Assembly (NCBI GenBank): GCA_025363475.1
Contig: JANYDS010000093.1
Span: 1 to 45,701 of the forward strand
Source: Terriglobia bacterium
GTDB lineage: Bacteria > Acidobacteriota > Terriglobia > Bryobacterales > Bryobacteraceae
Direction of reading: 5' to 3'
DNA: 45,701 bases
The first letter of the stretch is position 1, and each line of letters starts with the position of its first letter. The notes under the pieces were generated by a model that saw only the letters and a program-made list of their open reading frames with translations, was not told where the DNA came from and searched no databases. A program made the position numbers and the translations under genes. This document shows positions 1 to 45,701 of this stretch, one piece after another.

Positions 1-17
1 CCAGCCAAAGGAGTTGT

Positions 18-1223
18 ATGACCGGTAAGACCACATTTCAGAATCTGGCCGTGGCGGGAGCGGCTCCCGCTTTTTCTGAGCCCCTCCACGTCGGCCGCCC
101 CAACATCGGAAACCGCGCACGCCTCATGGAGCGAATCGAAGCCGTCATCGACAGCCGCTGGTATTCAAACAATGGTCCGCGCGTTCAGGAATTCGAGCAG
201 GAAGCAGCCCGTCTCCTCGGTGTCAAGCATTTCATCGCCATGTGCAACGGCACCATCGCCCTCGAAATTGCCATCCGCGCACTCGGCTTCAAAGGCGAAG
301 TCATCGTTCCTTCGTTCACTTTTATCGCTACTCCCCATTCGCTCCAGTGGCAGGAAATTACCCCGGTCTTCTGCGACATTGACCCCCTCACACACAACAT
401 TGATCCCGTCGCAGCCGAAAAACTCATCACTCCCCGCACCACCGGCATCATTGGTGTACACGTCTGGGGTCGCCCCTGTAATATCACGGCCCTCGAAGAC
501 CTGGCCCGCCGGCGCAACCTCGGGCTTCTCTTCGATGCCTCCCATGCTTTTGGTTGCTCATCCGGCGGCAAAATGATCGGCAGCTTTGGCCAGGCAGAAG
601 TCTTCAGTTTCCACGCCACCAAATTTCTAAACACCTTCGAGGGCGGCGCGGTGGCCACCAGTGATGACGACCTTGCGCACCGTATTCGCCTGATGAAAAA
701 CTTTGGTTTCGCCGGCTATGACAACGTCATCTACCCCGGCACCAACGGCAAGATGACTGAAATGTCTGCCGTCATGGGCATAACCGGTCTCGAAAGTATA
801 GGTGACTTCATTGCCGTAAACCGTCGCAACTACCACCAATACGCAGCGGAACTCGCGGGCCTTCCGGGAATCGACATCAACGTCTTCGACGAGTCTGAAA
901 AATGTAACTTCCAGTATCTAACCCTCGAAGTAGATGAGAGCCGCGCCGGTATCTGCCGCGACGACATTGTCTCAGTCCTGCAGGCTGAAAATATCCTTGC
1001 CAGACGTTACTTCTATCCCGGCTGTCACAACATGGAGCCGTACAAATCTTTCTTCCCCAACGCGCACCTGATCTTGCCCGAAACCACAAAAATAGCCGCT
1101 CGCATTCTCGTGCTCCCCACCGGCACAGCAGTTGGAGAAGCCGGAGTCTCCACCATCTGCCAGATCATCCGCACCGCAGTTGCCAACGCTCCCGCCGTCA
1201 GAAACTCCCTCAGCGCCCGCTAA
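18..1223 (+). CDS. DegT/DnrJ/EryC1/StrS family sugar aminotransferase
   Basis: A PLP-dependent aminotransferase of 401 aa, normal length for the family. These enzymes usually transfer an amino group to a nucleotide-linked keto-sugar in the cytoplasm. Visible family features are the cofactor region FDASHAFG (Asp173, His176) and the Schiff-base lysine in SFHATKFLN (Lys202). An AAGGAG ribosome site sits a few bases before the ATG. It is the first gene in the window of a long glycan operon: its TAA is followed directly by the next ATG. I infer that it makes an amino-deoxy sugar for the polysaccharide assembled by the downstream transferases. Family is sure; the exact sugar is not readable from the sequence. 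Confidence 0.93.
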   Translation: MTGKTTFQNLAVAGAAPAFSEPLHVGRPNIGNRARLMERIEAVIDSRWYSNNGPRVQEFEQEAARLLGVKHFIAMCNGTIALEIAIRALGFKGEVIVPSFTFIATPHSLQWQEITPVFCDIDPLTHNIDPVAAEKLITPRTTGIIGVHVWGRPCNITALEDLARRRNLGLLFDASHAFGCSSGGKMIGSFGQAEVFSFHATKFLNTFEGGAVATSDDDLAHRIRLMKNFGFAGYDNVIYPGTNGKMTEMSAVMGITGLESIGDFIAVNRRNYHQYAAELAGLPGIDINVFDESEKCNFQYLTLEVDESRAGICRDDIVSVLQAENILARRYFYPGCHNMEPYKSFFPNAHLILPETTKIAARILVLPTGTAVGEAGVSTICQIIRTAVANAPAVRNSLSAR

Positions 1224-2198
1224 ATGTCATCCGGCCCCGATCCGCTGGTCAGCTTCGTCGTACCTTCCTACAACTACGCCCGTTACCTGCCGGACTGTAT
1301 TGATGGCATCTTTTCGCAGGAAGGCGATTTCGCATTTGAACTCATCGCCATCGATGATGCCTCATCCGATAATTCAGTCGAAATCCTGCAGCGCTACGCG
1401 CAAGACCCGCGAATGCGCATCATCGTGCACGAACGCAATCAGGGCCACGTCAAGACCGTCAATGAAGGGCTGGCTCTCGCCCGAGGCCAGTTCGTCGCCC
1501 GCATTGATTCGGACGACCGCTACCGCCCCTGCTTCCTCCGTACTTTGCTCCCGAAATTCGATCATCCACAGGTCGGGTTCGTCTATGGCGACGCAGCCAT
1601 CATGGACCCTTCGGGAACGGTCACAACACCCTCCGTCGACCGCCACCACCACGGATGCGACTTTGAAGGCAACGAACTGCTCGACCTCCTGCGCGAAAAC
1701 TACATTTGCGCCCCCACCGGTATCGCGCGCCGCAACGCCTGGCACGAAGCCATGCCAATTCCCGCTCACCTCGCCTTCAACGACTGGTACTTCAATCTGA
1801 TGATGGCGCGCCGATACGATTTCTGTTACGTCAACACCGTAGTAGCCGACTACCGCGTCCATCCCGCCAACCATCACAGCCGGATCATCGCCGACAAGTC
1901 CGAAGAACCATCCATCCGTCACGTACTCGATTACATCTTCAGCGAACAGGAAGCCACCCCGGCGCTCGAAGCCCGCAAGCAGGGTTTCAAAGGACGCGCC
2001 TACGCCGCTCAGTATCTGACCCTTGCCAACAAGTACTTCGGCTATCAACTGCTTCCTGATGCCCGGCGCTGCTACCTCACCGCGCTTCGTTATTCTCTGC
2101 CCGAGGCGCTTTCCCTTAGGACGCTCCGCCTTCTGCTCGCCACATACCTTTCGCCTGACGCGTATGCGGCGCTCAAACGCCCGCTCAAAGGGCGGTGA
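1224..2198 (+). CDS. Family 2 glycosyltransferase
   Basis: A GT-A fold glycosyltransferase of 324 aa that should transfer a sugar from a nucleotide donor to a lipid-linked glycan at the inner face of the membrane. The N-terminus has the GT2 pattern: VSFVVPSYNYARYL, then IDDASSDNS near residues 43-51 and the metal-binding DSDD at 95-98. The C-terminal 120 residues are helical and less conserved, with no membrane segment. The start codon touches the stop of the aminotransferase and the gene ends directly before the next ATG, so it is a middle gene of the operon. Donor and acceptor are unknown. Confidence 0.92.
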   Translation: MSSGPDPLVSFVVPSYNYARYLPDCIDGIFSQEGDFAFELIAIDDASSDNSVEILQRYAQDPRMRIIVHERNQGHVKTVNEGLALARGQFVARIDSDDRYRPCFLRTLLPKFDHPQVGFVYGDAAIMDPSGTVTTPSVDRHHHGCDFEGNELLDLLRENYICAPTGIARRNAWHEAMPIPAHLAFNDWYFNLMMARRYDFCYVNTVVADYRVHPANHHSRIIADKSEEPSIRHVLDYIFSEQEATPALEARKQGFKGRAYAAQYLTLANKYFGYQLLPDARRCYLTALRYSLPEALSLRTLRLLLATYLSPDAYAALKRPLKGR

Positions 2199-3512
2199 AT
2201 GCGCATCCTCCACGTTCCCTATTCTTTCTATCCCGACGCAGCGGGCGGCACGGAAGTCTATGTCCATTCCCTTGCCACCGCGCAACGCGGGCAGGGCCTC
2301 GAAATTGCCATCGCCGCGCCTGCCCCATCGCCTTCCCGATATGACTACGACCGGTTACCGGTCTGGCGTTTCCCTGTTTCCAAAAATCTCAGCCTCGCCG
2401 AACTCTACGGCGATGGCGACCCCGTTGCCGCCGCAGCATTTGGCCGCGTCCTTGATGAGTACCAACCCCACGTCGTCCACCTCCACGCCTTTACCAGCGC
2501 CATTTCCGTACTGCTCGTGAAAGAGATAAAGCGGCGAGGCCTCCCCGTCGTCTTCAACTACCACACGCCCACTGTCAGCTGTTCGCGCGGTACGCTCCGC
2601 CTGTTCGGCAAAGAAACCTGCGACGGTAAACTCGACCGCCTGCGCTGCGCCGCCTGCCTGCTCCAGAAGAACGGAGCGCCCCTCGCGGTCGCCAGTCTCA
2701 TTGCCACTCTCCCGCCGCTGGCCGGACGCACGCTCGCCAAAACCGGTCTGCAGGGCGGAATCTGGACCGCGCTCCGCATGCCGGAACTGATGGCCGTCCG
2801 CTTCCATGCCTTCCACGAGCTCATGGCGCTGTCTGATCACATCGTCGCCCTTTGTAACTGGACCCGCGAACTGCTCCTCCGCAATGATGTACCTGACGCG
2901 AAAATAACCCTGTGTCGCCAAGGCATTACCTGGACTCGTAATTCGTTTCCCGCGCTCACGCCAAAGCCTGCGCCAAGCGCTCCGCTGCGGGTTGTATTCC
3001 TGGGCAGGATGGACCAAACAAAAGGTCCTCACCTGCTGGTCGAGGCCCTCCGCGCCACACCTGAACTTCCCTTGAGTCTTGACCTCTACGGCGTACGCCA
3101 AGGCGAGGCTGGACAAGGCTACGCCGCCAGCCTGATCAACCTGATCGGTGATGATTCCCGTATTCGCCTGCTGCCGCCCGTCCCCTCGTCTGAGGTCATC
3201 ACCCGGCTCGGCGGCTACGATGCAGTTCTGATTCCATCCCAGTGGCTCGAAACCGGTCCGCTGGTGGTCCTCGAAGCCTTTGCGGCGCGGACTCCCGTCA
3301 TCGGTTCCAATCTCGGTGGCATCGCTGAACTCGTTACCACTGAGGTGGACGGCCTTCTAGTTGATCCGCCATCCTCAATTGCTGCCTGGAGCGCAGCGCT
3401 GCAACGGATCTGTGAGAACTCGGACCTTCTCCAATCCCTCCGGGCACGCATCCGGCCTCCCCGCCATACAAACGAAGCGGCCGATGAACTCATGGCGGTT
3501 TATCAGAGATGA
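2199..3512 (+). CDS. Family 4 glycosyltransferase with a four-cysteine insert
   Basis: A GT-B retaining glycosyltransferase of 437 aa. The N-terminal Rossmann half starts MRILHVPYSFYPDAAGGTEV, with the glycine-rich acceptor loop, and the C-terminal half has the GT4 E-x7-E region (LVVLEAFAARTPVIGSN, about residues 352-368). An insert at residues 128-153 holds Cys128, Cys141, Cys150 and Cys153, spaced like a small metal site. I have seen similar cysteine groups in other polysaccharide GT4 enzymes, but their role is unclear to me. The start ATG follows the preceding TGA with no gap. The stop overlaps the next ATG by 4 bp. Substrate is not predictable. Confidence 0.92.
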   Translation: MRILHVPYSFYPDAAGGTEVYVHSLATAQRGQGLEIAIAAPAPSPSRYDYDRLPVWRFPVSKNLSLAELYGDGDPVAAAAFGRVLDEYQPHVVHLHAFTSAISVLLVKEIKRRGLPVVFNYHTPTVSCSRGTLRLFGKETCDGKLDRLRCAACLLQKNGAPLAVASLIATLPPLAGRTLAKTGLQGGIWTALRMPELMAVRFHAFHELMALSDHIVALCNWTRELLLRNDVPDAKITLCRQGITWTRNSFPALTPKPAPSAPLRVVFLGRMDQTKGPHLLVEALRATPELPLSLDLYGVRQGEAGQGYAASLINLIGDDSRIRLLPPVPSSEVITRLGGYDAVLIPSQWLETGPLVVLEAFAARTPVIGSNLGGIAELVTTEVDGLLVDPPSSIAAWSAALQRICENSDLLQSLRARIRPPRHTNEAADELMAVYQR

Positions 3513-4651
3513 AGCGAGTTCTGTATATTCAATACACGAATCCTGCCGGCTATCCCCCGCTCCAGCACAGCAGCGGGATTCTTGCGGATGCGGGCTGGCA
3601 AATCCTTTTCCTTGGCACCGGAGCCTCCGGGGCAGGGACTCTCGAATTTCCGCCTCATCAGAACATCACCGTCCGGCAGATGCGGTTCTGTCCCCCTGGG
3701 TGGCAGCAAAAGCTGCACTATGTCAGCTACTGCCTTTGGGTTGTATGGATGGTTCTAACCTGGCGACCGCAATGGATCTACGCGTCAGACCCCTTCTCAT
3801 GCCCCGTCGCTGCTTTGCTCACGCACTTCCCGGGCCTCCGTGTTCTCTACCACGAGCACGACACGCCAGCCCATCAGACGGGCAACGCCTTTCTCGATTT
3901 CATCACTTCAGCCCGGAAACGCATCGCGCGATCAGCCAAACTCTGCGTTCTGCCGAATTCTCAGCGGCTTGCGCGCTTCGTCAGCGACGCTGGTCCGGTA
4001 AAGGCGGCTGTCTGCGTCTGGAATTGCCCTGGCCTTTACGAACTTGAAAACGAACCGCGCAACCCTGCAACTGCGGACATATGGCTTTTGTATCACGGAA
4101 CCCTGGTTCCGGAGCGGCTCTCGCCATCAATCATTGACGCTCTCGCTCTTCTGCCCCCATTCGTAAAATTACGAGCGGTGGGTTACGAAACTGTTGGGGC
4201 TCCAGGGTACGTTGCGCAGCTTCGCAGCCAGGCTGCGGTGCTCGGCCTGGTCGAACGCGTCGAATTCCTGCCCCCGGTGTCCCGCAACCGGCTGTTTGCA
4301 ATCACCCTCCGCTCTGATATCGGTCTCGCGATGATTCCGTCCCGCTCGTCCGATCAGAATTTCGAAGCCATGACGGGCGCGTCCAATAAGGTGTTCGATT
4401 ATCTGGCCTGCGGCTTGCCTGTGATTGTTTCTGAGATCCCGGAATGGCGCAAAATGTTTGTCGAATCAGGCTATGGTGCCGCCGCAGATCCGGCCGATGC
4501 GCGGAGCATTGCCGCCGCAATTCGCCACGTGATCGAAAGCCCGGAAACCATGCGCGCCATGGGTGAGGCTGGCCGCCAGCGAATTCTGCATGACTGGAAT
4601 TATGAGGCTGTGTTCCAGCCCGTGCTGCAGGCAATGGAGGCCCGCACGTGA
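3509..4651 (+). CDS. Family 4 glycosyltransferase
   Basis: A 380-aa GT-B glycosyltransferase. The C-terminal half carries the donor-binding stretch GASNKVFDYLACGLPVIVSEIPEW, where the usual GT4 glutamate is replaced by the KVFDYLACG type found in exopolysaccharide transferases. The N-terminal half begins MKRVLYIQYTNPAGYPPL and has no signal peptide. It overlaps the preceding gene by ATGA and the next by GTGA, so translation is probably coupled. It should add one sugar to the growing repeat unit in the cytoplasm. Specificity unknown. Confidence 0.88.
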   Translation: MKRVLYIQYTNPAGYPPLQHSSGILADAGWQILFLGTGASGAGTLEFPPHQNITVRQMRFCPPGWQQKLHYVSYCLWVVWMVLTWRPQWIYASDPFSCPVAALLTHFPGLRVLYHEHDTPAHQTGNAFLDFITSARKRIARSAKLCVLPNSQRLARFVSDAGPVKAAVCVWNCPGLYELENEPRNPATADIWLLYHGTLVPERLSPSIIDALALLPPFVKLRAVGYETVGAPGYVAQLRSQAAVLGLVERVEFLPPVSRNRLFAITLRSDIGLAMIPSRSSDQNFEAMTGASNKVFDYLACGLPVIVSEIPEWRKMFVESGYGAAADPADARSIAAAIRHVIESPETMRAMGEAGRQRILHDWNYEAVFQPVLQAMEART

Positions 4652-5745
4652 CCGCTGCCCTGTCGGACGTGACCATCCTGGCGCAGTCACCACCGAAAAC
4701 GGAAAGGCCCTTCTTCTCCATTTGCATTCCCCAGTACAACCGGACCTCATTTCTTCTGGAAGCCTGTAAATCCATCGCAGAACAATCGTTTCGCTCTTTC
4801 GAAATTTGTATTTCAGATGACCGCTCGACGGACGGCCGCGAGCCTGAACTCATCAATTACCTTGAATCGGCTCGTGTCGATTTCACTTATGCCAGGCAGA
4901 ATACGAACCGTCGTTACGATGGCAATCTTCGGGGCTCCATCGCGCTGGCCCGCGGTGAATATCTGTTCCTGCTGGGCAACGATGACCGCCTCGAATCGCC
5001 CGAAACACTGGGGCATATTCACGCTGAACTGCAACAGAACGCACCTGTGCATGTGGCAATCGCCAACTACCGTGAACTCGGTACCGGGCGCACGTTCCTG
5101 CGCATACCGCACTCCGGAATTCTGGGCGAAGGTCCCGACGCGGCAGTGCTGAACTTTCGTAATTTCAGTTTTGTCAGCGGTGTCATCTTTCAAACGGAGG
5201 CAGCGCGCCGCTGGACTACAACCAGGTGGGATGGCTCTGAAATGTACCAGATGTTCATCGGCTGCCGTATCCTCGCAGCCGGCGGCCGGCTGGCCGGACT
5301 TCATGAAATCTGCATTGGGAAGGATATCCAGATCCCCGCTGAAACAGTTGATAGTTACGCGACCAGGAAAATTTCTAAACAGAATTTTGCGCCGGTCTCC
5401 CTGCCTATGGCACAAATCGCTCCACTGGTTACCGATGCCGTTGCTCCCTTCGTCACACCAGCCCGGCGGGAAGCCATTAATATCGACATCGGCATCCAGT
5501 TGCTGGTGTTTACCTACGCTTTCTGGCTTTTTGAACTGCGCCGGGTGCAATCATGGAAGTATGCAGCGTCCGTGTACTGCGGACTTGGCCCCAAACACAT
5601 TCTGGCCGGCATCTCACCCTCTGCCCTGGGTCGCGCACGCCTCACTTCGGTCTGGCTGGCGGTGGGTCTCGCTGGCCTCCTGACGCCGGTTGTGTTTTTT
5701 GACCTCTTGCGCCCGTGGTTCTATCGCCTCGCCAAGCGGACCTGA
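4648..5745 (+). CDS. Family 2 glycosyltransferase with C-terminal hydrophobic tail
   Basis: A 365-aa GT2 enzyme. FSICIPQYNRTSFLLEAC opens the nucleotide-binding fold, ISDDRSTDG follows, and LLGNDDR holds the metal-binding acidic pair. The last 40 residues form a hydrophobic segment (VWLAVGLAGLLTPVVFFDLL) followed by basic residues, so the protein is probably anchored to the inner face of the membrane. The start is GTG at 4648, sharing GTGA with the stop of the preceding gene. An ATG-only search would miss this start. Acceptor and donor are unknown. Confidence 0.9.
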   Translation: MTAALSDVTILAQSPPKTERPFFSICIPQYNRTSFLLEACKSIAEQSFRSFEICISDDRSTDGREPELINYLESARVDFTYARQNTNRRYDGNLRGSIALARGEYLFLLGNDDRLESPETLGHIHAELQQNAPVHVAIANYRELGTGRTFLRIPHSGILGEGPDAAVLNFRNFSFVSGVIFQTEAARRWTTTRWDGSEMYQMFIGCRILAAGGRLAGLHEICIGKDIQIPAETVDSYATRKISKQNFAPVSLPMAQIAPLVTDAVAPFVTPARREAINIDIGIQLLVFTYAFWLFELRRVQSWKYAASVYCGLGPKHILAGISPSALGRARLTSVWLAVGLAGLLTPVVFFDLLRPWFYRLAKRT

Positions 5746-5762
5746 GTGAACGTACGACTGTC

Positions 5763-6791
5763 ATGGATCTAATCATCGCGGGCAATGCCGGAGGCACCAA
5801 TGTGGGGGCCAGCCTGCTCCGGGCTGCTGACCAGCTCGGCCTGACCGCGCACCTGTGCGATACTCGTGCAGCCACCCGGGGTCCGCGTATCGCTTCCACC
5901 CTGAGCTGGCGTCTGTTCGGGCACCGCCCTCTTCACTTAAACGCCTTCAGCCGCTCTGTCGTGGCAAGTTGCCGGCAATACCAGCCAAAGACTCTCGTAA
6001 CTACAGGTCAGGCCCCCGTCAATGCAGGTGCCCTGCGGGAAATTGGTGCGATGGGCATCGCCCTGGTCAATTATTCCACTGACGACCCGTGGAATCCCGG
6101 TTTTTACGCCAAGTGGTTCTCTGATGCACTTCTCGAATATGACCGCGTGTATACAACCCGCCGCGCCAACATCGGCGATTTTCTCCGACATGGTTGCACG
6201 GCGGTAGAGTACCTTCCCTTCGGCTACGATGATTCGCTCTGGCTGAAGCACCAGGTCAGGCCGGCCCCCGATACCCATGCCGATATCTTCTTCGCAGGTG
6301 CGGCCGAGGAATACCGCGTCGACTGTATTCGTCATCTCATCGCGGCGGGAGTTCGCGTCGCGCTGGCCGGAGATTACTGGCAACGGTTTCCCGATTTGCG
6401 CTCTTCATGCGTTGGCCATCTCGACCCGGCCCAGCTCGCAGCCTGGACCGCTGCCGTTCCCCTGGCGTTGTGTCTGGTTCGCCGGGCGAACCGCGACGGT
6501 CATGTCATGCGGACTTTTGAAATCCCCGCCCTGGGTGCTTGCATGGTGGTGGAAGACACCGAAGAGCACCGCGAGGTATTCGGCCCGGATGGCGTCGCGG
6601 TTCGCTACTTTCGCACTCCCGGTGAAGTCACTGCTGTCGCAAAAGAGCTTCTTGCATCACCCGAAACCCGCCAGCGGCTCGCTCACGTCGCGCAGTCTGT
6701 CATTCTGGGGCTGGGGAATACGTATGCTGACCGTCTGCGTTCGCTCCTCCAGTTGAATACCGCTCCCCGCCGGGAGAGCCTCTCCATATGA
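5763..6791 (+). CDS. CgeB-like glycosyltransferase family protein
   Basis: A GT-B-like protein of about 342 aa resembling CgeB-type transferases: NYSTDDPWNPGF, VYTTRRANIGDFLRHGCTAVEYLPFGYD and the late donor region RTFEIPALGACMVVEDTEEHREVF. I chose ATG 5763 (MDLIIAGNAGG) because the first beta strand begins there; an upstream in-frame start at 5715 lies inside the preceding gene and adds unlikely residues. The gene stays on the operon strand, 17 bp after its neighbour, and overlaps the next gene by ATGA. CgeB relatives act on polysaccharides or surface proteins; the target here is unknown. Confidence 0.82.
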   Translation: MDLIIAGNAGGTNVGASLLRAADQLGLTAHLCDTRAATRGPRIASTLSWRLFGHRPLHLNAFSRSVVASCRQYQPKTLVTTGQAPVNAGALREIGAMGIALVNYSTDDPWNPGFYAKWFSDALLEYDRVYTTRRANIGDFLRHGCTAVEYLPFGYDDSLWLKHQVRPAPDTHADIFFAGAAEEYRVDCIRHLIAAGVRVALAGDYWQRFPDLRSSCVGHLDPAQLAAWTAAVPLALCLVRRANRDGHVMRTFEIPALGACMVVEDTEEHREVFGPDGVAVRYFRTPGEVTAVAKELLASPETRQRLAHVAQSVILGLGNTYADRLRSLLQLNTAPRRESLSI

Positions 6792-7987
6792 AAATTGCAG
6801 TCGTTGTACACGGACGTTTTCATGCCTTCGATCTCGTGCGGTCTCTGATCCGGCGCGGCGTTGATGTGGTCGTTTTCACTAATTACCCTGCCTGGGCAGT
6901 GGAGCGGTTTGGGGTTCCGCGCGTGCGTGTCCAAAGCTTTACACTTCATGGAGTCTTGTCGCGAATCGCGGGCTGGATCTCGTCGAAAACAGGCTGGGAG
7001 TACGAATCCTTGCTCCATCCGATGTTTAGCCGCTGGGCGGCCCGGCGACTGAGCACAGAGAAATGGGATGTAATCCACGCCTGGACCGGCGTGGCGGAAG
7101 AGATTTATTCGGATCCCGAATTCTCCGGTTCCCTCAAACTTGTCATGCGGGGCTCGGCCCACATCCAGACCCAAGCCAGGTTGCTGCGTGAAGAACAGAT
7201 CCGTGTCAACAGTTTGGTCGACCAGCCCAGCCAGTGGATGGCGGCTCGCGAACAGCGCGAATATAGTCTTGCCGACCACATCGTTGTCCTGTCGTCGTTC
7301 GCACGCGACAGTTTCCTCCAGGAAGGAATCCCCGCTGAAAAGCTGCGCTTCCTGCCTCTTGGCACAAATGTGAGTGCCTTTCGTCCCACCGAAAGCGTCG
7401 CGGCCGCGCGCCGAACCCGGATACTCGCCGGAGCGCGCCTCCGTGTATTGTATGTGGGTGGCGTCTCGTGGCAAAAGGGATTTGCCGATCTCTCTGAGAT
7501 CGTGAAACGTTCTGCCGGTCAATTCGATTTCAAGATCGTTGGGCCGGTGGGGCCTGAAGCGAAGGAAGCCGCAGCCAGCCTGCGCACGCAGGCTGTTTTT
7601 ATCAACAAGCGCCCTCAAAATGAGTTACCGGTGGAGTATACCTGGGGCGATGTATTTGTTTTTCCCACCATTCAAGACGGTTACGCTGTTGTCATCGCGC
7701 AGGCCAGCGCAGCGGGTCTTCCGATACTCACCACCCCCAATTGCTGCGGGCCGGACCTGATCAAAGAAGGTGTCACAGGCTGGATTCTACCAATCCGGGA
7801 TCCGGAAGCTTTCCTTCAGCGATTGCGCTGGTGTGATGAACACCGCGAGGCACTGGCTCAGGCTGCCGACGCTTGTTATAGCGGCTTTCGTACCCGTGAC
7901 TGGGACGATGTCGCCGCGGATTTCGAGGCCCTTTGTTTGACGGGGATCGGCGCACACACAGGAGCCACACCGCCAAGCCATGTTTAA
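6788..7987 (+). CDS. Family 4 glycosyltransferase
   Basis: A 399-aa GT-B transferase: MKIAVVVHGRFHAFDLVRSLIRRG begins the acceptor domain, LRVLYVGGVSWQKGF begins the donor domain, and DGYAVVIAQASAAGLPILTT is the late donor motif (Gln replaces the first Glu of E-x7-E, as in some GT4 members). There are no membrane helices. It overlaps the preceding gene by ATGA, and its stop lies 8 bp inside the next gene, so it is co-translated in the glycan operon. Confidence 0.9.
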   Translation: MKIAVVVHGRFHAFDLVRSLIRRGVDVVVFTNYPAWAVERFGVPRVRVQSFTLHGVLSRIAGWISSKTGWEYESLLHPMFSRWAARRLSTEKWDVIHAWTGVAEEIYSDPEFSGSLKLVMRGSAHIQTQARLLREEQIRVNSLVDQPSQWMAAREQREYSLADHIVVLSSFARDSFLQEGIPAEKLRFLPLGTNVSAFRPTESVAAARRTRILAGARLRVLYVGGVSWQKGFADLSEIVKRSAGQFDFKIVGPVGPEAKEAAASLRTQAVFINKRPQNELPVEYTWGDVFVFPTIQDGYAVVIAQASAAGLPILTTPNCCGPDLIKEGVTGWILPIRDPEAFLQRLRWCDEHREALAQAADACYSGFRTRDWDDVAADFEALCLTGIGAHTGATPPSHV

Positions 7988-9377
7988 AGACAATCTCCCT
8001 CTGGTCCTTGCAGCCTGGATGGCGGTAGTCGGCGTTATGGTGATCGTCCGACGCCAAAAGCACTCGGCCGGTGTTGGCCTCGTGCTCACGTATATCCTCA
8101 ACATGTGGTTGATCCACTGGGTTGCCAGCGTCGCTTATATCCTCCCCTGGAAATTGGGTGGCGAACCTCTCGCCACAACTGCAGGGACTGAACAGAGCCT
8201 CTACGCAGTGGCTGCATTCGCGTTCGGCTCTCTGGCGCTTGCCCCCTTTGTTGTCGATTCCGGTATCCTGCCCCGCGCCGTGGGTGTTTTTGACTTTGAC
8301 CACCGGCTCCCCAAAGCATTCCTGGGTGCCGGAGTTTTGTTTTACGCAATTCTGACCACCCCACTTGGAAAACTGCCTTCAGTGACTGCCGTCATCTCCA
8401 CGGGGCAACAGTTTGTCGTGGCCGGAGTTTGTCTTTGCTGGTGGCAGGCATGGAAGGCGGGTGACAGCAAAAAAATGGCCATGTGGCTTGCTGCGGCCTC
8501 GCTGCCGCCGTTTTTCACCTTGATCACCCGCGGATTTATCGGCTACGGTGCGTTCGCGTCGCTGACAATCCTGATCTTCGTCTCCAGCTTTGCGCGTTCG
8601 CGCGTAAAATTTGTTGTAGTTGCAGTCGTTCTGGGCTACATAGGACTTTCCGTGTATGTCACGTACATGAAAGGCCGGTCTGACATCAGACGGTCGGTAT
8701 GGGGTGAAGAGGAATACGGGGGCCGCTGGGACGCGATTGCCACAACCGTACGCGCGTTTGAATGGTTTGATATTTCAAATCCTGAGCACCTGGATCGGGT
8801 GGATGACCGTCTGAATCAAAGCGGACTGGTTGGGTTTGCAGTGTTACGTCTTTCCGAGAATGGTGATTTTGCCAACGGTGCAACTCTCTATGACGCCGCC
8901 CTGGCGCTCATCCCGCGTGCACTCTGGGTCAACAAGACCATTACCGCAGGCAGCGGCGATCTGGTCGCGCAGTACACAGGTTTGACGTTTGACACTCACT
9001 CAACCAGTGTCGGAATCGGCCCCGTGCTTGAGTTTTACATCAACTTTGGTACCACCGGTGTGGTTATTGGATTCATGATCCTCGGTCTGATCGTGACCTC
9101 GCTCGACATCCTGGCGACGGAAAGGCTGATTAACTCCGATCTCGCCGGTTTCGTGATGTACTATCTGCCAGGAATCGCATTCCTCCAGGTCGGTGGACAA
9201 CTCGTGGAAGTCACTGCCAGTGTTGCCGGGTCCATTGTAGTCGTATTTATCGTCAACAAATATTTGCACAAGTATCAGCGGCCACAGGTTGTGCCGCCCA
9301 TCATCCTTGCCGGAGGGATTGAGATCGTACCGCTGTCCGCAACACAACATCTGACAGACGCTCCGAACCCGGTATGA
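7980..9377 (+). CDS. Wzy-like polysaccharide polymerase (O-antigen polymerase type membrane protein)
   Basis: A polytopic membrane protein of 465 aa with about 10-12 hydrophobic segments and one long polar loop (about residues 220-330), the layout of Wzy-type polymerases that join repeat units on the outer face of the inner membrane. The loop includes RSVWGEEEYGGRWDAIATTVRAFEW and DTHSTSVGIGPVLEFYINFGTTG, similar to O-antigen polymerase loops. Wzy proteins are poorly conserved, so the call rests mainly on topology and on lying amid glycosyltransferases. No flippase (Wzx) is seen in the window, so the remainder of the export machinery must lie elsewhere. Confidence 0.75.
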   Translation: MFKDNLPLVLAAWMAVVGVMVIVRRQKHSAGVGLVLTYILNMWLIHWVASVAYILPWKLGGEPLATTAGTEQSLYAVAAFAFGSLALAPFVVDSGILPRAVGVFDFDHRLPKAFLGAGVLFYAILTTPLGKLPSVTAVISTGQQFVVAGVCLCWWQAWKAGDSKKMAMWLAAASLPPFFTLITRGFIGYGAFASLTILIFVSSFARSRVKFVVVAVVLGYIGLSVYVTYMKGRSDIRRSVWGEEEYGGRWDAIATTVRAFEWFDISNPEHLDRVDDRLNQSGLVGFAVLRLSENGDFANGATLYDAALALIPRALWVNKTITAGSGDLVAQYTGLTFDTHSTSVGIGPVLEFYINFGTTGVVIGFMILGLIVTSLDILATERLINSDLAGFVMYYLPGIAFLQVGGQLVEVTASVAGSIVVVFIVNKYLHKYQRPQVVPPIILAGGIEIVPLSATQHLTDAPNPV

Positions 9378-10363
9378 CCGGTCTGCTGGGCCTCTTTCCT
9401 TCGTTTGAATCGTCCGTTTTCGGGGGCGTTCAGGAAACCGGTCGGCAGGCTTGGTCCGTACTCAAAAATCAGTCGGCTCTTGATGCGAAAGCCTTTCTAT
9501 ACGAGGCGGGCACTTCCCGGGTTTCCGCGGCGGCGGATGCGCTCAGGTGTCGGTCAAAAGTCGATACCTTGCTGGTCTGGCACTGCGGCCTGTTGAAACT
9601 GACTCCATTTATCGCCAGTTCCATACGTCGTCGCGTTGTCTTTCTGCATGGTATTGAGGCCTGGCACCGGCATGATGCCTTTACTTCATGGCTGCTGCGC
9701 CGCACGCACTTGTTTCTGTCCAACAGCGACTACACCTGGCAGCGTTTTCTGGTGTCGCATCCCGAATGCTCGCAGATTTCCCACCGCACCGTTTCTCTCG
9801 GCTGTGGCGTCCCGCTGGACGAGGTGCCGTCATGCGATGCTGTGCCGGCTGCCATCATGATCGGTCGCATGCAAAAGGGTGAAGATTACAAAGGTCACCG
9901 CGAAATGATCGGGCTTTGGCCCCAGGTTCTTGAATCGATTCCCGCCGCCCGGCTCTGGATCGTGGGGGGTGGGGATCTGCGCCAGGATCTTGAACAACTC
10001 GTTCAAACCGCACGATTAACTGCGAGTGTGACGTTTTTCGGTGCTATCCCGGAAGCCGAAAAGAATGATCTGCTGCGCCGTTGCCGGGTTCTTGCACTCC
10101 CCAGCGCCGGCGAAGGGTTTGGGCTGGTTTATCTCGAAGCCATGCGCATGGGCAAACCTTGCCTGGTGAGCAATATCGACGCGGGCAGGGAAGTCGTAAA
10201 TCCTCCCGAAGCGGGGCTGGTGGCTGACCTCCCTGCAATCCTGCGCCTGCTCAGCGCAGGGTCCGATTGGGACGAAATGTCGGCTCGGGCCAGGCACCGC
10301 TACGATTCAACTTTCACCGAAATGGACTTTCAGAAGCGCCTGCTCGCAGCCCTGGCCGAATGA
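9374..10363 (+). CDS. Family 4 glycosyltransferase (short)
   Basis: A 329-aa GT-B transferase, at the short end for the family. The donor half shows AAIMIGRMQKGEDYKGH, LWIVGGGDLRQDLE and the clear E-x7-E motif in LPSAGEGFGLVYLEAMRMGKPCLVS. The N-terminal half is compact, with HGIEAWHRHDAF near residue 90. ATGA overlaps on both sides place it in the operon. It transfers an unknown sugar. Confidence 0.9.
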   Translation: MTGLLGLFPSFESSVFGGVQETGRQAWSVLKNQSALDAKAFLYEAGTSRVSAAADALRCRSKVDTLLVWHCGLLKLTPFIASSIRRRVVFLHGIEAWHRHDAFTSWLLRRTHLFLSNSDYTWQRFLVSHPECSQISHRTVSLGCGVPLDEVPSCDAVPAAIMIGRMQKGEDYKGHREMIGLWPQVLESIPAARLWIVGGGDLRQDLEQLVQTARLTASVTFFGAIPEAEKNDLLRRCRVLALPSAGEGFGLVYLEAMRMGKPCLVSNIDAGREVVNPPEAGLVADLPAILRLLSAGSDWDEMSARARHRYDSTFTEMDFQKRLLAALAE

Positions 10364-11511
10364 CGGAAGTTCGCAAAATTCTGCACGTCATTCCGTCAAT
10401 CGCCGCGGTTCATGGCGGTCCCAGCGTAATGGTTGAAATGATGGCACGCGGACTGGCGAACACGGGTGTCGACGTCCATATTGCAACCACTAATGATGAC
10501 GGGGCCGGGCGTTTGTCCGTGCCTTGCGGCGTGCCGGTACAGCGGGACGGCCTGAAGTATTGGTATTTCAACCGGCAGTTCAATTTTTACAAGTATTCAC
10601 GGCCCCTCAGTCAGTGGCTCGCGCAACACGTGCCCGACTACCAGCTGGTTCATATCCACGCGCTTTTCTCGCATTCTTCCAGCGCGGCTGCCCGGCATGC
10701 GCACCATCACGGCGTACCCTATATCGTGCGCCCGCTCGGTGTGCTGAATCGCTGGGGTATGGAAAACCGTCGCCCATGGCTCAAGCAACTCTCGATGCGT
10801 TTTCTCGAACGCCCGATTCTCAACGGGGCTGCGCTCATGCATTACACCAGCGAACAGGAACGGTACGAAGCTTCTCTGCTGGGTGTCAACACCCGCTCGG
10901 AGATCATCCCCAACCCCGTGCCTGTTGCGGCTTTCACCGGTTCCAAAGAACGTTTTCTTGCCCGGCATCCGGAACTTTTCGGACAACCGCTGGTTCTGTT
11001 TCTTTCGCGGATTGATCGCAAAAAAGGTCTGGAACTTCTGCTGCCCGCATTCGACCGCGTGCGTGCCCGGATTCCGGCTGCAGCCTTGATCATCGCTGGT
11101 TCCGGTGACGAAGCGCTGGTCCGCGAACTTCGTACGGAAACTCCAGACGTGATCTGGACCGGCTTCATTCAGGGCCAGGAAAAGGCCGACGCGCTCGCGG
11201 CTGCGGATGTATATGTGTTGCCGTCATGGTCAGAGAATTTCGGCGTGTCGGTGGTGGAGGCTATGGCGGCCGGATGCCCGGTTGTGGTGACGGATCAAGT
11301 GGCAATCCACGGCGACATTTCGAGCGCGAAGGCCGGCCTTGTTGTCGCGTGTGATGCCGGGGCTATTGCCGATGCGCTCTCGCGACTGTTGGTAGATGGG
11401 GCGGCCCGCGCGACCATGGGAGAGAACGGAAAATGTCTCACCCGGACACACTACTCACCGGAAGCAGTGACCACCCAGCTGCTCGCGGCCTACAGGGCGA
11501 TTCTCAATTGA
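10360..11511 (+). CDS. Family 4 glycosyltransferase
   Basis: A 383-aa GT-B retaining transferase. The start ATG at 10360 overlaps the preceding TGA (ATGA) and gives MTEVRKILHVIPSIAAVHGG; an in-frame start at 10267 only extends the protein back into the preceding gene. The glycine loop GGPSVMVEMMARGL, the donor strand VLFLSRIDRKKGLELLLPA and the E-x7-E region SENFGVSVVEAMAAGCPVVV are all present. It is one of seven GT4-type enzymes (counting the divergent ones) in the operon, which implies a glycan repeat of several sugars. Confidence 0.92.
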   Translation: MTEVRKILHVIPSIAAVHGGPSVMVEMMARGLANTGVDVHIATTNDDGAGRLSVPCGVPVQRDGLKYWYFNRQFNFYKYSRPLSQWLAQHVPDYQLVHIHALFSHSSSAAARHAHHHGVPYIVRPLGVLNRWGMENRRPWLKQLSMRFLERPILNGAALMHYTSEQERYEASLLGVNTRSEIIPNPVPVAAFTGSKERFLARHPELFGQPLVLFLSRIDRKKGLELLLPAFDRVRARIPAAALIIAGSGDEALVRELRTETPDVIWTGFIQGQEKADALAAADVYVLPSWSENFGVSVVEAMAAGCPVVVTDQVAIHGDISSAKAGLVVACDAGAIADALSRLLVDGAARATMGENGKCLTRTHYSPEAVTTQLLAAYRAILN

Positions 11512-12359
11512 TCGCCCCCGTTTCGGTCATCATCCTGACGTTCAACGAAGAGAGCAACATAGAGGCTTGTCTACAGGCGGTGCACGGCTGGACTCAGCAA
11601 ATTCTGGTCGTCGATTCGGGCAGTACCGACAAGACTCTTGAGATCGCGGGACGGTACGGCGCGGAAGTCTTCAATCATGCTTTTGAATCGCATGTTCTGC
11701 AGTGGGACTGGGCTTTGCGCAATCTTCCCATCACCGGCGAATGGGTGATGGGGCTTGATGCCGACCAGGTTGTCAGTCCTGAATTAGCGGCTGAAATTCA
11801 GCAGCTCAATTCACCCCGGTTTCAAGACGTCCACGGCATCTACGTCAATCGCCGCCAGATCTTTCGCGGCCAGTGGATCAAACACGGTGGTTACTATCCC
11901 AAATACCTGCTGAAGATCTTCCGGCCAGCCTGTGTGGTGACCGATGAGAACGATCTGGTGGACCATCATTTTCACGTGCGCGGCCCGGTCGCGAAACTCA
12001 AGGGCGACCTGATCGAAGCCAATCGAAAAGAAGACGACATCTTTTTCTGGATTGAGAAGCACAACAAGTATGCAAAGAAACTGGCCATTGAAGAACGTAT
12101 GCGCCGCGACGGTAAACGGCCGGATTTGATAGAGGCGTCCTGGCTCGGCAACCCCGACCAGCGCACGCTGCGGATGAAAAAACTCTGGGTGCTGATGCCG
12201 CTTTATCTAAGGCCGTTTCTTTATTTTTTTTACCGGTATTTTCTGCGCCTCGGTTTCCTTGACGGGAAAGAAGGGGCTATTTTTCACTTTCTGCACGCAT
12301 TCTGGTTTCGCCTTCTCGTGGACATTCACCTGGACAACAATGAACATTCTCGGACTTAA
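11508..12359 (+). CDS. Family 2 glycosyltransferase, WaaE-like, TTG start
   Basis: A 283-aa GT2 enzyme of the type related to LPS-core transferase WaaE: APVSVIILTFNEESNIEACL, then VVDSGSTDKT, and MGLDADQVV for metal binding. The C-terminal part is basic with the motif HGGYYPKYLLKIFRP. I place the start at TTG 11508, whose TTGA overlaps the preceding stop exactly as ATGA and GTGA do elsewhere in this operon; it starts directly before the first beta strand. The listed ATG at 11433 would add 25 unlikely residues inside the preceding gene. Its 3' end overlaps the carbamoyltransferase gene by 20 bp. Confidence 0.9.
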   Translation: MIAPVSVIILTFNEESNIEACLQAVHGWTQQILVVDSGSTDKTLEIAGRYGAEVFNHAFESHVLQWDWALRNLPITGEWVMGLDADQVVSPELAAEIQQLNSPRFQDVHGIYVNRRQIFRGQWIKHGGYYPKYLLKIFRPACVVTDENDLVDHHFHVRGPVAKLKGDLIEANRKEDDIFFWIEKHNKYAKKLAIEERMRRDGKRPDLIEASWLGNPDQRTLRMKKLWVLMPLYLRPFLYFFYRYFLRLGFLDGKEGAIFHFLHAFWFRLLVDIHLDNNEHSRT

Positions 12360-14094
12360 CGCATTTCACGGCGACGCTTCTGCGGCCCTGCTCCAGGACG
12401 GTGTCCTGGTCATGGCGGTGGAGGAAGAGCGCCTCAATCGCATCAAACACTGGGCCGGTCTGCCCGCCGGTGGGGCGGCACTCTGCCTTGAAGGAACAAA
12501 TCTTGCGGACCTGAAACACATCGCGATTTCGCGCGACCCGAAAGCCAATTTCTGGCGCAAAGTGGTTCGAGTCGCGACGCACCCTGAAGCGTGGGGCCAT
12601 GCGCGGTCGCGTGCGGCCAACAGCCTGCGGCTCACGGGCGTAAAAGCGGAGCTGCAAAAGACGCTTTCAGGCAGCATTGAACAAGCAGAGTTCCATTTCG
12701 TGGAACACCACCGGGCGCATCTGGCGAGTGCGTTTTTCTGTTCCCCGTTTGCGGAAGCGGCAGTGGCTTCAGTGGATGGCTTTGGCGACTTCGCCAGTTC
12801 CATGTGGGCGGTGGGTAAAGACAACAACATCGACGTAAAAGGCACTACGCGGTTCCCTCATTCGCTCGGTATTTTTTATACTGCCTTCACTCAGTTTCTG
12901 GGCTTTCCGAATTACGGTGACGAGTACAAAATGATGGGCCTCGGGGCGTACGGAGAACCCCGGTTCGCGTCGAAAATTCGCGAAGTGGTGAGGCACGAGA
13001 ACGGCGAGTTCCGGCTCAACCTCGATTACTTCATCCACCACACGGAAGGCGTTGAGATGACGTGGGAAGGCGGTCAGCCGGCACTCGGCAACGTCTACTC
13101 GAAGAAGATGATTGAAGCCTTCGGGCCGGCGCGGATTGCCCGCAGCGAAATCGGGCCGGAGACCGCTGATATGGCGGCTTCGGTGCAGGTTGTGTTTGAA
13201 GAAGTCTACTTCGCGTTCCTCAACTATCTGCACAAAGCAACGGGCCAGAAAGCACTGTGTCTGGCGGGTGGCTGCGCTTTGAACTGCGCGGCTAACGGCA
13301 AGATTTTCGACAAGACTCCTTTCACCGACCTGTATGTTCAGCCGGCGTCGAATGACTCCGGAACTTCGATTGGCGCGGCGCAATATGTGTGGCATCAGAA
13401 GCTGGGCAAGCCCCGGTCCTTTTCGATGAAACATGCGTATTACGGTCCGTCCTTTGATGAGGTGCAAGTCAAGGCTGCGCTGGACGCGGCTGGTGTCATT
13501 GCGCACCGTTACGACGAGGCTGAACTGCTGGACTGCACGGCGCGGGAAATCGCTGACGGTAAAGTGCTGGGCTGGTTTCAGGGACGTATGGAATTCGGCC
13601 CGCGCGCACTGGGCAATCGCAGCATTCTGGCGGACCCGCGCCGCACCGACATGAAGGACATTCTGAACAGCCGCATTAAACATCGCGAGCATTTCCGACC
13701 TTTCTGTCCTTCCATACGCGCTGACCGCACGGGCGAATTTTTTGAAACATCATACCCGGCACCGTTCATGGTGGCAGCTTACAAGCTGCGTCCGGAGCGG
13801 CAGGCTGAGGTGCCCGCTATTACCCACAATGACGGGACAGGCCGCTTGCAGACAGTGGAACAGGACCAGAATCTGCTCTACTGGAAACTCCTCACCCGCT
13901 TCGGAGAGCTGACCGGGATACCAATTTTGCTCAATACTTCCTTCAACGAAAATGAACCGGTAGTGAACACCCCGGCGCAGGCGCTCGATTGTTTCCTGCG
14001 GACCAACATGGATGTTCTGGTGGCGGGCCCGTTTGTCCTTTATAAAGCCGAGAACTTGCACGCATCGGAGAACCGCAAGGCATTTGGGAGCTAA
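12340..14094 (+). CDS. Carbamoyltransferase (NodU/CmcH family)
   Basis: A 584-aa O-carbamoyltransferase that moves a carbamoyl group from carbamoyl phosphate (through an adenylate) to a sugar hydroxyl. The N-terminal Kae1-like domain starts MNILGLNAFHGDASAALLQDG and contains EEERLNRIKH, VEHHRAHLASAF, SVDGFGD and LAGGCALNCAANGK. The C-terminal Carbam_trans_C domain contains GRMEFGPRALGNRSILADPR and LNTSFNENEPVV. Length is typical. ATG 12340 was chosen over an upstream in-frame ATG because the conserved first strand begins there. Its end shares one base with the next ATG (TAATG). I infer that it decorates the polysaccharide made by this operon. Confidence 0.93.
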   Translation: MNILGLNAFHGDASAALLQDGVLVMAVEEERLNRIKHWAGLPAGGAALCLEGTNLADLKHIAISRDPKANFWRKVVRVATHPEAWGHARSRAANSLRLTGVKAELQKTLSGSIEQAEFHFVEHHRAHLASAFFCSPFAEAAVASVDGFGDFASSMWAVGKDNNIDVKGTTRFPHSLGIFYTAFTQFLGFPNYGDEYKMMGLGAYGEPRFASKIREVVRHENGEFRLNLDYFIHHTEGVEMTWEGGQPALGNVYSKKMIEAFGPARIARSEIGPETADMAASVQVVFEEVYFAFLNYLHKATGQKALCLAGGCALNCAANGKIFDKTPFTDLYVQPASNDSGTSIGAAQYVWHQKLGKPRSFSMKHAYYGPSFDEVQVKAALDAAGVIAHRYDEAELLDCTAREIADGKVLGWFQGRMEFGPRALGNRSILADPRRTDMKDILNSRIKHREHFRPFCPSIRADRTGEFFETSYPAPFMVAAYKLRPERQAEVPAITHNDGTGRLQTVEQDQNLLYWKLLTRFGELTGIPILLNTSFNENEPVVNTPAQALDCFLRTNMDVLVAGPFVLYKAENLHASENRKAFGS

Positions 14095-15299
14095 TGAAGA
14101 TCCTGCTGCTCAATCAGTGCTTCTACCCTGATGTTGTTTCGACCGCCCAGCATACAAAAGATCTGGCGCTGGCACTGGCCGAACGGGGACATGAAGTGAC
14201 TGCGATTGCGGGCAGCCGGGGGTATGACAATCCCGAGCTGCGCTTTCCCGCAAGGGAAACATGGAAGGGCATCCGCATCATCCGGATTGCGAGCCTGGCG
14301 ACGGGCAAAAGCAGCAAGCTCCGGCGGGCGTTCAATTTCGGGAGCTTCTTTGTTTCGTGTTTCTTCCGGCTGCTGACCATGCCGCGTTTCGATGTGGTGG
14401 TGGCGCTGACGTCGCCGCCGCTGATCTCGGCTCTGGCTGCACTGTTTGTGCGAATCAAGGGGGGCCGGTTCCTTTTTTGGGTGATGGATTTGAATCCGGA
14501 TGAGGCGATTGCGGCGGGCTGGCTGCGGGCGGATTCGCCAGTAGCGCGTGTACTGGAATCCATTCTGCGCTATAGCGCGAATGCCGCCGACAAAGTGATT
14601 GTGCTGGACCGCTTTATGCGCGACGGCATGCTGGCGAAAGGAATCGAAGCGGGGCGTCTTGCAACCATTGCCCCGTGGTCGCATGATCAGGAAGTTGGCT
14701 TCGATGCAGCAGGGCGGGAACGGTTCCGCGAGACGCATGGGCTGGCCGGTAAGTTTGTGGTGATGTATTCGGGTAATCATAGTCCGATACATCCGCTGGA
14801 TACGATTCTTGAGGCGGCGCAGCGTCTGAGTTCGAGGGCCGATATTGCGTTCTGTTTTGTGGGCGGCGGCAGTGAACACGCGCGGGTGCGGGCGTTTGCG
14901 GCAGAGCATGGTTTGAAGAACGTGTTGTGTCTGCCTTATCAGCCGCTGGCTGAGCTTTCCAGCTCACTTTCGGCAGCGGATCTTCATCTGGTAGTACTGG
15001 GTAAACCGATGGCCGGACTGGTGCACCCCTGCAAAATTTACAACGTGATGGCGGTGGGGGTTCCGATTTTGTTTGTAGGGCCGGGCGAGAGCCATGTGGG
15101 TGACATTGTGCGGCGGTGGCCTCAACTCCCGATTACTGTGATTGAACATGGCGATGTAGCCAGTGCGGTGGCCCGGATCGAAAAGAAGGCAGACGGAGAA
15201 ATGCCGAACGAGGCGCTGCGGGAAGCGGCGGGGGCATTCGCAGCGGACCGATTGCTGCGGGAATATATAGACCTGGTGGAAATTATGGAGCGGCCATGA
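14094..15299 (+). CDS. Family 4 glycosyltransferase, WbuB-like
   Basis: A 401-aa GT-B transferase similar to WbuB-type enzymes: MKILLLNQCFYPDVVSTAQHTKDLALALAERGHEV, with the conserved YPDVVSTAQH acceptor region, then FWVMDLNPDEAIAAGW and FVVMYSGNHSPIHPLDTILEAA. WbuB relatives add N-acetyl-fucosamine-like residues, but that specificity cannot be confirmed here. It overlaps the next gene by ATGA. From here on the coding strand is clearly G-rich, unlike the C-rich first genes of the same operon. Confidence 0.9.
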   Translation: MKILLLNQCFYPDVVSTAQHTKDLALALAERGHEVTAIAGSRGYDNPELRFPARETWKGIRIIRIASLATGKSSKLRRAFNFGSFFVSCFFRLLTMPRFDVVVALTSPPLISALAALFVRIKGGRFLFWVMDLNPDEAIAAGWLRADSPVARVLESILRYSANAADKVIVLDRFMRDGMLAKGIEAGRLATIAPWSHDQEVGFDAAGRERFRETHGLAGKFVVMYSGNHSPIHPLDTILEAAQRLSSRADIAFCFVGGGSEHARVRAFAAEHGLKNVLCLPYQPLAELSSSLSAADLHLVVLGKPMAGLVHPCKIYNVMAVGVPILFVGPGESHVGDIVRRWPQLPITVIEHGDVASAVARIEKKADGEMPNEALREAAGAFAADRLLREYIDLVEIMERP

Positions 15300-16225
15300 A
15301 GATTCTGATCACCGGCGGGGCAGGATATATTGGCAGCCGGCTGGGATGCAGACTGGCCGGGGATCATGAGGTTGTGCTGCTGGACAATCTGCGGCGCGGG
15401 ACGCGTGCGGCGGCAGAAGGGCTTGTGCTGGTGGAGGGCGATGTGCGCGACGCCGGACTGCTGCGGGAAGTGAGCCAGGACTGTGAGGTGGTGTTTCATC
15501 TGGCGGCGGAATCGGCTGTGATGTCGGCCGCGGCTGATCCGGAATACTGTTTTGAGACGAATGTCGCCGGGACATTTCGGGTGCTGCGGGCGGCGCAGGC
15601 GGCGGGTGTGAAGCGGGTGGTATTTAGTTCGTCGCGTGAGGTTTATGGCGAGTGTGCGGCGCTGCCGGTGGCGGAATCGGCTGCGCTGGCCCCTTGTAAT
15701 GTTTATGGTTCGAGCAAGGCAGCGGCGGAAATGTGCTGCAGTTCGTTTCGTAAGGCAGGACTGGAAGTTGCGGTGGTTCGTTTATCGAACGTGTATGGGC
15801 CGGGCGACCAGGGCCGGGTGATTCCGCTGTTTGTGGGGCAGGCGGTGCGAGGTTTTCCGCTGACATTGTTTGGTGCGCAGCAGGTGATGGATTTTGTGTG
15901 GATAGACACCGTGGTTGATTCGCTGGTGCGGCTGGGTTTGGGCGCTTACGTGGAGGGGCCGCTGAATGTGGGCAGTGGCAAGGGAACGACGATTGTGGAC
16001 CTTGCGAGGCGGGTGGTGGCGGAGGCGGAATCGGCGTCTTTGGTGGAGGTTGTGGATCAGCGTCAGGGAGAGGTGATGCGGTTTGTGGCGGATACGGCGG
16101 CTGCTGAGCGGGAGATCGGCCTGGCGGTTCCGGGAGATGCCCTGTTCGGGTTGAGAGAGGTTATTCTGGCGGCAAAAGTAGGATCAGAACAGGATCAGAA
16201 CAGGATCAGAATAGGATCAAATTAG
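15296..16225 (+). CDS. NAD-dependent epimerase/dehydratase (GalE-like)
   Basis: An extended short-chain dehydrogenase of 309 aa acting on nucleotide sugars, probably a 4-epimerase. The NAD site GGAGYIG is at residues 7-13. The catalytic residues are in VVFSSSREVYGE (Ser) and in VYGSSKAAAE (Tyr and Lys of Y-x3-K). RLSNVYGPGDQGRVIPLF and FVWIDTVVDSLVRL are typical substrate and dimer motifs. The last 14 residues (GSEQDQNRIRIGSN) come from an 11-bp tandem repeat and look like a recent tail rather than part of the fold. It is the last gene of the operon. Confidence 0.92.
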   Translation: MKILITGGAGYIGSRLGCRLAGDHEVVLLDNLRRGTRAAAEGLVLVEGDVRDAGLLREVSQDCEVVFHLAAESAVMSAAADPEYCFETNVAGTFRVLRAAQAAGVKRVVFSSSREVYGECAALPVAESAALAPCNVYGSSKAAAEMCCSSFRKAGLEVAVVRLSNVYGPGDQGRVIPLFVGQAVRGFPLTLFGAQQVMDFVWIDTVVDSLVRLGLGAYVEGPLNVGSGKGTTIVDLARRVVAEAESASLVEVVDQRQGEVMRFVADTAAAEREIGLAVPGDALFGLREVILAAKVGSEQDQNRIRIGSN

Positions 16226-16250
16226 GATAAAGCAGGACTAAAGTAGGATG
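16180..16250 (+). repeat. 11-bp tandem repeat across the end of the epimerase gene
   Basis: Six units plus a partial seventh: AGGATCAGAAC twice, then AGGATCAGAAT, AGGATCAAATT, the 10-bp AGGATAAAGC, AGGACTAAAGT, and AGGATGG. The first four units are inside the epimerase gene and encode its tail and TAG stop (16223-16225). Since 11 is not a multiple of 3, each unit is read in a different frame, so a change in unit number would change the C-terminal tail. The decay from perfect to degenerate copies runs left to right. Confidence 0.9.
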
Positions 16251-16277
16251 GTTGCGGACATCCTAATCGGCTGTTTT
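16244..16277 (+). terminator. Possible terminator hairpin after the glycan operon
   Basis: TAGGATG (16244-16250) and CATCCTA (16259-16265) form a perfect 7-bp stem with an 8-nt loop, and TTTT follows at 16274-16277. The stem is short and only partly GC, so termination would be weak. The same right arm (ATCCTAAT, 16260-16267) can also pair with ATTAGGAT at 16221-16228. The remaining sequence to 16493 is AT-rich and holds no convincing gene; a short frame at 16292-16486 has no recognisable content. Confidence 0.4.
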
Positions 16278-16493
16278 GTACACATAAATTATTGAAAATA
16301 AAGGTCGATGCTAATTATCTCCCTGTGGAAATTAGGATCGAACCGGCAAAAAACACTTTTTTCGGCACAGAGTCAAAGTTATTCAGTTGTCAAAGAGCGG
16401 GAACGCGATCAGTATCGCTCATCCGAGGGCGGCTGAGCGGTGCTTTGCGGCATAACTCCTTAGCTCTCATCGGGAAATTTTGTTAGAGGCTGT

Positions 16494-18212
16494 GTGACCG
16501 GGTTCCTGACGCTTGATGATTTGTTGTTGCCCGCGCCGTTGCCGGCGGTGGTGGCGGTACTCCTGGCGGCAGGTGTCTGGGGACTGGCGCGGGGCGCGGC
16601 CCGTTTCGTGGTGCTACTGGGGCTGCTGGCGGCGCTGGTCAATTCGCTCCTGATGATGCACCTGGCGGGACTTTTTGTCCTGAGGGTGCTTGCCGCGCTG
16701 CTGGTGGTGACCGGAGTGGTCACTTTGCCCGCGACTTTCCGGGTATTGGTAGCGGCGGCGCGCGTATTTTTGGGGCAGTCTTTGATGGAACGGTTCGTTT
16801 TTGGCGTTGCGGCGTGTATTGTCGGCGGGCTGGGGCTGGCGGCACTGGGGCCGGTGACCGATCCGGATTCGCTCGATTACCATCTGGGCGTTCCGCTGGA
16901 ATGGTTGCGGAGTGGCGGTGCAATTAGTGAACCGCACTGGCTGCACGCGCGGCTTACGGGGCTGGGCGAGGCGCTGAACACGCTGGGTCTGGCGGGCGGG
17001 ACGGATTGTCTGGGCGCGGTGCTGCAGGTTTGCGGACTGCTGCTGGTGATTGCGGTGGTCGCACAGGCGGGCAGAACGCTGCGGGACCGGTTATTTGGTC
17101 TGTTGCTAGTGCTGCCTCCGGCGATTCTGCCCCTGGCGACATCGCAAAAGCCGCAATTGCTGCCGGCTGCGGCGCTGGTTGTCGCAATGATGCTGGCGCG
17201 GACGGCTGAATCGGGCTCCGATTTCGCTCTGGTTTTTGGTTGTGCGGCGTTTGCGGTGGCCTGTAAGTATTCATTCGTCGTTTCGGGCGGAGTGGTTGCG
17301 GTGGCGGCTCTAGGCTGGGCATATCGGCGCGGGCGGTTGCGTGTGGCTGCCGCATGGGCGGCGGTCGCATTTGTTGTGCTGGTGGTGCCGGGGATGGGGC
17401 GGAATCTGGCCTTGTATGGGGATCCGGTTTCACCTTTCCTGGAAGCGTGGCGGAAGCAGCCGGACCGGGAGGTGGCGGAGTTTGCGCGGTATCTGGGAAT
17501 TGTGGGCGGCGAGCATACGCTGGCGGGGGCGGGTCATTTTCTGAAGAGTGTTGTTTGGCCTGAAGGCGCGGGCGGAGGCCAGACGATTTTGGGGGTCGGA
17601 ATTCTGGTTCTACTGGTGCTGTCCGGCAACGGGTCAGTAGTTGCCTTCGCGGGTTTCGCAGCGGTGCTTGTGTTTACTCTTTGGCAGGGGCAGATGGCTC
17701 CGAGGTATTTGCTGGAAGGGTACTTCTGGTGTGCGGCGGCGGCGGCTCCCTGGTCCCGGTTGAAGAGCTTGCTGTTTTGTGGCCTGGCTGTGCAGACGGC
17801 AGGGGTGGCGGTGATGGCGTTGTTTGCGGCGGGGCTGTTGTTTCCGGGGGCGCTGATTCCGGCGTGGCGCGACCGGGTGATGCGTCGGGCGACCTATGGA
17901 TATGCCGAGGCGCGGTGGGTGGACCGGGTGGTTCCGAAAGGTGCGACGGTGATGTCGGAGAGCCGGGCTTATGCGCTGATGCCGCGGCCGTTTCGGATTC
18001 CGTGGTGCGCTTCGTGCGGGTCGGGGGCGGTGATGAATTTGGGGCGGGCGACTCCCGATGTGCTGGTTTTGGGGTATCCGGTGGCGGGGCAACTGGCTGA
18101 GGGGTGTTACTCCACGATCCTGGCGGGGCCGGAAAGGTTGCCTTATGCGGCGCGGAATCCATTCAATGCAAGGGAATATCAGGTAGTAGCGATGCGGGTC
18201 CGATGCGATTGA
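16494..18212 (+). CDS. Polytopic membrane protein, GT-C (PMT/ArnT-like) glycosyltransferase candidate
   Basis: A very hydrophobic 572-aa protein with about 11-13 membrane helices. After the first helices comes a periplasmic loop with DPDSLDYHLGVPLEWLRSGG, the kind of acidic first loop that GT-C transferases use to bind lipid-phosphate sugars, and then SQKPQLLPAAALV. The C-terminal periplasmic part (from about residue 490) includes two cysteines in RIPWCASCGSG. The start is GTG at 16494 with an AGAGG ribosome site upstream. Its stop lies inside the left arm of the vapB operator. I call the family from topology and the acidic loop only; the substrate is unknown. Confidence 0.7.
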   Translation: MTGFLTLDDLLLPAPLPAVVAVLLAAGVWGLARGAARFVVLLGLLAALVNSLLMMHLAGLFVLRVLAALLVVTGVVTLPATFRVLVAAARVFLGQSLMERFVFGVAACIVGGLGLAALGPVTDPDSLDYHLGVPLEWLRSGGAISEPHWLHARLTGLGEALNTLGLAGGTDCLGAVLQVCGLLLVIAVVAQAGRTLRDRLFGLLLVLPPAILPLATSQKPQLLPAAALVVAMMLARTAESGSDFALVFGCAAFAVACKYSFVVSGGVVAVAALGWAYRRGRLRVAAAWAAVAFVVLVVPGMGRNLALYGDPVSPFLEAWRKQPDREVAEFARYLGIVGGEHTLAGAGHFLKSVVWPEGAGGGQTILGVGILVLLVLSGNGSVVAFAGFAAVLVFTLWQGQMAPRYLLEGYFWCAAAAAPWSRLKSLLFCGLAVQTAGVAVMALFAAGLLFPGALIPAWRDRVMRRATYGYAEARWVDRVVPKGATVMSESRAYALMPRPFRIPWCASCGSGAVMNLGRATPDVLVLGYPVAGQLAEGCYSTILAGPERLPYAARNPFNAREYQVVAMRVRCD

Positions 18213-18237
18213 TGTCTAAAACATAATTTGACATCAA
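18209..18237 (+). promoter_or_regulatory. Inverted repeat, likely VapBC autoregulatory operator
   Basis: TTGATGTC (18209-18216) and GACATCAA (18230-18237) form a perfect 8-bp inverted repeat with a 13-bp spacer. The arm centres are 21 bp apart, about two DNA turns, as expected for two ribbon-helix-helix dimers on one face. The right arm overlaps the -35 box of the vapB promoter, so binding of a VapB-VapC complex would block RNA polymerase. The left arm includes the stop codon of the preceding gene. Confidence 0.65.
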
Positions 18238-18256
18238 AATGTGAAATAAGTATCAT
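18228..18256 (+). promoter_or_regulatory. Sigma-70-type promoter of vapBC (and possibly the lasso genes)
   Basis: A consensus -35 TTGACA (18228-18233) and a good -10 TATCAT (18251-18256) are separated by 17 bp. A start point about 7 bases after the -10 falls at 18263-18265, at or within two bases of the vapB ATG, so the message may be leaderless. The only upstream ribosome-like match is a weak TAGG. Confidence 0.7.
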
Positions 18257-18264
18257 TAGGCCGT

Positions 18265-18534
18265 ATGCGCACCACGCTCGCAATTGACGATGATATTCTG
18301 GAACTCACAAGAGAGCTGGCTCAACAGCAGGGGCTTTCGCTGGGTTCCGCGTTTAGTTTGTTGGCGAAGAGAGGTTTGGCTGCATCGATGCCGCGCCACA
18401 AGAGGAATGGTTTTGCCGTGTTCGATGTCCCTGACAACCACAGACAAATTGGTCTTGAAGACGTCCAGAAGGCATTGGCGGAAGAGGATGCCGCAGCAGT
18501 AAGTTTGATGACCGGGGAACGGCCGGGCCGGTAA
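18265..18534 (+). CDS. vapB: VapB-type antitoxin (ribbon-helix-helix)
   Basis: An 89-aa antitoxin. The N-terminal RTTLAIDDDILELTRELAQQQGLSLGSA stretch fits a ribbon-helix-helix DNA-binding fold (strand about residues 2-7, helices about 9-21 and 25-36). The C-terminal half (GFAVFDVPDNHRQIGLEDVQKALAEED) is the acidic toxin-neutralising tail typical of VapB. It is 4 bp before the toxin gene and has its own promoter and operator. It should bind VapC and repress its own transcription. It may have almost no leader, see the promoter entry. Confidence 0.88.
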   Translation: MRTTLAIDDDILELTRELAQQQGLSLGSAFSLLAKRGLAASMPRHKRNGFAVFDVPDNHRQIGLEDVQKALAEEDAAAVSLMTGERPGR

Positions 18535-18538
18535 CAGC

Positions 18539-19003
18539 GTGGTCCGGTTACTTGATATCAACATACTGCTGGCGCTGGCCTGGCCGGCACACAAGCACCA
18601 TGGCTTTGCCCACAACTGGTTCGCGCGGAATCAGGCCGGGGGCTGGGCTACCTGTCCGATGACCCAGGCGGGATTCGTACGTCTTTCCATCAATCCGAAT
18701 GTAAGTGAGAGTCTGATTACGGCGGCGGATGCTGTGGAAGTACTGGAGGACAGTATGGCGACAGCGGAACATGTGTTTTGGTCACAGACCGCGCGGATTG
18801 ATGAAATGAGTCCCGAAATCAGGTCACGGATCATGGGTGCACAGCAGTTGAGCGACGCCGTGCTGCTGGAGCTGGCGATTCGGAATGGTGGGGTGCTGGC
18901 GACGCTGGATCAGCGGATTTCCCATTTGCTGGCACCAGGATCTTCGTTGAGGAAGCATTTGGAAATCATTTCGCTCAATGACACGGAATCCAGCCCGTGC
19001 TGA
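18539..19003 (+). CDS. vapC: VapC-type PIN-domain ribonuclease toxin
   Basis: A 154-aa PIN-domain toxin of the subfamily that keeps the signature LLDINILLALAWPAHKHH, CPMTQAGFVRL and QLSDAVLLELAIRNGGVLATLDQ. The acidic residues for metal binding are Asp6, the Asp of QLSDA and the Asp of TLDQ. Such toxins cut tRNA or rRNA when VapB is degraded. The start is GTG at 18539, just 4 bp after vapB. The stop lies 7 bp inside the start of the lasso B2 gene, so toxin translation is coupled to a RiPP maturation gene, which is unusual. No frameshift or missing motif is visible, so the toxin is likely functional. Confidence 0.88.
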   Translation: MVRLLDINILLALAWPAHKHHGFAHNWFARNQAGGWATCPMTQAGFVRLSINPNVSESLITAADAVEVLEDSMATAEHVFWSQTARIDEMSPEIRSRIMGAQQLSDAVLLELAIRNGGVLATLDQRISHLLAPGSSLRKHLEIISLNDTESSPC

Positions 19004-19437
19004 CAGCTTTTCGGAGAAAACTGCGAACCGCGCGCGGGCTTTCAGCGCGGATGATTGTGCTGGCCGGGTTGACGCTGGTGCTGACTGTGGCTGCGCGGCT
19101 GGCTCTGTGGCTGGTGCCCTTTCGGGTGATCCGGCGGGCGGTGGAGTCAGTGGCTCCGGTTTCGTTCCTGCAGGGGAAGGTCACCGCCCGCAACGTTGCG
19201 TGGCTGGTGCACGCAGCAAGTCGCAATGTATTTCGGGCTACTTGTTTAACGCAGGCGCTGACGGCCCAGGTATTGCTCAACGGGGCGGGGTTGAAAAATC
19301 AGGTTCACATTGGAGTGGTAATGGGTGAAGGCTTTGAATCGCATGCATGGGTTGAGTGCGAGGGCCGGGTCTTGATCGGCGGGGCGGAACAAAGCGCCCG
19401 GTATTCGAAACTGCTGACACTGGAAGGCCGACCCTAG
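18997..19437 (+). CDS. Lasso peptide biosynthesis B2 protein (leader protease)
   Basis: A 146-aa transglutaminase-fold cysteine protease that removes the leader peptide before ring closure. The catalytic Cys83 is in RNVFRATCLTQALTAQVLL and His116 in FESHAWVE. The usual third residue, an Asp, is not obvious in the following CEGRVLIGGAEQSARY segment, so the triad may be completed differently. A hydrophobic segment at residues 19-42 suggests membrane attachment. GTG start at 18997 overlaps vapC by 7 bp. It works with the RRE protein encoded at 19621. Family assignment is firm. Confidence 0.9.
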   Translation: MLTAFRRKLRTARGLSARMIVLAGLTLVLTVAARLALWLVPFRVIRRAVESVAPVSFLQGKVTARNVAWLVHAASRNVFRATCLTQALTAQVLLNGAGLKNQVHIGVVMGEGFESHAWVECEGRVLIGGAEQSARYSKLLTLEGRP

Positions 19438-19506
19438 TCCGTCCGCGTAGTGGGCCGGTCGTGATTAAACGCTATACTTTAACTTGTTGATGACTTCTCC
19501 GCGGGT

Positions 19507-19521
19507 GCTGTTTATAACAGC
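19507..19521 (+). promoter_or_regulatory. Perfect 15-bp palindrome before the RRE gene
   Basis: GCTGTTTATAACAGC is two 6-bp arms around TAT, about 100 bp upstream of the PqqD-like gene. It could be an operator or the start of a hairpin. No convincing -35 box is seen with its TATAAC. The 183-bp gap also carries, on the minus strand, an open frame of about 63 codons ending at TAA 19465-19467 with no start codon, containing REEASNLVGAVINSTRGEV; it reads like a protein tail, but I do not recognise it. Confidence 0.3.
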
Positions 19522-19620
19522 GCCGACCAGGTTGGATGCTTCCTCGCGGAAGCTGGAGTAACTCCGATTTCCGGGCTCGACCGGAACGGCAGAAAAGGGA
19601 CAAAAACAGGATAAGATCTT

Positions 19621-19911
19621 ATGACTCGCATGTTGAAAATAACCCTCGCATCACGCGTAAAGCTCAGTGAAGATGTGCTGATGCAGGAGTTGCAAGGCGA
19701 AGCCGTGTTGTTACATTTGCAGACCGGTGTCTATTTTGGGTTGGATCAGGTAGGAACGAGAATCTGGGTGCTCCTTGGCGAAAAAAAGGTGATCGGCGAC
19801 GCTGTTGAAGCGATGACGGCGGAGTTTGACGTATCGATGGAGCGGTGCGCTGAAGACACGCTCGCGCTCGTGTCTAAACTACAGGAACAGGGATTGCTCG
19901 AAATCGAGTGA
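19621..19911 (+). CDS. Lasso peptide B1 protein: PqqD-like RiPP recognition element
   Basis: A 96-aa stand-alone RRE (PqqD family) that binds the precursor leader and delivers it to the protease. The fold is visible as three beta strands (VKLSEDVLMQELQGEAVLLHLQTGVYFGLD) followed by helices with the typical VGTRIWVLLGEKKVIGDAVEAM and VSKLQEQGLLEIE ending. ATG 19621 has AGGAT 9 bases upstream; a second ATG at 19630 is possible. The gene is 37 bp before the cyclase gene. Together with B2 it forms the split B1/B2 protease. Confidence 0.9.
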   Translation: MTRMLKITLASRVKLSEDVLMQELQGEAVLLHLQTGVYFGLDQVGTRIWVLLGEKKVIGDAVEAMTAEFDVSMERCAEDTLALVSKLQEQGLLEIE

Positions 19912-19948
19912 TTACGGTGGTGCTCACACAATTTGATCAGGGCGAACT

Positions 19949-21784
19949 GTGAGCGGGTTCGTCGGCATCGTCAATCCGGATGAAATGCCGGTGGACAGGG
20001 ATCTGCTTTGGCAGCTCACGCGGTCCGTCGCCTACAGGGGGCCAGCTGCGGAGGATGTTTGGATACAGGGCAGAGTTGGATTCGGACACACGATGCTTCG
20101 GTCAACGGTCGAGGCCGATACCGAAAAGCAACCCTGCACGCTGGACGGTGACGCCTGGATTACAGCAGATTGCCGAATCGATGACCGTGCGCGGCTGGTT
20201 GGTGAGCTGGTCAGTGGCGGCCGGTCCTGCACGGTTGCAACCTCCGATCCGGAATTGATTTTGCATGCCTGGGCGGTTTGGGGCGCAGACTGCGTGCAGC
20301 ATCTGTTGGGCGATTTCGCCTTTGCCATCTGGGATCGCAGAACGAGCAGCCTATTTTGCGCACGAGACCACATGGGCATCAAGCCCTTCTACTACTCACC
20401 CGCGGGAGCCTGTCTTGTTTTCGGTAACACCTTGAATAGTCTGCGTCTACACCCGTCAGTGTCGGACCGACTGAACGACCTTGCTATTGGTGACTTTCTT
20501 CTGTTTGGATTGAACCAAGATCCGGGAACGACAAGTTTTCGTGACATTAGCAGATTGCCCGCTGCTCATACGCTGGCCTGGCAGGATGGCAGGCTCGACA
20601 TTTGCCGCTACTGGACTATGCCGATTGATCCGCCGCTGCGGATGCCGAAGAGGAATGACTATGTGGAGTATTTCCTTGAACTGCTGCGCACGGCAATCCG
20701 CGACCGTTTGAGGGTGAGTTCTGTTGGGATTTTTATGAGCGGAGGCTTGGATTCAACAGGTTTGGCCGCTGTCTCGAAGGAGCTGGCAGGGGTGCCGCCG
20801 ATGCTTGATGTCTCGGCCCATACCGTTGTCTATGACCGGATCGTCCCCGACGAGGAACGGTACTATGCAGGCCTGGTGGCAAGGCATCTGGGAATGAGTA
20901 TTAGCTTCTATCCCATAGATGACGACGATTTCTACCCACATGACGGGGGCTTTCAGCCGCCTCCGGCGGACCCCGCCTTCATATCTGAAACAGGACCGCA
21001 GACGTACTCCAGGGAATTGCGCGGCATCGGTCAGAAATCATGTGTCGCGTTTTATGGCGAAGGTCCAGATAACGCGCTTACCTACGAATGGAAGACGTAT
21101 GTGGCGCGTGAACTGGAACGTGGAAGACTCGGCAGCATCATGCTGGAGTTTGCCTCTTTTCCTTTCCTGTTCGGCGACTTGCCGTTTTCGAAACGGCTGG
21201 GCCGCAAAAAACACGCCGACAAAGAACTTAGCGCGGGGATGAGTTTTCCCTCATGGCTAAACAGAGATTTTGAGCGGCGCTTTCACCTGCGGGAAAGATT
21301 CGCGGCCGGGGGGATTCCGATGCAATCCGAAGTGCATCCTTACCGACCCGTTGGGTACGCTTCTTTTCAGAACCAGTTGTGGTCGTTGTTGTTTGAACGG
21401 TTGGATCCAGGAGTTACCGGAATTCCCGTAGAGGTGAGACATCCGTATCTCGATATCAGAGTGCTTCGGTTTCTCCTTGCGTTGCCCGTCCTGCCATGGT
21501 GTCGCGACAAATACCTGCTGCGGCATGCGCTGCGAAACCGGTTGCCGGCGGTGGTTGTTGCGCGTCCTAAGTCTCCGGGATTACCAGTTTTGGAATTGGA
21601 GCGTCGTTTCCCGGAACGCGTCGCCAGTGAGGTTTTTGCCCAAGAGTCGATTCTTTGCGAATATGTCAGTCATTCCGCTCTTCAGGTTATTGCCAAAGAT
21701 CCGCTGGATTTGTACTTCGTCAATCTTCGCCCGCTCACTTTGGGTTTCTTCTTGCGAAGTTCCTCCCGCCCATGCATAATATAA
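19949..21784 (+). CDS. Lasso peptide cyclase (asparagine synthetase-like)
   Basis: A 611-aa protein that activates the side-chain carboxylate of an Asp or Glu in the core with ATP and joins it to the core N-terminus. It has an N-terminal glutamine-amidotransferase-like domain (residues 1-200) and a C-terminal ATP-pyrophosphatase domain with SGGLDST at about 264-270. The N-terminus reads MSGFVGIV, so the Cys2 needed for glutamine hydrolysis is Ser, as expected for a cyclase that uses an amine and not ammonia. GTG start at 19949. It precedes the precursor gene by 27 bp. Confidence 0.92.
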   Translation: MSGFVGIVNPDEMPVDRDLLWQLTRSVAYRGPAAEDVWIQGRVGFGHTMLRSTVEADTEKQPCTLDGDAWITADCRIDDRARLVGELVSGGRSCTVATSDPELILHAWAVWGADCVQHLLGDFAFAIWDRRTSSLFCARDHMGIKPFYYSPAGACLVFGNTLNSLRLHPSVSDRLNDLAIGDFLLFGLNQDPGTTSFRDISRLPAAHTLAWQDGRLDICRYWTMPIDPPLRMPKRNDYVEYFLELLRTAIRDRLRVSSVGIFMSGGLDSTGLAAVSKELAGVPPMLDVSAHTVVYDRIVPDEERYYAGLVARHLGMSISFYPIDDDDFYPHDGGFQPPPADPAFISETGPQTYSRELRGIGQKSCVAFYGEGPDNALTYEWKTYVARELERGRLGSIMLEFASFPFLFGDLPFSKRLGRKKHADKELSAGMSFPSWLNRDFERRFHLRERFAAGGIPMQSEVHPYRPVGYASFQNQLWSLLFERLDPGVTGIPVEVRHPYLDIRVLRFLLALPVLPWCRDKYLLRHALRNRLPAVVVARPKSPGLPVLELERRFPERVASEVFAQESILCEYVSHSALQVIAKDPLDLYFVNLRPLTLGFFLRSSSRPCII

Positions 21785-21802
21785 ACTAGCGTTTTATAAT
21801 CC

Positions 21803-21807
21803 GGAGG
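21803..21807 (+). promoter_or_regulatory. Strong ribosome binding site of the lasso precursor
   Basis: GGAGG, 4 bases before the ATG at 21812, fits the 16S rRNA end well and sets the start of the short precursor gene. It is stronger than the sites of its neighbours, fitting a substrate needed in excess. Confidence 0.7.
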
Positions 21808-21811
21808 AAAA

Positions 21812-21958
21812 ATGAAAATAGCGACAGAAGACCCGAAGTCTGTGTACACCACCCCACGTTTTGAGCGGTATGGCGATGTGCGGGAGTTGACCAAGTCGAT
21901 AGGTAATCACGGCGGGAAAGACGGCAAGGCCGTAACTATCAATCGAACCCAGGCATAG
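21812..21958 (+). CDS. Lasso peptide precursor (48 aa)
   Basis: A small gene between the cyclase and kinase genes. The leader holds the lasso RRE-binding pattern: Tyr12 and Pro15 (YTTP), Arg16-Phe17, then Gly21, Val23 and GluLeuThr at 25-27. Thr27 is the conserved penultimate leader residue, so cleavage should follow Lys28. The core is then residues 29-48: SIGNHGGKD, then GKAVTINRTQA. Asp37 is core position 9, so a nine-residue Ser1-Asp9 macrolactam is predicted, with an 11-residue tail. Ser at core position 1 is uncommon but known (streptomonomicin). The core is polar, with no bulky aromatic residue to lock the thread; His5, Lys8, Lys11 and Arg17 make it basic. Product and activity are unknown. 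Confidence 0.88.
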   Translation: MKIATEDPKSVYTTPRFERYGDVRELTKSIGNHGGKDGKAVTINRTQA

Positions 21959-22026
21959 TCGCAAGGGAATGTGCTTTTTATCTCCACAGGGGTGACTTCG
22001 CACCCAATTCGATTCACGGTTGGCGG

Positions 22027-23055
22027 ATGATCCAAGAAGATGCAGGTGCAGGCTGGGGCTATGAGCTTTTTGGCCTTTATTTGTGGTGTGAAACAGACAT
22101 TCCGGGCTTGCAGCGCCGTCCGCCGAAAGTCGATCTGCCCGAATTCAGGCTTCATTCTGGATCTCTGCCGCTGGATTTTGATCCGGAACAGTACCCGGAT
22201 CGTTGGTATGAGACGGATTACAAGTCTGAATCGGGAGAGCCCTTCTTTGTGATTGAAGCCTCTCTTGATCGGCCCGCCTCTTACTGGTTCAGGTATATTG
22301 ACGAACACTCAGTAAACGTCATCGCGAATGCAGCGAGCCGTGACATTTGGCTGACGTGGGCCGCGGGCTCTTCACTTGAGGATGCACTCACTTATCTGCT
22401 GGGGCCAGTCCTAACGCTGTTCTGTCAGATACTGGGCGTATTTTGCCTTCATGGTAGTGCAGTCGCCATCGATGGCAAGATGATTGCGCTGCTGGGTTAC
22501 CCGGGTGCTGGGAAATCGACGACAGCTGCGGCTTTCGCGGGTGCGGGATTTCCAATCGCTGCGGATGATGTCGTCCTGCTGTCTCCAGCTCTGGTTGGGT
22601 TTTCGGTCGCCCCATCCTACCCCGTGCTGCGGTTGTGGCCTTCTTCGGTCGAGATATTCTACGGAGATGGAGAGGCGCTGCCACGCTTGAGCCCCAGTTG
22701 GGAAAAAAGAGGACTCAATCTGGACGGCGGCGGATATCGATATCAATCTGAATCATTGCCGCTGGGCGCTATCTACATTTTGGGGGAGCGCAGCGATCAG
22801 GACGCCCCGCGTGTCGAGCCGGTGTCGGGTGTTGGCGCTGTCCTGGCTATGATTCCTCACTCCTGGGCTCGAAGCATGAATGCACTGGACCAGCGAACTC
22901 GGCAGTTTCGGGTTTTGGGGCAACTGTCTCAATGTACGCCGATACGCCAATTGGTGGCACATCAGGACTCTTCTCGTATTGCGGGACTGTGTCAATTGAT
23001 CGTTGCAGATCTGGCTGAGCTTGGAATTGGCTCAGGTGCCGCATTTGAACCTTAA
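22027..23055 (+). CDS. HPr kinase-like peptide kinase of the lasso cluster
   Basis: A 342-aa protein with an N-terminal domain of about 130 residues and an HprK-like P-loop kinase domain: LHGSAVAIDGKMIALLGYPGAGKST, Walker A at about residues 157-165, then AADDVVLLSP for metal and phosphate binding. Such HprK homologues in lasso clusters (for example the paeninodin type) phosphorylate a C-terminal Ser of the precursor. Here the precursor ends in Ala, so Thr42 or Thr46 is the more likely target. The gene starts 68 bp after the precursor, past a small GGGTG/CACCC hairpin (21990-22005), which could favour a higher precursor-to-enzyme ratio. Confidence 0.85.
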   Translation: MIQEDAGAGWGYELFGLYLWCETDIPGLQRRPPKVDLPEFRLHSGSLPLDFDPEQYPDRWYETDYKSESGEPFFVIEASLDRPASYWFRYIDEHSVNVIANAASRDIWLTWAAGSSLEDALTYLLGPVLTLFCQILGVFCLHGSAVAIDGKMIALLGYPGAGKSTTAAAFAGAGFPIAADDVVLLSPALVGFSVAPSYPVLRLWPSSVEIFYGDGEALPRLSPSWEKRGLNLDGGGYRYQSESLPLGAIYILGERSDQDAPRVEPVSGVGAVLAMIPHSWARSMNALDQRTRQFRVLGQLSQCTPIRQLVAHQDSSRIAGLCQLIVADLAELGIGSGAAFEP

Positions 23056-23211
23056 GCCTATGGCGCACACGATGCCCTGCCACGTGCTGAGGTCGAACGC
23101 ACCGCGTGACAAGCAGCTGATCCGGCTGCCTTCGAAAAAAACTGTTCAATTGCGTTGTGATGTGGTAGTATCTACTAGATTTTGAAGTAATATATATTTA
23201 GGAGGAGAAGC

Positions 23212-23919
23212 ATGAAGTTCAAATTATTCGCCCTGCCCGTTCTGCTCACTTTGTCTACTGTGGGTATGAAGGCAGCAACTATCGTTCTGACGTTTGAAGG
23301 CGTCCAGGACGGTGAATACGTCCAGAATTTTTACAATGGCGGTACAGCTAGCCTAGGCAGTTCTGGGACAAACTACGGCATTTCCTTCGGTTCGGACACG
23401 CTCGCGGTTAGGGATTATCAGACCTACGGTAATGGAAATACCGCCAACGATCCGTCTGGTACGACTACGATCGCCTTTCTCGCGGGCGCGGCGACCATGA
23501 ATGTAGCGGCGGGCTTTGATACCGGTTTCTCTTTTTTCTACGCGGCACCTTTTGCTACCGGCAGTGTCAATGTATATGACGCTGTTGGCGGCGCCACCGG
23601 CGGCGGTAACCTTCTTGCCACGATTTCGCTCCCAACGACTGTGAATGGCGGACTCGATTTGGGGACCTACCCGGCTTGCGTCGATACGAACGGCGATCCG
23701 GTAGATTTCTGTCCCTGGTTTAATGTCGGCGTGGCGTTTTCTGGTATCGCAAAGTCGGTCGACTTTGGGGGCTCGGTTAACCAGGCCGCTTTTGACAATA
23801 TCACGCTGGGTTCTAACGTCGCCATTGATACCAACGGCATACCTGAGCCGGCAACATTTTTGCTAATCGGTTCTGGTCTAATCGCACTCGCTTCCTTCCG
23901 GCGCAAACTAGTCGCTTAG
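23212..23919 (+). CDS. Secreted PEP-CTERM sorting domain protein
   Basis: A 235-aa exported protein. A signal peptide (MKFKLFALPVLLTLSTVGMKA) is followed by a Gly/Thr/Ser-rich beta-type domain. At the C-terminus, PEPATF, a hydrophobic segment (LLIGSGLIALASF) and RRK form a PEP-CTERM tag, which an exosortase cuts while passing the protein to the surface. A strong AGGAGGAG ribosome site and an AT-rich 156-bp leader with short palindromes (TAGTA..TACTA near 23166-23177) suggest its own promoter. Two or three cysteines (YPACVD, DFCPW) might form a disulfide. The exosortase is not in the window. The domain itself is not recognised. Confidence 0.85.
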   Translation: MKFKLFALPVLLTLSTVGMKAATIVLTFEGVQDGEYVQNFYNGGTASLGSSGTNYGISFGSDTLAVRDYQTYGNGNTANDPSGTTTIAFLAGAATMNVAAGFDTGFSFFYAAPFATGSVNVYDAVGGATGGGNLLATISLPTTVNGGLDLGTYPACVDTNGDPVDFCPWFNVGVAFSGIAKSVDFGGSVNQAAFDNITLGSNVAIDTNGIPEPATFLLIGSGLIALASFRRKLVA

Positions 23920-23950
23920 GTTAGCTGATTTACGACCGTCCGCGTTCAAG

Positions 23951-23992
23951 ATCCAGCACTTCCGCATGCATAATGCGCAAGCGCTGGATTTT
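23951..23992 (+). terminator. Rho-independent terminator-like hairpin after the PEP-CTERM gene
   Basis: ATCCAGC (23951-23957) pairs with GCTGGAT (23983-23989), and inside it CGCAT (23963-23967) pairs with ATGCG (23973-23977), giving a two-part hairpin. A run of four T follows directly (23989-23992). It lies 32 bp after the stop of the PEP-CTERM gene. Confidence 0.55.
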
Positions 23993-24048
23993 ATGCGTCC
24001 GGCCTGAAATATCTGATTTTTGAGTCGTTACGAAGCTCAGGTATAAAT

Positions 24049-25089
24049 ATGTCCCCACCTTCTGCCCGGATTCCCACGCTCGATGGTTGGCGAACAATAG
24101 CCATCGCAATGGTGCTCCTCAGTCATGGGGCGCAAGATATTTTCCCGGACAGTCGGTTCTTAGGCGGAATCGGCAGCCAGGGCGTTCTTCTCTTTTTTGC
24201 TATTAGCGGCTACCTAATTACTATGCTCCTGCTAATGGAACTGGAGCAACGAGGGCGGGTCCGAATTGGCGCCTTCTATCTAAGACGCGCTTTTCGGCTC
24301 CTGCCAGCGGCGTCGGTATACCTTGGCTCCCTTTGCGTGCTCGCGGCGTTCGGTGGAATAGCAATCTCCGGTGGAGAGATTGTTGCCGCGCTTTTTCTTT
24401 ACACGGACTATTGGCTCAAGGCATCCTGGTACACGTCACATTTTTGGTCCCTGGCTGTTGAAGGGCACTTCTATATTGTTTGGCCACTGATCCTCGCCGC
24501 CGGGATGAAAAAGGCCCTCCTGGCCGCTCTTATCGTGGTGATCGCAACGCTAATCTGGCGACCGTTCGGCGAGAAACTGCACCTCTCAAATCTTGTATTT
24601 CAAAGAACAGACCTTCGCCTTGACAGTTTTGGCTTCGCTTGTCTCGCTGCAATCCTCTCCTATCAAAAAAAACTATCCTGGCTGGCTGAGTGGTGGCTCC
24701 TACCGATTAGTGTGGGGACGGCGCTGATCATAGTCATGATTCCGCATGAGTTGGATAACCTCCGCGAAGGGGGGCGCGCCGCAATCGCCACGCTTCTGGT
24801 AGCCGGGACAGTCGCACGCCCCCATGGCGTGTTGGCCCGCCTGCTGGAGCTAGGCTTGATGAGAGGTATTGGTCGAATCTCGTACAGCGTATATCTTTGG
24901 CAGCAGGTGGTGTTCACAGACGTAATCCGACTTCCACCCGGAGCCAAGTTGCTCGTGATTTTTGGCATCGCGTGGTTGAGTTATAGCTGGTTCGAAGTTC
25001 CTTTCATCGGGTTAGGCCGAAAACTGAACCTGTTCCTGGAGCGGGACAGCGAATCCGGGATCGCTGCGCCATCTACCGATGTTGCGTGA
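24049..25089 (+). CDS. Acyltransferase family 3 membrane protein (OafA/YrhL-like)
   Basis: A 346-aa integral membrane acyltransferase with about ten helices. IPTLDGWRTIAIAMVLLSHG gives the conserved His of the family, then FFAISGYLITMLLLMELEQRGRVRIGAFYLRRAFRLLPA and the WSLAVEGHFYIVWPL motif. Such enzymes move an acetyl or similar group from the cytoplasm onto periplasmic sugars, or sometimes onto small molecules. It has no fused SGNH domain. It overlaps the next gene by 11 bp. Its target may be the surface glycan or a RiPP-locus product; the sequence does not decide. Local GC is low (about 42% in one line I counted). Confidence 0.9.
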   Translation: MSPPSARIPTLDGWRTIAIAMVLLSHGAQDIFPDSRFLGGIGSQGVLLFFAISGYLITMLLLMELEQRGRVRIGAFYLRRAFRLLPAASVYLGSLCVLAAFGGIAISGGEIVAALFLYTDYWLKASWYTSHFWSLAVEGHFYIVWPLILAAGMKKALLAALIVVIATLIWRPFGEKLHLSNLVFQRTDLRLDSFGFACLAAILSYQKKLSWLAEWWLLPISVGTALIIVMIPHELDNLREGGRAAIATLLVAGTVARPHGVLARLLELGLMRGIGRISYSVYLWQQVVFTDVIRLPPGAKLLVIFGIAWLSYSWFEVPFIGLGRKLNLFLERDSESGIAAPSTDVA

Positions 25090-26860
25090 GGCCTATCTTG
25101 AGGAGCACGAACGACTCCGGTTCGAGCGCAATCGCGAATTCGAACTTGAGACAGGAGTTTTGGAGGCGCAGATTGCCAAAGGGCCTGCAGGCCCGACTCA
25201 GTTCGCGGAACTAATCCGGAGACTCGCTCCCCCAGCAGCCCAAGTGGTATTGCGCAATGCCAGGCGCCACTTCGTCCATTCGGGCACTAGCTCTGCCTCC
25301 CCGGAACACGCCTACATCAACGTTCTGATCGAGCACCATAAGATCGTAGCTGCTGCGCGGGCAGTAAGGGCAGCCCTGGTCCGGTTTCCCGACGATCTGT
25401 TGCTTCGGATCAAGGATGCTCTACTATTACCAGCGGTCTACAAAAACAGCCGCCAGTTGCTGCACTGGCGAACGAGATTTAGCCGGCGGCTGGACGTTCT
25501 TGTGACGGGGCTAAAACTGGACGGTCCCGCCGCGACCCAAGCCGCAGCCAATGCCATTCATCAATGGGACAATTTCGAGTTAGCTTATCAGGCAAGAAAC
25601 GACCGGGATTTACAACGACGCTATGGTGGCCTTGTGCATGGAATATTATCTGCGGCCCATCCCGAGCTGATGGCATCGGCTGACGTTCCGCCAATACCCT
25701 CCAACGGAAAAATTCGTGTAGGCTACATATCTGCTAATTTACAGCGCCACAGTGTAGCCAAATCCCATGCGGGCTGGATACCAGGCCGCAATTCAACAGC
25801 AGCTGAGGTCTTCTGTTACCAAATTGGTGGTTCTGAAAGCGAAACCAGGGACGAAGTGCGGGACGCCAGCGATAACTTCCGCCACCTTCACGGTGGATTT
25901 GAGGCATGCAGCAAAATCATCCGCGCTGATGAACTTCACGCGGCCATATTCCTTGATGTAGGAATGGATCCTGTAATGGCGCTGCTGGCCTCAGCAAGGC
26001 TAGCCCCAGTTCAACTAGTGAGTTGGGGGCACCCAGTCACCACGGGTTCACCCAGCATCGACTATTACCTTTCCAGTGAACTGATGGAGCCTGCCGATGG
26101 CGATGCACAATATACCGAAAGACTCATCCGGCTGCCGGGCATCGGCGTAAACTACAGGAAGCCACTTATCCCCCGCCCACTAGTGGACAGCAGTCGGGCT
26201 CGTTTTGGGTTGCGAGGCGACAGCATCGTTTATCTTTGCTGCCAATCCACATTCAAGTATCTGCCTGCACATGACGACATCTTCGCAAGAATTGCCAAGG
26301 GTCTACCCAATGCGCAATTCGTGTTTCTGGTTGGCAACCCCAATTGGAAACCAGTGTTCCAGGAGCGACTCGACTTGGCATTCGGCGCTGTGGGACTGTC
26401 CGCTCGGGACTATTGCGTCCTCTTGCCGCGCGTCGGTACGGTCGACTTCTGGGGATTGAACCTCACGTCTAACGTCTATCTCGACTCATTGGGATGGTCG
26501 GGTTTTAATACGACGATGGAGGCGATCGCCTGCGGGTTGCCAATCGTGACTCTTGCGGGGAATTCGATGCGTGGCAGACACGGGTATGCAATTCTAACCC
26601 AACTCGGGATTCCGGAAACAATCGCCAACACAAAAAATGAATACGTCCAAATAGCGCTACGGCTGGGAACTGACGGCCAGTGGCGAAAAGAAATAAATCA
26701 ACGAACTATTGAAGGGCACCAACGGTTGTATTCCGATCGCCGTTCGGTAGTTGCGCTGGAGACGTTTGTCGCGGATGAGGTTAGGCTTGCTGTGCAACGA
26801 GCAGCAACTCACGGTACAAGCGAAATGCCGCATTCACAGGCCCCATCCCGGAACTCGTAA
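25079..26860 (+). CDS. GT41 family (SPINDLY/OGT-like) glycosyltransferase
   Basis: A 593-aa protein. Residues 1-210 are alpha-helical and TPR-like but without clear repeat copies. The rest is the GT41 catalytic region: KIRVGYISANLQRHSVAKSH, LDVGMDPVMALLASARLAPVQLVSWGHPVTTGSPSIDYYLSSE, QSTFKYLPAHDDIFARI and LDSLGWSGFNTTMEAIACGLPIVTLAG. Relatives put GlcNAc or fucose on Ser/Thr of proteins, or in bacteria on surface proteins. It starts inside the acyltransferase gene. Its 3' end overlaps the converging methyltransferase gene by 52 bp. Candidate acceptors are Thr residues of the lasso core or the PEP-CTERM protein; both are guesses. Confidence 0.88.
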   Translation: MLREAYLEEHERLRFERNREFELETGVLEAQIAKGPAGPTQFAELIRRLAPPAAQVVLRNARRHFVHSGTSSASPEHAYINVLIEHHKIVAAARAVRAALVRFPDDLLLRIKDALLLPAVYKNSRQLLHWRTRFSRRLDVLVTGLKLDGPAATQAAANAIHQWDNFELAYQARNDRDLQRRYGGLVHGILSAAHPELMASADVPPIPSNGKIRVGYISANLQRHSVAKSHAGWIPGRNSTAAEVFCYQIGGSESETRDEVRDASDNFRHLHGGFEACSKIIRADELHAAIFLDVGMDPVMALLASARLAPVQLVSWGHPVTTGSPSIDYYLSSELMEPADGDAQYTERLIRLPGIGVNYRKPLIPRPLVDSSRARFGLRGDSIVYLCCQSTFKYLPAHDDIFARIAKGLPNAQFVFLVGNPNWKPVFQERLDLAFGAVGLSARDYCVLLPRVGTVDFWGLNLTSNVYLDSLGWSGFNTTMEAIACGLPIVTLAGNSMRGRHGYAILTQLGIPETIANTKNEYVQIALRLGTDGQWRKEINQRTIEGHQRLYSDRRSVVALETFVADEVRLAVQRAATHGTSEMPHSQAPSRNS

Positions 26861-28041
26861 GTGATGGAAAGTCTACTTCCCGGCTGGACGGCTAGTTGGT
26901 ACGGCAGGATTTCTGTTCTGTTTCGCCACGAATTTTCAGCCGTACTTTCTGCCGGTTCGGTTGACAGCTCATAGTGTTCGCTAAGCTGGCTCCGGAAAAA
27001 AATTACGAGGCCCGTGACTATACCCGCGCGATTGGCCACAGCGGCGGTTGTTGTTGCGATTGAAGTGTCGCGAAAATTCCGCAGATCTGTCCGCGCGAGC
27101 AAAACGGGAGGCGCAAAGGTCTCCCAGTCGCGCGTAATATGTGGCTTCGCGAGAAAATGGGAAGATTTCCCGCTGGCGCATTCCACCAGCGGTCCGAAAT
27201 CAATGCCGTACCACTCCAGCCAGTCGTGTTGAAGCTCAGTACAAAACCGATTCTTGTTGATCTGGGCGGGCGGGATTGAGACGGGAAGTCCCCAGATTTC
27301 AATGGAACGTGGAACCTGTCTGGCGTCAGCCTTCAGAAGGCGCCGCCGCGCATCCAGGGTCACTTCAAGAACCCGCTCAGCGTAAGGATCATTGCCGATG
27401 ATCTCGCTCACGAACAAATCAGCAAGCTCCGGCAAATGAATCTGCGTTGACCAGCCTTCGATGATCGTAATTCGTTCCTGAAGATTGTTGGCCGCAACCA
27501 CCTCTCTGGCAACGCGGCCGATTGCCCCTGCTTCAATCGCGTATACGTGGCGCGCACCCGCCAGAGCAGCCGCAATCGCGAGAACACCGGTTCCGGTTCC
27601 GATATCCAAAACGATGTCGCCAGGAATGATCGTTTCGCGAATGGCGGCAATCAGGCCCTCGGTTCGTTTGCGGTCATTCAGCATTTTAATGTGAATCTGG
27701 GGCTTATCAAAACCTTTGGGCAATTGAGTGAGAGACGGTTCGACGGTGCCGGATTCGTGGAGAATACCCTCAGCCTTTAACTGCAGGATGGTGCTAGTCA
27801 GGTCTTGCCAATCCTGGACTCCGGACGAATTTCTGCTCAGTAATTGCAGTGCCTCCTTTACGGACCGCGGCTGCCTAAAGGCGTCGAGTACGGCGAGGCC
27901 ATTGGCTCCACACCGAATATCACGCCCTCGCCACGCTATGACAATCTCACTGTTGGATCGGACCTGAACCGCAAGATTTGCGGCGCGGCCCAGCCGGCTT
28001 TCGGATCTGATAACGTCAATTGCGGGGGTGGTTTCGTGCAT
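26809..28041 (-). CDS. Protein arginine methyltransferase-like enzyme with N-terminal PqqD-like RRE domain
   Basis: A 410-aa protein. Residues 22-96 resemble PqqD: strands VQVRSNSEIVIAWRGRDIRC, helix GANGLAVLDAFRQPRSVKEALQLL, and TSTILQLKAEGILHE. Next, IHIKMLNDRKRTEGLIAAI and the SAM-binding VLDIGTGTGVLAIAAA (about 144-159) and VYAIE (166-170) match PRMT motifs. The double-E loop is intact: SEIIGNDPYAER has Glu213 and Glu222, 9 apart as in PRMTs. ENSWRNRTEILPYQL stands in for the THW loop. So it should transfer methyl from SAM, probably to a guanidine or similar group of a peptide that its own RRE holds. It is the second gene of a divergent minus-strand pair, 77 bp after its partner. An RRE fused to a PRMT is, as far as I know, not described. 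Confidence 0.75.
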   Translation of the reverse strand: MHETTPAIDVIRSESRLGRAANLAVQVRSNSEIVIAWRGRDIRCGANGLAVLDAFRQPRSVKEALQLLSRNSSGVQDWQDLTSTILQLKAEGILHESGTVEPSLTQLPKGFDKPQIHIKMLNDRKRTEGLIAAIRETIIPGDIVLDIGTGTGVLAIAAALAGARHVYAIEAGAIGRVAREVVAANNLQERITIIEGWSTQIHLPELADLFVSEIIGNDPYAERVLEVTLDARRRLLKADARQVPRSIEIWGLPVSIPPAQINKNRFCTELQHDWLEWYGIDFGPLVECASGKSSHFLAKPHITRDWETFAPPVLLARTDLRNFRDTSIATTTAAVANRAGIVTGLVIFFRSQLSEHYELSTEPAESTAENSWRNRTEILPYQLAVQPGSRLSITYEFRDGACECGISLVP

Positions 28042-28118
28042 GGGAGTTTAAATAATACCCCGGGCGTTGAAGATTCCCGGTCCACATACCTCTGCTCGCG
28101 TTCGGAGGCGATGGAGCA

Positions 28119-29087
28119 CTATTGGGGAATTTCTCTTACCAATTCGTGCCTGGTAATCAACGATCCCTCAAACGTTGAATGCTTAAATACGGCAATCGGC
28201 ACCCCGGCTAAATCAAATATCTGCGCATTCCAGACCCAGGTAATCTCCCGTTGGAATGTCACAGCGCGGATACGAGCCTTGACGGTATATCCCGGCTGAA
28301 CTGGAACTGGATGTTCCACTGGGAATATGCTAAGCGCCCATGGCAATGCGTGAGCATCCAGAGGTGAATTACCGCATCGGACCCCCGCTGCCATTGTCGC
28401 GTCAAACCAGCCCGCGAAACCATGGAAGACGCCAATCCGTTCGATCAAAAAATCCACATCGAAAGACACGGCGGCCGATTCCACGAAGAGCAATTCAATC
28501 TGATCGGACGATTTCGGCGTGGCCAGCAGCGACTCCCTTTGTATTCTCGTGCAGAGTCTCTGATTTGCGGCAAACCGGCGCGCATCACCAAACGAAAAGC
28601 CGAAGCGTGGCTGGCTCCAGCGCGCAACATTCTCCTCGTAAAACGAGGTCACTTCGATGGGGCACACGCTCAACTGGAGCGCGGATGGGATGATTGTTCC
28701 CCCCGGCTTAAGCAGCCGACGACGAGCGTCAATGACAACCTCCAGCAGGTTACTGTCGACGCCGAAGCTGTCCAGCATGCTGGCAATCACTATATCGACT
28801 CGTTCAGGAAGATCGATTTCAAACGAGACGCCTTTGTAAGCTACGATGCGATCAGCAAATCCATTAGTGTTAGCAATGTCGGGAATGAGGTTCGCGACGG
28901 CATCGATTTCAATGGCGTATACCCGGGCGGCACCTGCAGCGCAGGCTTGCAGGCTAAGCACGCCGAGTCCCGCTCCGATATCTGCCACGACATCCCCCTG
29001 ACGGACTACCTGAAAAATCGCGTCCCGGTATGCGTGCATTGCGACTGGGTCGCCACTATGCCACTCGTGAAAAGCAAGGAGATTCAC
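28119..29087 (-). CDS. PRMT-like methyltransferase lacking the catalytic glutamates
   Basis: A 322-aa SAM-dependent methyltransferase fold with PRMT-type features: FHEWHSGDPVAMHAYRDAI, DVVADIGAGLGVLSLQACAAGAARVYAIE, and a C-terminal beta domain with LSIFPVEHPVPVQPGY. Against its neighbour, VSEIIGNDPYAERVLEV aligns with IASMLDSFGVDSNLLEV, so both double-E glutamates are serines (about residues 103 and 112). It may methylate something other than arginine, or be a non-catalytic partner, as in some PRMT dimers. GTG start at 29087 follows a TAG stop of a short open frame (TAGTG). It lacks the RRE domain of its neighbour. Confidence 0.75.
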   Translation of the reverse strand: MNLLAFHEWHSGDPVAMHAYRDAIFQVVRQGDVVADIGAGLGVLSLQACAAGAARVYAIEIDAVANLIPDIANTNGFADRIVAYKGVSFEIDLPERVDIVIASMLDSFGVDSNLLEVVIDARRRLLKPGGTIIPSALQLSVCPIEVTSFYEENVARWSQPRFGFSFGDARRFAANQRLCTRIQRESLLATPKSSDQIELLFVESAAVSFDVDFLIERIGVFHGFAGWFDATMAAGVRCGNSPLDAHALPWALSIFPVEHPVPVQPGYTVKARIRAVTFQREITWVWNAQIFDLAGVPIAVFKHSTFEGSLITRHELVREIPQ

Positions 29088-29421
29088 TACCGAATTGTAC
29101 TATTCCAGGCGCTTGAACTGATCAAAGCAGCTGCACCGAATGAGATCTCCGGCAATACTTCAAGTCTGGCTAATACCCGGCAACCTCGGAGACCGGCTCG
29201 ACTCCGGCAAGAACCCGGCCACAAGTTGAGTAAACTCAAACGAATGGCACCGACGTTTGATACTGAGCCAGCCATCACGGACACGGGGTTAAAGCTTGCC
29301 TGGCGACGTCGCTCAAAAAACAGGATTACCAGCGGCGGATGGGACTGAAGTTCCTAACCCACAAGGTCCGCAGTGTTCCAATAAACCGAGGTAGCCTGTT
29401 AAGCCTTAGAAACAACAATCA
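29088..29421. other. 334-bp divergent intergenic region
   Basis: The gap between the minus-strand methyltransferases and the plus-strand exporter operon, so it should hold two divergent promoters; I see no strong -35/-10 pair. On the minus strand, one frame of 65 codons (29284-29087) has a TAG that overlaps the methyltransferase GTG by one base. It is rich in Leu, Arg and Ser and unlike any family I know. Another minus-strand frame reads FEFTQLVAGFLPESSRSPRLPG before a stop and looks like a degraded protein tail. Neither matches a lasso precursor pattern. Confidence 0.4.
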
Positions 29422-31215
29422 ATGCTCCGATATATTCATATGCGAGCCTCGCGGGTATCGAAGCGGCTCCCGTTATTGCCGCAGGCCACATTGCTGGTGT
29501 GGCAAGCCGCGCGTGCCTGGTCCATCGGTTGGGTTGCGCTGCTCCTCGCGCGGGGACTTCTGCCGGTAGCACAGGTCTACCTGACCCGCTCCCTGGTGAA
29601 TTCCGTCCTGGCGGCCATGCGCCCCGGCGGAGTTTATGGTCCGGCTATTCGCGATGCCAGTTTCATGGCTGCTGTCCTGCTCGGCATGGAGGCGCTGCGG
29701 ACACTTGAAACCTGGGTTCGAACAGCCCAGGCGGAGCTCGTCCGGAATCACATCAGCCGACTGGTGCAGGAAAAATCCGCTGAAGCCGATCTCGGGTTTT
29801 ACGAAACCCCCGAATTCTTCGATCATCTGCATCGGGCCCGTGCCGAAGCCGCCAGCGTTCCACTAGCGCTGATTGAAAATCTGGGCGGGCTGGCGCAGAA
29901 TGGCATCACGCTGGTGGCGATGGCTGGGGTGCTCACCATGTTCGGCATCTGGCTGCCCGTGGCGCTGGTGGCGAGCGGAGTCCCTGCAATGTATGTGCTG
30001 CTGCATTATGCGGCGCGCAGCCATGCCTGGTCCGTGCGGACCACGTCTGATGACCGCCGCAGCAACTATTACGACTTTGTTCTGACCAGCCGCGAAAATG
30101 CCCCGGAACTGCGGCTGTTCGGGCTGGCCGGGTATTTTCGGTCCAGGTTCGATGCACTGCGCGGGCGGCTGGCTGGTGAACGGATAGATTTGGCGCGTCA
30201 ACAGAGCGTAGCGGAGTTTCTGGCCTCAGCAGCGGCGCTGGGGATTAGCGGACTGGCACTGGCCTGGATGGCGGCACGGGCTGTACGCGGCCAGGCTACG
30301 GCGGGGGATATCGCACTGTTCTATCAGGCGTTTCAACAAGGGTCCGGGCTGGGGCGGACGCTGCTGGGCAACATCGGGCAGATTTATCGGAACAGTCTTT
30401 ATCTGGAAGGGCTGTTTGAGTTTTTGGGGCTGGAAGCCGAGGTGAAGAGTCCCGCACAGGCGAAGGCTTTGCCGGAGGCGCTGCGCCAGGGAATCCGGTT
30501 TCGTGATGTTACGTTCCGCTATCCGGGGAGTGAGCGCAAGGCGCTGGATCGTTTTTCGCTTGAGATCCCCGCTGGCACCGTGGTGGCGATTGTGGGTGAG
30601 AACGGAGCGGGCAAGAGCACTTTGATCAAACTGCTGTGCCGGTTTTATGATCCGGAAGCGGGCAGTGTGGAAGTGGACGGGTTAGATGTCAAAGATGCTG
30701 CGCTGGAGGATCTGCGGGGTCGGATCGCGGTGCTGTTTCAGGACCCTGCCCACTACCATGCAACTGTGGCAGGAAATATTGACCCCGGCGGCAGCGGCCT
30801 GACGGCTGGAATTGAAGCGGCAGCACGCGCGGCAGGGGCGGATACGATTGCAGCGAAATTGCCGCTGGGGTATAGCAATATGCTGGGCCGGTGGTTTGCC
30901 GATGGCGCGGAACTGAGCGGCGGGGAATGGCAACGGATTGCGCTGGCGCGGGCGTTTCTGCGGGCAGCTCCGATGCTGGTGCTGGATGAACCTACGAGCG
31001 CGATGGATCCGTGGAATGAGTCGGACTGGCTGGGTCGCTTCCGAAAGCTGGCTGAAGGGCGGACAACGCTGGTGGTGACACATCGTTTCACCACGGCGCG
31101 GATTGCGGATACGATTGCGGTGATGGCTGGTGGACGGGTTGTGGAATATGGGTCACATGAGGAGTTGCTGGCGCTGGGCGGGCGCTATGCGGCGGGCTGG
31201 CTGGCGCAGCGATGA
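29422..31215 (+). CDS. ABC transporter, fused permease and ATPase (putative lasso peptide exporter)
   Basis: A 597-aa half-transporter of the exporter type. Residues 1-330 carry about six membrane helices; the ATPase follows with Walker A GENGAGKST (about 392-400), the Q-loop in VLFQDPAHYHATV, signature LSGGEWQR (about 497) and Walker B MLVLDEPTSAMD (about 517-528). No C39 peptidase domain is present, as expected when B2 removes the leader. Lasso clusters usually hold such a D-type exporter, which gives export and self-immunity. It starts a three-gene operon with ATGA overlaps. Its distance from the core genes (7 kb) makes the assignment an inference. Start may be ATG 29422 or 29440; neither has a strong ribosome site. 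Confidence 0.88.
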   Translation: MLRYIHMRASRVSKRLPLLPQATLLVWQAARAWSIGWVALLLARGLLPVAQVYLTRSLVNSVLAAMRPGGVYGPAIRDASFMAAVLLGMEALRTLETWVRTAQAELVRNHISRLVQEKSAEADLGFYETPEFFDHLHRARAEAASVPLALIENLGGLAQNGITLVAMAGVLTMFGIWLPVALVASGVPAMYVLLHYAARSHAWSVRTTSDDRRSNYYDFVLTSRENAPELRLFGLAGYFRSRFDALRGRLAGERIDLARQQSVAEFLASAAALGISGLALAWMAARAVRGQATAGDIALFYQAFQQGSGLGRTLLGNIGQIYRNSLYLEGLFEFLGLEAEVKSPAQAKALPEALRQGIRFRDVTFRYPGSERKALDRFSLEIPAGTVVAIVGENGAGKSTLIKLLCRFYDPEAGSVEVDGLDVKDAALEDLRGRIAVLFQDPAHYHATVAGNIDPGGSGLTAGIEAAARAAGADTIAAKLPLGYSNMLGRWFADGAELSGGEWQRIALARAFLRAAPMLVLDEPTSAMDPWNESDWLGRFRKLAEGRTTLVVTHRFTTARIADTIAVMAGGRVVEYGSHEELLALGGRYAAGWLAQR

Positions 31216-32165
31216 AGACACAAAGCCGGGTGCGGGATTTGCTGCTAATCGTTGTTTTCTTCCTGATTTGTTTTGGTCTGGGGTATCCGACCCTGAACCG
31301 GTATGATCCCCGGGCGACGGGCGGACTCGGAGACACAGGTGCCTATTACGACCTGGCGGTTCACGGGGCGCGAGCCGCGCATGATTCGCAGTTAAAGTAC
31401 CGGGTTTTGATTCCGATGCTGTCGCGGCCTGTGACTCGTTTGGCAGCCGGACATATAGGGAGCTGGGAGCCGGTTTTCTTTGGACTGCTGGTGGTGAATT
31501 CGTTTTTTACCGCCATCACGGCGTGGTTACTCGTAGTTGTGGGACGCCGGTTTACAGGGTCTCTGCTGGCGGCATGCTTGTATCTGCTGAATTTCGAGAC
31601 GGCGAATATTCGTGTTTCGGGGATGGTGGATTCAGGCGAGGGGCTGGCGGTGATGGGCATGGTTTGGAGTTTGCTCTCAGGCCGGTTATGGCTGTTGCCG
31701 GTTTGGGGTCTGCTGGGCGCGGCATCGAAGGAAACCTTTGTTCCGATCTGTATGGTTTTTTCGCTGGTCTGGTGGTATTTCGACCGGCGGGTGATGGTGC
31801 TTTCCGCCGGAGTTGCAGCATTCGTGGGGATTGCGGTGTTGCAATCCGCAGTTGCCGGGCATGTGATGTGGCCGTGGGAGTTTGCGGCGGCGCTGGGTCC
31901 ACAGGGAGATCACTGGAGGGCGTTGCGGGAGAATTTGCTGGATCAGAACTTACTGTATTGCATGATTTGGCTGGTGCCTTTGGGGATGCTGCGGTTGAAG
32001 AAATTGCCGGTGGCGTGGATCGCCGCGTGCGCGGCCGCGGTGCTGGTGGATTTTGGGCTGGTGACGTGGCATTTATCGAGCGCAGGGGCGGCGGCGCGGC
32101 CGTTCTTTAGTTTCGCGGGGCCGATGCTGAGTCTTTCGGCTGCGATGTACCTGAGCGAAGAATGA
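31212..32165 (+). CDS. Polytopic membrane protein of unknown function
   Basis: A 317-aa protein with about eight membrane helices. After the first helix comes a polar loop YDPRATGGLGDTGAYYDLAVHG, similar to the acidic first loop of GT-C transferases, followed by KYRVLIPMLSRPVTRLAAGH. A later GAASKETFVPICMVFSLVWWYF segment resembles the ASKE motif common in integral membrane proteins of glycan loci. It lies between the exporter and the nucleotidyltransferase and overlaps both by ATGA. It may be a membrane glycosyltransferase, but with no better evidence I leave it unnamed. Confidence 0.75.
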   Translation: MKTQSRVRDLLLIVVFFLICFGLGYPTLNRYDPRATGGLGDTGAYYDLAVHGARAAHDSQLKYRVLIPMLSRPVTRLAAGHIGSWEPVFFGLLVVNSFFTAITAWLLVVVGRRFTGSLLAACLYLLNFETANIRVSGMVDSGEGLAVMGMVWSLLSGRLWLLPVWGLLGAASKETFVPICMVFSLVWWYFDRRVMVLSAGVAAFVGIAVLQSAVAGHVMWPWEFAAALGPQGDHWRALRENLLDQNLLYCMIWLVPLGMLRLKKLPVAWIAACAAAVLVDFGLVTWHLSSAGAAARPFFSFAGPMLSLSAAMYLSEE

Positions 32166-33241
32166 CGCTGCGGCCTGAAGAAGCTTTGCTGCTGCGCTGT
32201 GCTGCTCCGGGTGAGGCGGGGGCGCTCGACGCAGACGGGATCGACTGGGACCGGCTGTGGGATCTGGCGGAATCGCACAAGCTGCTGCCGCTGGTTTACT
32301 GGCGGCTGAAGCCTGCCTCGATGGAAGAAAGCTTTCGGGCGAATCTGAAGAATTCGCTGCTGCTGACACGGGAACTGGTCCAGGTGATGGATCTGCTGGC
32401 GGCGAACAGGATTCCGATTATTCCTTTTAAGGGTCCGACGCTGGCGCTGCGGGCTTATCGAAATCTGGCGCTGCGGAGTTTTTGCGATCTGGATATTCTG
32501 GTGGGTCGCGAAGATGTTTGGAGGGCGCGCGATGTACTGGAGCGGGCCGGGTATCGGAGCAAGCTGCAGCTGGATGCGGGGCGTGAAGCGGCGTATCTGG
32601 ATTCGTATGACGAAGTGGTGATGTATGGGCCGGACGGGACTACGCTGCTGGAAGTCCACTGGTTTTTTGTGCCGCCACATTTTTGTTTGTCGCTCGATTT
32701 TGCGGATTGCGCGGGAAGGCTGGAACAGTTACCGCTGGGTAACCGGATGCTGCCTTCGCTGCATCGGGAGGATTTGCTGCTGGTGTTGTGTGCGCACGGG
32801 TCGAAACACTGCTGGTCGCATCTGGGTTTGATTTGTGATGTGGCGTGGCTGCTGACTTCGTGTTCTTTTGACTGGGATGCGGTGCTGGGGCGGGCGCGGC
32901 GGATGGGGATTTTGCGAATGGTTCTGGTGGCGCTGGCACTGGCGGAAAAGACGCTGGGCGTGAAGGTGGCGGCGGAGCGGGATGTGGTGGCTGACCGGCT
33001 GGCGGATGAAATTATTGGGACTCTGTTTGGGGATCGGCATGACGAAGGATCGATCATGGACAACGGTTCGCTGCATCTGCGGATGCGCGAACGGTGGCGC
33101 GATAAAGCCCGGTATTTTCTGAAGCTGGCGACGCGACCGGGGGTGGAGGATTGGGAAGTGGTGAATCTGCCTGCTTCTTTGAACTTTTTGTATCGGGTGC
33201 TGCGGTTTCCCCGGCTGGCGGTTAAGTACCTGGTGAAGTAA
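32162..33241 (+). CDS. Nucleotidyltransferase family protein (PF14907 type)
   Basis: A 359-aa protein of the uncharacterised nucleotidyltransferase family often found beside lasso peptide, PqqD or HprK-like genes. The core is NRIPIIPFKGPTLALRAYRNLALRSFCDLDILVGREDVWRARDVLERAGY, with the DLDIL acidic pair of the nucleotidyltransferase fold near residue 103; EVHWFFVPPHF and LCAHGSKHCWSHLGLICDVAWLL follow. The activity is not known for any member to my knowledge. The ATGA overlap puts it in the exporter operon. Its end overlaps by 20 bp the converging gene. Confidence 0.85.
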   Translation: MTLRPEEALLLRCAAPGEAGALDADGIDWDRLWDLAESHKLLPLVYWRLKPASMEESFRANLKNSLLLTRELVQVMDLLAANRIPIIPFKGPTLALRAYRNLALRSFCDLDILVGREDVWRARDVLERAGYRSKLQLDAGREAAYLDSYDEVVMYGPDGTTLLEVHWFFVPPHFCLSLDFADCAGRLEQLPLGNRMLPSLHREDLLLVLCAHGSKHCWSHLGLICDVAWLLTSCSFDWDAVLGRARRMGILRMVLVALALAEKTLGVKVAAERDVVADRLADEIIGTLFGDRHDEGSIMDNGSLHLRMRERWRDKARYFLKLATRPGVEDWEVVNLPASLNFLYRVLRFPRLAVKYLVK

Positions 33242-34397
33242 CGGCGCGGGCGGCGAGGAGCATCAGGCAGGGTTCAAGGTACATGCGGTGGCTGGTGTGT
33301 CCCCAGAAGACGGCGCAACCGGTGGCGAAGGTCAGGATCAGTAAGTAGATAAAGCCGAGTTCGCGCCATTGGCTGCGGGCGCGCCAGGCCCCGAAGCCGC
33401 TGAGGATTAACAGCGGGAAATATGAGATGAAATAGAAGGTTTCAAAGGCCAGAGATTTTTCCGGGCTGAAGACGGGGGAGAAGGCGATGCCGATTTTCTG
33501 GAGTCCGCGACCGAGGGTGACGAGGGGTCTGGCTTTGATGAAGTTCATGCCTGCGTTCCAATACCAAACGGTGCAACGGATTCCATTGGGGTCCGTTGCG
33601 GGGTCGCAGGCTTCTTTTTGGCCGGGCGGGTTTTCGAGTACTTCAGCGATGGAGGCTTCATCAATGCTGAGGCGCGGGAAATAGTCGAAAGTGCGCGGGT
33701 GCTGGGCGGTGTAGAGGGAGAAGCCGCCGTTGGAATAAATGATGGGCGTGCCGGTGACGTGCCACGTCCGTGCGACCCAGGGTGCGAGCAGCAGGGCGAC
33801 GCCGAGGGTGGTCCAGAGGGCGCGTTTGGGCGAGAAGAAGGCGAGCCAGAGCAGGGCGGCGGGGACGAAGAGCGAGAGGTTGGCTTTGGTGAGGACGGTG
33901 AGGGCGAGGAGGGCGCCGGTTAAGATCCAGCGGTCGCCACGGAGCAGGAAATAGATGGCTGCGGTGACGATGAAGGTGAGGATACCGGTTTCCTGCAACA
34001 CCGCATCGTGCCAGATGAAGTAGGGGTAGAAGGCGCCCCAGGCGGTGGCGAGCAGGGCGGCGGTGGTTCCGAAGGTGCGGTTGCCGATGAGCCAGATGAG
34101 CCAGACGGTACCGGCTCCGGCGAGTGCGCAGAGGAAGGCGATGGCGGGCAGCGGATGGCCGGTGAGGATTCCGGCGGCGACTACAGTGGGGTAAACCGGA
34201 GGGAAGAAGGCGCAGGAGAGGCCGGGCGAGAGGCAATAGCCGCCGCCTTCGGTGAGCGTCTTTGCCATGTCGTAATAGACCGTATAGGCCCAGAAATGGT
34301 CCGGGGCGACTATGACCGCTGCCAGACGCAGGAGCAACGCTGCGGCGGCGAGGGTGAGGGCGAGGCGGGCTGGTTTGCGGGGCACGGTCCTGACCAT
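33222..34397 (-). CDS. Membrane glycosyltransferase, ArnT/PMT-like (GT39-related)
   Basis: A 391-aa polytopic protein. Its first periplasmic loop, after one helix, reads PDHFWAYTVYYDMAKTLTEGGGYC, and the next LAGAGTVWLIWLIGNRTFG and FYPYFIWHDAVLQETG segments match GT-C transferases of the ArnT/PMT type, which use polyprenyl-phosphate sugars outside the inner membrane. It has about ten helices. It faces the plus-strand genes on both sides and has its own start at 34397. Although encoded on the minus strand, the plus strand is still G-rich here. Confidence 0.82.
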   Translation of the reverse strand: MVRTVPRKPARLALTLAAAALLLRLAAVIVAPDHFWAYTVYYDMAKTLTEGGGYCLSPGLSCAFFPPVYPTVVAAGILTGHPLPAIAFLCALAGAGTVWLIWLIGNRTFGTTAALLATAWGAFYPYFIWHDAVLQETGILTFIVTAAIYFLLRGDRWILTGALLALTVLTKANLSLFVPAALLWLAFFSPKRALWTTLGVALLLAPWVARTWHVTGTPIIYSNGGFSLYTAQHPRTFDYFPRLSIDEASIAEVLENPPGQKEACDPATDPNGIRCTVWYWNAGMNFIKARPLVTLGRGLQKIGIAFSPVFSPEKSLAFETFYFISYFPLLILSGFGAWRARSQWRELGFIYLLILTFATGCAVFWGHTSHRMYLEPCLMLLAARAVTSPGT

Positions 34398-34421
34398 TAT
34401 CGTTGGAAGCTAGAATTCAGT

Positions 34422-35075
34422 TTGGGCAAAAGTAAAACAACTCGCAGGGTTTTAGTTGTGGCGGTGGTGCTGTTGCTGCTGGCAGGCGGCGCGGTGGCTT
34501 TGTTTCGCAATGCGGGTTACTGGCTGGAAGCGCCGGATGCGGTGCGGGCGTCGCGGGCCATTGTGGTGCTGGGCGGGGGTGTTCCTTTTCGGGCGATTGA
34601 GGCGGCGCAGCTTTACCGGCAGGGTTTGGCGAAGGAGATCTGGATGACGGAGGGCGCGCCGGATCTGGGGGACCGTCTGGCGGCAAAGCTGGGCATGGTG
34701 CTGAGTTTCGAGCATGAGCGGAGTGAAGCGGTGCTGGAGGCGCTGGGAGTGCCCCGGTCGGCGATGAAGGAGATTCCGGAACTGGTGGACAACACGGTAA
34801 ATGAGCTGCGGGCGGTGAGTCATTTTGCCGGGGCGGACAGGCGTCCGCTGATTCTGGTTTCGTCGAAATATCATGTGCGGCGGGTGAGGATTATCTGGGG
34901 GCTGGTGAACGGGAACGGCCCGCATCCGGCGGCGATTGTGCGGGCGGCGGCGGATGATCCGTATGACGCCGGGCACTGGTGGCGCAGCTCGACGGATGCG
35001 CTTTCGACGTTTCGGGAATTGTTTGGAATTGCCAATGCCTGGGCCGGGTTTCCGGTGGAACCGAGAGACCGTTGA
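34422..35075 (+). CDS. YdcF/ElyC family protein (DUF218)
   Basis: A 217-aa membrane-anchored protein. A hydrophobic N-terminal helix (VLVVAVVLLLLAGGAVALF) is followed by a DUF218 domain: AIVVLGGGVPFRAIEAAQLYRQG, VDNTVNELRAV, ILVSSKYHVRRVRIIW. YdcF/ElyC proteins act in envelope biogenesis; the exact reaction is unknown. I chose the TTG start at 34422 because it directly precedes the basic N-terminus and the helix; a longer frame from 34008 is antisense to the membrane glycosyltransferase gene. It overlaps the O-antigen ligase gene by TTGA. Confidence 0.82.
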   Translation: MGKSKTTRRVLVVAVVLLLLAGGAVALFRNAGYWLEAPDAVRASRAIVVLGGGVPFRAIEAAQLYRQGLAKEIWMTEGAPDLGDRLAAKLGMVLSFEHERSEAVLEALGVPRSAMKEIPELVDNTVNELRAVSHFAGADRRPLILVSSKYHVRRVRIIWGLVNGNGPHPAAIVRAAADDPYDAGHWWRSSTDALSTFRELFGIANAWAGFPVEPRDR

Positions 35076-36508
35076 GTTCGCATTCGTCGCATGGCCAGTC
35101 GAGGGAGGGAGAGCGGAGCCGGACTGGCCCGCTGCTGCTGCTCTTCGGGCTGGTGATTGTTTACGCAGTGATTGCGCTGGGGATGCCCGTGGCGCAGGCG
35201 CAGGTGCAGGACCGGCAGCGGCGTGACATTTTTCTGGTGGTTGTGGGTGTGTTGGGGCTGGCCGGCGGTTTGGTGTGGGGGCGGGAGAAGACAGAACGTA
35301 ATCGCGAGGCGTGGCTGCTGACGTGGGCAACGGTGGGGCTGCCGGTGTGGGCTCTGGTGCAGATTATCCCCCTGCCGGTGGGGCTGGTGAATTTGCTTTC
35401 GCCCGCGCGGGGTGAGTTGTTGAGGGGCCTTGCGCCGGTATTTGGGACGGAATGGGGGCGGGCGGGTTTTGCGAGCTTGAGTATTGTCCCGGCGGTGACA
35501 CTCAATCATTTCCTGCTGCTTTCGAGTTATGCGGTGCTGCTTCTCGCCGCTCGCGAGTTGGCGCTGCGGGCACGGCGGAAAACGTGGATGGTGGCCGGGC
35601 CTGTGCTGGTAGCGGGGGCGGTGGAGGCGGCGCTGGCGTTGTTGCAGTTTACGGCTCCGGGCGAGGCGCAGGTACGCGGGACGTATGTTGTCAGGAACCA
35701 CCTGGCGGGGCTGCTGGAAATGGCTATGCCGCTGGCTGCGATGTACGGGGTGGCGCGAATTCGCATGGCACAGAATGGCGGCAGGGAAGCGAAGCAGGAG
35801 TTATTGAAGGGTGTGGCTGGTCTGGGGCTGGCGGCGCTGCTGCTGACGGCAGGAGTGTTGTCCCTCTCGCGCGGCGGGCTGATGGGGTTTCTGGGTGCGG
35901 CGCTGGCCATGGCTGTGATGTCGGTTGGGCGCGAGGTGCCGCTGCGGCAGCGTGTGGTGGCGGGGCTGGTTTTGGGTGCGGTGATTTTTGGCGCGCTTCT
36001 CGTCCTGACTCCGGATTCGCTGGTGGACCGGTTTGCGACACATTCGTCAGAGGGCCGGACGGCGCTGTGGCGGGAGGGGATCGGGGTGGTGCGGGATTAT
36101 CCGCTGACGGGCGCGGGGATGGGTGGATTTCAGACGGCGTTTCTGAAATACAAGGCGCTGGAAGGGCAGTTTGTGGTGGATTATGCGCATAACGATTATC
36201 TGCAGGGGCTGGCGGAACTGGGTGTGATCGGGTTTCTGATGCCGGTGCTGATGGTGGGGCTGGTGGTGAAGCGCAGTGTGCGGATAGCAGCGCAGGCGTC
36301 AGAGATGCGGTGGGTGGCGGTGGGGTGTTTGGGGTCAGTTGTGGCGCTGCTGATTCATAGTGCGGTGGATTTCAATTTGTATACACCGGCGAATGCGGCG
36401 GTGTTTGCGTGGGTGTGCGGGCTGGCTGCGGGGGTTACGCCGCTGGCACCAAAAATTGTGCGGCGCAGCGGGCGTTCTGAAGGACATGATTCGCGTGAAC
36501 CGGAGTAG
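35072..36508 (+). CDS. O-antigen ligase family membrane protein
   Basis: A 478-aa protein with about eleven membrane helices and a periplasmic loop (about residues 315-375) holding SSEGRTALWREGIGVVRDYPLTGAGMGGFQTAF and DYAHNDYLQGLAELGVIGF, which match the O-antigen ligase/Wzy family (PF04932) with its conserved Arg and His. Such proteins attach or polymerise surface glycans in the periplasm. I chose TTG 35072, whose TTGA overlaps the preceding stop; a start upstream at 34979 would cover the preceding gene. It may ligate the glycan made by the operon at 18-16225. Confidence 0.88.
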   Translation: MSSHSSHGQSREGERSRTGPLLLLFGLVIVYAVIALGMPVAQAQVQDRQRRDIFLVVVGVLGLAGGLVWGREKTERNREAWLLTWATVGLPVWALVQIIPLPVGLVNLLSPARGELLRGLAPVFGTEWGRAGFASLSIVPAVTLNHFLLLSSYAVLLLAARELALRARRKTWMVAGPVLVAGAVEAALALLQFTAPGEAQVRGTYVVRNHLAGLLEMAMPLAAMYGVARIRMAQNGGREAKQELLKGVAGLGLAALLLTAGVLSLSRGGLMGFLGAALAMAVMSVGREVPLRQRVVAGLVLGAVIFGALLVLTPDSLVDRFATHSSEGRTALWREGIGVVRDYPLTGAGMGGFQTAFLKYKALEGQFVVDYAHNDYLQGLAELGVIGFLMPVLMVGLVVKRSVRIAAQASEMRWVAVGCLGSVVALLIHSAVDFNLYTPANAAVFAWVCGLAAGVTPLAPKIVRRSGRSEGHDSREPE

Positions 36509-36532
36509 CAACAGTTTCGGTTCCGGGTAACA

Positions 36533-36561
36533 TTGCACCAGCAAAATCGGTCTGTTATGAT
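36533..36561 (+). promoter_or_regulatory. Sigma-70-type promoter of the RRM protein gene
   Basis: TTGCAC (36533-36538) and TATGAT (36556-36561) are 17 bp apart, each one or two bases off consensus. The start would be near 36568, giving a leader of about 68 bases. Confidence 0.6.
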
Positions 36562-36570
36562 CAGGCAGGC

Positions 36571-36590
36571 AAAAGAGTCCTCTCTCTTTT
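36571..36590 (+). promoter_or_regulatory. Hairpin at the 5' end of the RRM message
   Basis: AAAAGAG (36571-36577) and CTCTTTT (36584-36590) form a 7-bp stem with a 6-base loop TCCTCT, just downstream of the predicted transcription start. A hairpin here may stabilise the mRNA or bind the encoded RNA-binding protein. Confidence 0.45.
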
Positions 36591-36635
36591 CGCATTTCGC
36601 CTATATCCAACCAGGGAGTAAACACAGCAAACTTA

Positions 36636-37076
36636 ATGAGCTTTACCGTATTTCTGGGCAATTTGCCCGTTTGGGTCACCGCCGATGACATTAAACAATG
36701 GCTCTCCGCGGAAGACCTCGTCGCGGATTCTGTTAAGGTAATTCGGAACCACGAAACGCAGGAGTCCAAGGGCTTCGCGTTTGTGGAAGCGCCGACCCCG
36801 GACGAAATGCAGGCGATTATCCGCCGATTCGACCGCGCACCGCTCGAAGACAAAGTGCTTCGTGCCAACCCGGCTCAGCCCTCCAAGGGTGCGGTGAAAG
36901 GTTTACCTGCTCCTGCTGGTGCAGGTTCTGGTCCCCGAAGCGCCGTACAGCGTCCTGTGGGTGCTGGTGTGAGCGCAGCAGGTGGCGCAGGCCGGCCGGA
37001 ACGCAGCCGCGGTGGCAAGAAACGGGAACATGAACCCAAGAGCGCTTTCGCCACGGAACTGGCAAAAGTACTGTAA
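36636..37076 (+). CDS. RRM-domain RNA-binding protein
   Basis: A 146-aa protein with one RNA recognition motif (residues 2-80). RNP2 is TVFLGNLP (4-11) and RNP1 is KGFAFVEA (45-52), with the aromatic residues needed for RNA stacking. The tail (residues 85-140) is Gly, Pro and Arg rich and low in complexity, like small bacterial and cyanobacterial Rbp proteins. It binds RNA in the cytoplasm; the targets are unknown. The GGGAG ribosome site lies about 17 bases before the ATG, further than usual. The gene stands alone with its own promoter. Confidence 0.9.
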   Translation: MSFTVFLGNLPVWVTADDIKQWLSAEDLVADSVKVIRNHETQESKGFAFVEAPTPDEMQAIIRRFDRAPLEDKVLRANPAQPSKGAVKGLPAPAGAGSGPRSAVQRPVGAGVSAAGGAGRPERSRGGKKREHEPKSAFATELAKVL

Positions 37077-37195
37077 AGCGGCTTAAACCGGTTGCCTGTT
37101 TCACACTTGTGATACTAAGGACACAGGCTCCGGTGACTTGCTGTAATCATTTCAATAACTTCGGTTTCGGTCTCTGTCGTGCTTTTAGAGCGCGA

Positions 37196-38503
37196 ATGTC
37201 GCCGAAGGTGAATCTCTTTCTGATGCGGTCACTGCTGCTGGGGTCCGCCCTGGTGTGTGTGCCGGTGTGCTTAACGCCGCTTTGGGCGGGTCAGGCCTTG
37301 TTGCGCACGGCGGCCGAGACTAACGTCAATCAGCGGTATCTTGTTGAGAGCGTTTCGCTGGCTGGCGTGGAAGTCGCAAAGCTTGGTAATGCGGCTTTGC
37401 CGTTTCCGCTGCGCAGTCGTTTGTTTGATTTGGTGGGGCAGCAATGTGATGCGGCCATTCTGGAAGATCTGGCGCGCGAAATTCGTGAGCAGCTTCATCT
37501 TGGTTCCGTGACGCAGCATCTTTCCCGCGGCAGCGAACCGGACCGCATCCGGGTCAACTTCGATGTTGTAGAGCGCAAGCTGGCCTTTGAAATTTCCCTC
37601 CCGCGTTTTCTCTATCACTCCCAACAGCATTTTTCCGGCGAGCTTGACGCCAGTACGCGTTTCCACAAGAACATTTTGATGTTTGGCCTGATCAGCAATG
37701 GTGATGATCTGACCGAGCGGTTTACCGGGATGAGAGCGCAGTTTGAAAGCGCAGGTCTGGGTCCCAAAAAAGTTCGGGTGCGCGTTGGGTTTGAGGATTA
37801 TCACGAGCAGTGGGCTGCGCAGACGCTTGCAGCGGCCGGGTGGGACCAGCCTGAGATCTACCGGGCGCGGTGGAATGTAGCGCCGTCTGTCGAATTTACT
37901 CCGGTTCGTTCGGTGACGGTTTCGGCGGGGATGAGTTTCCAGCGGATGGAAGCCGGAGTGGCCGGGGGACAGGAGCGGTGGGCCAACGCCACCACTTTCG
38001 GGGCTGCTTTCGGGCATAAGATTGAGGGAGACGTGGCCCAGCAACAGATTGAGGGAAAGTACGACCTGCGCCTGGTATCGCGTGTATTTGGTTCAACCTA
38101 TGCCTATGCGCGTCATTTGATCTCACTGAAATACGAAGTGAAGTCGGGGCGGCACAGGGCGGCGGAGGTGTTTACGGCAGGGTCGATTGCCGGGGATGCG
38201 CCGATGTTCGACCGTTTCGTGCTGGGGACGAGTTCCAGTTTGCGGGGCTGGAACCGATATGATATTGATCCGCTGGGTGGAAGCCGGGTGGTCCATAACG
38301 AGATGAGTTACGCATACCGGGTGGGCGATAAGTCGGTTGAGGGTTTTTATGACTGCGGGACGCTGTGGCAGTCTGACCGTGCGGCGAAACTGCGGCACTC
38401 CGCCGGGGTTTCTTTCAGGCAGGGTGTTTTTGTCATGACTCTGGCCTTTCCTTTAAGGGAAGGGCGCGTCGAACCAGTATTGATGGCAGGGATGAATTAT
38501 TAA
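37196..38503 (+). CDS. Omp85/BamA-family outer membrane protein with a single POTRA domain
   Basis: A 435-aa protein from the chosen ATG 37196. A signal peptide (VNLFLMRSLLLGSALVCVPVCLTPLWA) precedes one POTRA-like domain (YLVESVSLAGVEV to RIRVNFDVVE, about residues 45-125) and a beta-barrel of about 300 residues. Near the end, DRFVLGTSSSLRGWNRYDIDPLGG holds the conserved RG of Omp85 barrel motif 4. BamA has five POTRA domains and most members at least two, so this is a reduced type. It should insert into the outer membrane; the client is unknown. It heads a group with DUF4390 and a two-component system. Confidence 0.8.
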   Translation: MSPKVNLFLMRSLLLGSALVCVPVCLTPLWAGQALLRTAAETNVNQRYLVESVSLAGVEVAKLGNAALPFPLRSRLFDLVGQQCDAAILEDLAREIREQLHLGSVTQHLSRGSEPDRIRVNFDVVERKLAFEISLPRFLYHSQQHFSGELDASTRFHKNILMFGLISNGDDLTERFTGMRAQFESAGLGPKKVRVRVGFEDYHEQWAAQTLAAAGWDQPEIYRARWNVAPSVEFTPVRSVTVSAGMSFQRMEAGVAGGQERWANATTFGAAFGHKIEGDVAQQQIEGKYDLRLVSRVFGSTYAYARHLISLKYEVKSGRHRAAEVFTAGSIAGDAPMFDRFVLGTSSSLRGWNRYDIDPLGGSRVVHNEMSYAYRVGDKSVEGFYDCGTLWQSDRAAKLRHSAGVSFRQGVFVMTLAFPLREGRVEPVLMAGMNY

Positions 38504-38525
38504 GATGAATTATTGAGATGAACGA

Positions 38526-39137
38526 TTGAACAAACCGATTCTCATGGCTTGTGTTTTTGCGATGTCTGCGCTGGCAGTGACCAGCAGCGGACCAGCTATG
38601 ACTGTGCGTCTCGATGGGGATTATTTGCGAGTGGCGCTGCCGCAGGTGGATTTTCTGCACGGCAAGCCGCTGGACCGGCTGCGGGACGGGGCGTCGGTTG
38701 CGTTTATCGGGCAGTTGACGGTTACGACTTCGCCTAATTCATTGGCACCGGCGGCGCGGTCTCTGGCGCGGTTTGCGTTGAGTTACGACATTTGGGAAGA
38801 GAAATTTTCAGTGACGCGGATCGGACAGATACCGGAATCGCGGCGTACGATTTCGCATTTGTCGGCGCAGGCGGCGCAGACGTGGTGTATTGAGAATTTG
38901 GCTGTTGAGCGCGGGCAACTTCCGGCGGACCGGGATTTTTGGTTGCAAGTGGATTTCCGGGGAGAAGACCCGAAAGATCAGCTGGGTATTATTGGCGATC
39001 CCGGCATCAACATCACGCGGCTGATTGAAATTTTCGGACGTCCGGCACGGAGCGCACAACCACGGTGGCTGCTGAACAGTGGACCCTACCGGCTGACGGA
39101 CCTGAAGAAAGTGGAGATCCGGGGGCCACGCGGGTGA
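38526..39137 (+). CDS. DUF4390-like periplasmic protein
   Basis: A 203-aa exported protein with a signal peptide (MNKPILMACVFAMSALAVTSSGPAMT) and a beta-rich region FIGQLTVTTSPNSLAPAARSLARFALSYDIWEEKFSVTRIG, then VDFRGEDPKDQLGI. This resembles DUF4390 proteins, which often precede NtrY-like kinases in other phyla; I rate the match as moderate. TTG start at 38526. Its stop overlaps the kinase GTG start by GTGA, which suggests that the two work together, possibly as a periplasmic partner for signal sensing. Confidence 0.65.
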   Translation: MNKPILMACVFAMSALAVTSSGPAMTVRLDGDYLRVALPQVDFLHGKPLDRLRDGASVAFIGQLTVTTSPNSLAPAARSLARFALSYDIWEEKFSVTRIGQIPESRRTISHLSAQAAQTWCIENLAVERGQLPADRDFWLQVDFRGEDPKDQLGIIGDPGINITRLIEIFGRPARSAQPRWLLNSGPYRLTDLKKVEIRGPRG

Positions 39138-40531
39138 CGCTGCGCACCAGGCTGGCGCTGGTTTTCATTGCCGCCACGCTGATTCCGCTGGGCGCTACGG
39201 TTTGGGTTACAACGGCATTACTTGACCGGAGCCTGCGGCTTTCGCCGGTGAGTCAGCTGTCTGATTTATCGCTTTCGCTTGAGAAGACCGGTCGCGAATA
39301 TTACCAGCAGGCGAGGGAACATTTGAAGGCGGATGCGCTTGCGGGCAAGCTGGCTCCGATCCCGGCCGTTGACCCTGCGCCGGATGTGGCTGCTCTGGGC
39401 GCGGTGCGGCAAGCCGCCGATGATTTTGCGGACAGCGAGGATACAGAACGCTTTGTCACGCTCGGCGAGGGCGGCAGTCAGCTGCTTTACATGCTGAAGA
39501 GGCCGACAGGGGTGCAGGTGTGGCTGCGGCCTCTCTCGGTACGAATGACTGACCTGTCGCGCGAGTACAGTGGGGCGCGGCGGACGGTGACATCGCTCGA
39601 AGGGATGCGGCGCGGGTTTTTTGTGACCTGGGGCCTGATGGCGGCGGCGATATGGCTGGTGGCTCTGGCGCTGGTCTGGCTGGTGGCGACGAGGTTCAGC
39701 CGCCCCATCGTCAAGCTAACGGAAGCGCTGCGAAACCTGGCGGCCGGGGACTTCCGCATCCGCGTGTTGAATGACCGTACGGATGAAATCGGCCTGGCAA
39801 CGGAGGCTTTCAACCGCACGGCGTCGCAACTGGAACAAAGCCGCGACCGTCTGGTCAATTTGACTCAACTGGCAAGCTGGCAGGTTCTGGCACGCAAGAC
39901 GGCCCATGAAGTGAAAAATTCACTGACGCCGATCCGGTTAACGGTGGAAGAAATGGTGGCGCGGGGGCATGAACCGGACCGGGGTTTTCTGGAGCAGGCT
40001 GCAGGGATTGTGGTGGATGAGATTGAATCTCTGGAGCGCAGAATTCGGGCGTTTTCGGAGTTTTCATCGGAGCCGCCGGTGTGTCCCGAACCGCTGGATT
40101 TGCACATGCTGGTGGAAGAACGGATTGCGTTTTTGAAATCGGCGCATCCGGAAATTCGGTATGCCGTAGAGGTGGCGGAGAATGCTCCGGATGCTCTGGC
40201 GGATGCGGATCTGGTGAAGGGAATTCTGGTCAATCTGCTGGAGAATGCGGCTGAGGCTGCGGGCGACGGCGGCCAGATTTTGACACGCGTGCGGCCCGTG
40301 GATGGCCGTGTGGCGATTGAGGTCCACGATTCGGGGCCGGGCCTGAGCGAACTTGCGCGGAATTCGCTGTTTCAGCCGACGATTTCCTTTAAGAAACGCG
40401 GCATGGGCCTGGGGCTTTCCATTGCGCGAAAGAGTGCGCTGCTTTCGGGAGGCGACATTTTGCTGATTGCCGGTGAACTGGGCGGGGCAGGGTTTCGCGT
40501 GTTGCTGCCTGGTTTGAGCAAGGTAGCTTGA
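39134..40531 (+). CDS. NtrY-like sensor histidine kinase
   Basis: A 465-aa membrane kinase: TM1 near residues 6-28, a periplasmic domain, TM2 (FFVTWGLMAAAIWLVALALVWLV), a HAMP domain (TRFSRPIVKLTEALRNLAAGDFRIRVL), and kinase core. The H-box AHEVKNSLTPIRLTVEEM has the phospho-accepting His at about residue 257, and NLLENAAEA and GMGLGLSIARKSALLSGG are the N and G boxes. GTG 39134 was chosen because GTGA overlaps the preceding stop; an earlier in-frame ATG lies inside that gene. It should phosphorylate the regulator that starts 8 bp later. Confidence 0.92.
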   Translation: MTLRTRLALVFIAATLIPLGATVWVTTALLDRSLRLSPVSQLSDLSLSLEKTGREYYQQAREHLKADALAGKLAPIPAVDPAPDVAALGAVRQAADDFADSEDTERFVTLGEGGSQLLYMLKRPTGVQVWLRPLSVRMTDLSREYSGARRTVTSLEGMRRGFFVTWGLMAAAIWLVALALVWLVATRFSRPIVKLTEALRNLAAGDFRIRVLNDRTDEIGLATEAFNRTASQLEQSRDRLVNLTQLASWQVLARKTAHEVKNSLTPIRLTVEEMVARGHEPDRGFLEQAAGIVVDEIESLERRIRAFSEFSSEPPVCPEPLDLHMLVEERIAFLKSAHPEIRYAVEVAENAPDALADADLVKGILVNLLENAAEAAGDGGQILTRVRPVDGRVAIEVHDSGPGLSELARNSLFQPTISFKKRGMGLGLSIARKSALLSGGDILLIAGELGGAGFRVLLPGLSKVA

Positions 40532-40538
40532 ATCAGTA

Positions 40539-41888
40539 ATGGCAGCCCGGCGAATTCTGGTCGTTGATGATGAGGAAAATATCGGTCGCTCTTTGCGCAT
40601 GATTCTGGAGCGCGAAGGGTATCAGGTGAATGCGGTTCATTCGGCGGCGGAGATGCGTGCATTCCCTGATAAGGGCCGGATCGATCTGTTCCTGCTGGAC
40701 GTGCGGTTGCCGGATGCCAATGGAATCGAGCTGCTGCGTGAGTTGCAGGATGCGGAAATTACAGCGCCGGCGATCATGATTTCCGGCCACGCCACCATTG
40801 CTGACGCGGTGACGGCAACGCGCGGCGGAGCGTTCGATTTTCTTGAGAAGCCGCTGGGCCGTGACCGGGTGATGGTGGCGGTGAAGAATGCGCTGGAGCA
40901 GGGCAGTCTCAGGAAAGAAAACAAGCGGCTGCGTGAGGCGGTGGGGCCGGGGTCGCGGATGATCGGCAGCAGTCCGGCATTTGAACGCGTGCTGGAACAG
41001 GCGACGATGGCCGCGGGGTCGGATGCGCGGGTTTTGTTGATCGGTGAATCGGGGACGGGGAAAGAGCTGCTGGCGGCGCATATTCATGGGGCGAGTCCGT
41101 TTGCGGCGGGGCCGTTTGTGAAGGTGAACTGTGCGGCGATTCCAGGGGATCTGATCGAGAGCGAATTGTTTGGCCACGAGAAGGGTTCGTTTACCGGGGC
41201 GACATCCATGCGGCGCGGCAAATTTGAACTGGCCGATAACGGCACGCTCTTTCTCGATGAAATCGGTGATCTCCACGCCAATTCGCAAGCCAAACTACTG
41301 CGGGTGTTGCAGGAAGGTGAGTTCCACCGGGTAGGTGGTGAGCAGCCTATCCGTGCGACGGTACGGGTGATTTCGGCCACCAACCGCGACTTGAGCGCCA
41401 TGGTGGCGCAGGGTAAATTCCGCGAAGATTTGTATTACCGGGTGAGCGTGGTGCCGTTGCGCGTACCGGCTCTGCGCGAGCGTCCGCAGGATATTCGCCC
41501 GATGGCGGAGTATTTTCTGGAAGATTTTTGCGGGCGCAATGGTTTCCGCCAGAAGAGTTTCGACGCCGGAGTTTGGGAGGCGTTTGAAGACTGGAAATGG
41601 CCAGGCAATGCGCGGGAATTGCGCAATGTTGTGGAGCGGATGGCGATTCTGTCGCACGGAGATCTGATCACGGCGGCGGCGATTCCACTGGAATTGCGTT
41701 TACCGCAGAAGGAAGCCGGCGGGCGCACCAGTGTGCAGGAAGCGCGGGAATCGGGTGAGCGGGAGCATGTTCTGCGCGCGCTCGAAGACGCGGGCTGGAA
41801 TGTGTCCGGCGCGGCACGGGCGCTGGGGATTGAGCGCACGAATTTGCACAAAAGGATTCGCGCGCTGGGTCTGACCCGGGGGAAATAA
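40539..41888 (+). CDS. NtrX/NtrC-family sigma-54-dependent response regulator
   Basis: A 449-aa transcription activator with an N-terminal receiver domain (acidic pair DD near residues 10-11, phospho-accepting Asp54 in LLDVRLPDA, Lys in FLEKPLG), an AAA+ sigma-54 activation domain (Walker A GESGTGKE about 169-176, GSFTGA in the sigma-54 contact loop, Walker B GTLFLDEIGDL), and a Fis-type helix-turn-helix at the end (WNVSGAARALGIERTNLHKRIRAL). The GAFTGA loop has Ser in place of Ala2, a common variant. It pairs with the preceding kinase. I found no clear sigma-54 promoter in the window. Confidence 0.93.
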   Translation: MAARRILVVDDEENIGRSLRMILEREGYQVNAVHSAAEMRAFPDKGRIDLFLLDVRLPDANGIELLRELQDAEITAPAIMISGHATIADAVTATRGGAFDFLEKPLGRDRVMVAVKNALEQGSLRKENKRLREAVGPGSRMIGSSPAFERVLEQATMAAGSDARVLLIGESGTGKELLAAHIHGASPFAAGPFVKVNCAAIPGDLIESELFGHEKGSFTGATSMRRGKFELADNGTLFLDEIGDLHANSQAKLLRVLQEGEFHRVGGEQPIRATVRVISATNRDLSAMVAQGKFREDLYYRVSVVPLRVPALRERPQDIRPMAEYFLEDFCGRNGFRQKSFDAGVWEAFEDWKWPGNARELRNVVERMAILSHGDLITAAAIPLELRLPQKEAGGRTSVQEARESGEREHVLRALEDAGWNVSGAARALGIERTNLHKRIRALGLTRGK

Positions 41889-42526
41889 TGCTGCGCTCCC
41901 TCGAACCAGAGTTAATGGATTCACCTGAAGTCAATGGGCCGGTGCTGGAGAAGTTTCACCGCGACCTGGAGCGGGTGCATTTCCTGCTGGGCAGTTATCC
42001 CACGCTGGCCCGGTTCATCCGGAACGATGCGCAGCCGGTGCGGAGTGTTATTGATATTGGTTGCGGGGGCGGAGCGCTGCTGGTTTATTTGCGGCGTAAG
42101 CTGGGCGTGGAAGTGACAGGGATTGATCCCAAGCCGGGGCATAGCAATCAGGTCAAAATCATTGCGGCGGATGCGATTACTGAACGTCTACCGCTGGCGG
42201 ATGTGGCAGTCTGTTCCTTCGTCGCGCATCATTTAACGCCTGAGCAAAATATCGACTTAATCCGCAACGTCAGCCGTTCCTGCCGCAGGTTCCTGATCCT
42301 CGACCTCGTCAGGCACCCGATGCCGTTGTGGCTGTTCACGATCTTTATCTGCCCCCTGATCGGCAAAGAAGCAGCAGCAGACGGTCGCCAGTCAGTCCGC
42401 CGGGCCTATACTCCAGGAGAGTTCCGTGAAATCGTCCAAACCGCAATCGCCGGCACCTGCGCGACGTTCACAACAGATGTTTCGCCGTTACTCTCGCGCC
42501 AGATGATTGATATTCGGTTTGGTTGA
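41888..42526 (+). CDS. Class I SAM-dependent methyltransferase
   Basis: A 212-aa methyltransferase. SAM motif I is VIDIGCGGGALLVYLRRKLGVEVTGIDPKPG; VAVCSFVAHHLTPEQNIDLIRNVSRSCRRFLILDLVRHPMPLWLF and QSVRRAYTPGEFREIV match the UbiE-like group that follows membrane-linked loops. The substrate is probably a lipid or quinone-like molecule, by inference. Its ATG shares one base with the preceding stop (TAATG). The end lies against the IS remnant, so the last few residues (RQMIDIRFG) may differ from the original end. Confidence 0.85.
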   Translation: MLRSLEPELMDSPEVNGPVLEKFHRDLERVHFLLGSYPTLARFIRNDAQPVRSVIDIGCGGGALLVYLRRKLGVEVTGIDPKPGHSNQVKIIAADAITERLPLADVAVCSFVAHHLTPEQNIDLIRNVSRSCRRFLILDLVRHPMPLWLFTIFICPLIGKEAAADGRQSVRRAYTPGEFREIVQTAIAGTCATFTTDVSPLLSRQMIDIRFG

Positions 42527-42533
42527 GGATTGC

Positions 42534-43007
42534 GGTTTACCTGCCGCCGAACAGATGATCAAAAAAGGCCGGCTGACCATTCACGCGGACCGGGGTTCTT
42601 CGATGACCTCGAAGCCGGTGGCTTTTCTGATGGCGGATCTCGGGGTTACCAAAACCCACAGCCGCCCTCATGTCTCCGACGACAACCCGTATTCGGGAAG
42701 CCAGTTCCAGACCCTGAAATACCGACCGGGGTTCCCGGAACGCTTCGGTTCGCTGCAGGACTCGCGGGCTTTCTGCGCAGCGTTTTTCGCTTGGTACAAC
42801 GAAGAGCATCGCGATTCCGGACTGGGTCTTCTTGCCCCGGCTGTAGTTCACCATGGCCTCGCCCCCGCTGCTATTAAGCAGCGCCGCGCCGTACTGGACG
42901 CCGCTTACAGCGTTCACCCGGAACGCTTTGTTGGTAAACCGCCGCAACCGCTGCCAGCACCCACGGAGGTCTGGATTAACAAGCCACAACCTCAGGTGCT
43001 GACCTGA
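42534..43007 (+). pseudogene. IS3-family transposase remnant (OrfB C-terminal part)
   Basis: About 155 codons of the integrase core and tail: LTIHADRGSSMTSKPVAFLMADLGVTKTHSRPHVSDDNPYSGSQFQTLKYRPGFPERFGSLQD, then WYNEEHRDSGLGLLAP and HPERFVGKPPQPLP. The first 200 or so residues of OrfB and all of OrfA are missing. In intact relatives the third catalytic residue is the Glu of NPYSEAQF; here it is Gly (GGA), so this copy would be dead even if complete. The frame continues from the methyltransferase gene end. Confidence 0.85.
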
Positions 43008-43296
43008 CAGCAGGCCAGCATGGCCGTGCAGGGGGATCGCGCCCGCCCCGGCTTGCCCCGAAGGGGTAACGGGAAAGGGGAAATCAAATACCTTGCGCCG
43101 CGGGCTGCTCCGGATCAGCCCAAGCTCATGACAACAGTGTCAGAGAATAAAAGTCAGTAAATAGTGTTTCGAAGTGTCTCAAAAGTGTTGACATGTACCG
43201 CCCCGAGTAGCTTGCTCCCGTGGTATCTGCCGAGGTCCATCACTGCACCGGCCGCTATCCCTCCGAAAATGTGGCAATCCGCTGCTCCAGTGTGGT
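43008..43296. other. Intergenic region with possible IS right end
   Basis: No gene recognised. The GTGTCTCAAAAGTGTTGACA stretch near 43171-43190 resembles the terminal repeats of some IS3-family elements, and would be the right end of the element whose transposase remnant lies upstream. A TGACA-ACAG-TGTCA palindrome (43129-43142) is nearby. No matching left end is visible in the window. Confidence 0.35.
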
Positions 43297-45360
43297 TCAA
43301 GGCAGCGCGAGGGCGATCATCTCCGGGAGTTCTCCGGCCATGCCGCTGACCGTCAGCGCGATGTACTGCCTGTCGCCCAATTTGTATGTCATGGGCGTAC
43401 CGAGCGCGATTCCGGGAAGGTCAGCAGATGCCAGTTCCTTGCCCGTTGCTTTGTCATAAGCTACCAGCCGCGGCCCGTCGCCCGAGCCCCCGGCTGACAG
43501 CGCATAAATCAGCAGCGTTTTCGTCAGCACCGGTCCCGTGATGGAACCGCTGCCTCCCAGCGGAGGAAGATTGAGCGGCTTCAGCAGCGGGTTGTTCCGG
43601 AGCCGGTCACCGTTGCCGGTCGGAGTCATCCACAAGTGTTCGCCCTTGTTCATGTCGATGGCCGTCATCCGCGAATAGGGCGGCTTGAAGAGTTGCAAAC
43701 CCTGTTTCATAACAGGGGGCGCGGCACGTGCTTCGACGTACTTTAAATTGGCTTTCAGTGACGGATCGGGTAATGCCAGCGCGTTCAGCGTATAGGCGTT
43801 TCGCGAAGGTACATACAGAATCCCTGTGCTCGGATCCACCGCCGCGCCACCCCAGTTCCCGCCGCCCGAAGCGCCAGGCCGCTGAAGCGTTCCCTGTAGC
43901 GAGGGCGGCGTATAGAGCGGACCGAGTCTGAAACCCTTTACGGCCTCCAGCGCCATCGCACGAATCGCAGGCGTGAAGTCGACAAGATCGCTTTCCTGTG
44001 CGCCCTGGTATTCAAATGCCGGCGGCCTGGTCGGGAAAGGCTGAGTGGGCGAGGCCTCTTCACCCGGAACATCCGAGGGCGGGACGGGCCGTTCGACAAT
44101 TGGCCAGACAGGTTTTCCGGTCACGCGGTCGAGCGTGAAGACGAAGCCTTCCTTGGTGATTTGAGCGAGTGCTTTAACGGGCTTGCCGTCCACTGTGACG
44201 TTGAGAAGGTTCGGTGCCGCCGGATTATCGTAGTCCCAAAGGCCGTGGTGAACCGTCTGAAAATGCCAGACACGCTTACCGGTTTCCACATCCAGACAGA
44301 GAATGCTTTCGGCAAACAAATTATCGCCGTGACGATGTCCGCCGTAAAAATCCGGGGCGGTGGTGTTGGTGGGAATGTAGATGTGGCCGAGTTCGGGGTC
44401 GGCACTCATCATGGACCAGACCGTCACCTTGCCCGATGTTGCCCACGAATCGTCCTTCCATGTGTCCATGCCATAGTCGCCCGGCCGGGGCACTGTGTGG
44501 AAGGTCCACTTTACCTTTCCGGTGCGCACGTCGAAGCCGCGCAGCCAGCCCGGGATCTGTTCCTTTTTTAGGATGTAGGAAGAGATCGAGGCGGGAGTCA
44601 CAATGACGTCCCGCACAACCAGCGGAGGGGACTGGACCGAATAGGTCAGCGCGTTCAGAAAGTCGCGATCTCCGCGCTTCGCATGCGGCAGGCCATCCAT
44701 CAGATCCACGCGGCCGTGCTCGCCAAAGTCCTCGCAGGGGCGGCCCGTCTTTGCATCCACGGCAATCAGAAAGCCGTCGCCGGTACCCCAGTAGATCCGC
44801 TCATCCTTACCGTCTGTCCAGTACGCTACGCCGCGCTGGTTCCACCGGGCGGACATGGTTGTCGTTCCGGCCTCGTAGCTTTTCGGGTTATAGACCCACT
44901 TCGTGGCACCTGTTGCGGCATCCACTGCAGTGCCAACCGACAACGGCGAGTTGAAATAGAGCGTACCTCCCACCATGAGCGGTGTTGCTTTGAAGTTTCC
45001 AGTGAGCGGCGACGAGTTGTCACGCCAGCGGCTGGCATCCAGCTTTTTCAATTCGGCGAAGATGAGGCCTGGTGAGGCTGTCCACTCAGCGCCGCCGGGC
45101 AGGGTTACGGTCAGGGCTGCGTCGGGAGTTTTGGAGCGCCAGACAATCTTCAACCTGGCGAAGTTGTCTTTCGTGATCTGATCCAGTGGCGAATATTTCG
45201 TACTGGCCAGATCACCACCGTAAGTTGGCCACTCGCCATCTGAAGTGGAAGGCGAGTGGAAAGTCTGCGCTGACAGCATCGCTGCGCCCGCCAGAAGAAG
45301 TCCTGTCAGAAACCTGGAAACAGCAATCCGGGTGAGGGGAACGGTGGGAACGATATGCAT
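43297..45360 (-). CDS. PQQ-dependent dehydrogenase (quinoprotein)
   Basis: A 687-aa exported protein with a signal peptide (FLTGLLLAGAAMLSAQTF) and an eight-bladed beta-propeller built on tryptophan-docking repeats, of the glucose/quinate dehydrogenase type that oxidises a sugar or alcohol in the periplasm with PQQ and passes electrons to the respiratory chain. DGEWPTYGGDLASTKYSPLDQI is the first blade; GTGDGFLIAVDAKTGRPCEDFGEHGRVDL, HRHGDNLFAESILCLDVETGKRVWHFQTVHHGLWDYDNPAAPNLL and GGNWGGAAVDPSTGILYVPSRN follow. No cytochrome c motif (CXXCH) is seen. AGGAG lies before the ATG. The exact substrate is unknown. The gene is flanked by an IS remnant and a broken trxB. Confidence 0.92.
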   Translation of the reverse strand: MHIVPTVPLTRIAVSRFLTGLLLAGAAMLSAQTFHSPSTSDGEWPTYGGDLASTKYSPLDQITKDNFARLKIVWRSKTPDAALTVTLPGGAEWTASPGLIFAELKKLDASRWRDNSSPLTGNFKATPLMVGGTLYFNSPLSVGTAVDAATGATKWVYNPKSYEAGTTTMSARWNQRGVAYWTDGKDERIYWGTGDGFLIAVDAKTGRPCEDFGEHGRVDLMDGLPHAKRGDRDFLNALTYSVQSPPLVVRDVIVTPASISSYILKKEQIPGWLRGFDVRTGKVKWTFHTVPRPGDYGMDTWKDDSWATSGKVTVWSMMSADPELGHIYIPTNTTAPDFYGGHRHGDNLFAESILCLDVETGKRVWHFQTVHHGLWDYDNPAAPNLLNVTVDGKPVKALAQITKEGFVFTLDRVTGKPVWPIVERPVPPSDVPGEEASPTQPFPTRPPAFEYQGAQESDLVDFTPAIRAMALEAVKGFRLGPLYTPPSLQGTLQRPGASGGGNWGGAAVDPSTGILYVPSRNAYTLNALALPDPSLKANLKYVEARAAPPVMKQGLQLFKPPYSRMTAIDMNKGEHLWMTPTGNGDRLRNNPLLKPLNLPPLGGSGSITGPVLTKTLLIYALSAGGSGDGPRLVAYDKATGKELASADLPGIALGTPMTYKLGDRQYIALTVSGMAGELPEMIALALP

Positions 45361-45554
45361 GGCGTGGCTCCTTATAATTCGTGCCTAAATTCTTTGCGGG
45401 ATAATATGCAGTGCAGCCAAACCTCCTGATTGTACGTTGGTTTGCTTATTGCGCAATACGGCAGGCTGAGCCGCGACCGCCAGGGAGCGTTCTTTCTTTG
45501 AGTGGTACGCCCCACAAGAACGGATGTCGCGCACCCCGGCGGAACGGCAGCGAC

Positions 45555-45701
45555 AATCCCAAAGGCGTGCAGGCCATCAAGTTGCGCAACATCGCGAACC
45601 GGGCGGAAAGCACCCTCAACGTCGACGGCTTGTTCGTGGCCATTGGTCATTCGCCGGCGACGGAATTGTTCAAAGGCCAACTCGACATGGACGCAGAGGG
45701 C
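45555..45701 (+). pseudogene. trxB: Thioredoxin reductase fragment (5' end missing, runs off the window)
   Basis: Reads NPKGVQAIKLRNIANRAE, then STLNVDGLFVAIGHSPATELFKGQLDMD, matching the central NADPH-domain end of TrxB (the dGlFVAIGH.P motif). The sequence before it does not match TrxB in any frame I tried, so the first 240 or so residues are absent: either a rearrangement breakpoint or a truncated copy. The 194 bp upstream (45361-45554) has no convincing gene. Confidence 0.6.

Follow-up and report, generated by a model that had tools for sequence, protein, structure and literature searches.

A protein arginine methyltransferase with a predicted RiPP recognition element is linked to lasso peptide gene clusters in bacteria

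Introduction

Protein arginine methyltransferases (PRMTs) are known from animals and plants, where they modify arginine. PRMTs work as dimers, and RG repeats are their classic substrate. RiPP recognition elements (RREs) belong to a separate field, in which the lasso B1 proteins TbiB1 and TfuB1 and PqqD are RRE-bearing RiPP proteins. New RRE fusions with carbamoyltransferases and glycosyltransferases have been described, and the words "arginine" and "PRMT" are absent from the main text of that paper (PMC12710340). Lasso peptide tailoring includes C-terminal O-methylation by StspM, HPr-type kinases, and nucleotidyltransferases; no PRMT was met among the tailoring enzymes in the available part of the source (PMC8498205). 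Phosphorylated lasso peptides, with precursors from Acidobacteriaceae, are covered by PMC10368454, likewise available in part. In the literature on lasso peptides or RiPPs and arginine methylation, only the saskemycin preprint turned up, which in its accessible part deals with SznE-type enzymes, known from streptozotocin, and cites a lasso paper (PMC12637814).

In this study, we analyzed a 45,701-nucleotide stretch of DNA from a Terriglobia bacterium (contig JANYDS010000093.1, assembly GCA_025363475.1), hereafter the window, which encodes a fusion of a predicted RRE with a PRMT (P0001). P0001 has the fold, the SAM motifs, and the double-E loop of eukaryotic PRMTs (PRMT6, PRMT1, and PRMT7). Unlike these enzymes, it carries an N-terminal RRE, lies in a bacterial peptide cluster, and is accompanied by a second, separate PRMT gene (P0002). 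StspM is a C-terminal carboxyl methyltransferase, whereas P0001 has a PRMT fold with its own RRE; the kinase and nucleotidyltransferase types that modify lasso precursors according to the available part of PMC8498205 are also present in the window. The SznE-type arginine methyltransferases described in the accessible part of PMC12637814 are, like P0001, bacterial and encoded in a biosynthetic cluster, but they belong to non-ribosomal product pathways, a distinction drawn here from their description. As the original prediction had supposed, no RRE-PRMT fusion was found in the literature searched. This literature also held no arginine-methylated lasso peptide; subscription papers lay mostly outside that literature, and absence from it is not proof.

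Methods

Genome contigs were scanned with three orthologues of P0001, using two peptide patterns, which gave 24 loci. Searches by phylum, class, and order, together with the window, brought the number of distinct loci with an intact RRE-PRMT (type a) to 28. L053, which contains runs of X, was omitted from alignments A2 and A3.

Lasso precursors were recognized by a uniform rule: a YxxP leader, Thr near position -2, a Shine-Dalgarno-like site, and a distance of at most 3 kb from a marker gene, with the core taken from Y+17. No precursors were found in L134, L129, L066, L067, L073, and others. Eight regex matches were judged by eye to be non-precursors and left out of the Arg count (L039 at 8413, L058 at 6858, L067 at 13348, L131 at 8165, L173 at 4307, L196 at 3833, L198 at 10494, and L201 at 3352), as were the duplicate contigs L136 (= L058), L138 (= L063), and L140 (= L054). 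L069, which has a truncated type-a gene and no Arg in its core, was treated separately. The cores of L065 and L076 each contain Arg but do not satisfy the uniform rule, and the 10 type-a cores counted do not include them. The Arg counts were transcribed by hand for the statistics.

Results

P0001 occupies positions 26809..28041 on the minus strand, where a 410-aa frame with an ATG start and no internal stops was found, in agreement with the original prediction. Its PRMT module covers about residues 113-400 (26842..27705, minus strand). With phmmer, PRMT6 in the PDB matched residues 113-264 (E 2.7e-24), and a 23-row family profile matched PRMT7, 4.2, 8, and 1 at 2.3e-48 to 3.8e-45. The AlphaFold2 model of P0001 (mean pLDDT 90.2) matched the chains of PRMT6, 7, 3, and 1 at about 1e-22. 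The phmmer, model, and profile results all point to the PRMT fold, a Rossmann domain plus a barrel. The double-E loop (SEIIGNDPYAE; 27376..27405, minus strand) contains both Glu213 and Glu222 at a spacing of 9, so that the intact loop and the PRMT nature of this part of the protein stand as first proposed. Both glutamates are kept in 28/28 distinct type-a loci; Glu222 is outside both scan patterns, and the conservation of Glu213 is partly circular because this residue sits within one of them.

The N-terminal domain, about residues 12-97 (27751..28008, minus strand), escapes Pfam. No PqqD match at E<=1 was obtained for P0001 or for any of 23 N-terminal domains of the family. Mean column identity in this domain is only 38%, and a PDB profile search with the domain gave just two matches, above E 0.4. 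These searches yielded nothing useful for fixing its identity, and structure comparison settled the fold. In hhalign, the domain profile aligned over its full length with a lasso B1/PqqD profile made from 19 lasso B1 proteins (71%, E 3.6e-5). With trimmed alignments, the score was 28.2; none of 200 column shuffles exceeded 17.6, and two controls with one side reversed gave 15.1 and 13.2. Folded alone, the domain reached a pLDDT of 88.0, with predicted strands at 16-19, 24-27, 33-37, and 40-44, followed by helices at 46-54, 61-69, and 75-90; the RRE arrangement of a three-stranded sheet and then three helices, as in PqqD, is seen in the predicted structure only.

Judging by entry names, the first 33 rows of a Foldseek search of this domain against the PDB (E 2.5e-3 to 0.061, probability 0.98-1.00) are all RiPP proteins that bear an RRE, with lasso B1 and PqqD at the top. 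They include TbiB1 with leader, PqqD, TigE, MccB, ThcOx, TfuB1 with leader, a cyanobactin heterocyclase, and McbBCD. The best match is at 2.5e-3, with none below E 0.001; further down the list come a ribosomal arginyl hydroxylase (row 34) and a histone methyltransferase (row 39). Based on the structure and profile comparisons, we therefore call the domain an RRE, by predicted structure, and consider the case strong. The original prediction had read the N-terminus as PqqD-like and had named the lack of a structural match to RRE folds as what would count against it; the hhalign result supports the former, and Foldseek ranks RREs on top. The RRE-PRMT fusion is real, and the description of P0001 as a complete PRMT with an N-terminal RRE is well supported. 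Unlike TbiB1, TfuB1, and PqqD, whose fold it is predicted to share, the domain is below Pfam detection and is fused to a PRMT. SznE-type enzymes are not known to have an RRE.

The window contains a lasso cluster on the plus strand. The leader peptidase B2 (18997..19437; Pfam family PF13471), the stand-alone RRE B1 (19621..19911; PF05402, E 6.2e-18), and the lasso cyclase C of the asparagine-synthase family (19949..21784) are followed by a precursor with a YxxP leader (21812..21958; core 21896-21955) and an HPr-kinase-like protein (22027..23055). Genes for a PEP-CTERM protein, an acyltransferase, and a GT41 protein come next, then P0001 and P0002 on the minus strand, and beyond them an ABC exporter (29422..31215, plus strand), a membrane protein without a Pfam family, and a nucleotidyltransferase (32162..33241, plus strand; PF14907). 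The PRMT pair is thus flanked by lasso genes, although it is encoded on the opposite strand, and 3.8-7.4 kb separate it from the genes for the kinase, C, B1, and B2. The precursor core, SIGNHGGKDGKAVTINRTQA, has Asp at position 9, within positions 7-9 where a lasso peptide requires Asp or Glu. As had been foreseen, it holds one Arg, at core position 17 (codon 21944-21946).

P0002 (28119..29087, minus strand; 322 aa, no RRE), on which the original prediction was silent, adjoins P0001 and is a degenerate PRMT. It matches PRMT_C at 1.7e-10 and has Ser/Ser at both double-E columns. At the Arg126 column, where nothing of P0002 is aligned, Arg is present in 70/74 other rows; the four rows without it are P0002, the truncated L069, and the second fragments of two split matches. 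P0002 bears on the mechanism of P0001. PRMT7 is matched twice in one chain by the family profile, its second module weakly, and P0001 with the degenerate P0002 would correspond to a split version of this two-module chain.

Among the type-b PRMTs of lasso-marked loci, Asp replaces the first Glu in 27/30 rows, with Glu/Glu in two others and Ser/Ser in P0002; type-b PRMTs without a marker in the stretch have Glu/Glu in 7/9. A C-terminal DG..SLEEIA tail is found in 21/26 type-b PRMTs of lasso-marked loci without type a and in 0/4 of those that share a locus with type a (the window, L065, L070, and L138; p 0.0046, from a hand count). Most lasso-associated type-b PRMTs thus have the tail, and its absence alongside type a suggests that type a takes over the contribution of the tail. 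A reading of the tail as an RRE was not supported: hhalign gave 8% over 42 columns, with a score of 19.6 against a 100-shuffle maximum of 18.1.

The type-a family is spread over nine or ten phyla. Its hosts in the 24-locus scan are Acidobacteria, Cyanobacteria, Brocadiaceae, Gemmatimonadetes, Chloroflexi, Verrucomicrobia, Kiritimatiellae, Bacteroidetes, Gammaproteobacteria, and a deltaproteobacterium; no relatives of P0001 were found in viral contigs or plasmids. Five markers (B1, B2, C, the kinase, and the nucleotidyltransferase) were sought with profiles built from these very loci; at least one of them was found within 10 kb in 20/28 distinct type-a loci, and at least two kinds in 15/28. None of the five was found within 10 kb in the other eight, L056 (at a contig edge), L058, L059, L062, L064, L072, L074, and L135, of which L058 does have a precursor. 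Planctomycete-type and ankyrin genes adjoin the type-a gene in L034/L062, and no conserved neighbors of P0001 orthologues outside lasso loci were found in L033 and L034.

The lasso peptidase B2 (PF13471) is present in 24 of the 26 type-a genomes tested, the exceptions being G342 (59% complete) and G757. Background frequencies were 29/119 genomes in the class of G754 (2 of them type a), 48/121 in the order of G767 (8 of them type a), and 1/14 among named control genomes; in type-a genomes and backgrounds alike, some of the PF13471 matches are proteins of about 500 aa, probably distinct from lasso B2. Type-a genomes exceeded the rest both in the order of G767 (8/8 vs 40/113, Fisher p 4e-4) and in the class of G754 (3/3 vs 27/117, Fisher p 0.014, the third genome being G1003). 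B2 is on the type-a contig within 17 kb in 13/26 genomes, for which the chance probability is about 1.5e-19 at an estimated rate of roughly 1% per genome. Recurrence in lasso-type clusters, as is expected of a lasso tailoring gene, is thus seen in both the loci and the genomes, and the link of the RRE-PRMT to such clusters is strong.

Two loci are more telling on the substrate than Arg counts. In L060, the genes for B1, a precursor, a kinase, an ABC exporter, the RRE-PRMT, and a nucleotidyltransferase follow one another on one strand. The L060 core, QGQGRGRGRGRGRGRGGGHS, contains six Arg, arranged in RG repeats, and lacks any Asp or Glu that could close a lasso ring; C and B2 were not found in this 16.9-kb locus, and the genome carries B2 elsewhere. 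In L058, a YxxP precursor (stop at 9996) ends 4 bases before the start of the RRE-PRMT gene (10001), and none of B1, B2, C, or the kinase was found on the examined 24 of 34 kb of the contig.

Arg is present in 9/10 precursor cores of type-a clusters (mean 2.5 Arg), the exception being L055, which has an intact type-a enzyme. It is present in 10/21 cores of type-b-only clusters (mean 0.62) and in 13/20 cores from clusters with no PRMT found (mean 1.45); the latter come from 18 loci, some of them short contigs with a PRMT possibly outside, and one (L172) is identical to the type-b group core of L044. The comparison is weak because the groups differ in phylum: type a against type-b-only gave p 0.046 (counts p 0.0008), and type a against the group with no PRMT found gave p 0.21 (counts p 0.077). 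Against the latter group, core Arg failed as a hallmark of PRMT clusters. Arg17 of the window core lies within NRTQA, in a [K/R]T motif that is widespread among related cores. Since RT or KT also occupies this place in cores of clusters with no PRMT found (NRKTGG, PRTHV, and KRRTGA), Arg17 may serve something else.

Discussion

We propose that P0001 serves a lasso peptide cluster as a leader-guided peptide arginine methyltransferase, perhaps paired with P0002, and put the probability of this reading at about 0.55. The RRE-PRMT fusion and its lasso link recur across phyla, and guidance by a leader peptide is therefore the best reading of the domain architecture. As P0001 combines a peptide-recognition domain with a location in a lasso cluster, it probably methylates the lasso peptide of that cluster. 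The PRMT fold with its residues, the clustering with lasso genes, and the degeneracy of P0002 are supported by the comparisons above, and the RRE fold by prediction only.

Like the stand-alone B1, the RRE of P0001 would bind the YxxP leader of the precursor encoded at 21812-21958, and would thereby keep the core close to the PRMT site. Glu213 and Glu222 would grip a guanidinium group, to which SAM would give one or two methyl groups. Arginine is the likely target, and this is the weak step of the reading; methylation of Arg17, the only Arg of the window core and situated in its tail, is plausible, and we regard this residue as a candidate site only. P0001 may pair with the degenerate, RRE-free P0002 in an arrangement that resembles PRMT7, where both modules are joined in one chain. 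By analogy with the lasso tailoring enzymes in the available part of PMC8498205, P0001 would act on the linear precursor.

An unlikely reading that still deserves weight is that P0001 methylates the lasso precursor under RRE guidance but re-uses the PRMT fold for a target other than arginine, such as Lys, His, or a carboxylate. The L055 core has no Arg, and lasso clusters with no PRMT found do not fall significantly below type-a clusters in core Arg. Moreover, the Asp replacement in lasso-cluster type-b PRMTs and the fewer Arg in their cores mean that the PRMT fold may already serve other chemistry. The retention of both glutamates throughout type a and the RG-repeat core of L060 argue for arginine.

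The chance that P0001 acts on another peptide or protein, the lasso neighborhood in the window being incidental, is smaller still. The eight loci without any of the five markers within 10 kb, the planctomycete-type and ankyrin genes of L034/L062, and the PEP-CTERM, acyltransferase, and GT41 genes that intervene in the window would fit this reading. Against it, lasso-type genes stand at 20 of the 28 loci, B2 occurs in nearly all type-a genomes but in only about a quarter and two fifths of the two background sets, and a precursor is adjacent in L058 and in line in L060. Least probable is a winged helix of another kind that is not a peptide-binding RRE: the missing Pfam PqqD match, the low column identity, the modest best Foldseek E value, and the arginyl hydroxylase and histone methyltransferase in later rows would fit it, but the 33 leading rows of RRE-bearing RiPP proteins (by names), a full-length profile match to B1 that beats 200 shuffles, and the clustering with lasso genes speak against it.

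Beyond the leader-guided arginine methylation proposed for the window, the type-a family may form a cross-phylum class of RRE-guided peptide arginine methyltransferases, some with a pseudo-PRMT, that place methylarginine on lasso and RG-repeat peptides as a bacterial counterpart of RGG-motif methylation; we hold this wider proposal tentatively, at slightly short of an even chance. A second chemistry on the PRMT fold is hinted at by the type-b PRMTs of lasso clusters, in which Asp mostly takes the place of the first Glu. If the proposal is true, arginine N-methylation would be added to the chemistry of lasso peptides and RiPPs, and two well-known modules would be joined in a fusion that is absent from the literature searched. 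With its RG repeats, the L060 precursor would offer a direct parallel to eukaryotic RGG methylation, and the family would provide a compact setting in which to study how a PRMT is directed to a single arginine.

A second and commoner PRMT-like family, designated type b, occurs in lasso clusters and comprises the ORF at 28119-29087 of the window and the type-b ORFs of the compared loci L035-L051, L137, and L173-L210. The first Glu of the double-E loop is replaced by Asp in 27 of the 30 lasso-marked rows, and a DG..SLEEIA tail is usual at the C-terminus. The activity of this family is probably other than arginine methylation. In Hahella (L069:10004-10789), a type-a PRMT, the type of the RRE-PRMT fusion, is reduced to its C-terminal part, with the RRE and the first part missing; the core of the nearby precursor contains no Arg.

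The lasso span of the window also includes genes for a PEP-CTERM protein, an acyltransferase, and an NGT/OGT-like GT41 enzyme (23212-26860). In tblastn searches of loci L033-L076, GT41 and the PEP-CTERM protein had no match, and the acyltransferase matched L064 only. Directly before B2, a small ORF (18265-18534) and a PIN-domain ORF (18539-19003; PF01850, E 5.9e-5) form a toxin-antitoxin-like arrangement (18265-19003).

The precursor at L060:2406-2537, which is flanked by a B1 gene and a kinase gene, has a YxxP leader and an RG-repeat core devoid of Asp and Glu, and perhaps gives rise to a RiPP that employs lasso parts without being a lasso peptide. A [K/R]T motif is located close to the core C-terminus in the window (21944-21949) and in the cores of L171-L200. 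This motif recurs among lasso cores of the window's class, both where a PRMT was detected and where none was, and the kinase is possibly its reader.
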